Part shown: positions 1 through 64,000 of the stretch, piece after piece | How the letters are laid out: every line of letters begins with the position of its first letter | Numbering within the stretch: the first letter of the stretch is position 1 | Assembly: GCF_003600355.1 (NCBI RefSeq) | Contig: NZ_CP032416.1 | Coordinates: 2,686,183-2,750,182 of the forward strand | Direction: 5' to 3' | Source: Clostridium fermenticellae | GTDB lineage: Bacteria > Bacillota > Clostridia > Clostridiales > Clostridiaceae | Length of the DNA stretch: 64,000 nucleotides | Translations under genes and position numbers: made by a program | The notes under the pieces: generated by a model | What the model saw: only the letters and a program-made list of their open reading frames with translations | The model's database searches: none | Told to the model about the DNA's origin: nothing

Positions 1-1473
1 TATATTTAAATCAACACCCACACTGTTAACACAATCTTCTACAACACCTTTTAACGATTCATCCAAGTTTTTCTCGGATACATCATGCTGATATTGTCCT
101 ACTCCTATAGATTTAGGATCTATTTTAACAAGTTCAGACAATGGATCCTGTAGTCTTCTAGCTATTGATATAGCCCCCCTTAAGGATACGTTTATATCAG
201 GATACTCTTCAGTTGCAAGTTCAGATGCTGAATATACAGATGCTCCAGCTTCAGACACTATAACATAGTATAACTCTCTTCCCTTTTCTTTTTTAACTTC
301 CTCTATTAATCTCATTATAACTTCTTCCGATTCCCTACTTGCCGTACCATTTCCGAGCGATATTACATCCACATTATATTTATAAATAAGCTCTTTTAAT
401 TTCTTTATTGAGCCCTCGACATCATTCTGTGGTGCTGTTGCATAAACAGTAGCAGTATCTAATAGTTTACCTGTATCATCAAGTACTGCTATTTTACAGC
501 CTGTTCTAAATCCAGGGTCATATCCAAGCACAACCTTATCTTTTATAGGTGGCTGCATCAAAAGAGCTTTTAGATTTTCACTAAATATTCTTATAGCTCC
601 TTCTTCACCCTTTTCTGTAAGCTCTGATCTTATTTCCCTCTCTATAGATGGATATATAAGCCTTTTGAGTGAATCCTTTATACTTTCTTCTATATAAGTA
701 TCTGTAATTTTATTGTCCTTCATACACCTTGATTTCAAATATTCTATTATACTATCTAGATTACAAGTTATTTTTACAGATAGAATTTTTTCTCTTTCTC
801 CTCTATTTATAGCTAAAATTCTATGCGCTGGAATATTTTTTACTGCCTCTTTATAATCGTAATAGACCTCATAAGTTGTAGATTCTTTACTATCACCCCT
901 GGTCTCAATTATTCCATTTTGATTAACAAACCTTCTTATCCATTTTCTATATTCCGCATTATCAGATATTTTTTCACTTATTATATCCACGGCCCCGTAA
1001 ATTGCTTCTTCTGCAGATCTTACTTTCTTTTCTTCATCTACAAACTGTAATGCATATTTTCTTATGTCATCTTTAAAATTTCCACACCATATTATATCAG
1101 ATAAAGGTTTAAGTCCTTTTCCTTCAGCAATAGTGGCTCTTGTTCTCTTCTTTGGTTTATATGGTCTATATATATCTTCAACTTCAGTTAAAGTATCACA
1201 TTTAAGTATATCATTTTCTAAATCCTGCGTTAATTTTTCTTGTTCATCTATTAATCTTATAACATCTTCTTTTCTAGATTCTAAATTTCTAAGATAAGTA
1301 AGCCTTTCAAATAAATTTCGAAGTACGATATCACTTATGGAACCTGTCATTTCCTTTCTGTATCTAGCAATGAATGGAACAGTATTTCCGCTATCTAATA
1401 ATTCAACTATATTTTTCGTGTATTTTTTATTAAGTTTAAATTCCTCTGAGAGTTTATCAATTATGTTATTCAT
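1..1473 (-). CDS. tex: Tex-family transcription accessory protein (N-terminal 491 residues, 3' end outside window)
   Basis: The ATG at 1473 follows an AGGAGGT ribosome site (complement of 1478-1484), and the frame stays open to base 1, so the stop lies outside the window. The N-terminus carries the family signature for the helical Tex-N domain (VPFIARYRKE near residue 35). A YqgF/RNase H-like domain follows (LGYDPGFRTGCKIAVLD), and the visible part ends in the helix-hairpin-helix region (VVEDCVNSVGVDLN). Family proteins are about 720 residues and end in an S1 RNA-binding domain, so roughly 230 residues are missing here. Tex binds nucleic acid and affects transcription and stress tolerance; its exact role in clostridia is not settled. 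It lies downstream of prfB, with a plus-strand peptidase gene between. Confidence 0.95.
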   Translation of the reverse strand, partial: MNNIIDKLSEEFKLNKKYTKNIVELLDSGNTVPFIARYRKEMTGSISDIVLRNLFERLTYLRNLESRKEDVIRLIDEQEKLTQDLENDILKCDTLTEVEDIYRPYKPKKRTRATIAEGKGLKPLSDIIWCGNFKDDIRKYALQFVDEEKKVRSAEEAIYGAVDIISEKISDNAEYRKWIRRFVNQNGIIETRGDSKESTTYEVYYDYKEAVKNIPAHRILAINRGEREKILSVKITCNLDSIIEYLKSRCMKDNKITDTYIEESIKDSLKRLIYPSIEREIRSELTEKGEEGAIRIFSENLKALLMQPPIKDKVVLGYDPGFRTGCKIAVLDDTGKLLDTATVYATAPQNDVEGSIKKLKELIYKYNVDVISLGNGTASRESEEVIMRLIEEVKKEKGRELYYVIVSEAGASVYSASELATEEYPDINVSLRGAISIARRLQDPLSELVKIDPKSIGVGQYQHDVSEKNLDESLKGVVEDCVNSVGVDLNI

Positions 1474-1508
1474 ATTTACCTCCTAAATTTTATAGGTTAT
1501 ATAAGTTT

Positions 1509-1537
1509 TTCACATCTAATATATATAAAAGTATAAT
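1509..1537 (+). promoter_or_regulatory. Sigma-A-type promoter of the M28 peptidase gene
   Basis: TTCACA (1509-1514), a 17-bp spacer and a perfect TATAAT (1532-1537) lie about 30 bp before the peptidase ATG, in the divergent gap with tex. Assigned by motif and position only. Confidence 0.6.
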
Positions 1538-1566
1538 TCAATAAATGAAAAAAGGAAATTTTAGAT

Positions 1567-2901
1567 ATGAAAAAAAACTTAATTTTATTTTCTACAGTTT
1601 TGTCTCTACTAATATTAAACTTAAGTTTAAGTCTATGTTTATCAGTACATCAATTTAATTCTGGTTCAGTAAAGCAAAACATAAATTACCTTTCTAGTGA
1701 TAATTTTAAAGGAAGACTGGGTGGAACACTAGAAAATGCAGAAGTTTCTCTTTATATAAGAGACTATTTTAAAAAAAACAATATAATGCCTTACAGTGGA
1801 AGTTACTTTGAAGCATTTAATACTATGTATCCTCATAGACTGGACGGAAATCCATACCTAAGGGTTACAGACAGTAATGGATTCATTGTAAAAAATTATA
1901 GATATTCCATCGACTTTAAAGAAGATCTAATAAATTTCAGATGTAACAGGATAAACTTCAGCAAAAAAAATGCATCAAGTATATTAGGTTCATATTTGAA
2001 TGTATTTAATGGAGATGACCATTTCTTATTTTATACACCAGAAGATAATAAACTTACATTTAGAAGTTCTTTTGTAAGCAATACTGCAGTAAGCATGTAT
2101 ATAATGGTTACCAAAAATACATTAATAGATATGAGAAAATACTTGAATAATGGTTTTAATATAGATTGTTATATACCCTTTGAATCAAAACAAACTTCTT
2201 TAAATAATGTAATTGGCACTATAAGAGGTATTCATCCAAATAAACCTCCTCTTATACTGTGTGCACACTTTGATCATGTGGGCAGTGATCTTAGTAATAA
2301 TATATATAATGGAGCCCTTGATAACGCTTCTGGAATATCATTTATGCTGGAACTTGGCAAATATATTACTTCTTTAGGCACGCCTGATAGAAATATAATA
2401 TTAGTCGGTTTCAATGCAGAAGAATTTGGCTGCCTTGGTTCTAAAGCATTTGTCTTAAAAAATCTTAACAATATAAAAGACAGTACTGTATTTAACTTCG
2501 ATATGATAGGCGGCAATTTTTCAAAACCAATCTATATAATGGGCGGTAAAAAGGATTCAAATAAAACAAGGCTAATACACGAGATTTCATCTATCTGTCA
2601 AAAATATAATATAAATTTTAGTTATTTATTTGAAGATTCAAGTGATCATGAATTTTTTAGAAAAAATAATATATCCGCGGTAACTCTAAGTGACAGTGAT
2701 GCTTCAAGAATTCACACATTATATGATAAGTCCAATTTAATAGATATAAAATCAATTGATAGATGCTTTAAAGTAATGAATCCGGAGATCATACATTATG
2801 CATTTCCTAATAATATTATGCTCGTATACTACAAGCAGATATTATGTGTTTCTATATTAACCTCAATAATATTTTTAAAATTACTTTTTAAATCAAACTA
2901 A
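1567..2901 (+). CDS. Secreted or membrane-anchored M28-family zinc aminopeptidase
   Basis: A 444-residue protein with a hydrophobic N-terminus (residues about 4-26) that can act as signal peptide or anchor, and a second hydrophobic stretch at the extreme C-terminus (about 415-440). The M28 di-zinc centre can be read in order: CAHFDHVG (His, Asp), GALDNASGI (bridging Asp), NAEEFGCLG (catalytic Glu plus ligand Glu), FDMIGG (Asp) and SSDHEFF (His). The family removes N-terminal residues from peptides outside the membrane; the substrate here is unknown. The gene stands alone on the plus strand between two minus-strand genes, with its own promoter and a shared terminator. The C-terminal membrane segment is unusual for simple secreted aminopeptidases and suggests a surface-retained enzyme. 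Confidence 0.88.
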   Translation: MKKNLILFSTVLSLLILNLSLSLCLSVHQFNSGSVKQNINYLSSDNFKGRLGGTLENAEVSLYIRDYFKKNNIMPYSGSYFEAFNTMYPHRLDGNPYLRVTDSNGFIVKNYRYSIDFKEDLINFRCNRINFSKKNASSILGSYLNVFNGDDHFLFYTPEDNKLTFRSSFVSNTAVSMYIMVTKNTLIDMRKYLNNGFNIDCYIPFESKQTSLNNVIGTIRGIHPNKPPLILCAHFDHVGSDLSNNIYNGALDNASGISFMLELGKYITSLGTPDRNIILVGFNAEEFGCLGSKAFVLKNLNNIKDSTVFNFDMIGGNFSKPIYIMGGKKDSNKTRLIHEISSICQKYNINFSYLFEDSSDHEFFRKNNISAVTLSDSDASRIHTLYDKSNLIDIKSIDRCFKVMNPEIIHYAFPNNIMLVYYKQILCVSILTSIIFLKLLFKSN

Positions 2902-2904
2902 ACT

Positions 2905-2935
2905 AAATATAGAGCTTAAGTTAAGCCCTATATTT
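2905..2935. terminator. Bidirectional terminator between M28 peptidase and prfB
   Basis: AAATATAG and CTATATTT flank an inner GCTTAA/TTAAGC stem, giving a 14-bp stem with one mismatch between the convergent stop codons. The outer A/T arms supply a U-rich tail in both directions. Confidence 0.65.
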
Positions 2936-2947
2936 AATTCATATATT

Positions 2948-4055
2948 CTATTTTGCCTCTTGTTTTAGATAAGCATTTATAAACTCATCAATTTCTCCAT
3001 CCATAACAGAATTTATATTGCTTGTTTCCATTCCTGTCCTATGATCTTTAACAAGATTATAAGGATGAAATACATAAGATCTTATCTGGCTTCCCCATCC
3101 CATGTCTTTAAGCTCTCCTGCCAAATCTTCTATCTTTTCTTTATGAAGTCTTTCTTTTAATTCTACAAGTTTTGCCTTAAGCATTCTAAGCGCCTGTTCC
3201 TTATTATGGTGCTGGCTTCTTTCATTTTGGCACTGTACTATTATACCTGTGGGTATATGAGTTATTCTGATTGCAGATTCAGTTTTATTAACATGCTGAC
3301 CACCTGCACCACTTGATCTATAAGTATCCACCTTTATATCCTCAGGTCTTATAAAAATATCTTGATTTTTCGTAAGTTCAGGCAGCACTTCCACCGAGGC
3401 AAATGAGGTTTGTCTTTTTCCATTTGCATTGAATGGAGAAATTCTAACTAGTCTGTGTATTCCTTTTTCAGCTTTTAAATATCCATATGCAAATTCTCCA
3501 GTAACCTTAAGCGTTACACTTTTTATCCCAGCATCGTCTGCGGGCAAACTATCTACTATTTCTGCCCCATAGCCTTTCTTTTCAATCCATTTTGTATACA
3601 TTCTAAATAACATTTGAGTCCAATCCTGTGCGTCTGTACCTCCTACACCAACATGGAGATTCATAATTGCATTATTTTTGTCATATTTTCCGGATAATAA
3701 AATTTCAATTTGGAATTTCTCCATTTCAGATTTTATATCATTAACTTCCTTTAATATATCTTTTTGAGCCGATACATCGTCTTCTCCAAATGCCATCTCA
3801 GCCAAATCTTTAGCATCTTCTATTCTATCTTTCAAAGAATTATATTTCTCTATTCTATCTTCAAAGAGCTTCTCTTCAGAGGAAATCTTCTGCGCATTAT
3901 CCGCATCCTGCCAAAAATCTACCTCCTGCATCCTTTCTTGAAGCTCTTCTATTTTGATTTCAAGGGATTCTATGTCAAAGTGAATCCCTTATTTCATTCA
4001 TGATTTCACCCATATCCGACAGCGAATTCAAAATCTCTTCAAGCTGTATTACCAT
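2948..4055 (-). CDS. prfB: Peptide chain release factor 2, with programmed +1 frameshift
   Basis: RF2 recognises UGA/UAA and releases the nascent chain. The first frame starts at ATG 4055 (AAGGAAG ribosome site overlapping the end of secA, 12 bp after its stop) and runs 26 codons to an in-frame TGA at 3977-3975. The site reads AGG-GAT-TCA-CTT-TGA-C, so a +1 slip on CTT continues in the second frame (GAC ATA GAA) to 2948. The joined product is about 368 residues, normal for RF2. The anticodon-like tripeptide SPF (RISPFNANG) marks RF2 rather than RF1, and GAGGQHVNKTES is the catalytic GGQ loop. The internal TGA lets low RF2 activity raise RF2 synthesis, the known autoregulation of this gene. 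The longest unbroken reading frame alone (ATG 3931) would miss the N-terminus. Confidence 0.97.
3974..3990 (-). promoter_or_regulatory. Programmed +1 frameshift site of prfB
   Basis: On the minus strand CTTTGAC (3980-3974) lies two codons after an AGG triplet that can pair with the anti-Shine-Dalgarno sequence. This is the same spacing as in the E. coli prfB site (AGG GGG TAT CTT TGA C). Confidence 0.93.
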
Positions 4056-4067
4056 ACAAACACTTCC

Positions 4068-6578
4068 TTACTCAAATCTTCCGCAGCAATTTTTATATTT
4101 CTTTCCACTTCCACATGGACAAGGATCATTTCTTCCTACTGTCTTCTTTTTTCTTATAGGCTGCTTTTTTGTGGTATCTCCATCACTTTGGTTTGTATAA
4201 GTTTCTTTAACAATTCTTTCTCTCTCAGGTACCTTCTGCATTTGAACATGAAGTAAATATTTTATAGTATCAAGCCTTATATTATATATCATCTCATCAA
4301 ACATCTGGCTGCCTTCAAATTGATAAGCCTGAGTCGGATCCTGTTGTTTATATGCAGCAAGGCCTATAGATCTCTTTAGATGTTCCATATCATCTATGTG
4401 ATCCATCCATCTTGTATCAACAACTCTTAGAAGGATAACCCTCTCAATTTCCCTCATTTGTTCAGAAGTAAATTCTTCTTCTTTTTGTGCATATATCTTC
4501 TCACCAATTTCAACGTATTTATCAATTATCTCCTCATTGGACAAATTCATAAGTTCATCAGCAGATACACTATCTTTTTCAACGAAAACTTCTTCCATAT
4601 ATTTTACTAAATCTTTTATTTCATCTTCAAATTCTTCTTCGACTCCAGATATATGAGAATTAACTATATCGGAAACTAAACCTTTAATCATCTCCTGTAT
4701 CTGATCTTTTAAATCTATTCCTTCTAATACTTCTGATCTCTGTTTATATATTATTTCTCTTTGTTTATTTATTACATCATCATATTGCACTACTGTTTTT
4801 CTTATATCAAAGTTATTTCCTTCAACTTTCTTCTGTGCATTTTCTATAGCGCTGCTTACCATTTTACTCTCTATAGCCTCATCATCGCCAAGTCCGAGTT
4901 TTTGCACTATATCCTTTAACTTATCAGAACCAAATATCCTCATAAGATCATCATCAAGAGAAACATAGAATCTTGATGAACCGGGATCTCCCTGACGTCC
5001 CGAACGTCCTCTTAACTGATTATCGATTCTCCTTGATTCATGCCTTTCAGTACCTATGATTTTTAGGCCACCTACTTTTACTACATCATCAGTAATCTTA
5101 ATATCAGTACCACGTCCTGCCATATTTGTTGCAATGGTGACCATACCAAATTCTCCTGCATGGGATATTATTTCTGCTTCCTTCTCATGGAATTTAGCAT
5201 TTAATACTTGATGAGAAATTCCTTTTCTCTTTAACATATCAGAAAGTAATTCAGATTTTTCTATACTTACAGTACCAACCAACATTGGTTGACCTTTCTT
5301 ATGTGTCTCAACTATATCTTCAACTATGGCATTAAATTTTCCCTTTGCCGTTTTATATACAATATCTGATAAATCCTGTCTTATTACAGGCTCATGAGTA
5401 GGAATAACAATTACATCTAACCCATATATTTCTCTAAATTCATTTTCCTCTGTTAATGCAGTACCTGTCATACCTGAAAGTTTATTAAACATTCTAAAAT
5501 AATTTTGATATGTAATAGTCGCAAGTGTTTTAGATTCCTTTTCTACCTTGACTCCCTCTTTTGCTTCTATTGCTTGATGGAGGCCGTCACTGTACCTTCT
5601 ACCTTCCATCATTCTTCCTGTAAATTCATCAACTATAAGGACTTCACCATTCTTTACCATATAGTCCTTATCTCTTTTCATTATATAATTGGCTTTTAGC
5701 GCTTGAACTACATGATGCTGTAATTCCATATTTTTTGCATCAGCATAATTGTCAAGTTTAAAAAACTCTTCTGCCTTTTTAATTCCTGCATCCGTTAGCA
5801 TTACAGCATTAGCCTTTTCATCTACTGTAAAATCGTCCTCTTCAGTTAATGTTTTTGCAAAGTGGTCTGCTATCTTATAAAACTCTGTTGATTTTTCTCC
5901 TTCACCAGAAATTATAAGCGGAGTTCTCGCCTCATCTATAAGTATTGAGTCAACCTCATCGACTATAGCAAAATTAAGCCCTCTTTGAACTCTTTCTTCC
6001 TTATATATAACCATATTATCTCTAAGGTAATCAAAACCAAATTCACTATTGGTTCCATAAGTTATATCGCATTTATAAGCTTCCTGCCTTTGATTCTGAT
6101 CCAAATCATGAAGTATAACACCAACCTTTAGTCCTAATGCTTCATATATAGGGGCCATAGTATCTCTATCTCTTTTAGCCAAATAATCATTTACTGTAAC
6201 TATATGAACGCCCTTACCTGTAAGTGCATTTAAATAAGCTGGAAGCGTTGCAACCAAAGTTTTTCCCTCACCAGTTTTCATTTCTGATATTCTTCCTTGA
6301 TGAAGTACTACTCCACCCATAAGCTGTTCTCTAAATGGCTTCAATTTAACTGTTCGTGCAGCTACCTCCCTAACTACTGCAAAAGCCTCAACTAATATAG
6401 AATTTAATGTTTCATCTTTTGATAATCTCTCTTTAAATTCATCAGTTTTAGATCTTAACTGTTCATCAGTCATGGATTGCATTTTAGAATCTAAAGAATC
6501 TATTTTATTGACAATAGGTAATATTCTCTTAACTTCTTTTTCACTATATGTACCGAATATTTTTTGAAAAATGTTCAT
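4068..6578 (-). CDS. secA: Preprotein translocase ATPase SecA
   Basis: SecA drives secretory proteins through SecYEG using ATP. The chosen ATG (6578, [12 protein letters not shown]) has a GGTGAGG ribosome site nine bases upstream; an ATG 42 bp earlier (6620) is open but has a poor site. The product is 836 residues. Visible are Walker A ([11 protein letters not shown], near residue 103), Walker B/DEAD ([15 protein letters not shown]), the GRGTDIKI and [10 protein letters not shown] motifs of the second ATPase domain, and the C-terminal zinc finger [14 protein letters not shown] that binds SecB or ribosomes. It forms a unit with prfB 12 bp downstream, as in many Firmicutes. An insertion sequence sits just upstream of its promoter. 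Confidence 0.98.
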
Positions 6579-6627
6579 CCTTTTCATCCTCACCAAATTA
6601 AATTTTTTATAAGTATACACTTTATAG

Positions 6628-6656
6628 ATTATATCATCTAATTAGTACGTATTCAA
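6628..6656 (-). promoter_or_regulatory. Sigma-A-type promoter of secA-prfB
   Basis: On the minus strand TTGAAT (6656-6651), 17 bp and TATAAT (6633-6628). The inverted repeat of the neighbouring insertion sequence begins only 18 bp upstream of the -35 box, so the promoter survived the insertion. Confidence 0.7.
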
Positions 6657-6690
6657 CTTAGAGGCAATATATACAGAGATTTAGCACCTA

Positions 6691-6722
6691 AATTCCAGTA
6701 AAAATTTTATTTTTACTGGAAT
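6691..6722. other. Perfect hairpin inside the left end of the insertion sequence
   Basis: ATTCCAGTAAAAA and TTTTTACTGGAAT form a 13-bp perfect stem next to the left inverted repeat. On the minus strand it lies downstream of the transposase gene. It may block transcription entering or leaving the element, as seen in other insertion sequences, but the role here is inferred. Confidence 0.6.
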
Positions 6723-6743
6723 TGTATCCAATTACATTTATTT

Positions 6744-6775
6744 AAAGGGCTGGTAAGCCCGGAGACCGTTAGGTC
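6744..6775. other. Two small GC-rich hairpins in tandem inside the insertion sequence
   Basis: GGGCT-GGTA-AGCCC and GACC-GTTA-GGTC lie four bases apart in otherwise AT-rich DNA, followed on the plus strand by an A-run. On the minus strand the order is T-run, GACC hairpin, GGGC hairpin. They lie in the 3' untranslated part of the transposase transcript. No known element is recognised. Confidence 0.45.
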
Positions 6776-6844
6776 GAAAAAATAATTATAATACCTCTTT
6801 ACCCCGATAAATTTATATAATCAATTTCCAGTTTTAATTTTGAA

Positions 6845-8097
6845 TTATGTCTTTCCAAATATAGGGTTATTCCAATTATCTTCTATAGTAAATCTTTCAT
6901 CTTTTATATCTTCAATAATATCCATTTGAAGCATATTCTTTTCTCTAAAACCCCTTATACACCTAAAAAGTATAACTGCATTAAATTAAATGCTATTATT
7001 ATAAACATTAAAACTGTTTCTACGCCCGTAGGGCTATGAAGAAAACAGTGATCTAAATGCCATTCCGTCTTCAGTTGATGAAATATATTATTTTCAATGT
7101 CCCATCTTTTATGCATTATCTTCCACAGGCTTTCTACTGATGTAAATTTATCTGTTGTTATGATCCATCCTTCTTTAATCTCTATTCTGTCTCCAGTATG
7201 AATTTCTTCCACAAACCTCAAGAACCTTACTTTTATATCCTTATCAGACATTTCAAAATTATCATCTTCCCATGCCTTAATCTTTGTGTAGATATTTGTG
7301 TTTTTTCTTACAATCCAGTTCTTATCTGCCTCACGGCATTTAAATAAAGCTAATGCGTCTTTTACAATGTGAAGACGTTCATCTTTTACTCTAACTACAG
7401 CATTCATTCCTATAGAGAGTACTTCTTTTATCCATGTAGCATTACAATACAAAGCATCAGCTACAATGATATCCGCAAAGTGATGATATTTTTTATATAG
7501 TTTTTTAATTAAACGTTTGCCGGCAGTAATTTCTCCTTCATCTTTACCTGAACTATCTTTTTGGGATTCAAGCATTTCCTGATCTAAAACAATATGTGGA
7601 TCACAACCAACCATTGCACAAACTACTGATCTGTGAAAATGATGCGTTATACCATTTTTATCAACCCTTGTAAGGCAGTTGTTACAAGATTTTTTAATAC
7701 TGTCAAATAGTTCTACACCATCTATGGCAGCTACCTTTAAACCATCTATAGTACCATTTCTAAATACTTTATTCTTCGCAGTAGTTTTTATTATGTGCTT
7801 GTTGATATTTTTTAAGCCATCAAGATCAAAATCATTCAAGAAACGCCTAACGGCGTCAATGCGTAGCATTTTAGTATTTTTAGGTAATACCTTTTTAAAT
7901 TTATTCTTTTCAATCCAATGTTCTAATCTATTGAAACTTCTTATTTGAAGCATGAATCCAAATAATACTACGAAAGCTATTGTTGAAACTTTTGCTGGAG
8001 ATTTTATTATTTTATTTTTTAAACTATTGATTTCTTCACCTATATCATATACCCTGTTAATATAAGTGAGTAGCTGTTTCAAATAACTTTTACTCAT
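6845..8097 (-). CDS. IS4-like DDE transposase with apparent C-terminal frameshift
   Basis: The uninterrupted frame (8097 to 6955, 380 residues) has a helical N-terminus, then DDE-type signatures: AAIDGVELFDS (first Asp), VADALYCNATWI (second Asp) and KRWDIENNIFHQLK (Glu in the W-x-IE-N...K block). It stops after FNLMQLYFLGV. A -1 shift in the T-run near 6966-6970 would continue as RCIRGFREKNMLQMDIIED and on to a stop at 6845 (residues rich in D, E and K), which reads like a normal soluble C-terminus. So either one base was lost from a T-tract or the element uses -1 frameshifting. The run here is C TTT TTA, not an ideal slippery heptamer, which favours a mutation. The catalytic core is intact in the short form. 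Confidence 0.8.
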
Positions 8098-8312
8098 TTT
8101 ATCAGCATCCTTTTATTTTTAGTTTTTAGCAAAACCATTATAAAAAGGATGCTTTTATTATGCAAATTTTTTCCGTATAATTTCCAGTGAAAATCGGAAT
8201 CTATTAATTCTACTGTAAATATTCATAAGACTTTATAATTCAAAGGACTATCGTCCTAAAAATTTTTTAAGTGCTAAACTTCTGCAATATATACTAATTC
8301 CAGATCAGAATT

Positions 8313-8343
8313 AAAAAGAGAGGAGCTTATGGCTTCTCTCTTT
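8313..8343 (-). terminator. Rho-independent terminator of hpf
   Basis: A 12-bp stem (AAAGAGAGGAGC with GCTTCTCTCTTT, one G-U pair) has a five-base loop and is followed on the minus strand by TTTTT. It lies 4 bp after the hpf stop and outside the insertion sequence. Confidence 0.88.
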
Positions 8344-8346
8344 GCT

Positions 8347-8874
8347 TTAAAATTCAGGTTCAATTAAACCGTAGTTTCCATCTTTTCTTTTATAAACTAC
8401 GTTTACTTCTTCATCCTCAGCATTTTCAAATACGAAAAAATTGTGTCCCAAAAGTTCCATTTGTAACACAGCCTCTTCAGCTGACATTGGTTTTATTGCA
8501 AACTTTTTGGTTTTAACTATTTTAGGCTCTTCATCATGCTCCTCTTCTATATCAGGTATAAATTGAAATCTTAAAGAAGTACCATGATTTCTTCTCTGAA
8601 GTTTTGTCTTCTGCTTCCTTATCTGGCCTTCAAGCTTATCAATAACCAAGTCTATAGAAGCATACATATCGGAATTTTTCTCTTCTCCTCTTAATATAAC
8701 ACCATTAAAAGGAATTATAACTTCTACTATCTGTGAATTCTTCTGCACACTTAATGTAATATTAGCCTTTACGTCAGGGTTGAAATACTTATCTAATTTC
8801 GATATCTTTTTTACCACTATGTTCCTTAAAGCTTCAGTCACCTCAATATTTTTGCCAGTTACTTTTATTTCCAT
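8347..8874 (-). CDS. hpf: Long-form ribosome hibernation promoting factor
   Basis: A 175-residue protein. The N-terminal S30AE domain (MEIKVTGKNIEVTEALRNIV, about 1-100) binds the decoding region of the 30S subunit. The C-terminal domain (about 115-175, VLQMELLGHNFFVFENAED) drives dimerisation of 70S ribosomes into 100S particles, the feature that separates the long from the short form. A charged linker (EEEHDEEPK) joins them. The ATG has an AAGGGG ribosome site. It is a single gene with promoter and terminator, preceded by lysS in the same direction. Expression in stationary phase is usual for the family but no sigma-B/H box is obvious here. Confidence 0.95.
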   Translation of the reverse strand: MEIKVTGKNIEVTEALRNIVVKKISKLDKYFNPDVKANITLSVQKNSQIVEVIIPFNGVILRGEEKNSDMYASIDLVIDKLEGQIRKQKTKLQRRNHGTSLRFQFIPDIEEEHDEEPKIVKTKKFAIKPMSAEEAVLQMELLGHNFFVFENAEDEEVNVVYKRKDGNYGLIEPEF

Positions 8875-8943
8875 ATTTCCAGCCCCTTTCAGAATTTAAA
8901 ATATGTCAGTAAATTTAAATTATTATGATTTTTACTTTTGTTA

Positions 8944-8971
8944 ATTATATTCTAATACTGTTAAATACAAA
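8944..8971 (-). promoter_or_regulatory. Possible sigma-A promoter of hpf
   Basis: TTTGTA, 16 bp and a perfect TATAAT (8949-8944) lie in the 167-bp gap between lysS and hpf, about 70 bp before the hpf start. The -35 box is weak. Confidence 0.45.
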
Positions 8972-9041
8972 TTACAAGGAATTTTATATCAATTAACAAT
9001 TATTCTACAAATTATATCTATCAGGAACCATATATAAACAA

Positions 9042-10550
9042 TTATTGTTGAGCCGGTTTCATTGTCGGGAATAGTATAACATCTCTTATTGAAGATGAAT
9101 TAGTCAAGAACATGATCAATCTGTCTATTCCTATACCAAGTCCACCAGTTGGAGGCATACCAATTTCAAGAGCATTTAAGAAATCTTCATCCATCATATA
9201 CGCTTCATCATCCCCTAATTCTCTTTCCTTTAACTGTTGTTCAAACCTTTCTCTCTGTACTAAAGGATCATTTAATTCTGAATATGCATTACATATTTCT
9301 CTTCCAAATACAAAACCCTCAAATCTTTCAGTAAATTTGTCATTTCCTCTTTTCTTTTTAGTCAAAGGCGAAATTTCAACAGGATAATCCATTACAAATG
9401 TAGGCTGAATAAATTTATCCTCACAAAATTCTTCAAACATAGCATCTAATATATCGCCTTTAGAACAATCTTTTAATTCCTTTTTTAATTCAAGATGCTT
9501 CTCTTTAGCGATTTGTCTAGCTTCTTCATCATCCTTAACCTGATCAAAATTAATATCAGCATATTCTTTGACAGCATCTACCATTGTAATTCTTCTCCAA
9601 GGTGGCTTAAAGTCTATTTCTGTATCTTCATAAACAACCTTGGTTGTTCCAAGAACCTTGTCACATACATATGCCACCATGTTCTCAGTGAGTTCCATCA
9701 TATCATTATAATCAGCAAAAGCTTCATATAATTCAATTGATGTATATTCCGGATTATGTCTTATATCCATTCCTTCATTTCTAAAGCACTTTCCTATTTC
9801 ATACACTTTTTCAAATCCACCTACTATAAGTCTTTTTAAGTAAAGTTCAGTAGCTATTCTAAGATACATATCCATATTAAGTGAATTATGATGAGTTGTA
9901 AAAGGCTTTGCTGCAGCTCCACCAGCTATAGGTGATAATATAGGAGTCTCAACTTCTATATAATCTTTTTTGTCAAGATATTCTCTTATCGACTTTATAA
10001 TTTCTGTCCTTTTCATAAAGGTATCTCTAACATCTTGATTCGTTATAAGATCAACATACCTCTGTCTGTATCTTAAATCTGGATCTTTAAGTCCATGCCA
10101 CTTTTCTGGTAATGGTCTAAGAGATTTAGCTACAAGCTCAAAATCAGTTATGTGTATTGATATTTCTCCCGTTTTAGTTTTAAATACTCTTCCAGTTACT
10201 GATAAAATATCCCCTATATCAAAACTCTTGTATTCTTTTAGCCTTTCTTCTCCTACATCATCTATTCTTATGTAAAGCTGAATTTTTCCGTATCTGTCAT
10301 ACAAATCTGAAAACCCAGCCTTACCATGAACTCTTTTAGAGATAAGTCTGCCTGCCACTGTAACAGTTTTTTGCTCTAATTCATCATAATTATCTTTTAT
10401 TTGTTTAGATGTATGAGTTCTTTCAACTTTATATATATCAAAAGGATCCTTCCCATCTTTTTGAAGATTAAAGAACTTTTCTCTCCTCTCATTTATAAGT
10501 GCATTAAAGTTTTTTTCTAATTTATTTAAATTTTTTTCCTCTTTTGACAT
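9042..10550 (-). CDS. lysS: Lysyl-tRNA synthetase, class II
   Basis: Charges tRNA-Lys with lysine. The 502-residue product has the N-terminal OB-fold anticodon-binding domain (about 60-160, [21 protein letters not shown]) and the class II catalytic core: motif 1 around [20 protein letters not shown], motif 2 [21 protein letters not shown] and motif 3 [13 protein letters not shown]. The ATG follows GGAGG at good distance. It lies 18 bp downstream of greA and is probably co-transcribed with it from the promoter before greA; dusB-greA-lysS adjacency is common in Firmicutes. No T-box leader is present before the gene, in keeping with its position inside an operon. Confidence 0.98.
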
Positions 10551-10568
10551 TTCTTAAAACCTCCATTA

Positions 10569-11048
10569 TTATCTTCTTATGTCAAGTATTTTATACCTAC
10601 TAACCCCGTCTGGTACCTGAACTTCAACTATATCTCCAACTTTTTTTCCAATGAGACTCCCTCCAACTGGTGATTCATTCGATATTTTATTGTTCATAGG
10701 ATCTGCTTCGGCTGAACCAACCATTGTATATTCAACTTCTTCATCAAATTCATAATCTTTAACCTTAACTTTAGATCCAATATTTACAACATCCAGTGGT
10801 ACCTCATTTTCATCTATTACAGTCGCATTTTTTAACATCTTTTGAAGTTGAGCAATTTTCCCCTCTACAAATGCTTGTTCATTTTTGGCTTCATCATATT
10901 CCGAATTCTCACTTATATCCCCAAAAGAAAGTGCTACCTTAATTTTTTCAGTTATCTCTTTTCTTTTAGTTGTCTTTAGATATTCTAATTCTCCTTCAAG
11001 TTTCCTTACACCCTCATAAGTCATCATATATTCTTTTACCTGATTCAT
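10569..11048 (-). CDS. greA: Transcription elongation factor GreA
   Basis: GreA stimulates RNA cleavage by backtracked RNA polymerase. The 159-residue product has the N-terminal coiled coil (about 1-78) with the acidic tip [16 protein letters not shown] and the C-terminal FKBP-like domain (about 85-159, [14 protein letters not shown]). Length and both domains are typical. The start follows GAAGGGGAG. It leads an operon with lysS and has its own consensus promoter in the preceding gap, so it can be read separately from dusB. Confidence 0.97.
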
Positions 11049-11141
11049 ATTTATCTCCCCTTCAATTTAAATATGGCATAATCACAATAACTACATTAGG
11101 CATACTTTAATTAAACACATCTCATCAATCACATTTAGGTA

Positions 11142-11171
11142 ATTATAAAACAAGCTTTCTTATAATGTCAA
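11142..11171 (-). promoter_or_regulatory. Consensus sigma-A promoter of greA-lysS
   Basis: Perfect TTGACA (11171-11166), 18 bp and perfect TATAAT (11147-11142) in the 247-bp gap between dusB and greA. The remainder of that gap shows no other feature. Confidence 0.78.
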
Positions 11172-11295
11172 TCTTTGAAATTTAAATCAGACAATTTATA
11201 ATATCTATTCTACTGAAAGTTTATTATTCCAGAATTTAATCTTATTATTAATCTATTCTGCATTAATCTCAAAAATACACTTATTATTTTTTAAT

Positions 11296-12258
11296 TCAAA
11301 TTGAGTTTTTATATTCGGTCAATATCTTTATTACATTTTTACTACTCTTCTCCGAATTAATCATATCCTTAACCTTTTTATTGTCTTTAAATCCCTTTAA
11401 ATACCATCCTATATGCTTTCTCATCTCTCTTACAGCTTTATCCTCACCATTATATTTTATAGCACTTTCATAGTGTTTTATACAAATATCAATTTTTTCA
11501 CTAAATCCAGGGTGAAAAACCTTTTTATTACTTAGTCCGGCATTTATCTCTTTAAATATCCATGGATTCCCCATAGATCCACGCCCGACCATTATGGCAT
11601 CACAGCCAGTTATTGTAAACAAGTTTTTTGCGCTATCGAAGTCCACTACATCCCCATTACCTATAACAGGAACAGATACGGCCATTTTAACCTTTCTTAT
11701 TATACTCAAATCAGATTTTCCTTCATACATCTGCTCCCTTGTTCTACCATGAACAGCAATAGCATCTATACCCGCTTCTTCAAGAGCTTTTGCAAATTCA
11801 ACAGCATTAACATCATTACGATCAAATCCTTTTCTAATCTTTACAGTTATGGGCTTAATAGATGCCTTTTTCATCTCTTTTACTATTTTAATTGCTAATC
11901 CTGGATTCTTCATAAGAGCAGAACCTTCACCATTCTTAACAATTTTAGGTGCAGGACATCCCATGTTTACATCTAAAATGCATACTTCCTCATTATCATT
12001 AAACAACTCACAGCATTCAGCCATTACTAATGGGTCATTTCCAAATAATTGCACAGCAATAGGAGCTTCTTTTTCTGAAACCTTCAGCATCTTAAATGTT
12101 TTTTTATTGTTTTCTATAAGTGCCTTTGCACTTACCATCTCTGAATAAACAAGTCCAGCCCCCATTTCTATACATATTTCTCTAAAAGGCATATCTGTTA
12201 CTCCTGCCATAGGTGCCAAAAAAATATTATTTTTAAATTCTAAATTCTGTATTTTCAT
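11296..12258 (-). CDS. dusB: tRNA-dihydrouridine synthase, DusB type
   Basis: A flavin enzyme that reduces uridines in the tRNA D-loop. The 320-residue TIM-barrel shows the family entry motif NNIFLAPMAGVTDMPFR, the catalytic cysteine in NMGCPAPKIVKNGEGSAL, the flavin-binding AVHGRTREQMYEG and GNGDV, followed by a helical C-terminal tRNA-binding domain. The start overlaps the coaX stop (TAATG), so the two are translationally coupled. Confidence 0.96.
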   Translation of the reverse strand: MKIQNLEFKNNIFLAPMAGVTDMPFREICIEMGAGLVYSEMVSAKALIENNKKTFKMLKVSEKEAPIAVQLFGNDPLVMAECCELFNDNEEVCILDVNMGCPAPKIVKNGEGSALMKNPGLAIKIVKEMKKASIKPITVKIRKGFDRNDVNAVEFAKALEEAGIDAIAVHGRTREQMYEGKSDLSIIRKVKMAVSVPVIGNGDVVDFDSAKNLFTITGCDAIMVGRGSMGNPWIFKEINAGLSNKKVFHPGFSEKIDICIKHYESAIKYNGEDKAVREMRKHIGWYLKGFKDNKKVKDMINSEKSSKNVIKILTEYKNSI

Positions 12259-13043
12259 TATATTCCCTGCTCTTTATTTTTATCATATATTATTCTAAGC
12301 CCTTTTAAAGTTAATATTGGATCTATTAAATCAATACTTCTAGATTCCTCATTTATTAATTTAGCAAGACCGCCCGTTGCAACTACAAGAGGGTTTTCAC
12401 CGAATTCCATCATCTCTTTTTTCATTCTGCACACAATGTAGTCTACCTGGCCAATATATCCATATACAATTCCAGCTTGTATACTTGATATAGTATTTTT
12501 ACATATGACCCTTTTCGGTTTTATCAATTCTACTTTAGGAAGTTTGGCCGCTCTTTCAAACAATGCATCAGAAGCTATCTGTACTCCAGGACAAATAGTT
12601 CCACCTAAGTAATCTCCATTTTCAGTAAGAGCACAAAACGTAGTAGCAGTTCCAAAATCTATTATTATAGCTGGCTTCTTGTAAATTTCATGGACTGCTA
12701 CAGCATTAACTATTCTGTCAGCTCCAACTTCTTTTGGATTATCATATTTTATATTTATTCCAGTTTTAATTCCAGGACCTACTACTATAGGGTATATCTC
12801 AAAATACTTTATTATTGCATGTTCAAGTGAATACATGATATCAGGAACTACAGATGATATTATAACACCCTCTACATCTGAAATATCAAGTTTATTATGT
12901 AAAAATAACTGTATTATTTGCGTTCCATACTCATCTGCAGTCATCTTCGAAGCAGTTGATAATCTCCAATCTGCAATTAGTTTATCCTCTTTATAAACTC
13001 CAAGAACAATATTTGTATTACCTACGTCTAAAACTAAAATCAC
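12258..13043 (-). CDS. coaX: Type III pantothenate kinase
   Basis: Phosphorylates pantothenate, the first step of coenzyme A synthesis. Motifs of the ASKHA fold are clear: DVGNTN (phosphate 1), [21 protein letters not shown] (phosphate 2) and VATGGLA. Three GTG starts are possible. I chose GTG at 13043 because AAAGGTGG lies eight bases upstream and the product then begins [11 protein letters not shown] as in most family members; the frame is open from GTG 13055. The product is 261 residues. It is coupled to dusB by a one-base overlap. Confidence 0.95.
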
Positions 13044-13103
13044 CAAATACACCACCTTTTATACATAAAAACAAAAACTTTCTATTATATACATAATTAA
13101 AGA

Positions 13104-13122
13104 GCAGCTCTTAAAGCTGCCC
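13104..13122 (-). terminator. Possible weak terminator after the thioesterase gene
   Basis: GCAGCT and AGCTGC form a six-base-pair GC-rich stem with a five-base loop, followed on the minus strand by TCTTTAATT. The U-tract is poor. Confidence 0.4.
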
Positions 13123-13193
13123 CAAAGTTGTTAATTCTTTACCATAGTTTATTAACTTAATTCTATCAGCTGAATTCTATTTGTCAAGCTTGC

Positions 13194-13592
13194 TTATAGA
13201 TTCTTTTTGTTACTGGTTTTTTCCATAAATTTATCACTATTTACTATGTATCTTGAATGCATTCCTTCTCCAACTTTTTCACTTTCATCCCAAACTTCAA
13301 CCTTAAAGGTTAATGCCTTTCTGTCTATCTTTGTTAAAACAGCTTCACATCTTACCTTCATGCCAAGTGGAGTTGATTTTAAGTGCTTTACATTAAGCTC
13401 TATTCCGACCGTCGTATATCCACATGGAAGATGAAGATCAACACAACTTCTCGAAGTTTCCTCCATTAACGTTATCATTGCTGGTGTGGCAAATACATCC
13501 AAAACTCCAGATCCCATTTTACTAGCAAGATCATTTTCTGTAACCTGCATTTCTTTAGCTGATGTCATTCCCTCTTTTAAATTGAACTCCAT
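13194..13592 (-). CDS. Hotdog-fold thioesterase, FlK-like
   Basis: A 132-residue single-domain protein of the hotdog fold. The order of signatures (VFATPAMITLMEETSRSCVD, TVGIELNVKHLKSTPLG, GEGMHSRYIV) matches the family that includes fluoroacetyl-CoA thioesterase FlK, with the Glu/Thr and His positions of the proposed active site retained. In clostridia such proteins occur next to coaX or ftsH without known fluoro-metabolism, so a general acyl-CoA thioesterase role is more likely; the substrate is unknown. The gene lies between ftsH and coaX, same strand, with 140-150 bp gaps on both sides, so it may be transcribed alone. Confidence 0.8.
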   Translation of the reverse strand: MEFNLKEGMTSAKEMQVTENDLASKMGSGVLDVFATPAMITLMEETSRSCVDLHLPCGYTTVGIELNVKHLKSTPLGMKVRCEAVLTKIDRKALTFKVEVWDESEKVGEGMHSRYIVNSDKFMEKTSNKKNL

Positions 13593-13681
13593 TATATCAT
13601 CTCACTTTACTAAAATTTTAAAAGTTATAAAATATATAATAATTATAACATAAGCAATTCTCAATTCTAAGTTTTATTTAT

Positions 13682-13713
13682 AAAAAAGCAACCCGGAAGA
13701 TTCCGGACTGCTC
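13682..13713 (-). terminator. Rho-independent terminator of ftsH
   Basis: On the minus strand AGCAGTCCGGAA pairs with TTCCGGGTTGCT (a two-base loop region and two mismatches) and is followed by TTTTTT. It lies 28 bp after the ftsH stop. Confidence 0.9.
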
Positions 13714-13740
13714 AAAATATTTGTATTGATTTTTATCAAT

Positions 13741-15561
13741 CTATGCATTTTGCAAATCAGCATTTGAAAATATTTCTTGAAATTCATCAGCTTCAAGCTT
13801 TTCCTTTTCAAGAAGAGCTTTTGCAACAGCATGAAGTTTAGGTTTATTTTCAGTAAGAAGTTTTTCTGCTTCTTTATATCCATCATCTATGAGTTTCTTT
13901 ATTTCTCTATCTATCTCAAATGCAACTTCTTCACTAAAGTTTCTTCCCTTTCCTAAGTCTCTGCCTAAGAATACTTCTTCATGTCCAGAACCAAATGCTA
14001 TAGGGCCAAGATCACTCATTCCATAATCCATTACCATTTTCTTGGCTATAGTAGTTGCTCTTTCAATATCATTTTTAGCTCCAGTACTTATGTCTCCTAT
14101 AATCAGTTTTTCAGAAACTCTTCCTCCAAGTAAACCTACTATTTCATCCTCTAGTTTAGTTTTTGACATATAAGAACTATCTTTCTCAGGAAGATGCATT
14201 GTATAACCTCCAGCCATTCCTCTTGGAATTATGCTTACCTGATGTACAGGATCCGCAGTAGGCAAAAGCTGCATTACTACTGCATGCCCTGCCTCATGAT
14301 ATGCTGTAAGTCTCCTATCTTCTTCATCTATAACCCTACTTTTCTTTTCTGGTCCAGCTATAACTCTAGTAACAGCCTCTTCAAGCTCATCCATACTTAT
14401 CTTATCTCTATCTTTTCTAACAGCAAGTAATGCTGACTCATTCATCAAGTTTTCAAGATCAGCTCCTGTAAACCCGGGTGTTCTCTTGGCAAGCACATCT
14501 AATTTCACTTCATCGGAAAGTGGTTTATTCCTTGAGTGCACTTTTAAAATCTCTTCTCTTCCTTTTACATCCGGTGCCCCAACTAATATCTGCCTATCAA
14601 ATCTTCCAGGCCTTAATAATGCTGGATCCAATATATCTGGTCTATTGGTTGCCGCTATCATTATTATACCTTCATTTGCACCAAATCCATCCATTTCTAC
14701 TAGAAGTTGATTTAATGTTTGTTCTCTTTCATCATGTCCTCCACCAAGTCCAGCACCTCTTTGCCTTCCAACGGCATCTATTTCATCTATGAAAACTATA
14801 CATGGCGAGTTTTTCTTTGCTTGATCAAAAAGATCTCTTACTCTAGATGCACCAACACCTACAAACATTTCAACAAAGTCTGAACCCGATATACTAAAAA
14901 ATGGTACTCCAGCCTCACCTGCTATAGCTTTTGCTAATAGAGTTTTACCTGTTCCCGGTGGCCCAACAAGAAGAACACCTTTAGGTATCCTGGCACCCAT
15001 TTCAATATATTTCTTTGGTTGTTTCAGGAAATCTACTATTTCTGCAAGTTCTGCTTTTTCTTCATCAGCTCCAGCAACATCTGCAAATGTAACTTTCTTC
15101 TTGTTTTCTGGTGTTGCCATCTTGGCCCGGCTCTTTCCAAAATTCATTACGCCTCTGTTTCCTCCGCCGCCTTGCGACTGCTGCATAAACATAAACCAAA
15201 AAGCTACAAGTATAAGTATTAAAAGTATAGTTGGTAAGTATTGCACCCACATAGGTATTGTTGCAGGTTTTGCATAAATTTCTTTCACGGTTCCATTCTT
15301 AGGATTTTCACCTATAAATTGGAATAGTCTCTCTGATGGAACTATTGTCTCATATTGTGTACCATCTTTTAATGTACCTACTACAGTCATTTTATCCTCT
15401 TTTACCTGAAAACTTCTTATATTATTACCTAACCAATCTTTCTGAAATTGATCAAAATTTATGGTCGTTGACGTTTCATTAGTTCTCACAAGCATCATAG
15501 CTGCAAGAATCACTAACACAAATACTATGACCCAGGCCGTTGCACTTGAAAATTTTTTCAT
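13741..15561 (-). CDS. ftsH: ATP-dependent membrane zinc metalloprotease FtsH
   Basis: Degrades misassembled membrane proteins and regulatory proteins. Two transmembrane segments (about 9-26 and 104-122) flank a small extracellular domain. The AAA+ module follows: Walker [14 protein letters not shown], Walker [16 protein letters not shown], second region of homology [20 protein letters not shown]. The zinc site HEAGH is about residue 415, with a downstream Asp ligand in the NDIERAT region. The length of about 606 residues is typical. GTG 15564 and ATG 15561 are adjacent; ATG is preferred with GGGGGG six bases upstream. It is the last gene of tilS-hpt-ftsH, an order conserved in Firmicutes. 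Confidence 0.98.
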
Positions 15562-15641
15562 CACAGGCCCCCCTCTCTTTCTAGTTTTATTCTGTAAAAT
15601 TGTATCATAAGGAATATTCGTTTACAATAAATTAAAAATAA

Positions 15642-16178
15642 TTATTTATAAACATCCTCTTTTAGCACTCCTATGTATGGTAAATTTCTATATTTTTCTG
15701 AATAGTCCAGTCCATATCCTACTAGAAAATAGTCTGGCACTACAAATCCTCTATATTTTACATTCAGTACCTTCTTCCTTCTGTCAGGTTTATCTAAAAG
15801 GCAAGCTATTTGTATACTTGATGGTTTTCTTCCCTTTAAACAATCAAGCAAATAAGCTAATGTAACTCCTGAATCTATAATATCTTCTACAATTAAAACA
15901 TCTTTTCCTTCTATTTCGAAATCTAAATCCTTTAAAATTCTAACTACTCCCGATGTCTTAGTAGACTTGCCATAACTTGAAACTGCCATAAAATCCATGG
16001 TGCATGGAATATTAATTTCTTTTAGCAGATCTGCCATAAACGGAACAGATCCTTTAAGTATTCCAACAAGCATCAAATCCTTTCCTCTATAATCTTTGCT
16101 AATCTTTTCACCTATTTCTTTCTCTTTATCCCTCAATTGTTTCTCTGTAAATAATACTTCTTTTATGTCATCCTTCAT
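15642..16178 (-). CDS. hpt: Hypoxanthine phosphoribosyltransferase
   Basis: Purine salvage enzyme converting hypoxanthine or guanine plus PRPP to IMP or GMP. The PRPP-binding signature VLIVEDIIDSGVTL and the purine-specificity region near PDYFLVGYGLDYSEKYRNLPYIG are clear. ATG 16178 is chosen because it overlaps the tilS stop as ATGA and has AAAGGA upstream; an upstream in-frame ATG at 16187 is possible. The product is 178 residues. The family has an interaction with TilS and a role in ftsH expression in B. subtilis, which fits the conserved tilS-hpt-ftsH order. Confidence 0.96.
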   Translation of the reverse strand: MKDDIKEVLFTEKQLRDKEKEIGEKISKDYRGKDLMLVGILKGSVPFMADLLKEINIPCTMDFMAVSSYGKSTKTSGVVRILKDLDFEIEGKDVLIVEDIIDSGVTLAYLLDCLKGRKPSSIQIACLLDKPDRRKKVLNVKYRGFVVPDYFLVGYGLDYSEKYRNLPYIGVLKEDVYK

Positions 16179-17578
16179 TTGGTACATTCCTTTATTCTCT
16201 CCCCTTCGACTTTTATTTGTAAAACATTTTTTGTATCTTTCGTTACTTTAAAAACTTCACTAATCCTATAACCAATGATCCATGAAATTTCACCATTAAA
16301 ACATATTAAAGGTATCTCGTTTCTTTCATTTCGTGATATCTTCTCATCAATAAAGAATTTCTTTAACTTCTTACTGCCATTCATCCCAAGTGGAATAAAT
16401 CTATCTCCATCTCTCTTGTATCTTAATATTATTCCATCTTTTATTTTATCATAGTCAAAGTATTTAGTTAATTTATTACTCTCTAAATTTTGCACTGAAT
16501 CACTTTCTAACACAGTTAAGTATATTTTTAAGTTCTCACAGGTTAAATTATTCATCCCCATCTCAAGTTTGTATTCTCTATTTTGGTTTTCATATATATG
16601 TTCTTTTACCTTATATATATAAATATTACCATAACTATTTATGACATTTATATGCCCTGGCAAATTTAGAATTTTTCCTGTTGAAGTTTTTTGAATATCT
16701 ATAATATTATATATATGTAATTTATCAATATTATACAAATTTCCACACAGAGCATAGATTGAAAGCCGCACAATTCTAGTTACAATTGCATTGTGTTCAG
16801 TAAAGGCTTCTTTAGATATTATAACCTTTTCTTTATTTATATCACAATATTTTTTAAACTTTTCTTTAGAAATCATCTCTAAATAATCATTATCCACTTT
16901 TATAGTATCAGATAGTCTGTTTAAAGTTTTTACGATATCATCATTAAAGTTTTTTCGTATATATGGTATTAACTCCAATCTTATTTTATTTCTGGAATAA
17001 ATGGTTTCTAGATTAGTCTTATCTATTCTAGGATCTAAATTATTCAAACTACAATACTCCTCAATTTGATTTCTAGCTATATTTATAAGAGGTCTAACAA
17101 ATATATTATCTCGCACAGGTCTTATTCCAGCTAATCCGTCAAGTCCTGTTCCTCTCATTATTCTCATAAGTATAGTTTCAGCCTGATCATTTGCATTATG
17201 CGCAATTGCTATTTTTTGGGCACTAAATTCCTTCTTGAGTTCATAAAAGAAATCATACCTGGCTTCCCTGCCTGCACTTTCACATGATATATTCTTATCC
17301 CTAGATAATTTATTTACATCTACCTTTTTGGATCTGAATTTTATATCCAATCTATTACAAAATTCCTTTACAAAATTCTCATCCATATCGGCAGCTTCCC
17401 CTCGAAGACAATGATTTAAGTGTGCTGCATAAATAGTTATTTGTAACTTTTCCCTCAATCTATACAAACTATGTAAAAGACATATGGAATCAGGTCCACC
17501 TGAGACAGCCACTATTACCTTGTCTCCTCTATTAAACATTGAGTATTTTACTATATTATTAAAGATTTCATCTATCAA
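16175..17578 (-). CDS. tilS: tRNA(Ile)-lysidine synthetase
   Basis: Modifies C34 of tRNA-Ile(CAU) to lysidine so that it reads AUA, essential in an AU-rich genome. The N-type ATP pyrophosphatase P-loop is VAVSGGPDSICLLHSL near residue 25, followed by HLNHCLRG and the AHNANDQAETILMR motif. A TilS C-terminal domain is present (RYKRDGDRFIPLGMNGSKKLKKFF). I prefer the TTG at 17578, with AGGAG eight bases upstream, over GTG 17587, where the ribosome site would touch the start codon. The product is about 467 residues. It overlaps hpt by four bases. Confidence 0.95.
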   Translation of the reverse strand: MIDEIFNNIVKYSMFNRGDKVIVAVSGGPDSICLLHSLYRLREKLQITIYAAHLNHCLRGEAADMDENFVKEFCNRLDIKFRSKKVDVNKLSRDKNISCESAGREARYDFFYELKKEFSAQKIAIAHNANDQAETILMRIMRGTGLDGLAGIRPVRDNIFVRPLINIARNQIEEYCSLNNLDPRIDKTNLETIYSRNKIRLELIPYIRKNFNDDIVKTLNRLSDTIKVDNDYLEMISKEKFKKYCDINKEKVIISKEAFTEHNAIVTRIVRLSIYALCGNLYNIDKLHIYNIIDIQKTSTGKILNLPGHINVINSYGNIYIYKVKEHIYENQNREYKLEMGMNNLTCENLKIYLTVLESDSVQNLESNKLTKYFDYDKIKDGIILRYKRDGDRFIPLGMNGSKKLKKFFIDEKISRNERNEIPLICFNGEISWIIGYRISEVFKVTKDTKNVLQIKVEGERIKECTK

Positions 17579-17704
17579 TTTTAACACTCCTGATTATTTT
17601 ATAGTATGTAGTATATTATAACATAACAAAATAAGTTATACATTTTAATATGTCGTAATACGGCATATTACTTTGCATAACTTATAAATCCTTCAAAAAT
17701 TATA

Positions 17705-20086
17705 TTAATATAAGCTGTACACTTTTCCCACAATGACTGTCATATCATCCCTTATTTTCCCATTACTTATTTCCTTGGACTTGTCTATAATTTCGTGACC
17801 CAGTTGTTTCGGATCATTACAGTTATTTCCCTTTAAAAATTCTATGAACCAATCTACACTTCCAACTGATTTATTTTCATGATCCAAAATACCATCACTT
17901 ACCATTATAATTAAATCTCCATTTTTAACCTTCTTTTGAGCACTATCAATATCAGGCTTATCTAATACACCTATTGGCAGACTCTTTGAATCAATAACGC
18001 TAACATCTTCCCCTCTCTTTATAAAACTTGCTGCTGCTCCTATTTTTACAAAATCTATCTTCCCACTATAAAGGTCTATACTGCTTAAATCTATAGTCGA
18101 AAATTTTTCATCTTCAGAAAATTTAATACTCATTATAGAATTAACAGTATTTATAGCAGTTATTTTATCAAATCCTTGTTTTAAGAATTTTTGAACAATA
18201 TTCACAACAGCACTGCTTTCTTGTCCAGCTTCCGGTCCTGATCCCATGCCATCACTTATCATACTTATATATGCACCATCTGATGATTTCCCAAACGTAT
18301 AACTATCTCCACTAAATTCTTCTCCATCTTTGCACATTTTACCTGCATAAGTCGATACATAATATTTAGGCATCTCCTCAAAAGTAATATCACACGTCTT
18401 TAAAGAATTATTTATTTTACATCCATCATCATTTATACACATAATTTTATCAGCTGCCTGATTTACCAGAGGCAATATTTTTTTTGCACATAACTGTTTA
18501 CCTCCACAGGCCTCCATGGATATCTTTATTATAATCCTTTCATTTTTGTCATTATAGCAAAACATATCCACGTATTTTATCTTGTTCTTAGTAAGTATCC
18601 TTCTCAATCTATTTTCAATATCTGGATTAAATCTTATATTCATATCAAATTCTTTAACTATTTCAGATACGGAGCTTGCCATATTATCTATTTGTCCACC
18701 GAGTAATTCTCTACATTCACTCAATCTGTTTCTCCACATCTCACTTATTATATAATTATTTACTATATTCTCAGTTTCTTTTAGAAGCACAGATCGTTTT
18801 GTACATTTTCTTTCTAATTCATAAGGTATATCTTTATTATTATCCTGAAAATTTTGTATTAACTCTCCAAAAGCATTATAAGTATAAAAATTTTCTCTAT
18901 TCCAACACATTGATTTCATACTGCAGTCACTGCACACTCTTCCTGCAAGATTTTCAATCATTGCACTACTTTTATTTTTCATAATGAGTTTATCGTTATT
19001 TACCAATTTTTCCAATGCTTCCGATATATTATGAAGTATATCAGAAAAACTTTCTAGCTTTACCATTAAAATTCCCTTAATTCTCTCTGCATAACTTTCC
19101 TTAAAATATTCCTGCTTCTTTTCCCATTCAAGCTCCACTTCTATTTTATTTAAAATACTTACTGGTATAGCTAAAAATATGCAGCAACTTATAATAACCT
19201 CAATTATATTAAATTGAACCGCTATATTAGAATACATTTTTAATACAGAGAAAGCTACCAAATATGATATTCCACTCATCCATTTTCCAGTTTCTCTAAA
19301 TACTCCTGAAACAAGACCACATAATCCATATACTCCAACATAAATTATCATATTACTTGATGTCATGCCAATTATTGTTCCCATCGCAACCCCTACTGCT
19401 GATCCAGCTGAACTTCCCTTTACATATCCTAATATAAGTACAAAAGTTAATGCTACAACATTTCTTATAGTTATACCCTTTATATCAACACCCCAGGTAC
19501 CAGCAACTATTAATGACATTACTATAGACATACTTATTATCTCTTCACTTGTATAAAGATGTCTTGTCCTAAGTAATTTAAAACATTCCATTGAATAATT
19601 TATAATAAAATATATTGGGAATATACAGCATATCTCAAAGAATGAGGTCAAAACTGACATACCAAATACTATCTTTCCAATAAGCAGTTTGTAAGCTATA
19701 AATTCTACAAATATTCCTGAAAATAATATTAATAATTTACTCTTTTGTTTCATATTATCTAATATATACTTAGATATTATAAGCATTAGTGAGGCTAATA
19801 TATACATTGGTAAATCATTCATACTATGTATTACTGTTAAATATCCAATTAATGTACCAATTCCTGCTGCCAAAGACATTTTTTTATCTTCGTAAACTAT
19901 AATTGCTATTAAAAATGCCAGCCCAAATGGTGCCATGAGGTTTACCATAACCACCCTACTTGCCAAAAGTGCCGATAAAAGTACTAGTGTAACTTTCATA
20001 ATAGGGAATCTTATTAACCTTTGTTTTTGTTTATCCTTTATTTTTTTTATTCTTTGGTATGGAAAAATCTCTACTCCATATTGCAC
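17705..20086 (-). CDS. spoIIE: Stage II sporulation protein E (serine phosphatase)
   Basis: SpoIIE dephosphorylates SpoIIAA to activate sigma-F in the forespore and helps place the polar septum. The 793-residue protein has an N-terminal membrane domain of about ten helices (residues 25-310), a central region with a conserved Cys cluster (VCSDCSMKSMCW, about 393), and a C-terminal PP2C phosphatase domain (about 590-793) with SDGMGSGPEAGQES and IIMVSDGILDHE metal-binding aspartates. The start is GTG with TAGGTG seven bases upstream. It lies upstream of tilS, as in B. subtilis. Confidence 0.97.
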   Translation of the reverse strand: MQYGVEIFPYQRIKKIKDKQKQRLIRFPIMKVTLVLLSALLASRVVMVNLMAPFGLAFLIAIIVYEDKKMSLAAGIGTLIGYLTVIHSMNDLPMYILASLMLIISKYILDNMKQKSKLLILFSGIFVEFIAYKLLIGKIVFGMSVLTSFFEICCIFPIYFIINYSMECFKLLRTRHLYTSEEIISMSIVMSLIVAGTWGVDIKGITIRNVVALTFVLILGYVKGSSAGSAVGVAMGTIIGMTSSNMIIYVGVYGLCGLVSGVFRETGKWMSGISYLVAFSVLKMYSNIAVQFNIIEVIISCCIFLAIPVSILNKIEVELEWEKKQEYFKESYAERIKGILMVKLESFSDILHNISEALEKLVNNDKLIMKNKSSAMIENLAGRVCSDCSMKSMCWNRENFYTYNAFGELIQNFQDNNKDIPYELERKCTKRSVLLKETENIVNNYIISEMWRNRLSECRELLGGQIDNMASSVSEIVKEFDMNIRFNPDIENRLRRILTKNKIKYVDMFCYNDKNERIIIKISMEACGGKQLCAKKILPLVNQAADKIMCINDDGCKINNSLKTCDITFEEMPKYYVSTYAGKMCKDGEEFSGDSYTFGKSSDGAYISMISDGMGSGPEAGQESSAVVNIVQKFLKQGFDKITAINTVNSIMSIKFSEDEKFSTIDLSSIDLYSGKIDFVKIGAAASFIKRGEDVSVIDSKSLPIGVLDKPDIDSAQKKVKNGDLIIMVSDGILDHENKSVGSVDWFIEFLKGNNCNDPKQLGHEIIDKSKEISNGKIRDDMTVIVGKVYSLY

Positions 20087-20119
20087 AACTTAACACCTAC
20101 CTATCAAATTATTATCTAT

Positions 20120-20152
20120 ATTATAACAAAGCTTACTGGAAATAAATGTCAT
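20120..20152 (-). promoter_or_regulatory. Probable spoIIE promoter with 21-bp spacer
   Basis: On the minus strand ATGACA (20152-20147), a 21-bp spacer and perfect TATAAT (20125-20120), about 35 bp before the start. B. subtilis spoIIE and spoIIG promoters are known for such overlong spacers and use Spo0A to recruit sigma-A polymerase. A partial 0A-box-like TGTC lies upstream near 20180. Confidence 0.55.
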
Positions 20153-20292
20153 AACATGAAATCGCATATTTTTTTTTAGGACAGATAATTCTATGATTTG
20201 TGTAATTATATGCTTTAGGTATATAGGAGTAGAAATTTGTTACTTTTAAGACTAATTTAATAAGTAAATATTATTTATATATATAAATATAT

Positions 20293-20323
20293 ACTAAAAA
20301 GGTCTATAACAAATGTTATAGAC
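20293..20323 (-). terminator. Terminator of the tRNA operon
   Basis: On the minus strand GTCTATAAC-ATTT-GTTATAGAC gives a perfect 9-bp stem followed by CTTTTTAG, six bases after the last tRNA gene. Confidence 0.88.
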
Positions 20324-20329
20324 TTTATC

Positions 20330-20406
20330 TGGTAGCGGAAATAGGACTTGAACCTACGACACTCCGGGTATGAACCGAACGCTCTAGCCAGCTGAGCTAT
20401 TCCGCC
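20330..20406 (-). tRNA. tRNA-Met (CAT), elongator, copy A
   Basis: GGCGGAA acceptor paired with TTCCGCT, D-arm GCTC/GAGC, anticodon loop TTCATAC, T-arm GTAGG-TTCAAGT-CCTAT, encoded CCA. It differs from copy B at a few bases near the anticodon stem: the lower stem pair here is T-G where copy B has T-A. Confidence 0.96.
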
Positions 20407-20418
20407 ATATATTCTTTT

Positions 20419-20494
<76 letters not shown>

Positions 20495-20505
20495 ATATTT
20501 TAATT

Positions 20506-20594
20506 TGGTGCTGAAGACCGGAATCGAACCGGTACGGGTTTTAAAGCCCGCAGGATTTTAAGTCCTGTGCGTCTGCCAGTTCCGCCACTCCAGC
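20506..20594 (-). tRNA. tRNA-Leu (TAA), copy A
   Basis: An 89-nt class II tRNA with acceptor GCTGGAG/CTTCAGC, anticodon stem CAGGA/TCCTG with loop CTTAAAA (anticodon TAA), a long variable arm (CGGG...CCCG) and encoded CCA. Confidence 0.97.
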
Positions 20595-20601
20595 ACAATA
20601 T

Positions 20602-20678
20602 TGGTAGCGGAAATAGGACTTGAACCTACGACATTTCGGGTATGAACCGAATGCTCTAGCCAGCTGAGCTATTCCGCC
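20602..20678 (-). tRNA. tRNA-Met (CAT), elongator, copy B
   Basis: Same structure as the copy 272 bp away; the anticodon stem TTCGG/CCGAA is fully Watson-Crick paired. CCA is encoded. Confidence 0.96.
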
Positions 20679-20690
20679 ATATATTCTTTT

Positions 20691-20766
<76 letters not shown>

Positions 20767-20777
20767 ATATTTTAATT

Positions 20778-20866
20778 TGGTGCTGAAGACCGGAATCGAA
20801 CCGGTACGGGTTTTAAAGCCCGCAGGATTTTAAGTCCTGTGCGTCTGCCAGTTCCGCCACTCCAGC
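20778..20866 (-). tRNA. tRNA-Leu (TAA), copy B
   Basis: First gene of the six-tRNA operon; identical in sequence to copy A at 20506-20594 and 272 bp from it. Confidence 0.97.
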
Positions 20867-20900
20867 AACTTAACGCAGTCATTAACCGACAACATATATT

Positions 20901-20929
20901 ATTATAAGTGATGAGAATAGTATTGTCAA
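20901..20929 (-). promoter_or_regulatory. Consensus promoter of the tRNA operon
   Basis: Perfect TTGACA (20929-20924), 17 bp and perfect TATAAT (20906-20901), 35 bp before the first tRNA. This is an ideal sigma-A promoter, as expected for stable RNA. Confidence 0.9.
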
Positions 20930-20964
20930 CTATTTTATATTAAATTATTTTTATTAAATAATAT

Positions 20965-20987
20965 AGAGGGTCAAAATTTAACCCTCT
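20965..20987 (-). terminator. Possible terminator of the yabR-side operon
   Basis: AGAGGGT and ACCCTCT form a 7-bp stem with a nine-base AT loop 13 bp after the S1-domain gene. The minus-strand tail is AT-rich but lacks a clean U-run. Confidence 0.5.
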
Positions 20988-20999
20988 GAATTAGCTAAT

Positions 21000-21410
21000 T
21001 TAATAATTAGAAGTTTTTTTATAACCTCTTGCTCTTGAGTCCTGATGCTTTTTTAGATCCTGAAATCTCTCTTCACTATCTTTTAGAAATTTGGATATTC
21101 TATCCTCAAAATCTCCCTGATAGCCCTTACTGTTCTCTTTCTGCCAATCAATTTCAACCGGTCTTAAACTCTTTTTTTCTGGTAAAGCCTGCTTTATTGA
21201 CAAACTTATTTTTCCCTTTTCATCAATTGAAATAACTTTAACCTTTACTTTATCTTTTTCTTTTAAATAGTCTCTTATGTTTTTAACATAAGCATCGGAA
21301 ACCTCGGATATATGAACCAAACCCGTTTTCCCTTCAATTTCAACAAAAGCTCCAAAATTCGTGATGTTAACCACTGTACCTTCTAGTATGCATCCTGCCT
21401 TTAAGGTCAT
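21000..21410 (-). CDS. yabR: S1-domain RNA-binding protein, YabR type
   Basis: A 136-residue protein. Residues about 5-73 form one S1 domain (GTVVNITNFGAFVEIEGKTGLVHISEVS...VKVISIDEKGKISLSIK). The rest is a basic, low-complexity tail. Position after divIC and before spoIIE matches B. subtilis yabR, whose precise role is unknown. The ATG follows AAGGAGGA at a slightly long distance. Confidence 0.9.
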   Translation of the reverse strand: MTLKAGCILEGTVVNITNFGAFVEIEGKTGLVHISEVSDAYVKNIRDYLKEKDKVKVKVISIDEKGKISLSIKQALPEKKSLRPVEIDWQKENSKGYQGDFEDRISKFLKDSEERFQDLKKHQDSRARGYKKTSNY

Positions 21411-21472
21411 ATTAAAAAGATTCCTCCTTAAAATAATATTATATAAAAATTAATTTATAGACTAACATTATA

Positions 21473-21757
21473 TCAGTTCTTTGTGTTTATTACAGGAGTC
21501 TCACCTTCTTTAATAAGACCTAACCTCTCTCTGGCTAGTTTTTCAACATAATTATCTGTCTTAGACATTTTAACTTCATCCTGTAATTTTTCATTTTTTT
21601 CTTTTATTTTCTGTTCTTGCAATTGTTTATCTGCAACTTGCTTTTTTATTCTGTTCATAGTAATTTGTTGATTCGCAAATATATAACATATATAGCCAAT
21701 CAGCAAGACATACAAAATTTTTTTAGGTTTAAAAAATTTTTTCATATCATTCACCAT
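21473..21757 (-). CDS. DivIC/FtsL/FtsB-type septum formation initiator protein
   Basis: A 94-residue bitopic membrane protein with a short basic N-terminus, one transmembrane helix (about 15-30), a coiled coil (about 33-68, heptads of K/E/Q) and the family C-terminal block VEKLARERLGLIKEGE. Such proteins join FtsQ/DivIB and FtsW/FtsI in the divisome. The start may be ATG 21757 or the GTG one codon later, which has GGAG six bases upstream. Position next to yabQ and yabR equals divIC of B. subtilis. Confidence 0.85.
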   Translation of the reverse strand: MVNDMKKFFKPKKILYVLLIGYICYIFANQQITMNRIKKQVADKQLQEQKIKEKNEKLQDEVKMSKTDNYVEKLARERLGLIKEGETPVINTKN

Positions 21758-21822
21758 TATCTCCAGAAAGTCAACTGAAACATTATACTTATATTCTAAT
21801 TGGCTTTTACGTTTTGTTCAAG

Positions 21823-22233
21823 TTATTTTTTATAATTTTTCTTAATTTTTATCTTAATATTATAGGCTAATAGTGCAAAAGGATATACAATGACATTCTT
21901 AAAAATTCTAAACCCCTTGGTAATAGCTTTTAATATATTTGTCCATATTCTTACAAACCATTTACTGAACAATTTAATATATATATATATACCAATAACT
22001 ATAAGCATATACACATAAAATCCTATATATATGTAATCAGTAATAATTAAAAATATAAAAACTATTATAGCTGCCAGTATCCAAAATAGTAAGTCTTCAA
22101 AAAAAGATACAAATTTATTTATCTTACCATAACCCCTAATTACTTTATATATGTCAAATAAAACTCCAGTTATAATTCCTGCAGTAATACTAAAAATAAA
22201 ACATTGTAATTGTTTTGCTATAGAAATTATCAT
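21823..22233 (-). CDS. yabQ: Spore cortex biosynthesis protein YabQ
   Basis: A 136-residue membrane protein with several hydrophobic helices (about 8-25, 42-65, 70-87) and a basic C-terminal tail. The N-terminal block ITAGIITGVLFDIYKVIRGY is typical of YabQ, which is needed for cortex formation and made in the mother cell under sigma-E in B. subtilis. It lies 9 bp after yabP. Confidence 0.9.
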   Translation of the reverse strand: MIISIAKQLQCFIFSITAGIITGVLFDIYKVIRGYGKINKFVSFFEDLLFWILAAIIVFIFLIITDYIYIGFYVYMLIVIGIYIYIKLFSKWFVRIWTNILKAITKGFRIFKNVIVYPFALLAYNIKIKIKKNYKK

Positions 22234-22242
22234 CTATTTCTC

Positions 22243-22536
22243 CTATTTAAATAATTTCGATATTATACTTTCCTTATTTTTTTTAGCTTCTTTACTCATG
22301 TATACACAGGAATTTATCATGCCCATTATTATAACATCTCCATTTTGGACATCCAACTTGTTCATTTTAAGATTATTACCTTTAATACTCAAAGTACCTA
22401 AATTGGTATTTAAGATTATTTGTTCATCATTAAAGCTTACAACTTCTAAAACTCCACTTAATGTTAATCTTTTTCTATTTTCAATATTCATTGTACTCTT
22501 TTTATCTTCTACTATCTTAGCTTCCTTCTTTTCCAT
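22243..22536 (-). CDS. yabP: Sporulation protein YabP
   Basis: A 97-residue protein beginning MEKKEAKIVEDKK; GGAGGGG lies seven bases before ATG 22536, which is better than the open upstream ATG at 22560. The body RKRLTLSGVLEVVSFNDEQIIL...LDVQNGDVIIMG is typical of the YabP/YqfC family, small proteins involved in spore coat or cortex assembly. It is paired with yabQ in a sporulation operon. Confidence 0.92.
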   Translation of the reverse strand: MEKKEAKIVEDKKSTMNIENRKRLTLSGVLEVVSFNDEQIILNTNLGTLSIKGNNLKMNKLDVQNGDVIIMGMINSCVYMSKEAKKNKESIISKLFK

Positions 22537-22606
22537 AATATCCCCTCCACCTATAATCAATATATGCCTTTACTGGAGAAAATATCACCTGGCTTTACAA
22601 AAATAG

Positions 22607-22852
22607 TTAGTGATTTATAACTTCATACATACTTGAAACATTTTCTTTTGTAACATGTTCTGCTACTTTTAACACCCTTGCCTTTAATGACTTATTGGCA
22701 TATTGAATTTCTATTATATCTCCCTCACATATTTCTGTGCTTGGTTTAGCAACTTTGCCATTAATACTGACTCTTCCACCCTCACATACTTCCTTTGCTA
22801 TAGTCCTTCTCTTTATTATTCTAGATACTTTAAGATACTTATCAAGTCGCAT
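22607..22852 (-). CDS. rqcP: S4-domain RNA-binding protein RqcP (YabO/Hsp15 type)
   Basis: An 81-residue single S4 domain (MRLDKYLKVSRIIKRRTIAKEVC). In B. subtilis RqcP works with RqcH in adding alanine tails to stalled nascent chains on 50S subunits. It is encoded between hup and yabP, as in related genomes, and has GGAGGT before the ATG. Confidence 0.93.
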   Translation of the reverse strand: MRLDKYLKVSRIIKRRTIAKEVCEGGRVSINGKVAKPSTEICEGDIIEIQYANKSLKARVLKVAEHVTKENVSSMYEVINH

Positions 22853-22869
22853 TGATTTACCTCCATATT

Positions 22870-22904
22870 TTAAAACAAAAAACCCAGATTTACACCTAGG
22901 TTTT
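22870..22904 (-). terminator. Terminator of hup
   Basis: On the minus strand AAAACCTAG pairs with CTGGGTTTT (one wobble pair), followed by TTGTTTT. It lies between hup and rqcP, so rqcP needs read-through or its own promoter. Confidence 0.8.
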
Positions 22905-22924
22905 CAGCAATAATATCTTAAATA

Positions 22925-23200
22925 TTATTTATTTACTTTATCTTTAAACTCTTTGCCAGCTTTAAATACAGGTACTGTAGATTCAGGTATCTGTATTTCC
23001 TCTTTAGTTCTAGGGTTTCTGCCTACTCTTGCTGCTCTTTTTCTTGTTTCAAATGTTCCAAATCCAACTAATTGGACTTTTTCACCTTTTTCAAGTGTTT
23101 CTTCAACACTCTCTATTAAAGCTTTCAAAGCTGCTTCTGCATCCTTCTTTGTTATCTTTGACTTTTCTGCCATACTTGCAATTAATTCTGATTTATTCAC
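22925..23200 (-). CDS. hup: HU-family DNA-binding protein
   Basis: A 91-residue histone-like protein that bends DNA and compacts the nucleoid. GTG at 23200 is chosen: AAGGAGG lies eight bases upstream and the product starts MNKSELIASMAEK as in other HU proteins; the frame is open nine codons further. The beta-arm signature GFGTFETRKRAARVGRNP is intact. Confidence 0.97.
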   Translation of the reverse strand: MNKSELIASMAEKSKITKKDAEAALKALIESVEETLEKGEKVQLVGFGTFETRKRAARVGRNPRTKEEIQIPESTVPVFKAGKEFKDKVNK

Positions 23201-23314
23201 CTTTTCTACCTCCTTAATATTGAACATACTATGTTTAACATACTAGCATATTCTGCACTGATTTAAAAAATCCTTCTTTTTCATAATATTTTTGCATAAA
23301 AAGCTAAATTATTA

Positions 23315-24760
23315 TCATTTATTCTTAGACTTCTCCCAAAGTTGATCCATTTCATCTAATGTCATATCTTTCATGTCAATATTTCTAGATCTGGAATTCG
23401 CTTCTATGTATGCAAAACGATTGATAAATTTCTCTATAGTATAATTTAATGCAAATTCAGGGTCTATGTCAAGGAATCTAGAAACATTTACTGAAGCAAA
23501 TATTAAATCACCTATTTCCTCTAGTATTTTTGCCCTTTCTTTACCTTTATATGCATCTTTTACTTCATAATATTCTTCCATAACTTTATCAAACACATCA
23601 TCAACCTTATCCCAGTCAAATCCAACCTTAGATGCCTTTCTCTGAACTTTTTCAGCTCTCATTAAAGCTGGAAGATTTTTAGGTACATGCTTTAATTCAT
23701 CAGTATAACTTTTAAGTTCCTGTTCTTTTCTCTTTATTTCGTCCCAATTTTCAATAACCTCATCTGACGTATCAGCATGAGTATTTCCAAAAACATGTGG
23801 ATGTCTATTTATCATCTTAGTACACAAATTTTTTAATACATCACCAATATCGAATAATCCATCTTCACTTCCAATTTGAGCATGAAAAACTACCTGAAAT
23901 AGAACATCACCTAATTCCTCGACTAATTCTTCAATATTCTTATCATCAATTGCTTCTAAAACTTCATAACTCTCTTCTATCAAATACCTTTTTAAGCTCT
24001 CATGTGTCTGTTCTCTATCCCAAGGACACCCCTTCTCAGATCTTAAAATTTCAGTTATATCAAGTAAGTCATAAAAGTCCTTAACCCTATCTAACTCACG
24101 TGGTATATATATAGAGGTTAGGTAATCTATATCATCCTGTCTATCCAATTCATATAAAGGAATTTTTCTTATAACTTCCTCACCTTTAACTCCTGCTGCC
24201 CTTACAAAGTATATTTCTGTATCATCATCATAATACTTCATTAGATATAATTTAACTTCTGATGCTATGAGCTTATCATATACCTGTGTTACTACAGTTG
24301 CAACCCTTTTATCAAGTATCTGATTTTTTATATCAAATGCATCTATAATCTTAAGTCCATCTATGGGATCTATTTTTAATCTTTCAACTAATGCATCTAT
24401 AAAACTAACTGCTGGAAGTATATCTATATCTATAGATCTCTCATTACATAGTTCGATTAGCATATTTACTGACTTTTCAGCTATTAAAGGATGTCCCGGT
24501 ACCGCATAGACTATATTTGTAAAATCGGATTCCCTTTTTACCAAATCCTCAGCTATAGATTTATAAACTCCTTCAAACTTTTCTTCTCTTTCATAAATAT
24601 CGTCATAAGTCTCAAATTCTATACCATATTCTTTTAAATATTTTATCGTAGGATGTTTGCTAGTTCTCAAATATATTTTTGATGAGTTCTTCAAAACCTC
24701 TAATACTCCTAATGTTATTGATTCCTTGGAACCTGGACCTAGTCCGACCACCTTTATCAT
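23315..24760 (-). CDS. mazG: MazG nucleotide pyrophosphohydrolase with N-terminal tetrapyrrole-methylase-like domain
   Basis: A 481-residue two-domain protein of the YabN type. The N-terminal half (about 1-220, VVGLGPGSKESITLGVLE) has the SAM-dependent tetrapyrrole methylase fold, whose role in this fusion is unknown. The C-terminal half (about 225-481) carries MazG all-alpha NTP pyrophosphohydrolase motifs (GCPWDREQTHESLKRYLIEESYE; EELGDVLFQVVFHA), with a second EEIGDL repeat. MazG removes aberrant NTPs. The gene is 15 bp downstream of the exporter gene, as in B. subtilis yabM-yabN. Confidence 0.95.
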   Translation of the reverse strand: MIKVVGLGPGSKESITLGVLEVLKNSSKIYLRTSKHPTIKYLKEYGIEFETYDDIYEREEKFEGVYKSIAEDLVKRESDFTNIVYAVPGHPLIAEKSVNMLIELCNERSIDIDILPAVSFIDALVERLKIDPIDGLKIIDAFDIKNQILDKRVATVVTQVYDKLIASEVKLYLMKYYDDDTEIYFVRAAGVKGEEVIRKIPLYELDRQDDIDYLTSIYIPRELDRVKDFYDLLDITEILRSEKGCPWDREQTHESLKRYLIEESYEVLEAIDDKNIEELVEELGDVLFQVVFHAQIGSEDGLFDIGDVLKNLCTKMINRHPHVFGNTHADTSDEVIENWDEIKRKEQELKSYTDELKHVPKNLPALMRAEKVQRKASKVGFDWDKVDDVFDKVMEEYYEVKDAYKGKERAKILEEIGDLIFASVNVSRFLDIDPEFALNYTIEKFINRFAYIEANSRSRNIDMKDMTLDEMDQLWEKSKNK

Positions 24761-24775
24761 CGATATTCTCTCCTT

Positions 24776-26317
24776 TTATCTACTATGTCTTACAATTCTA
24801 TTTTTTATATAATCATACTTAAATATTCCAAAGGCCACTACTAATATAAGATATATAATCATACCCAATAGTATCGCTAAAAGACATGCCACTCTACTGC
24901 TCATGGTATAATTATAGACATTCATATAAATAATTACAACAGCTATTGTCATTAAAATTGACGCAAACAGTGGTTTTATAAAATCATCCATCCATTTTAT
25001 CGATATATTCAATTTCTTTTTTAGAAGTCTCATGTTAAGCATAGATGCTATTACATATCCTCCTAAGCTTCCAATAACAGCGCCATATATATTTATTCTT
25101 GGTATTGCAACCATAAACATTGTAATAAGGCTTTTCACTACACATCCAACCGCTAAGTTCAAAACAGGTTCAGTATATCTCCCTATTCCCTGGAGAACCG
25201 CTGTAGAAGTCTGTGCCAAAATTATAAATGGAATTGAAATAGCTGAATATTGTAATATGCTATATCCATCTGATTGTCCGGGAAATATTAAATTTAGAAT
25301 TGGATATGCCAAATTATATAAACCTAAAAATGATGGTATTGCTATAACCATTGAGATTTTAATTGATATATCAACCTTATTTATAACTTCATTTCTTCTA
25401 TTTAGTATGTATGCCTCTGCAATTATAGGAATTAATGATGAGCATAGTGCAGCTGATAAAGTTAATGGTACATTTATCATTATAAATGCCTTTCCTGTAA
25501 GTTGACCATATAGTATCGCAGCCTGCTTATATGTAAATCCCGCCTCCAAAAGCTTTTGTGGTACAAGCACCGAATCTATAACACTCATTATGCTGCTAAC
25601 TGCTGCCCCTAATGACACTGGAACAGCTATATATAGGAGTTTACTTAGAATTTCAATATCATCCTTTATTTTGCCAACATGAAATTCTCTCTTTACCTTA
25701 AAATACTTTATTATGAGATATGCTCCCCCAAATATACCTCCAGCAGCTGCTCCTAATGCTGCTCCTCCAGCTGAATATTCAATTCCCTTTGGCAGCAGCA
25801 AATAAGCAAGGCCAACTCCGACAATTACTCTCCCTATTTGTTCGATTATCTGTGATACTGCCGTACATGTCATATTCTGAAGTCCCTGAAAAAATCCTCT
25901 AAAGGCACTCATTACAGATATAAATACAGGTGCAATAGCTATTGATATTAATGAATAGTAAGACTTACTATCCCATTTTAAAAAACTTATTATTGGTTTA
26001 GAAAAAGCAAGTAACAGTCCAGTAAATCCAGCTCCTAATATAAACATCAAGATAAGAGCTTTTCTAAGCACTATAACTGCACCTTCATCATCACCTATAG
26101 CTTTCCTTTCGGATACCATTTTAGACACTGAAACTGGTATTCCAGATGCAGCCGCAATAAAGAACATATATAATGGGAATGACATTTGATAATACCCTAC
26201 ACCTTCATCCCCTATCAGCATTTGCAGTGGCCATCTAAATAATAAACCAAGTAGCTTGGCTATAATTCCTGCTGCCCCCAGAATAAAAGTGCCCTCTATA
26301 AGTGACTGTTTTTTCAT
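24776..26317 (-). CDS. MurJ/SpoVB-family polysaccharide exporter or flippase
   Basis: A 513-residue integral membrane protein with about 14 hydrophobic helices across its full length. It belongs to the MOP (MATE-like) superfamily: the start ILGAAGIIAKLLGLLFRWPL and YQMSFPLYMFFIAAASGIPVSVSKMVSE block are typical of SpoVB/YabM. Members move lipid-linked glycans across the membrane; which one this moves cannot be told from sequence. Position between spoVT and mazG corresponds to yabM of B. subtilis. Confidence 0.9.
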   Translation of the reverse strand: MKKQSLIEGTFILGAAGIIAKLLGLLFRWPLQMLIGDEGVGYYQMSFPLYMFFIAAASGIPVSVSKMVSERKAIGDDEGAVIVLRKALILMFILGAGFTGLLLAFSKPIISFLKWDSKSYYSLISIAIAPVFISVMSAFRGFFQGLQNMTCTAVSQIIEQIGRVIVGVGLAYLLLPKGIEYSAGGAALGAAAGGIFGGAYLIIKYFKVKREFHVGKIKDDIEILSKLLYIAVPVSLGAAVSSIMSVIDSVLVPQKLLEAGFTYKQAAILYGQLTGKAFIMINVPLTLSAALCSSLIPIIAEAYILNRRNEVINKVDISIKISMVIAIPSFLGLYNLAYPILNLIFPGQSDGYSILQYSAISIPFIILAQTSTAVLQGIGRYTEPVLNLAVGCVVKSLITMFMVAIPRINIYGAVIGSLGGYVIASMLNMRLLKKKLNISIKWMDDFIKPLFASILMTIAVVIIYMNVYNYTMSSRVACLLAILLGMIIYLILVVAFGIFKYDYIKNRIVRHSR

Positions 26318-26480
26318 AAAATTACCTCCAATTATTCTAACTCAAACTAGATATTTATATTAAAAGTTTTAATACAAAAAGTACCTAAACTTATCTATTT
26401 TAATAAATATTTTAATTCTGGAGGTATTATTACTGTTATATTTGAATATTTTCAATCTTTATGGTAAAACTTTAGTAATA

Positions 26481-26518
26481 GTTACAAGTCCTGTACAGTA
26501 AAGTACAGGACTTGTAAC
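26481..26518 (-). terminator. Perfect 16-bp hairpin at the end of spoVT
   Basis: GTTACAAGTCCTGTAC (26481-26496) and its exact complement (26503-26518) enclose a six-base loop. The stem begins at the spoVT stop codon. The minus-strand tail lacks a U-run, so it may be a 3'-stabilising hairpin or weak terminator. Confidence 0.65.
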
Positions 26519-27063
26519 TATTCCATCTGTTTTCCTAAAAATGATGCTGCAGTTTCGGATAATTTAATTTCTACATCACTAAATTTTACATTCTCTTCTG
26601 TGCTAGCTATTATTACAGCTCCAATAGCATCACCTTCTGCAATTATAGGTGATATTACTTGAGCTGTATATTTATCCTGTGCTTCCTCATCATCATACAA
26701 AGGTATTGTTTTTGACCTATCTAAATTTACACTTTTTCTATCCTCTATAACTTTTTCAATATCACTGCTTATCTTCTTTTCCATGTATTCCTTTTTAGGT
26801 GCTCCACTTAGTGATATTATACTATCCTTATCACATATCATAACCATATTACCTATAGTTTGCTGTAGTGAATCCGTATATCCTTTTGAAAAATCACTTA
26901 ATTCACCAATTGGAGAATACTTCTTTAAAATAACTCCTCCTTCTCTATCGGTAAAAATTTCAAGTGGGTCACCTTCCCTTATTCTTAGAGTCCTCCTTAT
27001 TTCTTTTGGTATTACTACTCTTCCTAGATCGTCTATACGTCTAACAATTCCTGTTGCTTTCAT
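26518..27063 (-). CDS. spoVT: Stage V sporulation protein T, AbrB-type regulator
   Basis: Forespore transcription factor that tunes sigma-G genes and spore germination properties. The 181-residue product has an N-terminal swapped-hairpin DNA-binding domain (MKATGIVRRIDDLGRVVIPKEIRRTLRI, 1-50) and a C-terminal GAF-like domain (about 56-178). Length and both halves match SpoVT. The start follows GAGGAGG. It is transcribed upstream of the exporter and mazG, with a 200-bp gap. Confidence 0.97.
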   Translation of the reverse strand: MKATGIVRRIDDLGRVVIPKEIRRTLRIREGDPLEIFTDREGGVILKKYSPIGELSDFSKGYTDSLQQTIGNMVMICDKDSIISLSGAPKKEYMEKKISSDIEKVIEDRKSVNLDRSKTIPLYDDEEAQDKYTAQVISPIIAEGDAIGAVIIASTEENVKFSDVEIKLSETAASFLGKQME

Positions 27064-27167
27064 TAATTCAAACCTCCTCTAAACAAATATCTATATTATA
27101 ATAAATTCTTAATGTTAATATTATTTTTCTAAATATGAAATTTTATACACAATTGCTATTTAAATTA

Positions 27168-27205
27168 ATAAAAGAATCCACAATGCACAAAACATTGTGG
27201 ATTCT
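27168..27205 (-). terminator. Terminator of prsA
   Basis: On the minus strand AGAATCCACAATG and CATTGTGGATTCT form a perfect 13-bp stem with a seven-base loop followed by TTTATT. Confidence 0.85.
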
Positions 27206-27219
27206 TCTAAATTATCTTG

Positions 27220-28245
27220 CTATGCCAAATTCTTTTCATATTTAGTTATCTTTGCTGCTTTTTGCCATTCAGTTAATTTTTGCTTGATTGTAGTTTGTTT
27301 CTGCTCATCTTCTAGTTCTTTTCTTATCTGATCTTTTACAGCACTAAGTTTTTTAACAGGGTATTCTTTTTTATCTACACATTTTATTATATGATATCCA
27401 AATTGAGTTTTAACAGGATCTGATACCTGACCTTCTTTTAACTTTATAGCAGCTGCCATAAAATCAGCATCCATTCCTGAATCAACATAATTCACATATC
27501 CCAAGTCTCCACCTTTACTTTTAGTTGCTGTATCCTGTGATACATCTTTTGCAACCTTTGCAAAGTCTTCACCCTTATCAAGTCTGGTCTTCACTTTTTT
27601 AGCCTCATCTTCTGTTTTAACTAAAATATGTTCAAGATGTGTTTTATCAGTGCTTTCCGCATATTTATATTTATTTTTATTGTAATAATCCTCTACTTGC
27701 TTATCTGTTATTTTTAAATTTTTAGTTACATTATTGCTCAAGTTGTTGTATACATCCTGAGCCTTTACCTGTTGATAGAATAAATTATTTAATGTTTCCT
27801 GAGTAAGATTCTGTTGTTTAAGTGCCTCATCAAATTTAGTCTGATCTCCAGAAAACTGCTGCTTTTTCAAGGTATCTATTTGAGTTTTTACCTCTGACTT
27901 TATCTTAGAATCACTAGGCATAATATTTAACTCTTTTGCTTTTTGTTCCATAACTTTTTCAGTTATCATTGTATCAAGCACTTGATCCCTTTGAGTTTTA
28001 AGTGCACTTTGAGCTTCTTCATTCTTAGCATAATTTTCTCCATATTGTTGCTTTACCTGCTCTATAACTTGAAGCATAGCAGCACTTTTATCTAAATCAC
28101 CCCTGGTAATCTTTTCATCATTTACTTTTGCAACAACACTTTTATTTATGGCCTCTGGCGTTTTTGCTATCATATTACATCCAACAGTAGAAAATGAAAA
28201 TATTGATATAGCAACTATGCTTATCAATTTTTTTATGTTCATCAC
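27220..28245 (-). CDS. prsA: Peptidyl-prolyl isomerase lipoprotein PrsA/SurA type
   Basis: An extracytoplasmic foldase for secreted proteins. A lipoprotein signal peptide ends at STVGC (Cys about residue 23). A SurA-like N-terminal chaperone segment (about 35-190) leads into a parvulin-type rotamase domain (about 195-300, HLEHILVKTEDEAKKVK...GGDLGYVNYVDSG...VKTQFGYHIIKC), then a charged tail. GTG 28245 and ATG 28242 are adjacent starts behind GGAGGA. It lies between mfd and spoVT, in its own transcription unit with a terminator. Confidence 0.94.
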   Translation of the reverse strand: MMNIKKLISIVAISIFSFSTVGCNMIAKTPEAINKSVVAKVNDEKITRGDLDKSAAMLQVIEQVKQQYGENYAKNEEAQSALKTQRDQVLDTMITEKVMEQKAKELNIMPSDSKIKSEVKTQIDTLKKQQFSGDQTKFDEALKQQNLTQETLNNLFYQQVKAQDVYNNLSNNVTKNLKITDKQVEDYYNKNKYKYAESTDKTHLEHILVKTEDEAKKVKTRLDKGEDFAKVAKDVSQDTATKSKGGDLGYVNYVDSGMDADFMAAAIKLKEGQVSDPVKTQFGYHIIKCVDKKEYPVKKLSAVKDQIRKELEDEQKQTTIKQKLTEWQKAAKITKYEKNLA

Positions 28246-28324
28246 AATTTATTCCTCCACTCTAATTTTATGTTTTTTTAAAAACACAAACTAATTTTAA
28301 CATAAAACTTATTTTACTACAAAA

Positions 28325-31300
28325 TTATTTTTGTTCATAAATACTAGCCATATATTCAACAATCTCTCTGACTTTTAAGACTAAACTATCCCTCTTCATG
28401 TCCTTAATCTTATATCCAAAGCCGGGAGTATCCATGAATTTTATACTTATTTTTTTAGAGTATTCTTTTAATAAGGCACTCATAACTTTGCTGTCTATTC
28501 TATTTTGATTTTCAAATAAAAATAGTATTTCACCACCCTTTTCCTTAATTTCCTTTACGCCAAGATTCTTACTAATACTCCTAACATAAGATATATTTAT
28601 AAGGTTATTTATTGAATCAGGAATTATTGAAAATCTATCCTCTAATTCTTGTTCAATGTCCATCATATCATCATAAGAACCAATTGCTGCAATCTTCTTA
28701 TAGATTTCTATCTTTTGCACCTCATCTTTTATATAATCAGATGGTATATAAGCATCAACCTTTAAATCCACAGTAGTTTCTACAGGTTCCTCATCTAGTT
28801 CTCCCTTTATAACCTTTATAGTATCCTCAAGCATTCTGCAATATAAATCATAACCAATAGAAGCCATATGTCCATGCTGTGAAGCTCCCATCATATTACC
28901 GGCTCCTCTTATTTCAAGATCTTTTAATGCAATTTTAAAACCTGACCCAAGTTCTGTAAAGTCTTTTATAGCTTTAAGCCTTTTCTCAGCAACCTCAGTT
29001 AGTACTTTATCCTTTCGATACGTAAGGTAGCAATATGCCATTCTATTTGTTCTGCCAACTCTTCCTCTTAATTGATACAACTGGGATAATCCCATTTTAT
29101 CTGCATCATATATTACCATAGTATTTACATTCTGTATATCCATACCTGTCTCAATTATGGTCGTAGTTACAAGTACATTATAGTCATTTTTCATAAATTG
29201 AGATACAATATTTTCTAGCTCTCTTTCCTGCATTTGACCATGTGCTACAGCTACACTAGCCTCTGGAACTAATTTGCTTACATAAGATGCAATATCTTTT
29301 ATACTTTCAACCCTATTATAAACAAAGTAAACCTGTCCGCCTCTTCCAATTTCTCTTAAAATTGCATCTCTTATCAATTGATCATTATATTCAACAACAT
29401 AAGTCTGAATTGGATATCTTTCCTCTGGAGGGGTTTCTATAATACTTATATCCCTAACTCCAACCAGAGACATATGAAGTGTTCGTGGTATAGGTGTCGC
29501 ACTCAATGTCAAAACATCTATATTCTTTCTAAGTTTCTTTATTTTTTCCTTATGCGTTACACCAAATCTTTGTTCTTCATCAACTATTAAGAGCCCTAAA
29601 TCTTTAAATTCAACATCCTTCTGAAGTATTCTATGTGTTCCTATAATTATATCTATATCCCCTTCTTTAAGTGCTTTTATACTATTTTTCTGTTGAGATA
29701 CTGTTCTGAATCTACTTATCATATCTATTCTTATAGGAAAATCTGAAAATCTTTTCACAAAATTGTTATAATGCTGCTGTGCAAGTATCGTAGTCGGAAC
29801 TAGAAATGCTACTTGTTTTCCTTCCATAACTGCTTTGAAAGCAGCCCTTACAGCAACCTCAGTTTTACCATATCCCACATCTCCACATAAAAGTCTGTCC
29901 ATTGGTTTATCTGACTCCATGTCTGATTTTATCTCACTTATAGCAGTAAGTTGATCCGGTGTTTCATCATACGGAAATTCATCTTCAAATTGTTTTTGCC
30001 ATATAGTATCTTTTGAAAACTTATATCCTTTAACTGTGGATCTAACAGCATATAATTTAACAAGATCCTCTGCTATTTCCTCTATAGATCTTTTAACCTT
30101 CCTTTTTGCCTTTGCCCACTCGGATCCACCCAATTTATTTATCTTTGGTATCTTTCCCTCAGAACCTATATATTTTTGAACTAAATCAAGCTGCTCGACA
30201 GGCACATATAATTTATCATTTGAATCATACATAAGTTCAAGATAATCCTTCTTATGTCCTTGTACATCAAGTTGATGAATCCCTTTATAAATCCCTATAC
30301 CATGATTAGCATGAACTACATAGTCACCTGGCTTAAGTTCAGTAAAACTTTTTATCTTACTTACACCCTTTTTAGGAGTTTTGCTGTGAGTCTTTCTCTT
30401 AGCTTCTCCAAATACCTCCTTATCCGATATTACAGAAAGCTTTAATTCAGGGTATTCAAATCCATTCAATTGACTTCCAAATGTTATCACAACTTCTCCA
30501 GGTTCAATACTATGTATTACATCTTTATAAGTACTTTCTATGTCATTTTCCCTCAAGCTGTCAACAAGTCTCTCTCCTCGCGGTCGTGTACCTGAAAGTA
30601 TGACTATTTTATAGCTTTTATCTTTCTTTTCCTTTATATCCTGTATAAGTAACCCTATTCTGCCATGATAACTGCTCAAGGTTATTTGAGATACATCCAT
30701 TACTACCTTTGGCTTTAATACTTTTCTAGATTTTGATATAGAATCCAGCGTGATAACAGGCTTCTTTTCCAATACTTGTGGAATATAATTTCTACTTAAC
30801 AAAAGCATACTTTGCTTTGGAAGAATACTGCCTTGTTCTAAGAAGCGTTTATAATTTTCCTGAAATTCATAGTATACACTATCCAATTTTCCAAAGCATC
30901 TCTGAACATCATCTATTATAATAAGGTAATCTTTTACATAATCAAAAAAGGACGAAGTAGTCTCATAAAAATAAGGAAGAAAACTATCTATCGTTTCAAA
31001 ACTCCAACTTTCATTTAATACTTCTAAATTTCTATTTATAATCTTACTTATATTTTCAGCAGCTTCTTTTTTCTTATTTGACCTTAACTTGTCAACAATC
31101 TGTTTCAAATCATCTTTTATTGCTGAATATCCTTTTTTTATTATATCTTCACTTAGTATTATTTCTTTTGCCGGAAATACTTTTATACTATCAATCTTTT
31201 CAATACTTCTTTGTGACTCTAGATTTATACTTCTTATAGAGTCAACTTCATCTCCAAATAACTCTATTCTATATGCTTCACTAGAAGTTGGACAATAAAT

Positions 31301-31849
31301 ATCCAGAATTCCTCCTCTTATGGAAAACTGTCCTTTATTATCAACTAATTCAACTCTTTCATATCCACATTGTATGAGTTTCTGGCTAAGTTTCTCAAAA
31401 TCAACTGTATCATTAGTTTTAATATCAAACATATACTTTTTATAAAGTTCAACCGGAATATACACTGAAGCTAGTGCATCTATACACGTTATTATTATCT
31501 TCTTTTTAGGAGGTTCAAGTATATGCTTAATTATCTTCAATCTTTCCCATCTCAAATCTCCGGATATTGCATCTATATTATAAAAAACTACTTCTTTAGT
31601 GGGAAAGTAATATACATTCGGTACATAAATAGACATATCTTCATATAACTTTCTAGCTTCCACATCGCTATGGGTAAGTATCAGAACAGGCTTGTCTATT
31701 TCCTCATACACTCCATCCACTATATAGTTTCTGCCAGATTCAGATACCCCATACACACCTATTGGAAATCTTTTATCTTCTATATTATTTAATAATCCTT
31801 TAAAATCCTTATTATTTATCAAAGGATTCAACATTCCTTGTAGTCTCAT
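28325..31849 (-). CDS. mfd: Transcription-repair coupling factor
   Basis: Removes RNA polymerase stalled at DNA lesions and recruits UvrA. The product is 1174 residues from ATG 31849, which has GGGTGG eight bases upstream; the frame opens at 31861. In order: UvrB-like N-terminal region (about 1-300), CarD-like polymerase-interacting domain ([20 protein letters not shown], about 500), RecG-like helicase with Walker [12 protein letters not shown] and DEEQRFG box, [11 protein letters not shown] motif, TRG region and C-terminal D7 domain. It follows pth directly, as in B. subtilis. Confidence 0.98.
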
Positions 31850-31889
31850 TGTAATAACCACCCTATAAAATTATAAAAGCTAAAGCAGC

Positions 31890-32453
31890 TTATATTGTAA
31901 CACCATTAAATTCATTCATAGCCTCATTTACTCCAGACTTAATCAAACATTCAACTGCATCAGCTGCCAGCTCAAATACCTTTTCTAATTTCTGCCTATC
32001 TTCTTTTGAAAATTTTCCTAAAACATGAGATATTAAATCTTGTTCAGGCTGTCCTATCCCTATTCTAATTCTAGAAAACATCTCAGTATTTAAATTGTAT
32101 ATCACATTTTTTATGCCATTATGTCCACCTGCACTTCCATGATTTCTTATTCTCATTCTACCTATACTTAAATCTATATCATCATGTATCACTATTACAT
32201 TTTTACTTGGAATCTTGTAAAAATTAACTACCTCTATGACACTTTCTCCACTTAAATTCATATAAGTACCAGGCTTGAGTAAAACAACCTTTTCATTATT
32301 TATTTTTCCTTCACCATACATTCCTTTAAATTTTTCCCTATTAATTGATATATTATACCTATTACTCATCAAATCTACAACATCAAAACCAACATTATGC
32401 CTTGTATGAGTATATCTACTTCCTATATTTCCTAATCCTACTATCAAAAACAT
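31890..32453 (-). CDS. pth: Peptidyl-tRNA hydrolase
   Basis: Releases tRNA from prematurely dropped peptidyl-tRNA. The 187-residue product shows the family start [14 protein letters not shown], the catalytic His in [33 protein letters not shown] and [11 protein letters not shown]. It lies 40 bp upstream of mfd. In Bacillus it is called spoVC. Confidence 0.98.
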
Positions 32454-32481
32454 TTTACTACTCCAATCTTATAAACCATAA

Positions 32482-32538
32482 AATTTGCACAACAGAATAT
32501 GTTGATAGCTGCTTAAATAAAGAGCCATCAACATACAT
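32482..32538 (-). terminator. Possible hairpin after the HtrA-like gene
   Basis: ATGTTGAT and ATCAACAT, with an inner GCT/AGC extension and two mismatched bases, bracket a loop of about ten bases. The tail has no U-run, so termination is uncertain. Confidence 0.4.
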
Positions 32539-32552
32539 AAATTCTAATTTAG

Positions 32553-33737
32553 TTATTTATTCTTGGCGGTAATATCTGAAAGGATAATCTTTGTTTGTAT
32601 TACTTTTTTATTCCTTAATATTTTACAACTTATAGAGTCACCGATTTTATGTTTATCCAATATATCAGATATATCTTCAAATTTAATTATTTTCTTCTTG
32701 TCAAGTTCTATTATTATATCTGTTGGTTTAATACCTGCAGCTGCAGCTCCACTTCCTGGAACTACTTCTTTTATATATACACCAGTAATTTTGTTTTTTT
32801 CCGAAACAACACTTTGACCATATATTCCAAGTGAAGGTCTTGATACTTTTCCAGTACTCATTAATGACCTAATTATATCTTTAACTTCATTTATCGATAT
32901 AGCAAAACCCATACCTTGGGCATTCTGATCTGAACCAAGTTTTAAACTATTTATTCCTATTATTTCTCCTTTTTCATTACAAAGAGGTCCTCCGCTATTG
33001 CCTGGATTTATAGCAGCATCAGTTTGTATAACCTTGTAAGTTGACCCTCCATATTGTATCTTTCTATTTAAGGCACTTATTATTCCTGCAGTAACAGATC
33101 CTTCAAATTCCTGTCCAAATGGGTTTCCAATAGCAACTGCTAAATCTCCTACTTTAACTTTTGATGAATCTCCAAACGTAGCTGCAGGTAGATTTTTAGC
33201 ATTTATTTTTAAAACAGCCAAATCCGATTTTTGATCTGTGCCAACTACATTAGAGTCCAAAATTTTCCCACCAGATAATCTTATTTTGACTTTAGAATCT
33301 CCTTCAATAACATGGTAATTTGTAACTATATAACCATTAGAATCAAATATTATTCCTGAACCACTTTCATCTATTTTTTGATCAAGTAATTTTTTACCAT
33401 CACCACTTATTCCAACAACAGTGGGTCCAACAATTTTAGAAATTCTATTTATAGAATTTTCAGATACACCCGATGCATGCCCGGTCTGAACATTCTCATT
33501 TTTAGCACCGATTAAAGACTGATCCGCAGAATCATTTGTTTTACTATAATATTCTTTTACTATATATGCACCTGAAACTCCTCCCGAAATTGCAGCAATC
33601 AATACAAATATTATGCTATAGATAATAATTCTTATCTTGAATTTTTTCCTATTATTAATAAATTTTATACCGACATTATTGATATCTGCACTCTCCCACT
33701 TTGCATCTTTAACCTCTTTGAATTTATTATCATTCAT
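32553..33737 (-). CDS. Membrane-anchored trypsin-like serine protease, HtrA/DegP family
   Basis: Surface quality-control protease. ATG 33737 is chosen (GGGGTG nine bases upstream); the frame opens 39 bp earlier. The product is 394 residues with a cytosolic basic N-terminus, one membrane helix (about residues 37-60), a trypsin-like domain with catalytic triad in TNYHVIEG (His), SDLAVLKI (Asp) and NPGNSGGPL (Ser), and one C-terminal PDZ domain (about 300-390). It lies 97 bp downstream of a two-component system on the same strand, which suggests control by it, like CssRS-HtrA in B. subtilis. That link is inference. Confidence 0.93.
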   Translation of the reverse strand: MNDNKFKEVKDAKWESADINNVGIKFINNRKKFKIRIIIYSIIFVLIAAISGGVSGAYIVKEYYSKTNDSADQSLIGAKNENVQTGHASGVSENSINRISKIVGPTVVGISGDGKKLLDQKIDESGSGIIFDSNGYIVTNYHVIEGDSKVKIRLSGGKILDSNVVGTDQKSDLAVLKINAKNLPAATFGDSSKVKVGDLAVAIGNPFGQEFEGSVTAGIISALNRKIQYGGSTYKVIQTDAAINPGNSGGPLCNEKGEIIGINSLKLGSDQNAQGMGFAISINEVKDIIRSLMSTGKVSRPSLGIYGQSVVSEKNKITGVYIKEVVPGSGAAAAGIKPTDIIIELDKKKIIKFEDISDILDKHKIGDSISCKILRNKKVIQTKIILSDITAKNK

Positions 33738-33833
33738 ATCAGACTGCACCCCATAAAATATTATATTTACATTCATTACAATATATAATAATAAAATACT
33801 TTTAAATACATATGAACAAAGTGTAATTATTCT

Positions 33834-35246
33834 TTAAATCCTCCTCAAAGTAAATGTAAACATAACCCCCTGGGGCTCCTTATTATCAACCCATATATCC
33901 TCACCAAGTTGGGTTAATATGCACCTAACTATTGGAAGTCCCAATCCAGTACTTATTTTAGATGTCCTGGATTTATCAACCTTATAAAATCTATCCCATA
34001 TATGATTTAAATCCTCCTTTGCTATATTAGGTCCATCATCATATACAGATATAAATGCTTTTTCGCCCTTTGCCTTACTGATTATTTTTATATTAGAACC
34101 ATTGCCTATATACTTTATAGCATTATCTACAAGATTTGTTACAACTTGATTTATTCTATCACGGTCTGCCGCAACAAGTAACCTGTCATCCTCCATAAAA
34201 ACATCTACATTTAATTTCTTTTCCTTAATTTTGGTTTCAAATTTTATTACACATAATCTAATTATTTCGTTTATATCAACTTCTTCTATCCTGAGTCTAA
34301 ATTGTCCTGATTCTATGGCCGACAAATCAAGTAAATCATTCACTAGTCTAGTTAGTCTTTGTATCTCTTCATACGTAATTGATAAATAATAGTTCTGTTT
34401 ATCATTCGATATCACACCGTCAAGTATACCTCCTATAAACCCTTTTATTGAAGTTATAGGTGACCTTATTTCATGTGATACATTTGATATAAATTCTCTC
34501 CTGTTTTTCTCAACCGCTTCCAAAGAATCCGCCATAGAATTAAATGATTTCGCGAGTTCTCCTATCTCATCATTAGAGTTTATATCTACCCTTTTGTCAA
34601 CATCTCCCTTTGATATTTTATCTGCTACATGATTAATTTGTTCCAGAGGTTTTATTATTATTCTTTGAGAAAAATAATATATTATGATACACGATATCAT
34701 AATCGCAAATATAACAGAAAGCCAAATTATATGATATACCTTATTAAGAGGTTCTCGTAATTCATTTATTGATGTATTCATAAGTATTGCGCCTTTGAAG
34801 CTGCCTTCATCTGTAAATATAGGTATCTCATAGGTATGTACTGGAGTCTTAAATATGTTGCCATGTACACCTTTTTGCTCAATAGTTTGACCAGATCTTA
34901 ATTTTTCCAATTCATCCGTAAGTATCTGTGTCCCTATAATATTTTTATAACTGTTATTTGAAACAGCATATATATATCCATAACTATCCGCAAGCCATAT
35001 ATCTGCAGATAAATAATCACTTATATTTTTCAACGTTTCATTCATTTTATCTGTCAAAATATTTCCCTGCAAATACTGAATCGCCGCCTCACTTATAAAT
35101 TGAGATTCTGTTGAAAGTTGGCCTTTTCTTTGATCAAAATAATATTCCTCAAACCAATACGACAAATATGATGCTGTCATTACAAAAGTTATAGATATTA
35201 TTACTGTAAATGTTGCAAGAAGTTTAGAAAATAAACCCTTTCTCAT
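33834..35246 (-). CDS. Membrane sensor histidine kinase
   Basis: A 470-residue kinase with two membrane helices (about 8-28 and 172-192) enclosing a 140-residue extracellular domain, then HAMP (about 193-246). The HisKA domain carries the phospho-acceptor in NVSHEIRSPITS, and the HATPase domain has N-box NLVDNAIKY, G1 DDGPNI and G2 GLGLPIV. It is one base after the response regulator stop. The signal is unknown; the layout resembles envelope-stress kinases, and the downstream HtrA protease supports that. Confidence 0.94.
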   Translation of the reverse strand: MRKGLFSKLLATFTVIISITFVMTASYLSYWFEEYYFDQRKGQLSTESQFISEAAIQYLQGNILTDKMNETLKNISDYLSADIWLADSYGYIYAVSNNSYKNIIGTQILTDELEKLRSGQTIEQKGVHGNIFKTPVHTYEIPIFTDEGSFKGAILMNTSINELREPLNKVYHIIWLSVIFAIMISCIIIYYFSQRIIIKPLEQINHVADKISKGDVDKRVDINSNDEIGELAKSFNSMADSLEAVEKNRREFISNVSHEIRSPITSIKGFIGGILDGVISNDKQNYYLSITYEEIQRLTRLVNDLLDLSAIESGQFRLRIEEVDINEIIRLCVIKFETKIKEKKLNVDVFMEDDRLLVAADRDRINQVVTNLVDNAIKYIGNGSNIKIISKAKGEKAFISVYDDGPNIAKEDLNHIWDRFYKVDKSRTSKISTGLGLPIVRCILTQLGEDIWVDNKEPQGVMFTFTLRRI

Positions 35247-35247
35247 A

Positions 35248-35934
35248 TTACTTCACCTCAAATTTATATCCAACCCCCCAAACTGTTTCTATTTGCCAAT
35301 TAGGTCCACCCTGAAGTTTTTCTCTAAGCCTTTTCACATGAACATCCACTGTTCTCGAATCTCCAGGATAATCATACCCCCAAACTTCACATAAAAGCTG
35401 TTCCCTCGTAAATACCCTATTTTTATTATTAGCAAGGTAATACAAGAGTTCAAACTCCTTAGGTGGCATTTTTATTTCATTTTCATCATAGATAACAGTA
35501 TAAGAATTTATATCTATTGTCAGTTTTTCAAATTTAAGAACTTCCTTATTCTCATTATCTATATTATATCTTCTCAAAACTGCTTTTATCCTCGCAAGCA
35601 TCTCTTTTGGTTCAAAAGGCTTAACCATATAATCATCAGCTCCAAGTTCTAGTCCTAAAACTTTATCGAAGGTTTCACCTTTTGCTGTCAACATAATTAC
35701 AGGTGTTTCATAATCCTTTCTAATCCACTTAAGAACATCTATACCGTCAATATGAGGAAGCATTATGTCAAGAAGTACCAAATCCGGCTTATATTCTATA
35801 AATACATCCTGTGCATCTTTACCGTCGTGTGAAACCCTGGTGTCATATCCTGCACTCTCAACATACATTTTTATAACTTCACATATATTTTCATCATCAT
35901 CAACTATAAGTATCTTTCCTATAGATCCTTCCAT
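35248..35934 (-). CDS. OmpR/PhoB-family response regulator
   Basis: A 228-residue regulator. The receiver domain (1-120) has the acidic pocket VDDDE, phospho-acceptor Asp56 in LVLLDIMLPHIDG, and the Thr/Lys switch residues (IMLTAKG, MVKPFEP). The C-terminal winged helix (about 130-228) has PPKEFELLYYLANN and RTVDVHVKRLREKL. GAGGGGAG precedes the ATG. It is co-transcribed with the kinase downstream. Confidence 0.95.
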   Translation of the reverse strand: MEGSIGKILIVDDDENICEVIKMYVESAGYDTRVSHDGKDAQDVFIEYKPDLVLLDIMLPHIDGIDVLKWIRKDYETPVIMLTAKGETFDKVLGLELGADDYMVKPFEPKEMLARIKAVLRRYNIDNENKEVLKFEKLTIDINSYTVIYDENEIKMPPKEFELLYYLANNKNRVFTREQLLCEVWGYDYPGDSRTVDVHVKRLREKLQGGPNWQIETVWGVGYKFEVK

Positions 35935-36131
35935 TTAAATTTACTCCCCTCAATTATTAGAATATATTTAATTTTTCAACGTAAAATTGTGCCATTAAAA
36001 ATCACAAATTTATATTGAAAATTAATATATATACTTATAATTTATCACATATTGTATATATTCTAAATAGTACGAACAAAAATTTACACTTATTTCACTA
36101 AAACTATGTTTGAATTTTAAATAAAATATTA

Positions 36132-36153
36132 GCATGCAGATATCTCTGCATGC
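36132..36153 (-). terminator. Terminator of glmU-prs
   Basis: GCATGCAGA and TCTGCATGC form a perfect 9-bp stem with loop TATC, 9 bp after the prs stop; the tail TAATATTTT is U-rich. Confidence 0.75.
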
Positions 36154-36161
36154 CTTTAAGA

Positions 36162-37121
36162 TTACTCTTCAAATAACTTACTAACTGAACTGTCTTCATA
36201 TATCCTTTTTATCGCTTCTGCAAATATAGGTGCAACTGATAAGATTTTAAACTTATCAAGCATCTTATGTTCTGGTAAACTTATAGTGTTTAACATAACT
36301 AATTCTTTTAAGTTTGATTCTTTTATCCTCTCAATTGCAGGACCAGACAAAACAGCATGTGTGCAACATGCATACACTTCTTTAGCACCCATGTTAATTA
36401 ATGCATTAGCTCCATTTGTTATAGTTCCTGCTGTATCTATCATATCATCAACCAATATTACAGTTTTATCTTTTACATCTCCAATTATATTCATTACTTC
36501 TGATACATTAGCTTTAGGTCTTCTCTTATCTATTATAGCAATTGGAGCCTGAAGTTTATCTGCAAAATTTCTAGCTCTTGTTACACTTCCTAGGTCAGGA
36601 GAAACAACAACTACATCATTTCTTTCACCAAATCCGCTTTGATTAAAATATTTTGCGAGTATAGGTGCCCCCAATAAATGATCTAATGGTATATTAAAAT
36701 ATCCTTGAATCTGAGATGCATGTAAGTCCATTGTAAGTACTCTGTCAGCTCCAGCTGCAGTCAAAATATCTGCCACTAATTTAGCTGTAATTGGATCTCT
36801 TGCCTTGGCTTTTCTATCCTGTCTAGCATAACCATAATACGGGATAACAGCTGTAATTCTTCCTGCTGATGCTCTTTTAAAAGCATCAATCATTATAAGC
36901 AGTTCCATCAAATTATCATTTACTGGATAATCTGTAGACTGAATTACAAATACATCTCTTCCCCTTACTGTTTCATTGATATCAACAGATATTTCTCCAT
37001 CACTAAAAGTTGAAACCTTTGCATCTCCAACTTCCAGTCCCAATAGATCTGCTATTTCTTTAGCCAAATCTTTACTGGAGTTACCTGAAAAAATTTTAAT
37101 ATTTTTACCATGGGTTATCAT
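36162..37121 (-). CDS. prs: Ribose-phosphate pyrophosphokinase
   Basis: Makes PRPP from ribose 5-phosphate and ATP, feeding nucleotide, His and Trp synthesis. The 319-residue product shows FSDGEISV, the ATP-binding [16 protein letters not shown] loop, the [14 protein letters not shown] block and the PRPP loop [18 protein letters not shown] precedes the start. It follows glmU by 19 bp, the conserved glmU-prs pair. PRPP is also the effector read by PurR, encoded nearby. Confidence 0.98.
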
Positions 37122-37140
37122 TACATAATCCTCCTAAAAT

Positions 37141-38511
37141 TTATTTCTTTAATCCTTTTTTTTCTACCCAGCCTTCAATGTTCTTTTGTCTAGCTCTTGC
37201 AATTGCTAATGCCCCTTCAGGAACCTCTTTTGTTATCGTCGAACCTGCAGCTATATATGTATTTGACTTAACAGTAACTGGAGAAACCAAGTTAGTATTA
37301 CAACCTATAAAAGAATTGTCTCCAATTATAGTCTTATTTTTTACTTTTCCATCGTAGTTTACAACAACAGTGCCACATCCAAAATTACATCCGCTTCCAA
37401 TTTCAGCATCTCCTATATATGTAAGATGTGATACTTTTGTGTTATCACCTATTGTCGATTTCTTCACCTCAACAAAATCACCAATTCTCGCTGATTTTCC
37501 TATAGTCGTTTGTGGTCTTATATAAGCGTATGGACCTACTGTTGTATTGCAGCCTATTTTACTATCTAAAATTACAGAACTTTGTATCGTCACATTCTCA
37601 TTTATTACACTATTATCAATTCTAGAATTAGGGTATAATATACATTCACGTTTTATAATAGTATTACCCTGAAGAACATTACCTGGGTATATTATGGTAT
37701 CATTTTCTATTTGTACATCCAATCCTATATATGTATTATCTGGATCTATTAATGTAACACCATTCTCCATATGCTTCCTATTTATTCTGCTTCTCATAAC
37801 TTTTTCTGCCTGAGAAAGCTGAATCCTAGAATTTACTCCCATAGTTTCTTCGAAAGGTATTGAGAATCCACCAACTTTTCCCTCATGTGATTTCAAAATT
37901 TCAATTACATCTGTTAAATAATATTCTCCTTGTGCATTATTATTATTCAATCTATCAATACTTGACATCAAACTCTCTATGTCGAAACAATACATACCAG
38001 AGTTTATTTCATTGACTTTAAGTTCTTCTTCATTACAGTCTTTATGCTCTACAATCTTGCATACCTGACCATCTTTTTGTCTGATTATTCTTCCATAACC
38101 TTCTGGATTATCAACAATAGATGTAACTATAGTTGCCTTATACCTTCCGTTTTCATGAAAATCAAAAAGTTTGGCTATAGTCTCACTTGTAATTAGTGGT
38201 GCATCCCCGGTAAATATTGCAACTGATCCTTTTTTCCCTCTTAAAAAATCCTTAGCACACATAACAGCATGGCCTGTACCTAACTGTTTTTGTTGAAAAG
38301 AATAAGCTACATTTTTTTTAAATGTGGCATCCTTTACCTTTTCCGCTTCTCTACCAATTACAACATCTATATTTTCAACACGGGATTCCTCTACAACATC
38401 TATAACAATATTTACCATTTCTTTTCCGCAAACTTTATGTAATACCTTGGGGATAGAAGATTTCATCCTTTTTCCCTCTCCCGCTGCCAATATTATAGCA
38501 CATTTATACAT
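37141..38511 (-). CDS. glmU: Bifunctional GlcNAc-1-P uridyltransferase / glucosamine-1-P acetyltransferase
   Basis: Makes UDP-GlcNAc for peptidoglycan. The 456-residue product has the N-terminal nucleotidyltransferase domain (1-230; [25 protein letters not shown] and GTGHAVMCA) and a C-terminal left-handed beta-helix acetyltransferase domain (about 250-456, hexapeptide repeats [21 protein letters not shown] and [20 protein letters not shown]). Both are complete. Confidence 0.98.
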
Positions 38512-38650
38512 TATAACACCTCTTTATGGTCATAAAATTACACTTTTTTATTAAATGGTATAAAAAACATCCCCTAACATTATATTTTATATACAGCATA
38601 TTTTCAACCTCATTATGGATTAAATACTTAATACAATATTATGGAATAAT

Positions 38651-38675
38651 AAAAAGGAGTGAATCCACTCCTTTT
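38651..38675. terminator. Terminator of spoVG
   Basis: AAAAAGGAGTG-AATC-CACTCCTTTTT gives an 8-11 bp stem with U-runs on both strands; it lies three bases after the spoVG stop on the minus strand. Confidence 0.9.
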
Positions 38676-38677
38676 TA

Positions 38678-39028
<351 letters not shown>

Positions 39029-39065
39029 TTATTTTTGAAAAAATCAATAAATTTTTGAAAATTTC

Positions 39066-39881
39066 TTATTTAAACAATTTAGAAGGAAATAATAAAGATT
39101 CACCATTTTCATCAACACCTTTAAAATCCACTATAGATACATAATCATGTATTAATTTTCTAGGAGTTTCTAAATTATCTATCAAGACACCTATTCCTAT
39201 AAGCTGACTTTCAAATTCTTTCAATAAGTCAATTATGCCCATAGCCGTCCCGCCTGCTTTCATAAAATCATCTATGAATATGCAATTGCTATTTCTATTC
39301 AATGATTTTTTTGACAGAGACATGTTCTGTATTCTTCCACTTGAACCAGACACATAATTTATGCTTAAAGTAGATCCTTCTGTAATTTTAGTTTCACGCC
39401 TAGCAAGAACCAACTGTACTCCTAACATTCTAGCCACCTCATATGCAAGAGGTATACCTTTTGTTTCAACAGTTATTACATAATCTATATCTTTAGTTAT
39501 AAAAGCTGAAGCAAGTATTTTACCAGCTGTATGAATTATCTGTGGATCAAAAACTATATCTGTTACATATAAAAAGTTCCCTGGTATTATTCTATCCCTA
39601 TTTTTCAAAATAATACATAATTTTTCTGCAAATTTTCTACTATCCTCTTTTGATATATTACAAACATATTTAATACCACCTGCAGCTCCAGATATAGTAT
39701 CAATTCTTCCTATATCAAGTTTATTCAAAGTATCTTTAATAACCACCAAATCTTCACTTATTGTCGATTTTGCCGCATTAAACACATTAGTAAATTTATT
39801 TAAATTTATAATTTTATTTGGATTTTCTATTAAAGTTTTAGTTATTGCAGCTACCCTTTGATTTCTAGTAAATTTTTCCAT
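39066..39881 (-). CDS. purR: Purine operon repressor PurR
   Basis: PRPP-responsive repressor of purine genes. The 271-residue product has the N-terminal winged helix (1-74, RNQRVAAITKTLIENPNKIINLNKF) and a phosphoribosyltransferase-like effector domain (about 75-271) with the PRPP loop FIDDFMKAGGTAMG. Length and both domains are typical of the Firmicute PurR, which is unrelated to E. coli PurR. A PurBox-like repeat lies upstream. Confidence 0.97.
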   Translation of the reverse strand: MEKFTRNQRVAAITKTLIENPNKIINLNKFTNVFNAAKSTISEDLVVIKDTLNKLDIGRIDTISGAAGGIKYVCNISKEDSRKFAEKLCIILKNRDRIIPGNFLYVTDIVFDPQIIHTAGKILASAFITKDIDYVITVETKGIPLAYEVARMLGVQLVLARRETKITEGSTLSINYVSGSSGRIQNMSLSKKSLNRNSNCIFIDDFMKAGGTAMGIIDLLKEFESQLIGIGVLIDNLETPRKLIHDYVSIVDFKGVDENGESLLFPSKLFK

Positions 39882-39909
39882 TATACCACCTATCTACACA
39901 AGTTTTTTA

Positions 39910-39942
39910 CGAATAATGTAAAACAAATTCAATCTATTATTC
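39910..39942. promoter_or_regulatory. Possible PurR operator (PurBox-like repeat)
   Basis: CGAATAAT and ATTATTC(A) lie in opposite orientation 18 bp apart, about 30 bp before purR. The Bacillus PurBox is CCGAACAWT twice in opposite orientation about 16-17 bp apart, so this is a degenerate AT-rich match, suggesting autoregulation. Confidence 0.4.
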
Positions 39943-40180
39943 ATATTCTATTCTAAAACATTCATAATATCAATACTATTTAACACTTACAACCAGATAT
40001 TTTTTAATATATGTAAATGCAGCATATAAAAATTTATCCACTAAACTTATTATCTAAATATCTTACAGTACAAAACATACATATAAAAATATTTACAATA
40101 TAAAATTTATTAATGATGTTTTTTTGAAAAATTTTTGTATATAATTAATAGATAGAGTATATAAAAGGAGCTGATTTTAG

Positions 40181-41557
40181 GTGTCGTTTGATTTTATTAA
40201 AGATAAGGATAAAACAATACATTTTATAGGAATTGGTGGTATAAGTATGAGCGGCTTAGCTCAAATTCTACTAAACAGAGGTTTTAAAGTTTCTGGATCA
40301 GATATTAAGACTTCACCAATTACCGATAATCTATCATCACTTGGTGCAAAAATTTATATTGGTCAGTCTGAAAGTAATATAAAAAGTAATATAGATTTGG
40401 TAGTATATACAGCAGCTATATCCAATGATAATCCTGAATATGTTAAAGCACTATCTTTAAATATTCCAGTTATGAGCAGAGCTGAATTATTAGGTTATAT
40501 AATGAAAGGTCATAAATATAATGTAGCTGTAGCTGGAACACATGGTAAAACTACTACCACTTCTATAATTTCGCATATATGCCTTCAAGCTAATCTGGAT
40601 CCAACTATATTAGTCGGAGGGCAGCTCGATGCAATAAACGGCAATGTACGTTCAAGCAACAGTCAATATTTTATAACTGAAGCATGTGAATATAAAGCTT
40701 CCTTCTTAAAATTTTTTCCATACATTGGCGTAATACTGAATATAGATGCAGATCATCTTGATTTTTATAAGGATATAGATGATATCCAAAATGCTTTTAT
40801 TAAATTTGCAAAACTTATCCCTAAAAATGGTTATCTAGTATGTTTGGCTGAAGACCAAAGAATGAATAAAGTAATATCTGAATCAAATTGCAATGTAATA
40901 ACATATGGTATAAATAAAGGTGATATCACATGTAAAAACGTGGAATTCAATAAAAAAGCATGTGCTTCATTCGATGTATATAAAAATGGGAATCAACTTA
41001 TGCATGTTAAATTAAATATTCCAGGTAAACACAATATACTAAATACATTGGCAAGCATTTGTGTTGCATTTTGCCTTAACATATCTAATGAAAGTATAGT
41101 TAGGGGTATTGCAAATTTTAAAGGTACCCACAGAAGATTTGAAATTAAGGGTATTAAATCCGGTGTCACTGTAATAGATGATTATGCACATCATCCAACA
41201 GAAATTAAAGCCACTTTAAGTGCAGCAAACAATTATCCGCATAAGAGAATTTTCTGTGTCTTTCAACCACATACCTATTCAAGAACTCTAAATCTATTTG
41301 AAGAGTTTACAAAAGCATTCGATAATGTCGACGAACTTATACTAGCTGATATATATGCTGCAAGAGAAAAAGACACTGGTGTCGTTAGCTCAAATTCTCT
41401 AGGAGATGAGATAAGAAAACGAAATATAAAATGTTCTAACTTTCATAATTTCGAAGACATTTTATCATATTTAAACAAGAATTTAAAAGACGGAGACTTA
41501 CTTCTCACCGTTGGTGCAGGTGATATATTTAAAGTGGGTGAAATGTATTTAAAATAA
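40181..41557 (+). CDS. murC: UDP-N-acetylmuramate-L-alanine ligase
   Basis: Adds L-Ala to UDP-MurNAc, the first peptide step of peptidoglycan precursors. GTG start at 40181 with AAAAGGAG ten bases upstream. The 458-residue product shows the UDP-binding Rossmann motif [17 protein letters not shown], the ATP loop [11 protein letters not shown] (about residue 115), EACEY, and the C-terminal ligase region [10 protein letters not shown] with FQPHTYSRT. It is divergent from purR across 299 bp. Confidence 0.98.
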
Positions 41558-41638
41558 TATAATTAACAACATTTAAGTGCGTAAAATACCTCTAGTATGG
41601 TAATAATATTATTAATTACCTTATTGGAGGTGTTTTTC

Positions 41639-41953
41639 ATGAAAAATTTTCTAATGTCTGCTGGTATAGATATCGTATTTATTTTTGTATCATATTTTCT
41701 ATTTAGAGAAATAATCAGGGGTCCGATACGCCATAAGATGTACGAAAAACTCTTTAGCTCATTTGCTAAATTTATTATTACTATTTTTTTACTGTCTATA
41801 ATAATAACCTCTGCTGCAGCATATATTCTTTATAAAACAAGATATCTAACATATATAAACATAATAGCATCTGCACTCGTATCAATATTAGTTGGTTTTC
41901 TCATATCATTGGTACCAACTAGAGGTGTGGATGATGAAAAAGATAAAATCTAA
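41639..41953 (+). CDS. Small integral membrane protein, unknown function
   Basis: A 104-residue protein from ATG 41639 (GGAGG eight bases upstream); the frame opens at 41597 but lacks a site there. Three hydrophobic segments (about 6-22, 42-62 and 71-92) and a charged C-terminus (TRGVDDEKDKI). I recognise no domain. It sits 82 bp after murC on the same strand, and a small membrane protein is often found at this place in clostridia. A cell-envelope role is only a guess from context. Confidence 0.7.
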   Translation: MKNFLMSAGIDIVFIFVSYFLFREIIRGPIRHKMYEKLFSSFAKFIITIFLLSIIITSAAAYILYKTRYLTYINIIASALVSILVGFLISLVPTRGVDDEKDKI

Positions 41954-41984
41954 TTTAAATAAATTATTCAAAACCTTATTAATT

Positions 41985-42245
41985 TATAGGGTTTGTGATT
42001 CTAAGCTTAACTTAGCTTCTAGCCGGGATTTCTAAAATTCAGGCACATTAAAAAATTTTGTAGTAAGTATTAGCGAGGCGTTCTTGAAAGTTTTAGTAGA
42101 TTTTATATGTCTGAGCGCAGCGAGTTTATAAAATCTGCTTAGACTTTTATGAACGCAAGCTTACACTTACTAGAAATTTTTTACGTAACGTATTTTGGGA
42201 ATCCCGGCTGGAGCATAAGTTAAGCTTTCATTTACAAACCCTATA
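41985..42245. repeat. 261-bp imperfect inverted repeat (long hairpin element)
   Basis: The two halves (about 41985-42108 and 42126-42245) are complementary over most of their length with bulges. Matching blocks include TATAGGGTTTGT/ACAAACCCTATA, AAGCTTAACTTA/TAAGTTAAGCTT, AGCCGGGATT/AATCCCGGCT, TAGTAAGT/ACTTACTA, GGCGTTC/GAACGC and AGATTTTATA/TATAAAATCT. The centre is CTGAGCGCAGCGAG. No open frame of note lies inside. The shape suggests a non-autonomous mobile element or a structured RNA. Together with short AT-rich flanks it fills the 360 bp between the membrane protein and tRNA-Pro. Confidence 0.85.
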
Positions 42246-42313
42246 TTTTATAATTATTTTTAACATTAAGTATTGATTTTTTAATAGCTATGGTATAAAA
42301 TAGAATAGTATTT

Positions 42314-42389
42314 CGGGGTGTGGCGCAGATGGGAGCGCGCGTGGTTTGGGACCATGAGGTCGCAGGTTCAAGCCCTGTCACCCCGACCA
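42314..42389 (+). tRNA. tRNA-Pro (TGG)
   Basis: CGGGGTG acceptor paired with CACCCCG, D-arm GCGC/GCGC, anticodon loop TTTGGGA (anticodon TGG), T-arm GCAGG-TTCAAGC-CCTGT, encoded CCA. C1-G72 is typical of bacterial tRNA-Pro. Confidence 0.96.
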
Positions 42390-42402
42390 TGTACTATTTA
42401 TA

Positions 42403-42434
42403 AAAGAAGTAAACTAAAGTTTGCTTCTTTTTTT
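42403..42434 (+). terminator. Terminator after tRNA-Pro (TGG)
   Basis: AAGAAG-T-AAACT and AGTTT-G-CTTCTT pair around a two-base loop, followed by eight T. Confidence 0.9.
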
Positions 42435-42506
42435 TATCAATTCCACTTGACATATTCATCTATAATTGCTAGATTATAATTGTAACAATTTAATATCATA
42501 ATTTAA

Positions 42507-42582
42507 CGGGGTGTGGCGCAGATGGGAGCGCGCTTGCTTCGGGAGCAAGAGGTCGCAGGTTCAAGCCCTGTCACTCCGACCA
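42507..42582 (+). tRNA. tRNA-Pro (CGG)
   Basis: Nearly identical to the upstream tRNA-Pro outside the anticodon arm. Anticodon stem CTTGC/GCAAG, loop TTCGGGA (anticodon CGG). The acceptor CGGGGTG/CACTCCG has one G-U pair. CCA is encoded. Confidence 0.95.
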
Positions 42583-42583
42583 T

Positions 42584-42616
42584 GCGGAGTGTTCTTAAAG
42601 GACTCTCCGTTTTTAC
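42584..42616 (+). terminator. Terminator after tRNA-Pro (CGG)
   Basis: CGGAGTGTTC pairs with GACTCTCCG with two imperfections, followed by TTTTT. Confidence 0.75.
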
Positions 42617-42628
42617 CTGGCTTTTATT

Positions 42629-42656
42629 GGGAATAACTTAGTGTTATTCCCTTTTT
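42629..42656 (+). terminator. Second, perfect terminator hairpin downstream of tRNA-Pro (CGG)
   Basis: GGGAATAAC-TTAGT-GTTATTCCC is a perfect 9-bp stem followed by TTTTT. It has no gene of its own; it either backs up the first terminator or ends a lost gene. Confidence 0.8.
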
Positions 42657-42817
42657 CATTTTTAATCGTACATCCGTTTTCTGGATACTTGAACAATGTT
42701 CTGACACAGTAAAAGCTCTGATCCAATTTTAATAAATGGTAAAGATCAAATACTATAATGATACTTGAAAACAAAATTGAGTGTCAGAATTTTTCTGATT
42801 TATTGACTTCTATGTTT

Positions 42818-42852
42818 AATAAGTATAATATGTTATACAAATCATACTTATT
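42818..42852. promoter_or_regulatory. Nested palindromes before the AbrB-like gene
   Basis: AATAAGTAT (42818-42826) and ATACTTATT (42844-42852) enclose a second palindrome GTATAA-TATG-TTATAC (42823-42838). A TTGACT about 15 bp before a TATAAT lies in the same place. It is a likely operator-promoter region, possibly bound by the AbrB-like product. Confidence 0.5.
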
Positions 42853-42869
42853 GAATTTGGAGGATAGAT

Positions 42870-43082
42870 ATGAATACAAAAAAAGAAAAATATGCTTGGA
42901 CAGTTACGGTTGGTGAAAAGGGGCAAATTGTGATTCCAAAACAGGCAAGAGACATATTCAACATCAAGTCAGGCGATACACTAATCATACTTGCCGACAA
43001 TAAAAAAGGCATTGCTATTCCGCCTAAAGAAAGCTTTACCGAGCTTGCTGCAAAAATCTTTGCAGATAAGTCGGAGAATTGA
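42870..43082 (+). CDS. AbrB/SpoVT-like DNA-binding protein
   Basis: A 70-residue protein, essentially one swapped-hairpin AbrB domain: WTVTVGEKGQIVIPKQARDIFNIKSGDTLIILADNKKGIAI, followed by a short helical tail. Similar small proteins are autoregulators or antitoxin-like partners. TTGGAGGA precedes the ATG. It overlaps the translation region of the following acyltransferase gene (ribosome site inside its last codons), so the two form one unit. No toxin gene follows, which argues against a MazE-type antitoxin. Confidence 0.88.
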   Translation: MNTKKEKYAWTVTVGEKGQIVIPKQARDIFNIKSGDTLIILADNKKGIAIPPKESFTELAAKIFADKSEN

Positions 43083-43084
43083 CA

Positions 43085-44158
43085 ATGAGAAAGCATTACT
43101 TAGACAATATCCGCTGGGTTACTGTTTTGCTGGTTCTGGTTTATCACGTTTTTTATCTGTTCAACGGTGTAGGTGTGCTCGGCGGCATCGGCAGCTTTTC
43201 GAAAGTACAGTATCAGGACGCCATGCTGTATTTCGTATACCCGTGGTTCATGGTACTATTGTTTCTGATTGCCGGAATCAGCTCCCGGTATGCATTGGAG
43301 CATCGGAGTCATAAACAGTTTATGAAAGACAGAACCGTGAAGCTGCTTGTTCCATCCACCCTCGGACTCTTCGTGTTTCAATGGATGGTTGGTTACTTCA
43401 ATATAAAGATCGGTGGTGCATGGAATACGATTCCAGCATTCATCCGCTACCCAATCATGGCCATTTCCGGTATTGGCCCGTTATGGTTTATCCAGATGCT
43501 GTGGGTGTTTGCATTGCTGCTTGTGCTGATTCGGGAAATCGATTCTAATGATAATTTTTATATGCTCTGCGGAAAGTGTAATCTTTTCGTGATTCTGCTT
43601 CTTTTCCTTCCCCTCTGGGGAGCGTCACAGATTCTCAATATGCCGGTTATTACGACTTATCGCTTCGGTATTTACTTTGCTGCATTTTTGATCGGTTATT
43701 TTATATTCTCTCACGATCGAATTCAAAACAAAGTGCAGAAAATTCACCTGCCAATGCTAATGATCGCTGTCGTGATGGGCATCGCTTATACGGTATATTA
43801 TTTCGGTCAGAATTATACTGCCAATGCCTGCCTGAAAAGTATTTTCACTAATGCCTACCTATGGATTGCGATTCTCGCGATTCTGGGCTGCGGGAAGGCA
43901 TGGTTCAACAAAATATCAAAATTTGCAGCTTATATGACAAAATCAAGCTTTGGCATTTACATCGTTCATTATCTTGTCGTTCTTGCCTCTTGTTATTTTC
44001 TGAAGTTCCATACGGTCTTGCCTGCTTTTGCAATTTATTTGATTGCCATTTTCTCAGTCCTTGTCATTTCTCCCGTTTTATATGAGTTGCTAAAGCGTAT
44101 CCCGATTTTGAGATACTTGATTCTTGGCATCCAAAAGAAAAAAATAAAAGAGCAGTAA
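43085..44158 (+). CDS. Membrane acyltransferase, acyltransferase-3 family
   Basis: A 357-residue polytopic membrane protein with about ten hydrophobic helices. The N-terminus YLDNIRWVTVLLVLVYHVFYLFN has the family helix with the conserved His. The family O-acylates cell-surface sugars or small molecules; the acceptor is unknown. ATG 43085 is chosen (GGAG eight bases upstream; a TTG two codons earlier is open). Its codons are clearly richer in G and C than the neighbours (GGC, CTG and ATC are frequent), a sign of recent acquisition. It forms a unit with the AbrB-like gene and ends at its own terminator. Confidence 0.88.
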   Translation: MRKHYLDNIRWVTVLLVLVYHVFYLFNGVGVLGGIGSFSKVQYQDAMLYFVYPWFMVLLFLIAGISSRYALEHRSHKQFMKDRTVKLLVPSTLGLFVFQWMVGYFNIKIGGAWNTIPAFIRYPIMAISGIGPLWFIQMLWVFALLLVLIREIDSNDNFYMLCGKCNLFVILLLFLPLWGASQILNMPVITTYRFGIYFAAFLIGYFIFSHDRIQNKVQKIHLPMLMIAVVMGIAYTVYYFGQNYTANACLKSIFTNAYLWIAILAILGCGKAWFNKISKFAAYMTKSSFGIYIVHYLVVLASCYFLKFHTVLPAFAIYLIAIFSVLVISPVLYELLKRIPILRYLILGIQKKKIKEQ

Positions 44159-44161
44159 ACA

Positions 44162-44208
44162 AATGAAAGCCAATTGTAGTTTAACCTGCAATCGGCTTTC
44201 ATTTTTTA
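44162..44208 (+). terminator. Terminator of the AbrB-acyltransferase unit
   Basis: AATGAAAGCC pairs with GGCTTTCATT, with an inner ATTG/CAAT extension, followed by TTTTT. Confidence 0.88.
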
Positions 44209-44601
44209 TTCAGTCTGTAAGATTCCTAACAGGAATTGGTTTCGTTGCTATATGAGATGATTTCTGAAAGTTATTACAATTTACTTGTAAAATCACAGAA
44301 GACATGATCAAATTCAAAATTATACTACCAATAGGTTCTCTAAAAATGTACGGAATTGTCTTCATCTTCTAAGGGTGAAAAATGAGTAATACTTGCCTAT
44401 AAGCAGTAAATCTGATAAGCTACAATCAGTTATGTATCCTAAAAGGCAGTGTTGCTCAAGAAACATGTGATATATTCAGACAGATATAGAATTACATACA
44501 GTATAGAATAAAAAGCTATTAATTATAAATAATAATCTTATGAACAATATAAGACTTTTAATCGTTCTGCTTTAAAAAAATTTGTAAGGATGTGTTTTTA
44601 T
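44209..44601. other. Non-coding gap before the hydrogenase-like gene
   Basis: About 390 bp of AT-rich sequence with no convincing gene, tRNA or long repeat. A 51-codon frame on the minus strand (44210-44365) lacks a ribosome site. The stretch is likely leftover flank of the acquired segment plus the hydrogenase leader; I see no clear promoter. Confidence 0.5.
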
Positions 44602-45948
44602 ATGAAGAAAAATTACAGATCTCTATTTAGATCATTATTGAAAGCTTATTCACAAGATAATTTTGAAAACTATGTAAATCAGCTTTTATCTAAAGATGAT
44701 ATTGATAAAAAGTGTTTAAGTAATGTCATATCATCACTATGCGGTATAGAAATTGATTTCACTAAAGATTTTATGGATGATTTAAAGAAAGCAATATCAA
44801 ATTATAGCCCTGACCAAAAAATAGTTAATAAAGTTAAATTCTGCAAAGCCGAATGTGAAGATTCTAATCATAAAACACTATGCCAAAAATCCTGCCCATT
44901 TGATGCAATCTTTATTAATAAAAGTACTCATAATGCCTACATAGATGAATCAAAGTGCACAGACTGTGGTTTCTGTATTGAAGCTTGTCCTAGTGGCGGA
45001 ATACTCGACAAGGTTGAATTCATACCACTTATTGATATTTTAAAAAGTAACACCCCTGTGATTGCTGCAGTAGCTCCCGCAATTTCTGGTCAATTTGGCA
45101 GTGCAAATATAAACCAACTAAGAAGTGCTTTCAAAAAAATAGGATTTTCTGACATGATAGAAGTTGCTTTTTTTGCCGATATGCTGACTTTAAAAGAAGC
45201 TGCCGAATTTGATTCTCATGTGAAAAATGAAAAAGACTTAATGATAACTTCATGCTGCTGTCCTATGTGGGTTGGCATGTTAAAAAGGGTTTACAGTGAT
45301 TTAGTTAAATATGTGTCACCATCAATTTCACCAATGATAGCTGCTGGAAGAGTCCTTAAAAAATTGAACTCTAACTGTAAAGTTGTTTTTGTAGGCCCAT
45401 GTATCGCAAAGAAAGCAGAAGCAAAAGACAAAGATATTAAAGGAGCAATAGATTTTGTACTTACCTTTTCAGAATTAAAAGATATATTTGATACCTTTAA
45501 TATAAACCCAGAAACTTTAGAAGAGGACATATCCTCAGAATATGCATCTAAAGGTGGAAGATTATACGCACGTACAGGAGGAGTATCAATCGCTATAAGT
45601 GAAGCTATAGAAAAATTATTTCCTCAAAAATACAAATTACTTAAAATAGAACATGCTGATGGAATTAAAGGCTGTAAAGAAATGCTTTCAAAGGCTCAAA
45701 ACGGAGATATAAATGCTAATTTTATTGAAGGTATGGGATGTATCGGCGGTTGTGTAGGAGGTCCTAAAGCATTAGTTTCAAAAGAACTTGGAAAAGAAAA
45801 GGTAGATGAATTCGCAAACAATTCATCTATAAAGGTAGCTATTGACAGCACATGTATGGCAGAAATATTAGGCAAAATAGGAGTAGAATCAATAGATGAC
45901 TTCAAAAACCGCAGCAAAGCAACAAAATTATTTGAAAGAGAATTTTAA
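44602..45948 (+). CDS. [FeFe]-hydrogenase-like iron-sulfur protein
   Basis: A 448-residue protein starting MKKNYRSLF (AAGG upstream of ATG 44602; the frame opens at 44590). An N-terminal helical region (about 1-85) is followed by two [4Fe-4S] ferredoxin-type clusters (FCKAEC...CQKSCPFDAI and CTDCGFCIEACPSGG). The C-terminal H-cluster domain has diverged signatures: ITSCCCPMW (motif L1), VGPCIAKKAEA (L2, Gly replacing the usual Met before Pro-Cys) and EGMGCIGGCVGGP (L3). The four H-cluster cysteines are kept. This matches the monomeric clostridial subgroup often labelled group B. A similar gene lies near murC in C. acetobutylicum (recalled, not checked). Catalysis is plausible, but a sensory role cannot be excluded. 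Confidence 0.88.
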   Translation: MKKNYRSLFRSLLKAYSQDNFENYVNQLLSKDDIDKKCLSNVISSLCGIEIDFTKDFMDDLKKAISNYSPDQKIVNKVKFCKAECEDSNHKTLCQKSCPFDAIFINKSTHNAYIDESKCTDCGFCIEACPSGGILDKVEFIPLIDILKSNTPVIAAVAPAISGQFGSANINQLRSAFKKIGFSDMIEVAFFADMLTLKEAAEFDSHVKNEKDLMITSCCCPMWVGMLKRVYSDLVKYVSPSISPMIAAGRVLKKLNSNCKVVFVGPCIAKKAEAKDKDIKGAIDFVLTFSELKDIFDTFNINPETLEEDISSEYASKGGRLYARTGGVSIAISEAIEKLFPQKYKLLKIEHADGIKGCKEMLSKAQNGDINANFIEGMGCIGGCVGGPKALVSKELGKEKVDEFANNSSIKVAIDSTCMAEILGKIGVESIDDFKNRSKATKLFEREF

Positions 45949-45988
45949 ATTTATCCAGTATAGAATGGAGGGTGGGGAAAATAATTTT

Positions 45989-46645
45989 ATGTTTAAAAAT
46001 ATAAAGGCTGCTATCTTTGATATGGATGGAACTTTAATAGACTCAATGTGGGTATGGGACAAAATCGATAAAAACTTTTTAAAGAAAAGAAATTTACCTG
46101 TACCACAAGATTTAAAAGAAAACCTGGACAAGTTAGATCCTGATAAAACCTCAAAATATTTTAAAGATACCTTTAATCTAAAAGAAACACTAAAAGAAAT
46201 TGAACAAGAATGGTTTGATACTGCCTGTTATGAATATTCTAACAATGTATCATTAAAACCAGGCGTAAAGGAGTTTTTATCTTTATTGAAAATGAATGGT
46301 ATAAGAATTGCTTTAGCTACAAGTAATTATTCTATATTAGTTGAAACTGCGCTTAAAAAAAATAATATATATAATTTTTTTAATGCAATAGTAACATCAG
46401 ATGATGTTGCCCGCAATAAAAACTTCCCTGATATATATCTTTTTGCTGCAAAAAAATTAAAAGTGCCACCAAAAAACTGTATAGTATTTGAAGATATTCT
46501 ATCTGCAATAAAAAGTGCAAAATCCTGTGGTATGATAGCTGTCGGTGTTCATGATAATTACTCCGAATATGAAAAAACATCTATAATACACAATGCAGAT
46601 AAATATATATATTCATACAATGAGTTAACAAATTTTTTTAAATAA
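45989..46645 (+). CDS. HAD-superfamily sugar-phosphatase or phosphoglucomutase-like hydrolase
   Basis: A 218-residue HAD protein with motif I FDMDGTLIDSM, helical cap, motif II ATSNYS and motif III/IV VFEDILSAIKSAKSCGM. ATG 45989 puts motif I at residue 10, as usual; GGGTGGGG lies about eleven bases upstream and the frame is open further, overlapping the preceding gene. The family dephosphorylates small phosphates; the substrate is unknown. It lies about 40 bp after the hydrogenase-like gene, probably co-transcribed. Confidence 0.88.
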   Translation: MFKNIKAAIFDMDGTLIDSMWVWDKIDKNFLKKRNLPVPQDLKENLDKLDPDKTSKYFKDTFNLKETLKEIEQEWFDTACYEYSNNVSLKPGVKEFLSLLKMNGIRIALATSNYSILVETALKKNNIYNFFNAIVTSDDVARNKNFPDIYLFAAKKLKVPPKNCIVFEDILSAIKSAKSCGMIAVGVHDNYSEYEKTSIIHNADKYIYSYNELTNFFK

Positions 46646-46722
46646 TATTTTATATCACAAACGTAACTTTTTATAAATAGCGCATATATATAATATATAT
46701 ACAATTTACAGGAGGAAGTTTT

Positions 46723-47142
46723 GTGATAGTAATAGCAATTTTATTTTTAATTTTAATAGCAGTAGGTCTTTATTTTTACAGTACATTAAATAACAAACTA
46801 TATGACCAAAAAAAACAAATATTAATGCTGCAGCATGAAAATGATAATTTAAGATATAAACTAAAAAACTTTAATCATAAAAATCCAAAATCAATTATTA
46901 TAAAATATACTGCACCAATATATAATAGCGGGATAACAATAAGGCAATGCAATGTATACCTTGCCCCGATAGATACGAATTCAAACATAATAAATTCACT
47001 TAAGCAAAATACTCGAGTCCTAATACAGGACAGCGCCATCATAGATAATATTAAATGGTTTAGAGTATATTTTAACAGTGAATCAGAAACTAATAATAAA
47101 GGTTGGATCCCTGAAAGTAATGTAAAGGCAAGCAATATATAG
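46723..47142 (+). CDS. Membrane-anchored SH3-like protein
   Basis: A 139-residue protein, GTG start behind GGAGGAAG. N-terminal membrane helix (about 3-20), short coiled coil (about 24-48), then a beta-rich region that looks like a bacterial SH3 domain (KYTAPIYNSGITIRQCNVYLAP...TRVLIQDSAIIDNIKWFRVYF...GWIPESNV). Such domains often bind peptidoglycan or peptides on the outside of the membrane. The closing WFRVYF and GWIPESNV blocks resemble SH3_3/SH3b repeats. The function is unknown. Confidence 0.75.
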   Translation: MIVIAILFLILIAVGLYFYSTLNNKLYDQKKQILMLQHENDNLRYKLKNFNHKNPKSIIIKYTAPIYNSGITIRQCNVYLAPIDTNSNIINSLKQNTRVLIQDSAIIDNIKWFRVYFNSESETNNKGWIPESNVKASNI

Positions 47143-47193
47143 AATACTTGCTGTTTTTACCTGTCTTTTTATATTTAAATGAATAGTATATAC

Positions 47194-47225
47194 TTAAGTA
47201 GTATGAGTATACACGTATTACTTAA
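47194..47225. promoter_or_regulatory. Inverted repeat before the rRNA methyltransferase gene
   Basis: TTAAGTA and TACTTAA, with one further pair inside, lie around a GTATAC centre about 20 bp before the start codon. It could be an operator or leader hairpin; no partner is known. Confidence 0.35.
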
Positions 47226-47245
47226 ATATATAGGGGGGATTCTTT

Positions 47246-48424
47246 ATGACATGCAAATTTTATCTTAAAAAAGGCATGGGAAGAAAATCTGAAAATGGTT
47301 ATCCATGGATTTATCTTAATGAAGTCGCAAGTTATGATGGTGAGTATCAAAATGGTGACATTGTTGAAGTATATAATTTTAAAAATAACTTTATTGCTAA
47401 AGGCTATATAAATAATCTATCGAAAATTCTCATAAGACTGCTTACTCACGATATAAATGAAAATATAGATGAAAGTTTTTTCAAAAAAAGATTACATCAA
47501 GCATGGGATTATAGAAAAAGGATGATCAGTGATACTTCTTGCTGCAGATTTATGTTTGGAGAATCCGACTTTATCCCCGGACTTATAATAGATAAATATG
47601 AGGATTATTATGTAATACAATGCCTATCTTTAGGAATTGATAAATATAAGGATATAATAGTGAAAATACTTATTAATGATTTCAATGCAAATGGAATCTA
47701 TGAAAGAAATGATATAAAAATAAGAAAACTTGAAGGGCTTGACCAGGTAAAGGGATTTTTAACACAACCTTTTGATACTAAAATACAGATCAGTGAATAT
47801 GGTATAAAATACTTAATAGATATAGAAAATGATCAAAAAACTGGATTTTTCTTAGATCATAAAGAAAACAGACAGGCAATACATAGAATATGTAAAGATT
47901 CAACTGTGCTCGATTGCTTTACCCATACTGGATCATTTGCACTTAATGCGGCAGCTGCAGGTGCTAAAAGTGTCCTTGGAATTGATATATCTTGCCAGTC
48001 AATAAATGATGCCAGAAAAAATGCTGAATTAAACAACCTTTCGCATATAGCTAAATTCGAATGTCATAATGCCTTTGATGCACTTCACACTTGGGCCAAA
48101 GAAGGTAAAAAATTTGATGTTGTAATATTAGATCCTCCGTCTCTTGCAAAATCAAAATCAAATATTTCAAGTGCAGTAAGAGGATACAAGGAAATCAATC
48201 TAAGAGGAATAAAAATGGTTAAATCCGGCGGTTTTTTAGTAACATGTTCCTGCGCCCATTATATGGACAAAAGCCTATTTGAGAGCATAGTATATGACGC
48301 TGCAAAAGATAACAAAAGGTTATTAAGACAAGTTGACTTTAGAACTCAGTCCCCTGATTTTCCTATTTTGCCTAATTTCAATGAATCATACTATTTGAAA
48401 TTTTACATATTCCAGGTTATATGA
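47246..48424 (+). CDS. Class I SAM-dependent rRNA cytosine methyltransferase, RlmI-like
   Basis: A 392-residue protein with an N-terminal PUA RNA-binding domain (about 1-75, KKGMGRKSENGYPWIYLNEV), a central EEHEE-like domain (about 80-190) and a Rossmann methyltransferase domain. SAM motif I is DCFTHTGSFALNAAAAGAKSVLGIDIS and the catalytic motif is VILDPPSLAKSKS, with the catalytic Cys region VTCSCAHYM. RlmI methylates C1962 of E. coli 23S rRNA; the exact target here is inferred. GGGGGG precedes the ATG. Confidence 0.93.
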   Translation: MTCKFYLKKGMGRKSENGYPWIYLNEVASYDGEYQNGDIVEVYNFKNNFIAKGYINNLSKILIRLLTHDINENIDESFFKKRLHQAWDYRKRMISDTSCCRFMFGESDFIPGLIIDKYEDYYVIQCLSLGIDKYKDIIVKILINDFNANGIYERNDIKIRKLEGLDQVKGFLTQPFDTKIQISEYGIKYLIDIENDQKTGFFLDHKENRQAIHRICKDSTVLDCFTHTGSFALNAAAAGAKSVLGIDISCQSINDARKNAELNNLSHIAKFECHNAFDALHTWAKEGKKFDVVILDPPSLAKSKSNISSAVRGYKEINLRGIKMVKSGGFLVTCSCAHYMDKSLFESIVYDAAKDNKRLLRQVDFRTQSPDFPILPNFNESYYLKFYIFQVI

Positions 48425-48469
48425 TATTCCATGAATAACTTTATCTATATAAACTGCAAATACAATCCA

Positions 48470-49399
48470 CTAACTATTTTTAGTACAAAATATACCTTGA
48501 TAGATATTTCTATTTTCTAGTTCTCTATCAATTGAATTTAAAATTTCCCATTTTTTCAAACTCCATTGAGGACCTATAAGAAGATCTCTCGGGGCATCAC
48601 CAGTAAGTCTGTGAATAACTATATCACGCGGAGTTATGGATATAGCTGAACAAATTATATCCAGATACTCACTTTGGGATAAAAACCTTAATTCCCCGCT
48701 ATTATACATTCTTTCCATCGGGGTATTCTTCATAAGATGTAAAAGGTGAAACTTTACCCCCTGAATATCTCGACTCGTAACATATTTTACAGTATTTAGC
48801 ATATCTTCTTTAGTTTCACCTGGGAGTCCAAATATTATATGAACAACTACATCTATATTATTTTTTCTAAGTGAGTTTACTGCTTTTTCAAATACATTTA
48901 GCTTATACCCTCTATTTATCCTTAAAGCTGTATCTTCCTTTGAAGTTTGAAGTCCTAATTCCACCCACGTATATAGTTTATTATTAAACCTAGAAATTAA
49001 ATTAACAACGTCATCACCAAGACAATCCGGCCTTGTAGCAATAGCTAATCCCACTACATTCTTCTGGGTAATTGCTTCATTATACTTCTCTTTAAGCACA
49101 TCAACAGGGGCATAAGTATTTGTATATGCCTGAAAATAAGCTATATATTTTCCACTTTTCCACTTTTTATGCATAATTTTTTTGATTTGTTCAAATTGAT
49201 GTGTAATATCAAATTCTCTATTCCCGGCAAAATCTCCTGATCCTCTTCCACTACAAAATATACATCCTCCACTACTTATGCTCCCGTCCCTATTAGGACA
49301 TAAAAATCCACCATCTAATGATATCTTAAAAACTTTACATCCAAACTTTTTCCTTAAAAAGTAATTTAAACTATAATATCTTTTATTATTCCAATACAT
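48470..49399 (-). CDS. Radical SAM protein of the TIGR01212/YtqA type
   Basis: A 309-residue protein from ATG 49399 (GGAG six bases upstream; the frame opens at 49432). The N-terminal cysteines CPNRDGSISSGGCIFC form the radical SAM [4Fe-4S] site characteristic of this Elp3-like subfamily. Further SAM-binding stretches are VGLAIATRPDCLGDDV and HIIFGLPGETKEDML. The family's substrate is not established. It is encoded with a lipoprotein gene upstream. Confidence 0.9.
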   Translation of the reverse strand: MYWNNKRYYSLNYFLRKKFGCKVFKISLDGGFLCPNRDGSISSGGCIFCSGRGSGDFAGNREFDITHQFEQIKKIMHKKWKSGKYIAYFQAYTNTYAPVDVLKEKYNEAITQKNVVGLAIATRPDCLGDDVVNLISRFNNKLYTWVELGLQTSKEDTALRINRGYKLNVFEKAVNSLRKNNIDVVVHIIFGLPGETKEDMLNTVKYVTSRDIQGVKFHLLHLMKNTPMERMYNSGELRFLSQSEYLDIICSAISITPRDIVIHRLTGDAPRDLLIGPQWSLKKWEILNSIDRELENRNIYQGIFCTKNS

Positions 49400-49445
49400 A
49401 TTTTCTCCATAAAAATTTATTTGTAATTTCAATATTTATATTATA

Positions 49446-50576
49446 TCACATTTTATTTTCTTTGAAGCTCTTTAAGTTAAGCTGCCATTTCCCTACATAA
49501 TCAGTTACAGACTTATCTCCTGATGACTTTGGCACAACATCAAAATTTAAATTTTCTTTATCATATGATGAAAAAATAACATCTACTTTATCTATAGGAT
49601 ATTTATCTTCGAATTTAAAAGGTATAATATCTCCTCCATCAATCTTATAAACCCTAAGTCCCTTGTTTCCATTTGATGCAGAATATTGTACCGCTATAAA
49701 CTTCTCAGTTGGAGAAAATGACATAAGCTCCACCTTCGAGTCCCTTAATATATCTAGCGCAACTATTTCCCTGCCTATTGGTTTTTCCTTGGCTCCAGTC
49801 TGATCTTGAGACTGAGTATCTTCTCCTCCACTACCTTGACCATTTCCTCCATTATCACTTCCACCTGTATTTGATGAAGATTGAACTGCTAAACTCTCAT
49901 CAATCTTTATAATACCTATAAAGGAATTCTTATCATAGGTAGAAACCGCTAGTGAATCTCCTCCGTATGAAAAATTGATTAATGAAAAGTTTTTGGGTAC
50001 TGCAAGTTTATCTATATTCGCTGCATCATCTTTGGAAAAAGTATAACCAGGAAGTCCCTGAGCATTTAAAACAAGATTAGTAGCAGCATTATTTTTACTC
50101 CTCATTCTTATACTATTTCCCTTTCTAAATGCCTCTTTCTCAGTCAAATCATTAGTTTCAACAACCTTATATTCATTACCTTCCTTTGAAGTTCTCACAT
50201 CATATTGATCTAAACTAGCAAATACTTTATTTATATCTGATCTGCTTACCTTTATTTTAAACAGACCTGCTGAACCAACTTCATTGCTTTCTGCTATATT
50301 ATATCCAAAAATTTTTAAATCCTCATTCTCGGAAATTATTGGACTTTTTAAAAGTTTGCTGCTACAAAACTGCTTTATATTACTTTCATCCCCTTTTACA
50401 AGAGCATTCATATATGATTCAGTTACATTAGCAGCTATTTTTATATCAAAATCACTTGATCTGTTTTCATCTGTTTTTTGACTAGACATGCAACCTGAAA
50501 ATATTAAAGGAAATATCATACTTATAAATAAAATTCTTATTATTTTTTTATGTGAAATTACCATAATCTCCTTCAT
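49446..50576 (-). CDS. Putative lipoprotein of unknown function
   Basis: A 376-residue protein with signal peptide and lipobox FSGC (Cys about residue 29). A low-complexity Gly/Ser/Asn linker (about 235-265) divides two beta-rich parts: the first, a DUF-like region (about 40-225), has two direct repeats of the LKIF/FKIKV type; the second, WD-like, contains STYDKNSFIGIIKID and MSFSPTEKFIAVQYSAS. I do not recognise a named family. AAAGGA precedes ATG 50576; ATG at codon 5 is the other possible start. It is transcribed 47 bp before the radical SAM gene. Confidence 0.72.
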   Translation of the reverse strand: MKEIMVISHKKIIRILFISMIFPLIFSGCMSSQKTDENRSSDFDIKIAANVTESYMNALVKGDESNIKQFCSSKLLKSPIISENEDLKIFGYNIAESNEVGSAGLFKIKVSRSDINKVFASLDQYDVRTSKEGNEYKVVETNDLTEKEAFRKGNSIRMRSKNNAATNLVLNAQGLPGYTFSKDDAANIDKLAVPKNFSLINFSYGGDSLAVSTYDKNSFIGIIKIDESLAVQSSSNTGGSDNGGNGQGSGGEDTQSQDQTGAKEKPIGREIVALDILRDSKVELMSFSPTEKFIAVQYSASNGNKGLRVYKIDGGDIIPFKFEDKYPIDKVDVIFSSYDKENLNFDVVPKSSGDKSVTDYVGKWQLNLKSFKENKM

Positions 50577-50733
50577 ATCCTTTCCTTTAAATATTAGTTT
50601 GTCTTTATATTTCCCTTAAAAAATTTTTAATTTATAAATTATAGTTTAAAATTTATAATTTTTATTAACAACCGTGAATACATATTCTATAATTTAAATT
50701 ACTATATATTTTTTAATAAAAGGTGGGTTATAT

Positions 50734-51630
50734 ATGCCAGACTTAAGTAATTGTAACTTATGTCCTAGAAATTGTGGAGTAAATAGAATAAACGGTGAAA
50801 TCGGCTTTTGCAAATCTCTAAATAGTGTAAGGGTTGCAAGAGTATCACTGCATTATTGGGAAGAGCCTTGTATCTCCGGGGAAAATGGTTCAGGAACCGT
50901 GTTTTTTTCAAACTGTAACTTAAAATGTGTTTTCTGTCAAAATTATGAGATAAGTTCTAATGGAATAGGAAAAGAAATCTCTGTTAAAAGATTAAGTGAA
51001 ATATTTCTTGAACAGCAAAAAAGAGGCGCCTTAAACATAAACTTAGTAAGTCCTACTCATTATGTTCCCCAGATAATAAAAGCACTCGATATTGCAAAAT
51101 CTAAAGGACTCAGTATTCCGATAGTATATAATACAAATAGTTATGAAAATTTAGAAACTATTAGAGCTTTAAATGGTTATATAGATATATATTTACCGGA
51201 TCTAAAATACTTTAGCAATAGATACTCGTTAAAATATTCAAATGCTGACAACTATTTTTACTATGCATCTAATGCCATAAAAGAAATGTTCTCACAAGTA
51301 GGAGAGACAGTATTTAACGAAAAGGGGATCATAAAAAAGGGAATTATAGTAAGACATCTTATGATGCCCGGCCTACTATTTGATTCAAAAAAGATAATTG
51401 ATTATCTATATAAAACCTATGGTGATTCTATATACATAAGCATAATGAACCAATTTACACCAACATACAATACTAAAAATTTCCCGGAAATAAATAAGAA
51501 ATTAAATTCCAAACACTATGATGCATTAATAGATTATTGTATATCTATTGGAATAAAAAATGCCTTCATACAAGAAGAAGGCACATGTTCTGAAAGTTTT
51601 ATACCTCAATTTGATTTAAGAGGAATTTAA
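50734..51630 (+). CDS. Radical SAM protein, pyruvate-formate-lyase-activating-enzyme-like
   Basis: A 298-residue protein with an N-terminal Cys pair CNLCPRNCGVNR (possible extra metal site), then the radical SAM motif CNLKCVFCQNYEIS (about residue 69) and further strands (NLVSPTHYVPQI, GYIDIYLPDLKYFS, VRHLMMPG). It matches the AmmeMemoRadiSam-like/PflX group of uncharacterised activases rather than true PflA. AAAAGGTGG precedes the ATG. It is divergent from the lipoprotein gene and convergent with the XRE gene. Confidence 0.88.
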   Translation: MPDLSNCNLCPRNCGVNRINGEIGFCKSLNSVRVARVSLHYWEEPCISGENGSGTVFFSNCNLKCVFCQNYEISSNGIGKEISVKRLSEIFLEQQKRGALNINLVSPTHYVPQIIKALDIAKSKGLSIPIVYNTNSYENLETIRALNGYIDIYLPDLKYFSNRYSLKYSNADNYFYYASNAIKEMFSQVGETVFNEKGIIKKGIIVRHLMMPGLLFDSKKIIDYLYKTYGDSIYISIMNQFTPTYNTKNFPEINKKLNSKHYDALIDYCISIGIKNAFIQEEGTCSESFIPQFDLRGI

Positions 51631-51671
51631 TATGGGATTAACTGCCCATATTAAATTATTTACCTGAATAA

Positions 51672-52346
51672 TTATAATTTTATTTCTACTCTATTAAATT
51701 TAACCAGGACACTTAAATTTCTAATCTCGACTGTTTCTGTTCTTAAACTCTGTCTATTACTTATAAGCAGAACTTTATTACTGTCAAGCTTCTTTATCTG
51801 TCTTATACATCTTTCACCTTTACATTCCACAAGACATATAGAATTGTTCTCAACTTCATGAGTTGTCACTCCAAAAGCTATATCTCCCTTAGCCATTCTA
51901 AAGCCTATCATATCATCATCTGCAATTTCTATGTAAACTACCCTATCTTGAGAATATCCTTCTATTTTATTATTTATAATTGGCATTTTTTTAGTTCCTA
52001 TTTTACTTTTAAGATCATAGCCATATATCGGTACATTTTTCAATACCGATCCAAATGCATCATTCCATACATCATTTGTATCTCTAGATTTAGATTTCTT
52101 AGTATAGTTACTGCTTTCATTTTTACTTTCCTTAAAAACTTCCTCTTCAAATGACATAGTTATATCATTTATATCTTTTCCTAAAATCTTTGATATTCTA
52201 TCAATCAAATTTTGATTTATTATCTTTTTACCACTTTCTACTTCATTTATAAAACCTTCACTAACGCCTAGTTTCTTTGCCAGTTGCTTTTGTGACATAG
52301 AATTACTTTCTCTTACGTTTTTTATCTTTTCACCAACTCTACTCAT
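51672..52346 (-). CDS. XRE-family regulator with S24/LexA-like C-terminal domain
   Basis: A 224-residue protein. The N-terminal helix-turn-helix (about 1-65) reads MSQKQLAKKLGVSEGFINEVESGKK. The C-terminal part (about 115-224) resembles the LexA/CI fold (VYIEIADDDMIGFRMAKGDIAF, then CLVECKGERCIRQIKKL). The catalytic Ser of S24 proteases, expected in a G-D-S-M motif, is Asp here (DDDM), so self-cleavage is unlikely. The C-terminal domain may serve dimerisation. It is encoded with the DUF3783 gene and murI, same strand, 17 bp apart. Confidence 0.85.
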   Translation of the reverse strand: MSRVGEKIKNVRESNSMSQKQLAKKLGVSEGFINEVESGKKIINQNLIDRISKILGKDINDITMSFEEEVFKESKNESSNYTKKSKSRDTNDVWNDAFGSVLKNVPIYGYDLKSKIGTKKMPIINNKIEGYSQDRVVYIEIADDDMIGFRMAKGDIAFGVTTHEVENNSICLVECKGERCIRQIKKLDSNKVLLISNRQSLRTETVEIRNLSVLVKFNRVEIKL

Positions 52347-52362
52347 AGAAAAAATTCCTCCT

Positions 52363-52740
52363 TTATTTTTGATGTTTTCTAAACCATTCTCTTTCTTCTA
52401 TAAGATGATCTAATAAATCCTTAAAGGCCCAATTTATGGATGTCTCTGTTACAACAGCCAGAATAGGATTTTTATCAAAACTATTTCTTATTATATCTAT
52501 AGTACTATTTAGTCTCTTATCACTAAATCCATTGAATAATATTATTTTTTCTTCTCTCATAGTTAAATTGAGATTATCTTTATTAGAATTGGAAGCCTTC
52601 AATATATTACCTATAGTCATTTTTCCCATAGATTTATTTACTTCTATGCATTTACATCCTATTTTTTTTACAATATCATAAAGTATGCTATCATTCTTTT
52701 CAAATCCATATACTAGTATAGTTTCTTTATTTTCTAACAT
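52363..52740 (-). CDS. DUF3783-like protein
   Basis: A 125-residue cytosolic protein starting at ATG 52740 (GGGGGAG seven bases upstream; the frame opens at 52764). Conserved features include the N-terminal ILVYGFEKNDSILYDIVKKIGC, EKIILFNGFSDKRLNSTIDIIR and PILAVVTETSINWAFKDLLDHLIEEREWF blocks typical of this clostridial domain of unknown function. Its order with XRE and murI suggests one operon. Confidence 0.78.
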   Translation of the reverse strand: MLENKETILVYGFEKNDSILYDIVKKIGCKCIEVNKSMGKMTIGNILKASNSNKDNLNLTMREEKIILFNGFSDKRLNSTIDIIRNSFDKNPILAVVTETSINWAFKDLLDHLIEEREWFRKHQK

Positions 52741-52760
52741 AACCAATCTCCCCCTTATCT

Positions 52761-53537
52761 TCAATATTCAAACAGGTGATAACTAAGTTTCATTATTCCT
52801 TCATCATCAAGTGAATTGAATATTTCAACACTCCCTTTTGAATCTGAATTATTCTTGATTTTATGTTCTGTAAGCTGTCTTTCAAGCTGTCTTGCAGTCC
52901 CAATGCTGCCATCTATAATAGGAGTTCTTGAGTCTAACACTTTCCTCATGGATTCCTTAATGAATGGATAATGCGTACATCCGAGAACTATTGCAGCTAT
53001 GCCTTCTTCCTCATAAGGCTTTACCATTCTATTTAAATATTCTCTAACTTCATCTCCATCTGTATTTCCACTCTCTATTAGTTCGACAAGACCCGGGCAG
53101 GGAAGCGGCATTATATCTGAAACATCAGCATAGTTATCCATCAGATTTTTAAATTTGACCTCTGACAGCGTCATTGGAGTTGCCATTATAATTATTTTAC
53201 CTTTTCTTTTTAACTCAACAGCCGGTTTTAAAGCTGGTTCTATTCCAATAACCGGCATAGAATCTTCATATTTATCCCTTAAATCTGTTATTGCAGCACT
53301 TGTAGCTGTATTACAAGCGATCACGATCGCCTTTACATTTTTTTTTATTAAAAACTCAGCTGCATTAAAAGTTAATTTTTTTACTTCGTTAACAGTCTTA
53401 ACTCCATATGGTGCATTAGCAGAATCTCCAAAATAAATAAAGTTTTCGTTTGGAAGAACTTTTACTGCTTCTTTTAGAACACTTATTCCACCTACTCCTG
53501 AATCAAAAAAACCTATCGGTTTATCTTCCACTTTCAC
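52761..53537 (-). CDS. murI: Glutamate racemase
   Basis: Makes D-glutamate for peptidoglycan. The 258-residue product has the two catalytic cysteines in [11 protein letters not shown] (about residue 75) and [10 protein letters not shown] (about 187), and the start block [16 protein letters not shown] and [14 protein letters not shown] start with GAGGTGATAAA upstream. It is the first gene of murI-DUF3783-XRE. Confidence 0.97.
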
Positions 53538-53620
53538 TTTATCACCTCATAACACTTAAGAAATATAGTAATACACTAATTATATAATAAAATAAAAATA
53601 TATAAAACTAAAATGTATAT

Positions 53621-55412
53621 GTGTACACCGTTTGTGTCAAGTTAAAGTGGGCAATTTTATTTTTTAAAATTTCCATTGTAAATTCAGTTGATATTTTTCT
53701 TCCCGTATGGCCCCGTCCACAGCCCGGAAGGGCGCACTTATCCTGTTAACTTTTTATCCCGAGTTTTTAAATTATCTATAAACCAGTTCACTGAGATTTC
53801 TTTCCTGAAAAAAGCTCTGTATCGCTTTTCTGCCATTGGTTACGGCGCAGCCTGTAAATGGTATCCCTGCTTTATGTATATGGTAATACCTGCTCTTCTT
53901 AGGTTTCTTGTTAACATCAGCTGCCGTTAATGTTATAACCTCTTTTATTTTCTCCAGTTTATCATCTGAAATAGAACCTGAACATATCTCATCGATTGTT
54001 TGGTATATTCTTTTACCAGCTTTTTCTGCCAGTATTTTTGCCAGATTATTTGCACCCTTTATAGACCAGCTCATTTTTCTCCCTTTCATCCTCTGGGCCA
54101 GTATGTCACAAATATTATGCTCCATTGTGCCTAAATTCCTATATTCCAGTCCTTCAGGTGCCTCCGGCATCTTTATCTCTTCTCTTAAGTGATATGGCAC
54201 TAATCCTGCCTTATTTTCAAAGAGATATGTATACAGTTTTTCTAATTTCTTAAACTTTTTTTCGTTATTAGTATACTTAACCATAAGACCTGTTAAGTAT
54301 TCAAAACTCTTATCTATTTTTCCGTCATGCAGCATTTTCATGAGTTTATATGCTTCCTTTTTATCCTCCATATTTCTCAGTACTGCCTGACTTTTATGGA
54401 ATGGATCTAACTGAAAATATACGCCTTCTCCACCCATGCTCTGTTTTATCCATGGGGCACCATCCCCATTCAAAATTCTTACTTCTATTTCATCTGTGTT
54501 ATATACTTCTGCAATGGCGGCATCACTAAGTTCCTTGAATTTTTTACTTGTTCCAAAGCTGGCGCATGCTGTTTTATTATGAACTACATAGCCGTCTTTT
54601 CTGCCACCTCTCTTTTTCCAGCCCTCATAAGTTACTCCCAGCTTAAGTTCTTTCTTTTTAGACTTCCTTCCTTTAGGTTTATCTTTCCCCTGAATGCTTA
54701 ACCAGATGCCGTCCATCTCCTGAAATAAGGCCTTAACTTCCCTTGAGCCCTTTAATTTTCCCATTTTATTCAGCAGTATCTTCCTCTCTTCCTTTTCTTC
54801 TATTTTAGAACCTAATTTTTGTACTACATTCCATACTGCCGTATGGCTGATTTCCTGGTTTGCCAGTTCTTTAATATTATTTGAAGTGTTCCTATAAGAC
54901 ACATTGGTTACATTGTCTACTATTTTTTCTACTAAAGTGCTTGAAATATGGCCTATTGTATCCATTTTTAAGTATTCATCCAGTAAGAATTTATATGCCT
55001 TTTTCCCTTGATCAGTTTTGTATTCATATATACGTCTGTCAAATTCTACATCTCCCATAATAGTTTTTATACACGTATGCCTTAATCCTTTATTTCTATA
55101 TATTTCGGCATCTCTTTCATCCATTAACCTCCGGTCCAGGTGCGAAAGCACCTCTCTTAGAATTTCACATGCTGTATCACACGCATATTTATATATTTTT
55201 TTCTCTAAACTATTGAAAGTTATTTCATTATCATTTAAACTTAAAGTATCGTTTAAATTGTACATAATCTCACCCATTTCTATATAGTCTTATCAACTTA
55301 TATTATAATGGATTTTTATGTACATGGGAGATACTTTTTGTATCTCCTTTATTATTTTAACCAGTAATTATTACTACCTTTGCCTACTAAAATTATACTC
55401 TAAGGTGTACAC
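53621..55412. mobile_element. Insertion sequence of the ISLre2 type, about 1.8 kb
   Basis: Both ends start GTGTACACC (53621-53629 and, inverted, 55404-55412). Similarity continues inward over about 33 bp, including TTAAAGTGGGCAA on the left and TTTTAGTAGGCAA on the right. One transposase gene lies inside. The flanks do not show a clear target duplication, which suggests rearrangement or age. It separates murI from the glutamine synthetase gene. Confidence 0.82.
53772..55277 (-). CDS. ISLre2-family transposase
   Basis: A 501-residue protein typical of ISLre2 in length. Recognisable blocks: MGDVEFDRRIYEY (about 75), NVSYRNTSNNI, a DDE-type core with ALFQEMDGIWL (first Asp), VRILNGDGAPWI (second Asp), YLFENKAGLVPYHLREE and the C-terminal GTMEHNICDILAQRMKGRKMSWSIKGANNLAKI. 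The frame is intact, so the transposase may be active. Confidence 0.9.
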   Translation of the reverse strand: MGEIMYNLNDTLSLNDNEITFNSLEKKIYKYACDTACEILREVLSHLDRRLMDERDAEIYRNKGLRHTCIKTIMGDVEFDRRIYEYKTDQGKKAYKFLLDEYLKMDTIGHISSTLVEKIVDNVTNVSYRNTSNNIKELANQEISHTAVWNVVQKLGSKIEEKEERKILLNKMGKLKGSREVKALFQEMDGIWLSIQGKDKPKGRKSKKKELKLGVTYEGWKKRGGRKDGYVVHNKTACASFGTSKKFKELSDAAIAEVYNTDEIEVRILNGDGAPWIKQSMGGEGVYFQLDPFHKSQAVLRNMEDKKEAYKLMKMLHDGKIDKSFEYLTGLMVKYTNNEKKFKKLEKLYTYLFENKAGLVPYHLREEIKMPEAPEGLEYRNLGTMEHNICDILAQRMKGRKMSWSIKGANNLAKILAEKAGKRIYQTIDEICSGSISDDKLEKIKEVITLTAADVNKKPKKSRYYHIHKAGIPFTGCAVTNGRKAIQSFFQERNLSELVYR

Positions 55413-55666
55413 CATATCACTGTTATAATATCTTACCTTCATGTAATTACAAAAAAGAAATGCATTATATTAAAATCTTATTTATTAAACTTTTAGTTTT
55501 TCTATTGACATATATAAATATTAATTATAAAATCATGAGTATATAAAAATGATAAAATGTTAATATTAATAATCTATATATGTAAAAGAGTAAAAATTCT
55601 TCAATTTTTAAGACAATATTGAAGATTAAAAAAAAACTCTTTTATTGTTTTTTAGGAGGTAATTCT
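55413..55666 (+). promoter_or_regulatory. Leader region of the glutamine synthetase gene
   Basis: The 254 bp after the insertion sequence hold the promoter (TTGACA 55505-55510, 17 bp, TAAAAT 55528-55533) and the attenuator-like hairpin described separately. The rest is featureless AT-rich sequence. Confidence 0.6.
55583..55653 (+). promoter_or_regulatory. Terminator-like attenuator before the glutamine synthetase gene
   Basis: An outer perfect 9-bp stem (TAAAAGAGT 55583-55591 with ACTCTTTTA 55636-55644) surrounds an inner stem (ATTCTTCAAT 55596-55605 with ATTGAAGATT 55618-55627, one mismatch). It is followed by TTGTTTTTT and then directly by the AGGAGGT ribosome site. Premature termination or occlusion of translation is likely unless relieved. 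Clostridial glutamine synthetase genes can be controlled by ANTAR antiterminators; binding here is only inferred. Confidence 0.55.
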
Positions 55667-57565
55667 ATGTTAAAAGATCTAATTTATGTTATCCCAAAGG
55701 AAAAACATTCAGAAAAAAACCTAAACGAAATTTTAACCGCTCATCCAGAAATAAAATTCGTATCCCTAATAGCAATTGATATGGCTGGTAATGCAACAGA
55801 TGAAAAAATTCCCATCAGCTTATTTTTAGACGATATAACCGGTTTCTTAAAAGGAACAATTCAAACAGATGGTTCTTCTGTTGTATTACCTGGAATTGCT
55901 ACTTTAAATAATGCAAAAGTAGACATGTTAGCTGATTTAGATGTTAACTGGTTCATTGAATATAATAATGAGAACTTAGACCCCCTCACCGAAAAACCTA
56001 TAGGGACATTAAGAATCCCTTGTTTCTTATACCACCAAAATCTACCGGTAGACTCAAGACACCTTTTAAAAAGCTCAGTTCAGTATTTAAAGACAACTCT
56101 CGCTGATTTATTTAAAAAATATCCAGAATCACTATCAAATTTCGGAATCAAATATGATGATATAGAAAGTATCACAGCTACTTGTGCTACAGAACTAGAA
56201 TTTTGGGTAAAGACTCCTAACGATAAAGCTAGAGTTGAAGAGCTTTCTACCTCACAAGTTTTACAAGAACAATACTGGTCAAAGATACATGGTTGTGTTA
56301 AAACGTCACTTGAACAATCACTCTCATTAATGGAGACATATGGATTGGAGCCGGAAATGGGACATAAAGAAGTTGGCGGTGTAAAAGCTAAATTAAATGA
56401 ATCAGGTGACTTAACTCATATAATGGAACAACTTGAAATAGACTGGAAATATTCCACTGCATTACAGGCTGCTGACAATGAATTATTAGCTAAAAGTATA
56501 GTTAAAGAAGTTTTCAGGAACAATGGGTTAGATGTAATTTTCCTTGCTAAACCAATAGATGGTGTTGCTGGAAGTGGAGAACATACTCATCTTAGCATTG
56601 CATTAAAACTTAAGAATGGAGAAAGAATAAACTTGTTTGCTCCTCCAATAAAACATTTCTTAAGTATTTTCGGATATGCTTCAGTAATGGGAATTCTTAA
56701 AAATTATGAAATAATAAATCCATTCGTTTCTTCAACAAATGATTCTTTAAGAAGACTTAAACCAGGATTTGAGGCTCCTATATGTATAGTCACATCAATA
56801 GGAAACTCTGTTGACATACCATCGAGAAATAGAACTGTATTAATTGGAGTAATAAGAGATAATAAAAATCCTTTGTCCACAAGATTTGAATTAAGATCAC
56901 CAAATCCTCATACAAATACCTACATTATTGTTTCTGCCTTATTCCAGGCAATGTTAGACGGAATAAAGTATGCAGTTACAAGTGGCAAAACAGAAGATGA
57001 TCTTCTAGCTGAACTTTCCAAAAAACCTGGAGAAAAAGCTGATTATTTAGAGACTTCTAGAGCTTACAGAAGTGAAGATGATGTATTTGAAGATTTTACT
57101 GATCAAGAAAGGCAAGAATATTTTGGTAAGGCTCCTAATACTGTGTATGAAAATTTAAGTGCCTTAAATAAATATAGTGATAAAAAAGAAGTTCTTCTTC
57201 AAGGTGATGTATTCAATGACAAAATTATAAATAGTTTCATACTTGGAATGATTACAAAATGGATTGTAGAAATAAATAATAGAATTATTCCAAACTATAT
57301 TGAAGAAATAAGATCATGTAAAATGCTCCATTCTGCTGATAATGCACTGGATTTAGATGTTGCTAACTGGATGAAAGTTAACGGCTTAAGACATTACCTG
57401 TTAAAGGATTCTTATTCAAATCAAAGTCTATTTACAAAAATAAAAAATGCTACTGAAAAAAATGACTATGCTGAAGTCTCAGACCTTCAAATAGAGCTTG
57501 ATGAAAAAATTGATGAATTAAGGGAATCTTATTCAACTTATAAGAAAAATTTACTTGATATATAA
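55667..57565 (+). CDS. Glutamine synthetase, type III
   Basis: Makes glutamine from glutamate, ammonia and ATP. The 632-residue product is GSIII, clearly different from the 440-residue type I enzyme. Conserved catalytic elements are visible: ATELEFWVKTP, EMGHKEVGGVKAKLNE, SGEHTHLSIA, SLRRLKPGFEAPICIV, RNRTVLIGVIRD and STRFELRSPNPHTNTY. AGGAGGT precedes ATG 55667; the frame opens 48 bp upstream inside the leader hairpin, so the downstream ATG is clearly right. The leader suggests nitrogen control. Confidence 0.95.
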   Translation: MLKDLIYVIPKEKHSEKNLNEILTAHPEIKFVSLIAIDMAGNATDEKIPISLFLDDITGFLKGTIQTDGSSVVLPGIATLNNAKVDMLADLDVNWFIEYNNENLDPLTEKPIGTLRIPCFLYHQNLPVDSRHLLKSSVQYLKTTLADLFKKYPESLSNFGIKYDDIESITATCATELEFWVKTPNDKARVEELSTSQVLQEQYWSKIHGCVKTSLEQSLSLMETYGLEPEMGHKEVGGVKAKLNESGDLTHIMEQLEIDWKYSTALQAADNELLAKSIVKEVFRNNGLDVIFLAKPIDGVAGSGEHTHLSIALKLKNGERINLFAPPIKHFLSIFGYASVMGILKNYEIINPFVSSTNDSLRRLKPGFEAPICIVTSIGNSVDIPSRNRTVLIGVIRDNKNPLSTRFELRSPNPHTNTYIIVSALFQAMLDGIKYAVTSGKTEDDLLAELSKKPGEKADYLETSRAYRSEDDVFEDFTDQERQEYFGKAPNTVYENLSALNKYSDKKEVLLQGDVFNDKIINSFILGMITKWIVEINNRIIPNYIEEIRSCKMLHSADNALDLDVANWMKVNGLRHYLLKDSYSNQSLFTKIKNATEKNDYAEVSDLQIELDEKIDELRESYSTYKKNLLDI

Positions 57566-57571
57566 TATATT

Positions 57572-57603
57572 AAAAATACACTGTCATTTGACAGTGTATT
57601 TTT
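57572..57603. terminator. Terminator of the glutamine synthetase gene
   Basis: AAAAATACACTGTCA and TGACAGTGTATTTTT form a perfect 15-bp stem with a two-base loop, ending in U-runs on both strands; bidirectional with the convergent gene. Confidence 0.93.
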
Positions 57604-57665
57604 AAATATTTCTCCTTATTATATAATCCTAAATAAAATTAATCCAGCCTGTATTTTTTGTATAT

Positions 57666-58217
57666 TTAAAAATCTCGCAACTTAAATGTTTTAACAACTG
57701 TAGATTTTTTATTATTCACATTTTTCCATAATTCCATCTTATCTATTTTTATAACATGTTTTATTTCATTTCTCTTTACATTTTCACATGCTGCTATATA
57801 CTCTTTATTGTTCCATTCTCTAAGTCCAAAATTAGCTCTTACTAGGGGTATATATAAATTACAATTATCAAAATTATTTTCTTTAATATTAAATTTATAC
57901 AATCTAAGCATTTCATTTATCTGCCTTGCCAATCTTATAATATATCCTTTACTCTCAACCTTTATATCGACAATCTTAAAATTTGCATTAAAACTCAAAT
58001 CATTATTTATTTCGACCTTGAATTTTTTATAAGGTTGAAGAATATCTGCAATAATCCCGGAAACTTTATCTATATCAGGATCTTCCAATACTTCCATAAC
58101 TATATGTGGCATATGTATATTTTTATAAAGTTTGTATTTTCTGCATATGTTCCTTTGCACCTTTTCCATATTAGAACATGAATCCTTATCGAATAGTGCC
58201 ACCAAATAATACTTCAT
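57666..58217 (-). CDS. 2H phosphoesterase / RNA ligase-like protein
   Basis: A 183-residue protein. Start MKYYLVALFD and the block NIHMPHIVMEVLEDPDIDKV resemble the 2'-5' RNA ligase/LigT fold, with His-x-hydrophobic as the first catalytic motif. The second expected H-x-T/S motif falls at about CNLYIPLVRANFG, where the His seems to be missing. The protein may bind RNA without catalysis, or I have misaligned it. It is isolated, between a terminator and the divergent gntR gene. Confidence 0.5.
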   Translation of the reverse strand: MKYYLVALFDKDSCSNMEKVQRNICRKYKLYKNIHMPHIVMEVLEDPDIDKVSGIIADILQPYKKFKVEINNDLSFNANFKIVDIKVESKGYIIRLARQINEMLRLYKFNIKENNFDNCNLYIPLVRANFGLREWNNKEYIAACENVKRNEIKHVIKIDKMELWKNVNNKKSTVVKTFKLRDF

Positions 58218-58351
58218 ATTTATCTAATCCTCCAAATTACTTCCTCTTAAAATGTAACTATACTTATAGTTAATTATATCATTATATTATAATGTCTGCA
58301 AAACTAATAATTCTACACATAAAATTTTAATCATGCCATATAAAATTAATA

Positions 58352-58402
58352 TTGACATTTCTATTGTTTTAGTGTACTATCTATATAGTTCACTAAAACA
58401 AT
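58352..58402 (+). promoter_or_regulatory. Promoter and palindromic operator of the gntR-ABC operon
   Basis: TTGACA (58352-58357), 17 bp and TACTAT (58375-58380). A 40-bp palindrome covers the -10 box and start region: ATTGTTTTAGTG (58363-58374) and CACTAAAACAAT (58391-58402), with inner ACTAT/ATAGT. It is very probably the binding site of the GntR regulator encoded directly downstream. Confidence 0.85.
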
Positions 58403-58414
58403 ATGGAGGTGCCT

Positions 58415-58783
58415 ATGAATATAATCTTTAATGATAAAATCCCAATTTATATACAAATAACTAATTTAATAAAAAGAGATATAGTATCAGGCAAATTAAA
58501 ACCGGGAAATAAACTTCCTTCAATAAGAGAGATGTCCTCAAAATTTAAAGTTAATCCAAATACTATCCAAAGATCATATCAAGAGCTGGAGAGGGAGAAT
58601 ATAACTTACACTCAAAGAGGTACTGGAAGTTTTGTAAATGAGGAGGATTTAATCGTGGATAAATTAAAAGAAGAGATGGCAAGAGAATCTATAGATACAT
58701 TTTTAAAACAAATGAAAGATTTAGGTTTTATTGCAGAGGATATACTAAATATAGTAAAAGAAGAATTGGAGGAGGAAGAATAA
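58415..58783 (+). CDS. GntR-family regulator, YtrA subgroup
   Basis: A 122-residue protein from ATG 58415 (GGAGGTG seven bases upstream; the frame opens at 58403). Winged helix with PIYIQITNLIKRDIVSGKLKPGNKLPSIREM and NPNTIQRSYQELERENITYTQRGTGSFV; the short C-terminal helical tail (about 75-122) is the YtrA type, without a ligand-binding domain. Such regulators repress their own ABC-transporter operon and respond to envelope stress, including cell-wall antibiotics in Bacillus. It is followed directly by an ABC transporter. Confidence 0.93.
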   Translation: MNIIFNDKIPIYIQITNLIKRDIVSGKLKPGNKLPSIREMSSKFKVNPNTIQRSYQELERENITYTQRGTGSFVNEEDLIVDKLKEEMARESIDTFLKQMKDLGFIAEDILNIVKEELEEEE

Positions 58784-58784
58784 T

Positions 58785-59480
58785 ATGAGTTCATTAATTA
58801 AAATATCCGATCTTGAAAAAAGATACTTTAATAAAAAAGCTCTTGATAAAATAAATCTCGAGATCGACAGTGGAAAAATAATTGGACTTTTAGGTCCGAA
58901 TGGAAGCGGAAAAACAACACTTTTAAAAATAATCGCCGGTATATCAAGGCAAAGCAATGGACAAATTTCTATAGATGGAGTAAAACCTGGAATTTATACG
59001 AAATCAATAGTTTCATATTTACCAGATAAAGATTATTTATTTAAATGGATGAAGATTAAGGATGCTATAAACTTCTTTAATGATTTTTATAAAGACTTTG
59101 ATAGAGATAAAGCTTATGAATTTCTTAAATTTATGGAATTAGATGAAAACAGTAATATAAAATCGCTTTCTAAAGGAATGTCAGAAAAACTGTCCTTAAC
59201 TTTAACCCTTTCAAGAAAAGCAAAACTTTATATATTAGATGAACCTTTAGGAGGAGTTGATCCTACAACTCGGGAAAAAATATTAAACGCTATTTTAGAA
59301 AATTACAGCAAAGAAAGTTCTATGATAATCACCACTCATCTTATAAGTGACATTGAACGACTTTTTGATAGTGTTATTTTTATATCGAATGGTAAAATAA
59401 TTTTAAATGGCGATGCTGAAGAACTCAGAAATGAAAGACATATGTCAATTGATGGGCTATACAGGGAGGTTTTTAAATAA
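58785..59480 (+). CDS. ABC transporter ATP-binding protein
   Basis: A 231-residue nucleotide-binding subunit: Walker A GLLGPNGSGKTTLLKII (about residue 34), signature LSKGMSEKLSLTLTLS (diverged from LSGGQ), Walker B LYILDEPLGGVD and H-loop TTHLISDIE. It overlaps the permease gene by one base (TAATG) and starts two bases after the regulator stop. Confidence 0.95.
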   Translation: MSSLIKISDLEKRYFNKKALDKINLEIDSGKIIGLLGPNGSGKTTLLKIIAGISRQSNGQISIDGVKPGIYTKSIVSYLPDKDYLFKWMKIKDAINFFNDFYKDFDRDKAYEFLKFMELDENSNIKSLSKGMSEKLSLTLTLSRKAKLYILDEPLGGVDPTTREKILNAILENYSKESSMIITTHLISDIERLFDSVIFISNGKIILNGDAEELRNERHMSIDGLYREVFK

Positions 59481-60217
59481 TGTTAAAATTAATTAAGTAT
59501 GAACTGAAAGGTCTATATAAAGATATAATAATAATGACGGTTTCCATTATTATTATAAATCTGCTGATGTATACAAGATTTAATTCATGGGGCGGCGGCC
59601 CTATAATTGCATGTTCATCTCTCGTAAGCTTTGCTGCTATGATTGTAGTATTTATCTGGAATATAAAATTATTCTCCAAAGATATATATCAGGATAGCAG
59701 TTATCTTTTATTCAGTATTCCTCAAAAAGGATATACTATTTTAACCTCTAAACTATTAACAGCATTATTACAGAGCATTTTTATTGGATTATTATCTCTT
59801 GTATTTAACTATCTGACTTTTTATTTAGCTTCAAAGACAGAAGCAACTCAACTTCTAGAGATGATACATTTAATTAATATAAATGGTTCTTTATTCACCA
59901 TTTTTGCAGCTGCATTCCAATATATATATTTATTCACATTAATATATTTTTGTATCTCTTTTAGCAAGATGGCTGTGAGAAACAAAAAACTAGGCAAACT
60001 AGGCAGTTTTATATTATTTATAATAATATCTGTTATATTAGCTAAATGCCTTGAAATTATTATGTTTATATTTCCTCAAAATTTTAGTATTCCTTTAATG
60101 GCAAGTGCCGGAATAAATATCCCTGTAAATATATCTTCAATTGTATTCGATATAATAACATTCATATTATTCTTTATCACGACTTCATATATTCTAGAAA
60201 ATAAGATTGATTTATAA
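59480..60217 (+). CDS. ABC transporter permease
   Basis: A 245-residue membrane protein with about six hydrophobic helices (about 18-33, 50-68, 100-122, 138-164, 172-200, 218-238). This is the typical small permease paired with a YtrA-type regulator. The substrate is unknown; export of antimicrobial or envelope-active compounds is the usual theme, but this is inference. It ends at the operon terminator. Confidence 0.85.
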   Translation: MLKLIKYELKGLYKDIIIMTVSIIIINLLMYTRFNSWGGGPIIACSSLVSFAAMIVVFIWNIKLFSKDIYQDSSYLLFSIPQKGYTILTSKLLTALLQSIFIGLLSLVFNYLTFYLASKTEATQLLEMIHLININGSLFTIFAAAFQYIYLFTLIYFCISFSKMAVRNKKLGKLGSFILFIIISVILAKCLEIIMFIFPQNFSIPLMASAGINIPVNISSIVFDIITFILFFITTSYILENKIDL

Positions 60218-60224
60218 ATTACAA

Positions 60225-60270
60225 AAGGTCTATCTCAAAATGGAATTAACCCCATTTTAAGATAGACCTT
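60225..60270 (+). terminator. Terminator of the gntR-ABC operon
   Basis: AAGGTCTATCT pairs with AGATAGACCTT, extended inward by AAAATGG/CCATTTT, followed by TACTTATTTAT. The stem is long and the U-tract moderate. Confidence 0.75.
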
Positions 60271-60368
60271 ACTTATTTATGACATCCTTCGTATTGATAT
60301 ATACTCGATATATTATTTATATTTTAAAATTTATTGTTAAAATATCATGGAATTATGATATAATAAAA

Positions 60369-60396
60369 TTTGTGTAATAATTTGTGTAATAATTTG
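60369..60396. repeat. Short tandem repeat before murA
   Basis: The 12-base unit TTTGTGTAATAA occurs twice plus a partial TTTG, about 65 bp before murA. It may be part of the promoter region; no regulator is known. Confidence 0.6.
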
Positions 60397-60459
60397 AATT
60401 TTAACTTATTAGTTTTATTATAAATATTAATTTTAATGTATGATAAGGATGGGTACATA

Positions 60460-61722
60460 ATGGATAAATTAGTTATTAACGGGGGAAAATCCCTTTTTGG
60501 TTCTATAGAAATAAATGGTGCTAAGAACGCTGCTGTTGCAATATTACCTGCTGCTATAATGGCAAGTAAAAACACATGCTCAATAGATAATATTCCTAAT
60601 ATAGAGGATGTTCATTGCCTTGAAAGAATTCTAACAAGTTTAGGTTGCAAACTAAAAATAAACAAAAATTCTGTTGAAATAGATAGTACATGTATAGATA
60701 ATTTAAATGCTAATACTGAGGATGTCAGAAAAATGAGAGCTTCTTATTATTTAATAGGAGCACTTCTTGGCAGATTCAAAAAAGCTAGAGTTGAACTCCC
60801 GGGAGGCTGCCCTATAGGGGTTAGGCCTATAGATCAACATATCAAAGGCTTTGAAGCTCTTGGTGCTCAAGTAGAAATAAAACATGGTTCAGTGGTAATA
60901 TCAGCTGATAGATTGATTGGAACAAATATATTTTTTGATGTAGTCAGTGTTGGAGCTACAATAAATGTAATGTTAGCTGCGTCTTTGGCTGAGGGTGTTA
61001 CTACCCTTGAAAATGTTGCAAAAGAGCCGCATATTGTAGATGTTGCTAACTTCTTAAATAGTATGGGTGCTAGTATAAAAGGTGCTGGTACAGATATTAT
61101 AAGAATAACTGGAGTAAAGGAACTTAAGGGTTGCTCCTATAGTGTTATACCTGATCAAATAGAAGCGGGCACTTACATGATTGCTGCTGCTGCATGTGGT
61201 GGTGAAGTTGTATTACAGAATATAATTCCTAAACACCTTGAATCAATTTCGGCGAAGCTTATAGAAATGGGTGCTGAAATCAAAGAAGATGGTGATTCTA
61301 TTACAATAAAATCAAGTGGAAAATTAAAGGGTGTAAATATTAAAACCCAACCCTATCCTGGCTTTCCAACAGATGTACAGCAACCGATGAGTGCTCTGTT
61401 AACTGTATCTAGTGGTAGAAGCATAATTAATGAAAGTATATGGGAAAGTAGATTTAAGCATGTAGACGAACTAAAAAAAATGGGTGCTAATATAAAGGTC
61501 GAAGGAAGAACTGCAATTATAGATGGAGTTAAAAACCTATCTGGTGCTGTTGTAAAAGCAACAGATTTAAGGGCTGGTGCAGCAATGGTTATAGCAGGAC
61601 TTATTGCAGAAGGTGCTACTGAAGTACTAAGTATTGAACATATAGATAGGGGATACCCTAATATTGAAGATAAATTTAAAGCTTTAGGTGCTGATATTAA
61701 AAGAGTTTCATACTCAAAATAG
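60460..61722 (+). CDS. murA: UDP-N-acetylglucosamine 1-carboxyvinyltransferase
   Basis: First committed step of peptidoglycan precursors (adds enolpyruvate to UDP-GlcNAc; target of fosfomycin). Chosen ATG 60460 gives the normal start [29 protein letters not shown]; the frame opens at 60436. The 420-residue product has the reactive Cys in [16 protein letters not shown] (about residue 116), so fosfomycin sensitivity is expected. The other signatures [10 protein letters not shown]-like [13 protein letters not shown] and [15 protein letters not shown] are present. Confidence 0.97.
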
Positions 61723-61742
61723 TTTTTTATAGGAGATTGACA

Positions 61743-62528
61743 ATGATTTTTTGTCCTTTATATAGCGGCAGCAGTGGTAACAGTATCTTTGTTGCTACAC
61801 CTAATGCTAGGATATTAGTAGATGCTGGCCTCGCTGGTAAAAAAATAGAAAATGCTCTTTCACAAATTGGCGAAAAACCTCAAGATATAGATGCAATATT
61901 TGTAACTCATGAACATATTGACCATATAAAAGGTGTTGGTGTTCTATCTCGAAAATATGATATACCAATATATGCAAATGAACTTACATGGAAAGTTATG
62001 TCTAAATCAATTGGTAAAATAAGGGATAGTAATATAAAAATCCTCAATAATAAATACACCTCAATAAATGATATGGATGTATTAAGTTATAAAATTTCCC
62101 ATGATGCTGCATCACCTTTTGGATATTCTATAAATTGTAGAAATAAAAAAGCATGTATTGCAACAGATCTTGGTTTTTTTCCAAAGGAATTGAATAATAT
62201 ATTAAAAGATGCTAATGTAGTTTTACTAGAAAGCAATCATGATACTGAAATGCTTAAATTCGGGCCATATCCATATACCTTAAAAAGGAGAATTTTAAGT
62301 AATATAGGTCATTTGTCAAATGATGACTGCGGAAAAGCAATAGTTAGTATTGCAAATGGTTCCTTTAAAAATATAATTTTGGGACATTTGAGTAAAACGA
62401 ATAATTACCCTGAGCTTGCTTATCAAACTGTTCTAAATATACTAACTAATGCAGGAATCAAGATTAATTCGGATTTAAATTTATCAGTGGCTAAAAGAGA
62501 TATGCCTAGTAACTACATAAAATTTTGA
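61743..62528 (+). CDS. Metallo-beta-lactamase-fold hydrolase, WalJ/YycJ type
   Basis: A 261-residue protein from ATG 61743 (GGAG seven bases upstream; a TTG two codons earlier is open). Metal motif THEHIDHIKG, GSSGN start (PLYSGSSGNSIFVATP), DLGFFPKEL, ESNHD and IGHLSNDDCG match YycJ/WalJ, which in B. subtilis follows the walRK genes and links cell division to replication. Here it lies between murA and the GerMN lipoprotein, without walRK. Confidence 0.93.
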   Translation: MIFCPLYSGSSGNSIFVATPNARILVDAGLAGKKIENALSQIGEKPQDIDAIFVTHEHIDHIKGVGVLSRKYDIPIYANELTWKVMSKSIGKIRDSNIKILNNKYTSINDMDVLSYKISHDAASPFGYSINCRNKKACIATDLGFFPKELNNILKDANVVLLESNHDTEMLKFGPYPYTLKRRILSNIGHLSNDDCGKAIVSIANGSFKNIILGHLSKTNNYPELAYQTVLNILTNAGIKINSDLNLSVAKRDMPSNYIKF

Positions 62529-62544
62529 TAAAAAGGTGATAAGT

Positions 62545-63105
62545 ATGAAAAAAACTTTCTGTTTCAGAATTTTATTTACTGTATTAGTTTTATCCCTACT
62601 TTCGGGATGTACTAACAAAGACTTATCAAGTTCAAACAGCAAGGAAAAAGAGAAACAGATAGCTTTATCTAATGAAAAAGGAAATACTTTAGATTTAGAT
62701 TTATATTTTAATTCTTCTTCTTCACCAGATAACTTTAAAATTTCTACAGAAGAACGAATAATAAAAAGAGATGAATTATTAGGCGAAGCTATCATAAATG
62801 AATTGATTAAAGGACCTTCTATTAAAAGTAAATTGACACCTTTGCTGCCAAAAAAATCTAGACTTGTGAGCTTTTCGATAAAAGATGGCATTGCATATAT
62901 AAATTTTAGTAAAGAAACTAATGTATCAATGTCTTATCAAATGGAAAAAGCCTGTATAAAGAGCATAATTTTATCTTTAAGACCAGTTTCCTCAATAAAG
63001 AAAGTTAAATTTTACATTGAAGGCAAAGACAATAATATGTGGGGAAATCATATAGACCTATCCAAACCAGTAACAGAAAATAATATTGATAATTCTAAAA
63101 TATAG
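62545..63105 (+). CDS. GerMN-domain lipoprotein
   Basis: A 186-residue protein from ATG 62545 (AAAGGTG upstream). Signal peptide with lipobox LSGC (Cys about residue 22). Residues about 45-165 form one GerMN domain (LDLYFNSSS...GEAIINELIKGP...KDGIAYINFSKE...IKSIILSLRPVSSIKKVKFYIEGK). Such domains occur in the spore-germination lipoprotein GerM and in other envelope lipoproteins; a single-domain form may serve vegetative cells. It follows the WalJ-like gene by 16 bp. Confidence 0.88.
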   Translation: MKKTFCFRILFTVLVLSLLSGCTNKDLSSSNSKEKEKQIALSNEKGNTLDLDLYFNSSSSPDNFKISTEERIIKRDELLGEAIINELIKGPSIKSKLTPLLPKKSRLVSFSIKDGIAYINFSKETNVSMSYQMEKACIKSIILSLRPVSSIKKVKFYIEGKDNNMWGNHIDLSKPVTENNIDNSKI

Positions 63106-63221
63106 TGACCTGTATGATTTTATTATATTATTACACGTTTTTACATTAAAACATTATTGAAAAAATAAGCTTTTTTTATTATAATGTTGTAAGTAATACG
63201 TATTTTCAAAGGAGAAAGATT

Positions 63222-63722
63222 ATGAATTTATATAAAAATTGGACAGATACTGTTGTAAATTTTGTAAAGGCAAACGGAGAAGCTGCCTTTTGGAGAGAAT
63301 ATGGTGCTATTGAAAAACATATTTACACAAAGGTTTTAGCTGACCACAGCGAATCTATTGACGGTACTATCGAAAATTTAGCTGAGAAATTTCAAGTAGA
63401 ACCAGTATATTTTATGGGATTTTTAGATGGAATAAATGATAGTTTAAAGGATCGTCTAGAATTAGAAAAACTTGATACTAATTCTTCTATTAGCATCAAG
63501 ATAAATTTTGAAAAATTATACTACAATATGTTAGATGCAAAAGCTGACTATTTATATCATCTTCCTCAATGGGACTCTATTTTCTCGAAGGAAAAAAGAA
63601 AAGAGATTCATCAGACATGGGCTGCTTCTAAAACCATCATAAACAAAAATAAGATTGGTAGGAATGATCCTTGTCCTTGTGGAAGTGGAAAAAAATACAA
63701 AAATTGTTGTGGTAAAAATTAA
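63222..63722 (+). CDS. SEC-C zinc-motif protein of unknown function
   Basis: A 166-residue protein, AAAGGAG before ATG. Residues about 1-140 are helical and of no known family ([32 protein letters not shown]). It ends with a SEC-C zinc motif [18 protein letters not shown] almost identical to the C-terminus of SecA in this same window. The motif suggests binding to ribosomes or a protein partner. A similar small protein occurs next to rlmH in other clostridia, as I recall. Confidence 0.85.
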
Positions 63723-63740
63723 ACTGCAGTGTTTCATAGC

Positions 63741-63776
63741 TTAAAAATCCTTACATATAGTAAGGGTTTTTTTAAT
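63741..63776 (+). terminator. Terminator of the SEC-C gene
   Basis: AAAAATCCTTAC and GTAAGGGTTTTTTT pair (ATATA loop) with a seven-T tail. Confidence 0.88.
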
Positions 63777-63797
63777 TTGATATAGGAGTATATTACA

Positions 63798-64000
63798 ATG
63801 AAGATTAATATAATATGTGTTGGGAAAATAAAAGAAAACTATTTGAATGATGCCATAAAAGAATACTCTAAGAGACTTAGTAGATACTGTAAATTGCAAA
63901 TAATTGAGATCCCAGATGAAAAAGCTCCGGAAAACTACTCCAATAAAGAAAAAGAAATAATAAAAAGTAAAGAGGCAGCTTCAATTATAAAGCATATAAA
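63798..64000 (+). CDS. rlmH: 23S rRNA pseudouridine-1915 N3-methyltransferase (N-terminal part)
   Basis: A SPOUT methyltransferase that modifies the ribosomal A-site helix 69. ATG 63798 follows TAGGAGT. The first 67 residues are visible (MKINIICVGKIKENYLNDAI, EYSKRLSRYCKLQIIEIPDEKAPENYSN, KSKEAASIIKHI); the full protein is about 159 residues, so the remaining part, including the SAM-binding trefoil knot, lies outside the window. Confidence 0.96.
   Translation, partial: MKINIICVGKIKENYLNDAIKEYSKRLSRYCKLQIIEIPDEKAPENYSNKEKEIIKSKEAASIIKHI

Follow-up and report, generated by a model that had tools for sequence, protein, structure and literature searches.

What is the imperfect palindrome that stands upstream of a tRNA-Pro gene in Clostridium fermenticellae: a non-autonomous mobile element, a structured RNA, or the folded boundary of a transcript? 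The original prediction, made from the letters of a 64,000-nucleotide stretch of this genome (NZ_CP032416.1, positions 2,686,183 to 2,750,182; "the window"), put forward all three. The element itself is as it had been described, 261 bp from the first T of TATAGGG at 41985 to the last A of CCCTATA at 42245. Folded as RNA, its + strand gives a single long hairpin with bulges, at -128.7 kcal/mol where shuffled sequences reach -57.4 +/- 4.4 (z = -16.3). It is also non-coding, as claimed: the ORF upstream stops at 41953, and no ORF of more than 80 aa lies within 41985-42245. The features of the locus are as follows.

41985..42245, + strand: full-length subfamily A palindromic element; the element strand is the + strand of the window, carrying TTTGAGC..GCGAGTTT at the apex
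41985..41997, + strand: left terminal inverted repeat (TIR), TATAGGGTTTGTG, from the end profile of 46 copies and the 13-mer count
41985-41986, + strand: presumed duplicated target dinucleotide TA, left; outermost bases of the left TIR
42233..42245, + strand: right TIR, TACAAACCCTATA, from the end profile of 46 copies and the empty-site comparison
42244-42245, + strand: presumed duplicated target dinucleotide TA, right; outermost bases of the right TIR
41985..42111, + strand: left hairpin arm, from the fold and the pairing alignment
42112..42127, + strand: apex motif TGAGCGCAGCGAGTTT, common to long hairpins of other clostridial genera with unrelated arms
42128..42245, + strand: right hairpin arm, from the fold and the pairing alignment
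41597..41953, + strand: small membrane-protein-like ORF upstream, with its stop 31 nt before the element (context only)
42314..42389, + strand: tRNA-Pro (TGG), the first gene downstream, 68 nt past the element and where the prediction had it (context only)

Rfam recognised only tRNAs in the window, 41985-42245 giving no covariance-model match at the gathering score, and plasmid and phage records held no match to the element at distant-blastn sensitivity. Elsewhere in the window, a tRNA cluster (Met, Met, Leu) is present as a tandem duplicate, 20330-20594 and 20602-20866 (20330-20866 overall).

Far from being a single copy without homologues whose stem mutates at random, the picture that the original prediction had set against an element, the hairpin proved on searching the genome and other clostridia to belong to a family with many copies, at different intergenic sites and with paired arms. 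About 731 kb of the 2.82-Mb genome was read, in stretches chosen because they hold copies. A single query recovered at least 40 copies of full length, 82-91% identical to it; the first 633 kb read contains 91 copies of at least 200 bp (47 of subfamily A, 44 of subfamily B), together with 22 from a related subfamily, C, and numerous fragments. In all, this genome carries well above a hundred copies of the palindrome, which is small, gene-less and apparently mobile. All copies examined are intergenic, and in the stretches read any overlap of an A, B or C copy with a called ORF is of 20 nt or less, ORFs being mechanical calls and gene names being read off their translations.

Copies have well-defined ends. 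Across 46 that were aligned, conservation covers TATAGGG and CCCTATA and stops at the next base outward; the 257-bp body, TAGGG...CCCTA, has TA on both sides in most copies. The TIR 13-mer TATAGGGTTTGTA occurs exactly 96 times genome-wide, its reversed control not at all. A total of 101 TIR-bounded elements form a size ladder with the same ends, at 260 bp (57 copies), about 145, 120, 105 and 58 bp; minimal elements of 41 bp (G000 C1:360759-360799 and 1212839-1212879; L245, L252), which are little but the two TIR ends, are probably remnants of palindrome deletion. At G000 C1:108127-108642 and 374307-374807 an A and a B copy abut end to end and have the junction TA in common, a pattern suggesting that one copy inserted into the end of another already in place. 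One B copy lies apparently within the loop of a terminator-like hairpin (G000 C1:2059653-2059980; L214), between flanks GAACGTACC...GGTACGTTC.

Orthologous sites that lack the element bear on how it arrived. In the congener G001 the interval between pfkA-like and pykF-like genes has no element, and its flanks align with ours. The occupied site reads CATATTAATT-TA[TATGG...CCCTA]TA-ATTACTTGTAAAT, with AATT at the end of the flank before the TA; the empty site of the congener reads ...CTAATT-TA-ATTACTTATAAAT. This comparison, the sole base-exact one, fits what insertion at TA with duplication of the TA would produce. Four further orthologous intervals (894093, 930036, 815856 and 1102810) are element-free with junctions that are not base-exact, and the 1102810 site, where a TA duplication would need an extra TA, is ambiguous. 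Paralogous empty sites sought within the genome yielded none that was usable. We regard the evidence for TA-type insertion as good but not complete. Of the three options, that of a non-autonomous mobile element is supported by the many copies, sharp common ends, short derivatives, empty orthologous sites and TA flanks.

A mobilising enzyme was sought in this genome among two families: neither an IS630-type DDE_3 transposase nor a Y1_Tnp (IS200/REP-type) is present, and control genomes matched both as expected. Genes adjoining orphan TIRs in this genome include no transposase-like ORF; they look like ordinary host genes, and on this ground we rejected the idea that orphan TIRs mark the ends of an autonomous IS. 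With no related DDE_3 transposase in the genome, the family was not filed as IS630-derived. Nor was it placed with REP/REPIN-RAYT or IS200/IS605 elements: the Y1/TnpA HUH protein is absent, and the palindrome is about 260 nt long with TATAGGG ends, not 20-40 nt with a GTAG/CGTC tag. In being non-coding and, at 257-261 bp, shorter than about 600 bp, with fixed-end TIRs and copies dispersed at non-homologous sites, it has several of the properties by which MITEs are defined. We claim no MITE parentage; the parent is possibly extinct or outside the two families searched.

The orientation of a copy is well defined, the two arms differing at fixed places. Nearly every copy is "-" within the first 1.4 Mb and "+" in the remainder, and the GC skew measured at these loci changes sign between the two halves. 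With replichores inferred from the skew and the contig layout, and the replication origin placed likewise near the contig start, 78 of the 91 full-length A/B copies are oriented against the replication fork (78:13, p = 1.8e-12). For copies faced by no gene 3' end the ratio is 12:0 (p = 5e-4); beside a leading-strand gene end it is 54:4, versus 12:9 beside a lagging-strand one (Fisher p = 5e-4). Replication is therefore not the sole determinant, and a second, weaker rule sets copies antisense to the gene whose 3' end adjoins. Replication alone was rejected as the cause once gene 3' ends had been scored, and gene direction alone is rejected here by the 12:0 and 12:9 ratios. Subfamily C (9:13) was dropped as an unbiased control, C hairpins being inverted pairs inside larger elements. 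The window copy follows replication against the local gene direction; its location at a change of strand bias, to which the prediction gave weight, is not what matters, the family being genome-wide. Orientation tied to replication is known for Tn7 and several IS families (PMC5371812).

Position relative to genes is also uneven. Copies between tandem genes lie at a median of 42 nt from the upstream stop and 132 nt from the next start, and 35 of 45 are closer to the stop (p = 2e-4). To that extent, copies clustering just past stop codons, the notion of a folded transcript boundary was apt in part. The clustering also favours a reading in which the element spread by mobility and has since been adopted by the host, selected as RNA and held in one polarity past stops because its transcript acts on the stability, termination or 3' ends of RNA; bacteria generally enrich stem-loop families at gene 3' ends (PMC1590033). 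The 12:0 polarity of copies that no gene 3' end faces speaks against it. So does the lack of a U-run, none following the ends in the profile of 46 aligned copies. A terminator beyond the element was seen in only three of 45 cases, not regularly.

The same reading draws on arm pairing. When 65 A/B copies are aligned, 96.3% of cells are paired, against at most 49% once the partners are slid; the covariation test that had been proposed gave changes on both sides in 29 of 78 pairs, versus 17.8 in shuffles. These changes need not come from selection on RNA. One bulge of 4 nt, near the outer arm, still differs between the two arms in 41 copies, whereas about 18 of the 65 are homogenised, 11 having the left version in both arms, three the right, and three a third version (a fourth nearly so). 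Several converted copies have private variants in both arms (TAATGCACAGG/TAATGCACAGG; CTATGCGCAGG/CTATGCGCAGG; ...GACCAGG/...GACCAGG). Private variants and whole tracts shared by the two arms imply that one arm has been copied tract-wise from the other. Imperfect palindromes are known to mutate by template switching (PMC8794818, PMC7202029), a process that maintains stems (PMC8794818), and here, to judge from these sequence patterns, it would explain the covariation without selection on RNA. As for a structured RNA, then, pairing is indeed kept with compensatory changes, but their tract-wise pattern points to arm-to-arm copying in DNA replication.

A further point for selection as RNA is strand stability: in 97-100% of A, B and C copies the complement makes a less stable fold than the element strand. 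The asymmetry may reflect common ancestry; we did not take it as a universal sign of the RNA strand, since it is missing from some other genera, and the transcript of the adjoining gene bears the less stable strand.

Relatives of the hairpin are found beyond this genome. Long hairpins with the apex TTTGAGC-N-GCGAGTTT and unrelated arms occur in other genera of the family and beyond it, the backward-read control of this pattern not being independent because the motif is nearly mirror-symmetric. The congener G001 carries subfamily C-like hairpins, and also a 1236-bp non-coding element with its own TIRs, AATTCGTAATATGCATATATTGCGTATYAAGCATTG, in inverted copies 97-99% identical (L143:795-2030 and L143:8625-9860). 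Close to one end of this element lies a subfamily C hairpin, and close to the opposite end a long hairpin of another kind. In our genome, C hairpins often form inverted pairs about 1.0-1.3 kb apart, with no net polarity. Of the 90 apexes in genome G020, many belong to inverted pairs with a spacing of 280-560 bp, located between genes or following them. Hairpins of this class are seen, for example, at C26:18550-19088, C26:34939-35460 and C27:225085-225436. All 27 scored gene-3'-end copies in G020 are antisense to the adjoining gene, which again suits a host-adopted RNA element; in G034, 10 are antisense versus two sense. At one G034 locus (L232, C1:418486-418975), three apex hairpins stand in direct tandem at 237-bp spacing. 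The heptamer d(GCGNAGC) forms an unusually stable DNA mini-hairpin; some apexes match it (GCGCAGC here) and others do not (GCAAAGC, GCCTGC). Taking the points on both sides, we hold selection as an RNA 3'-end element to be a tentative alternative, distinctly less probable than mobility with arm copying.

A single-strand element of the REP-RAYT or IS200/IS605 kind, inserted into the lagging-strand template by an HUH/Y1 enzyme that recognises hairpin and apex, would suit the strong replication polarity, the hairpin, the conserved apex, the gene-end sites and the inverted pairs of G020, which resemble REP/BIME arrays. Yet Y1_Tnp finds no match in a genome whose controls behaved as expected, symmetric TIRs, TA flanks and a base-exact empty site that fits TA duplication are not IS200/IS605 features, and the hairpins are of about 260 nt against 20-40 nt; we consider this origin very unlikely. 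Least probable is a chromosome-architecture signal, in which oriented repeats would be retained for a host factor of replication or segregation that recognises their polarity: the switch near 1.4 Mb is genome-wide and coincides with that of GC skew, but polarity is only 12:9 beside lagging-strand genes, the congener does not conserve the sites, and the copies are long, divergent and partly degraded.

The hairpin is, in our judgement, very probably a copy of a high-copy palindromic, MITE-like non-autonomous mobile family, and we extend the same confidence to the following account of its insertion, polarity and arms. A transposase acting in trans, of a family now absent or unrecognised here, would have cleaved at the TIRs, with new copies integrating at TA dinucleotides. 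Insertion would have been coupled to the fork, through the clamp or lagging-strand targeting, and tolerated mainly at gene ends, or else the other orientation would have been selected against. During replication the nascent strand could fold back and copy one arm from the other, so that the arms stay complementary and covariation arises, and slippage across the palindrome would give the short derivatives. Two observations sit badly with a simple MITE account: a plain DDE mechanism is not expected to give a near-symmetric TIR element strong replication polarity, and an apex common to unrelated-arm hairpins in other genera is not predicted. Because of these, the lack of any parental transposase found and the nearly complete palindromy, we treat the family as a variant and not as a plain MITE member.

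The apex invites a bolder conjecture, which we offer with more doubt than confidence: that a widespread class of clostridial hairpins of about 170-290 nt is defined by its conserved apex (TTTGAGC-N-GCGAGTTT, often d(GCGNAGC)), the arms being replaceable via template switching, and that the apex is read by a mobilisation or 3'-end-processing machinery, neither Y1 nor IS630, that fixes polarity to gene ends and replication. Should such a class hold up across genera, there would be a mobiliser or 3'-end factor still to be recognised. With around 100 long palindromes as natural replicates on a single chromosome, and a polarity to replication and gene ends that can be measured, it becomes testable how a near-symmetric element gains replication polarity and how imperfect long palindromes persist. 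The arm-conversion tracts are a warning that repeated hairpins can covary without RNA function.

Compared with known systems, the family resembles the prokaryotic MITEs Chunjie, QMITE2, ERIC and RUP (PMC10969869) in being short, gene-less, TIR-bounded, intergenic and present in many copies, with internal deletions and a putative TA-type target signature; unlike them, it is almost entirely one palindrome with 120-bp arms and strong replication and gene-end polarity, has no detected parental transposase, and shares its apex with unrelated-arm hairpins of other genera. It recalls REP, BIME and REPIN sequences with their Y1 protein RAYT (PMC2817692, PMC3116915) as high-copy extragenic palindromes near gene 3' ends, in inverted pairs in one relative genus, but it is about ten times longer, has TIRs with a TA signature, and lives in a genome without Y1_Tnp. 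The stem-loop families of low-GC Firmicutes (Efa-1, Clop-1, Clot-1; PMC1590033, PMC2267715) are likewise intergenic, fold as stem-loops and prefer gene 3' ends; the present element differs in length from those listed for C. perfringens and C. tetani, which are 31-93 bp (PMC2267715). Lastly, as with Tn7-TnsE, IS200/IS605 and the clamp-interacting IS families (PMC5371812), orientation follows the direction of replication; those elements encode their own transposase, whereas here the bias belongs to a nearly symmetric non-autonomous palindrome.
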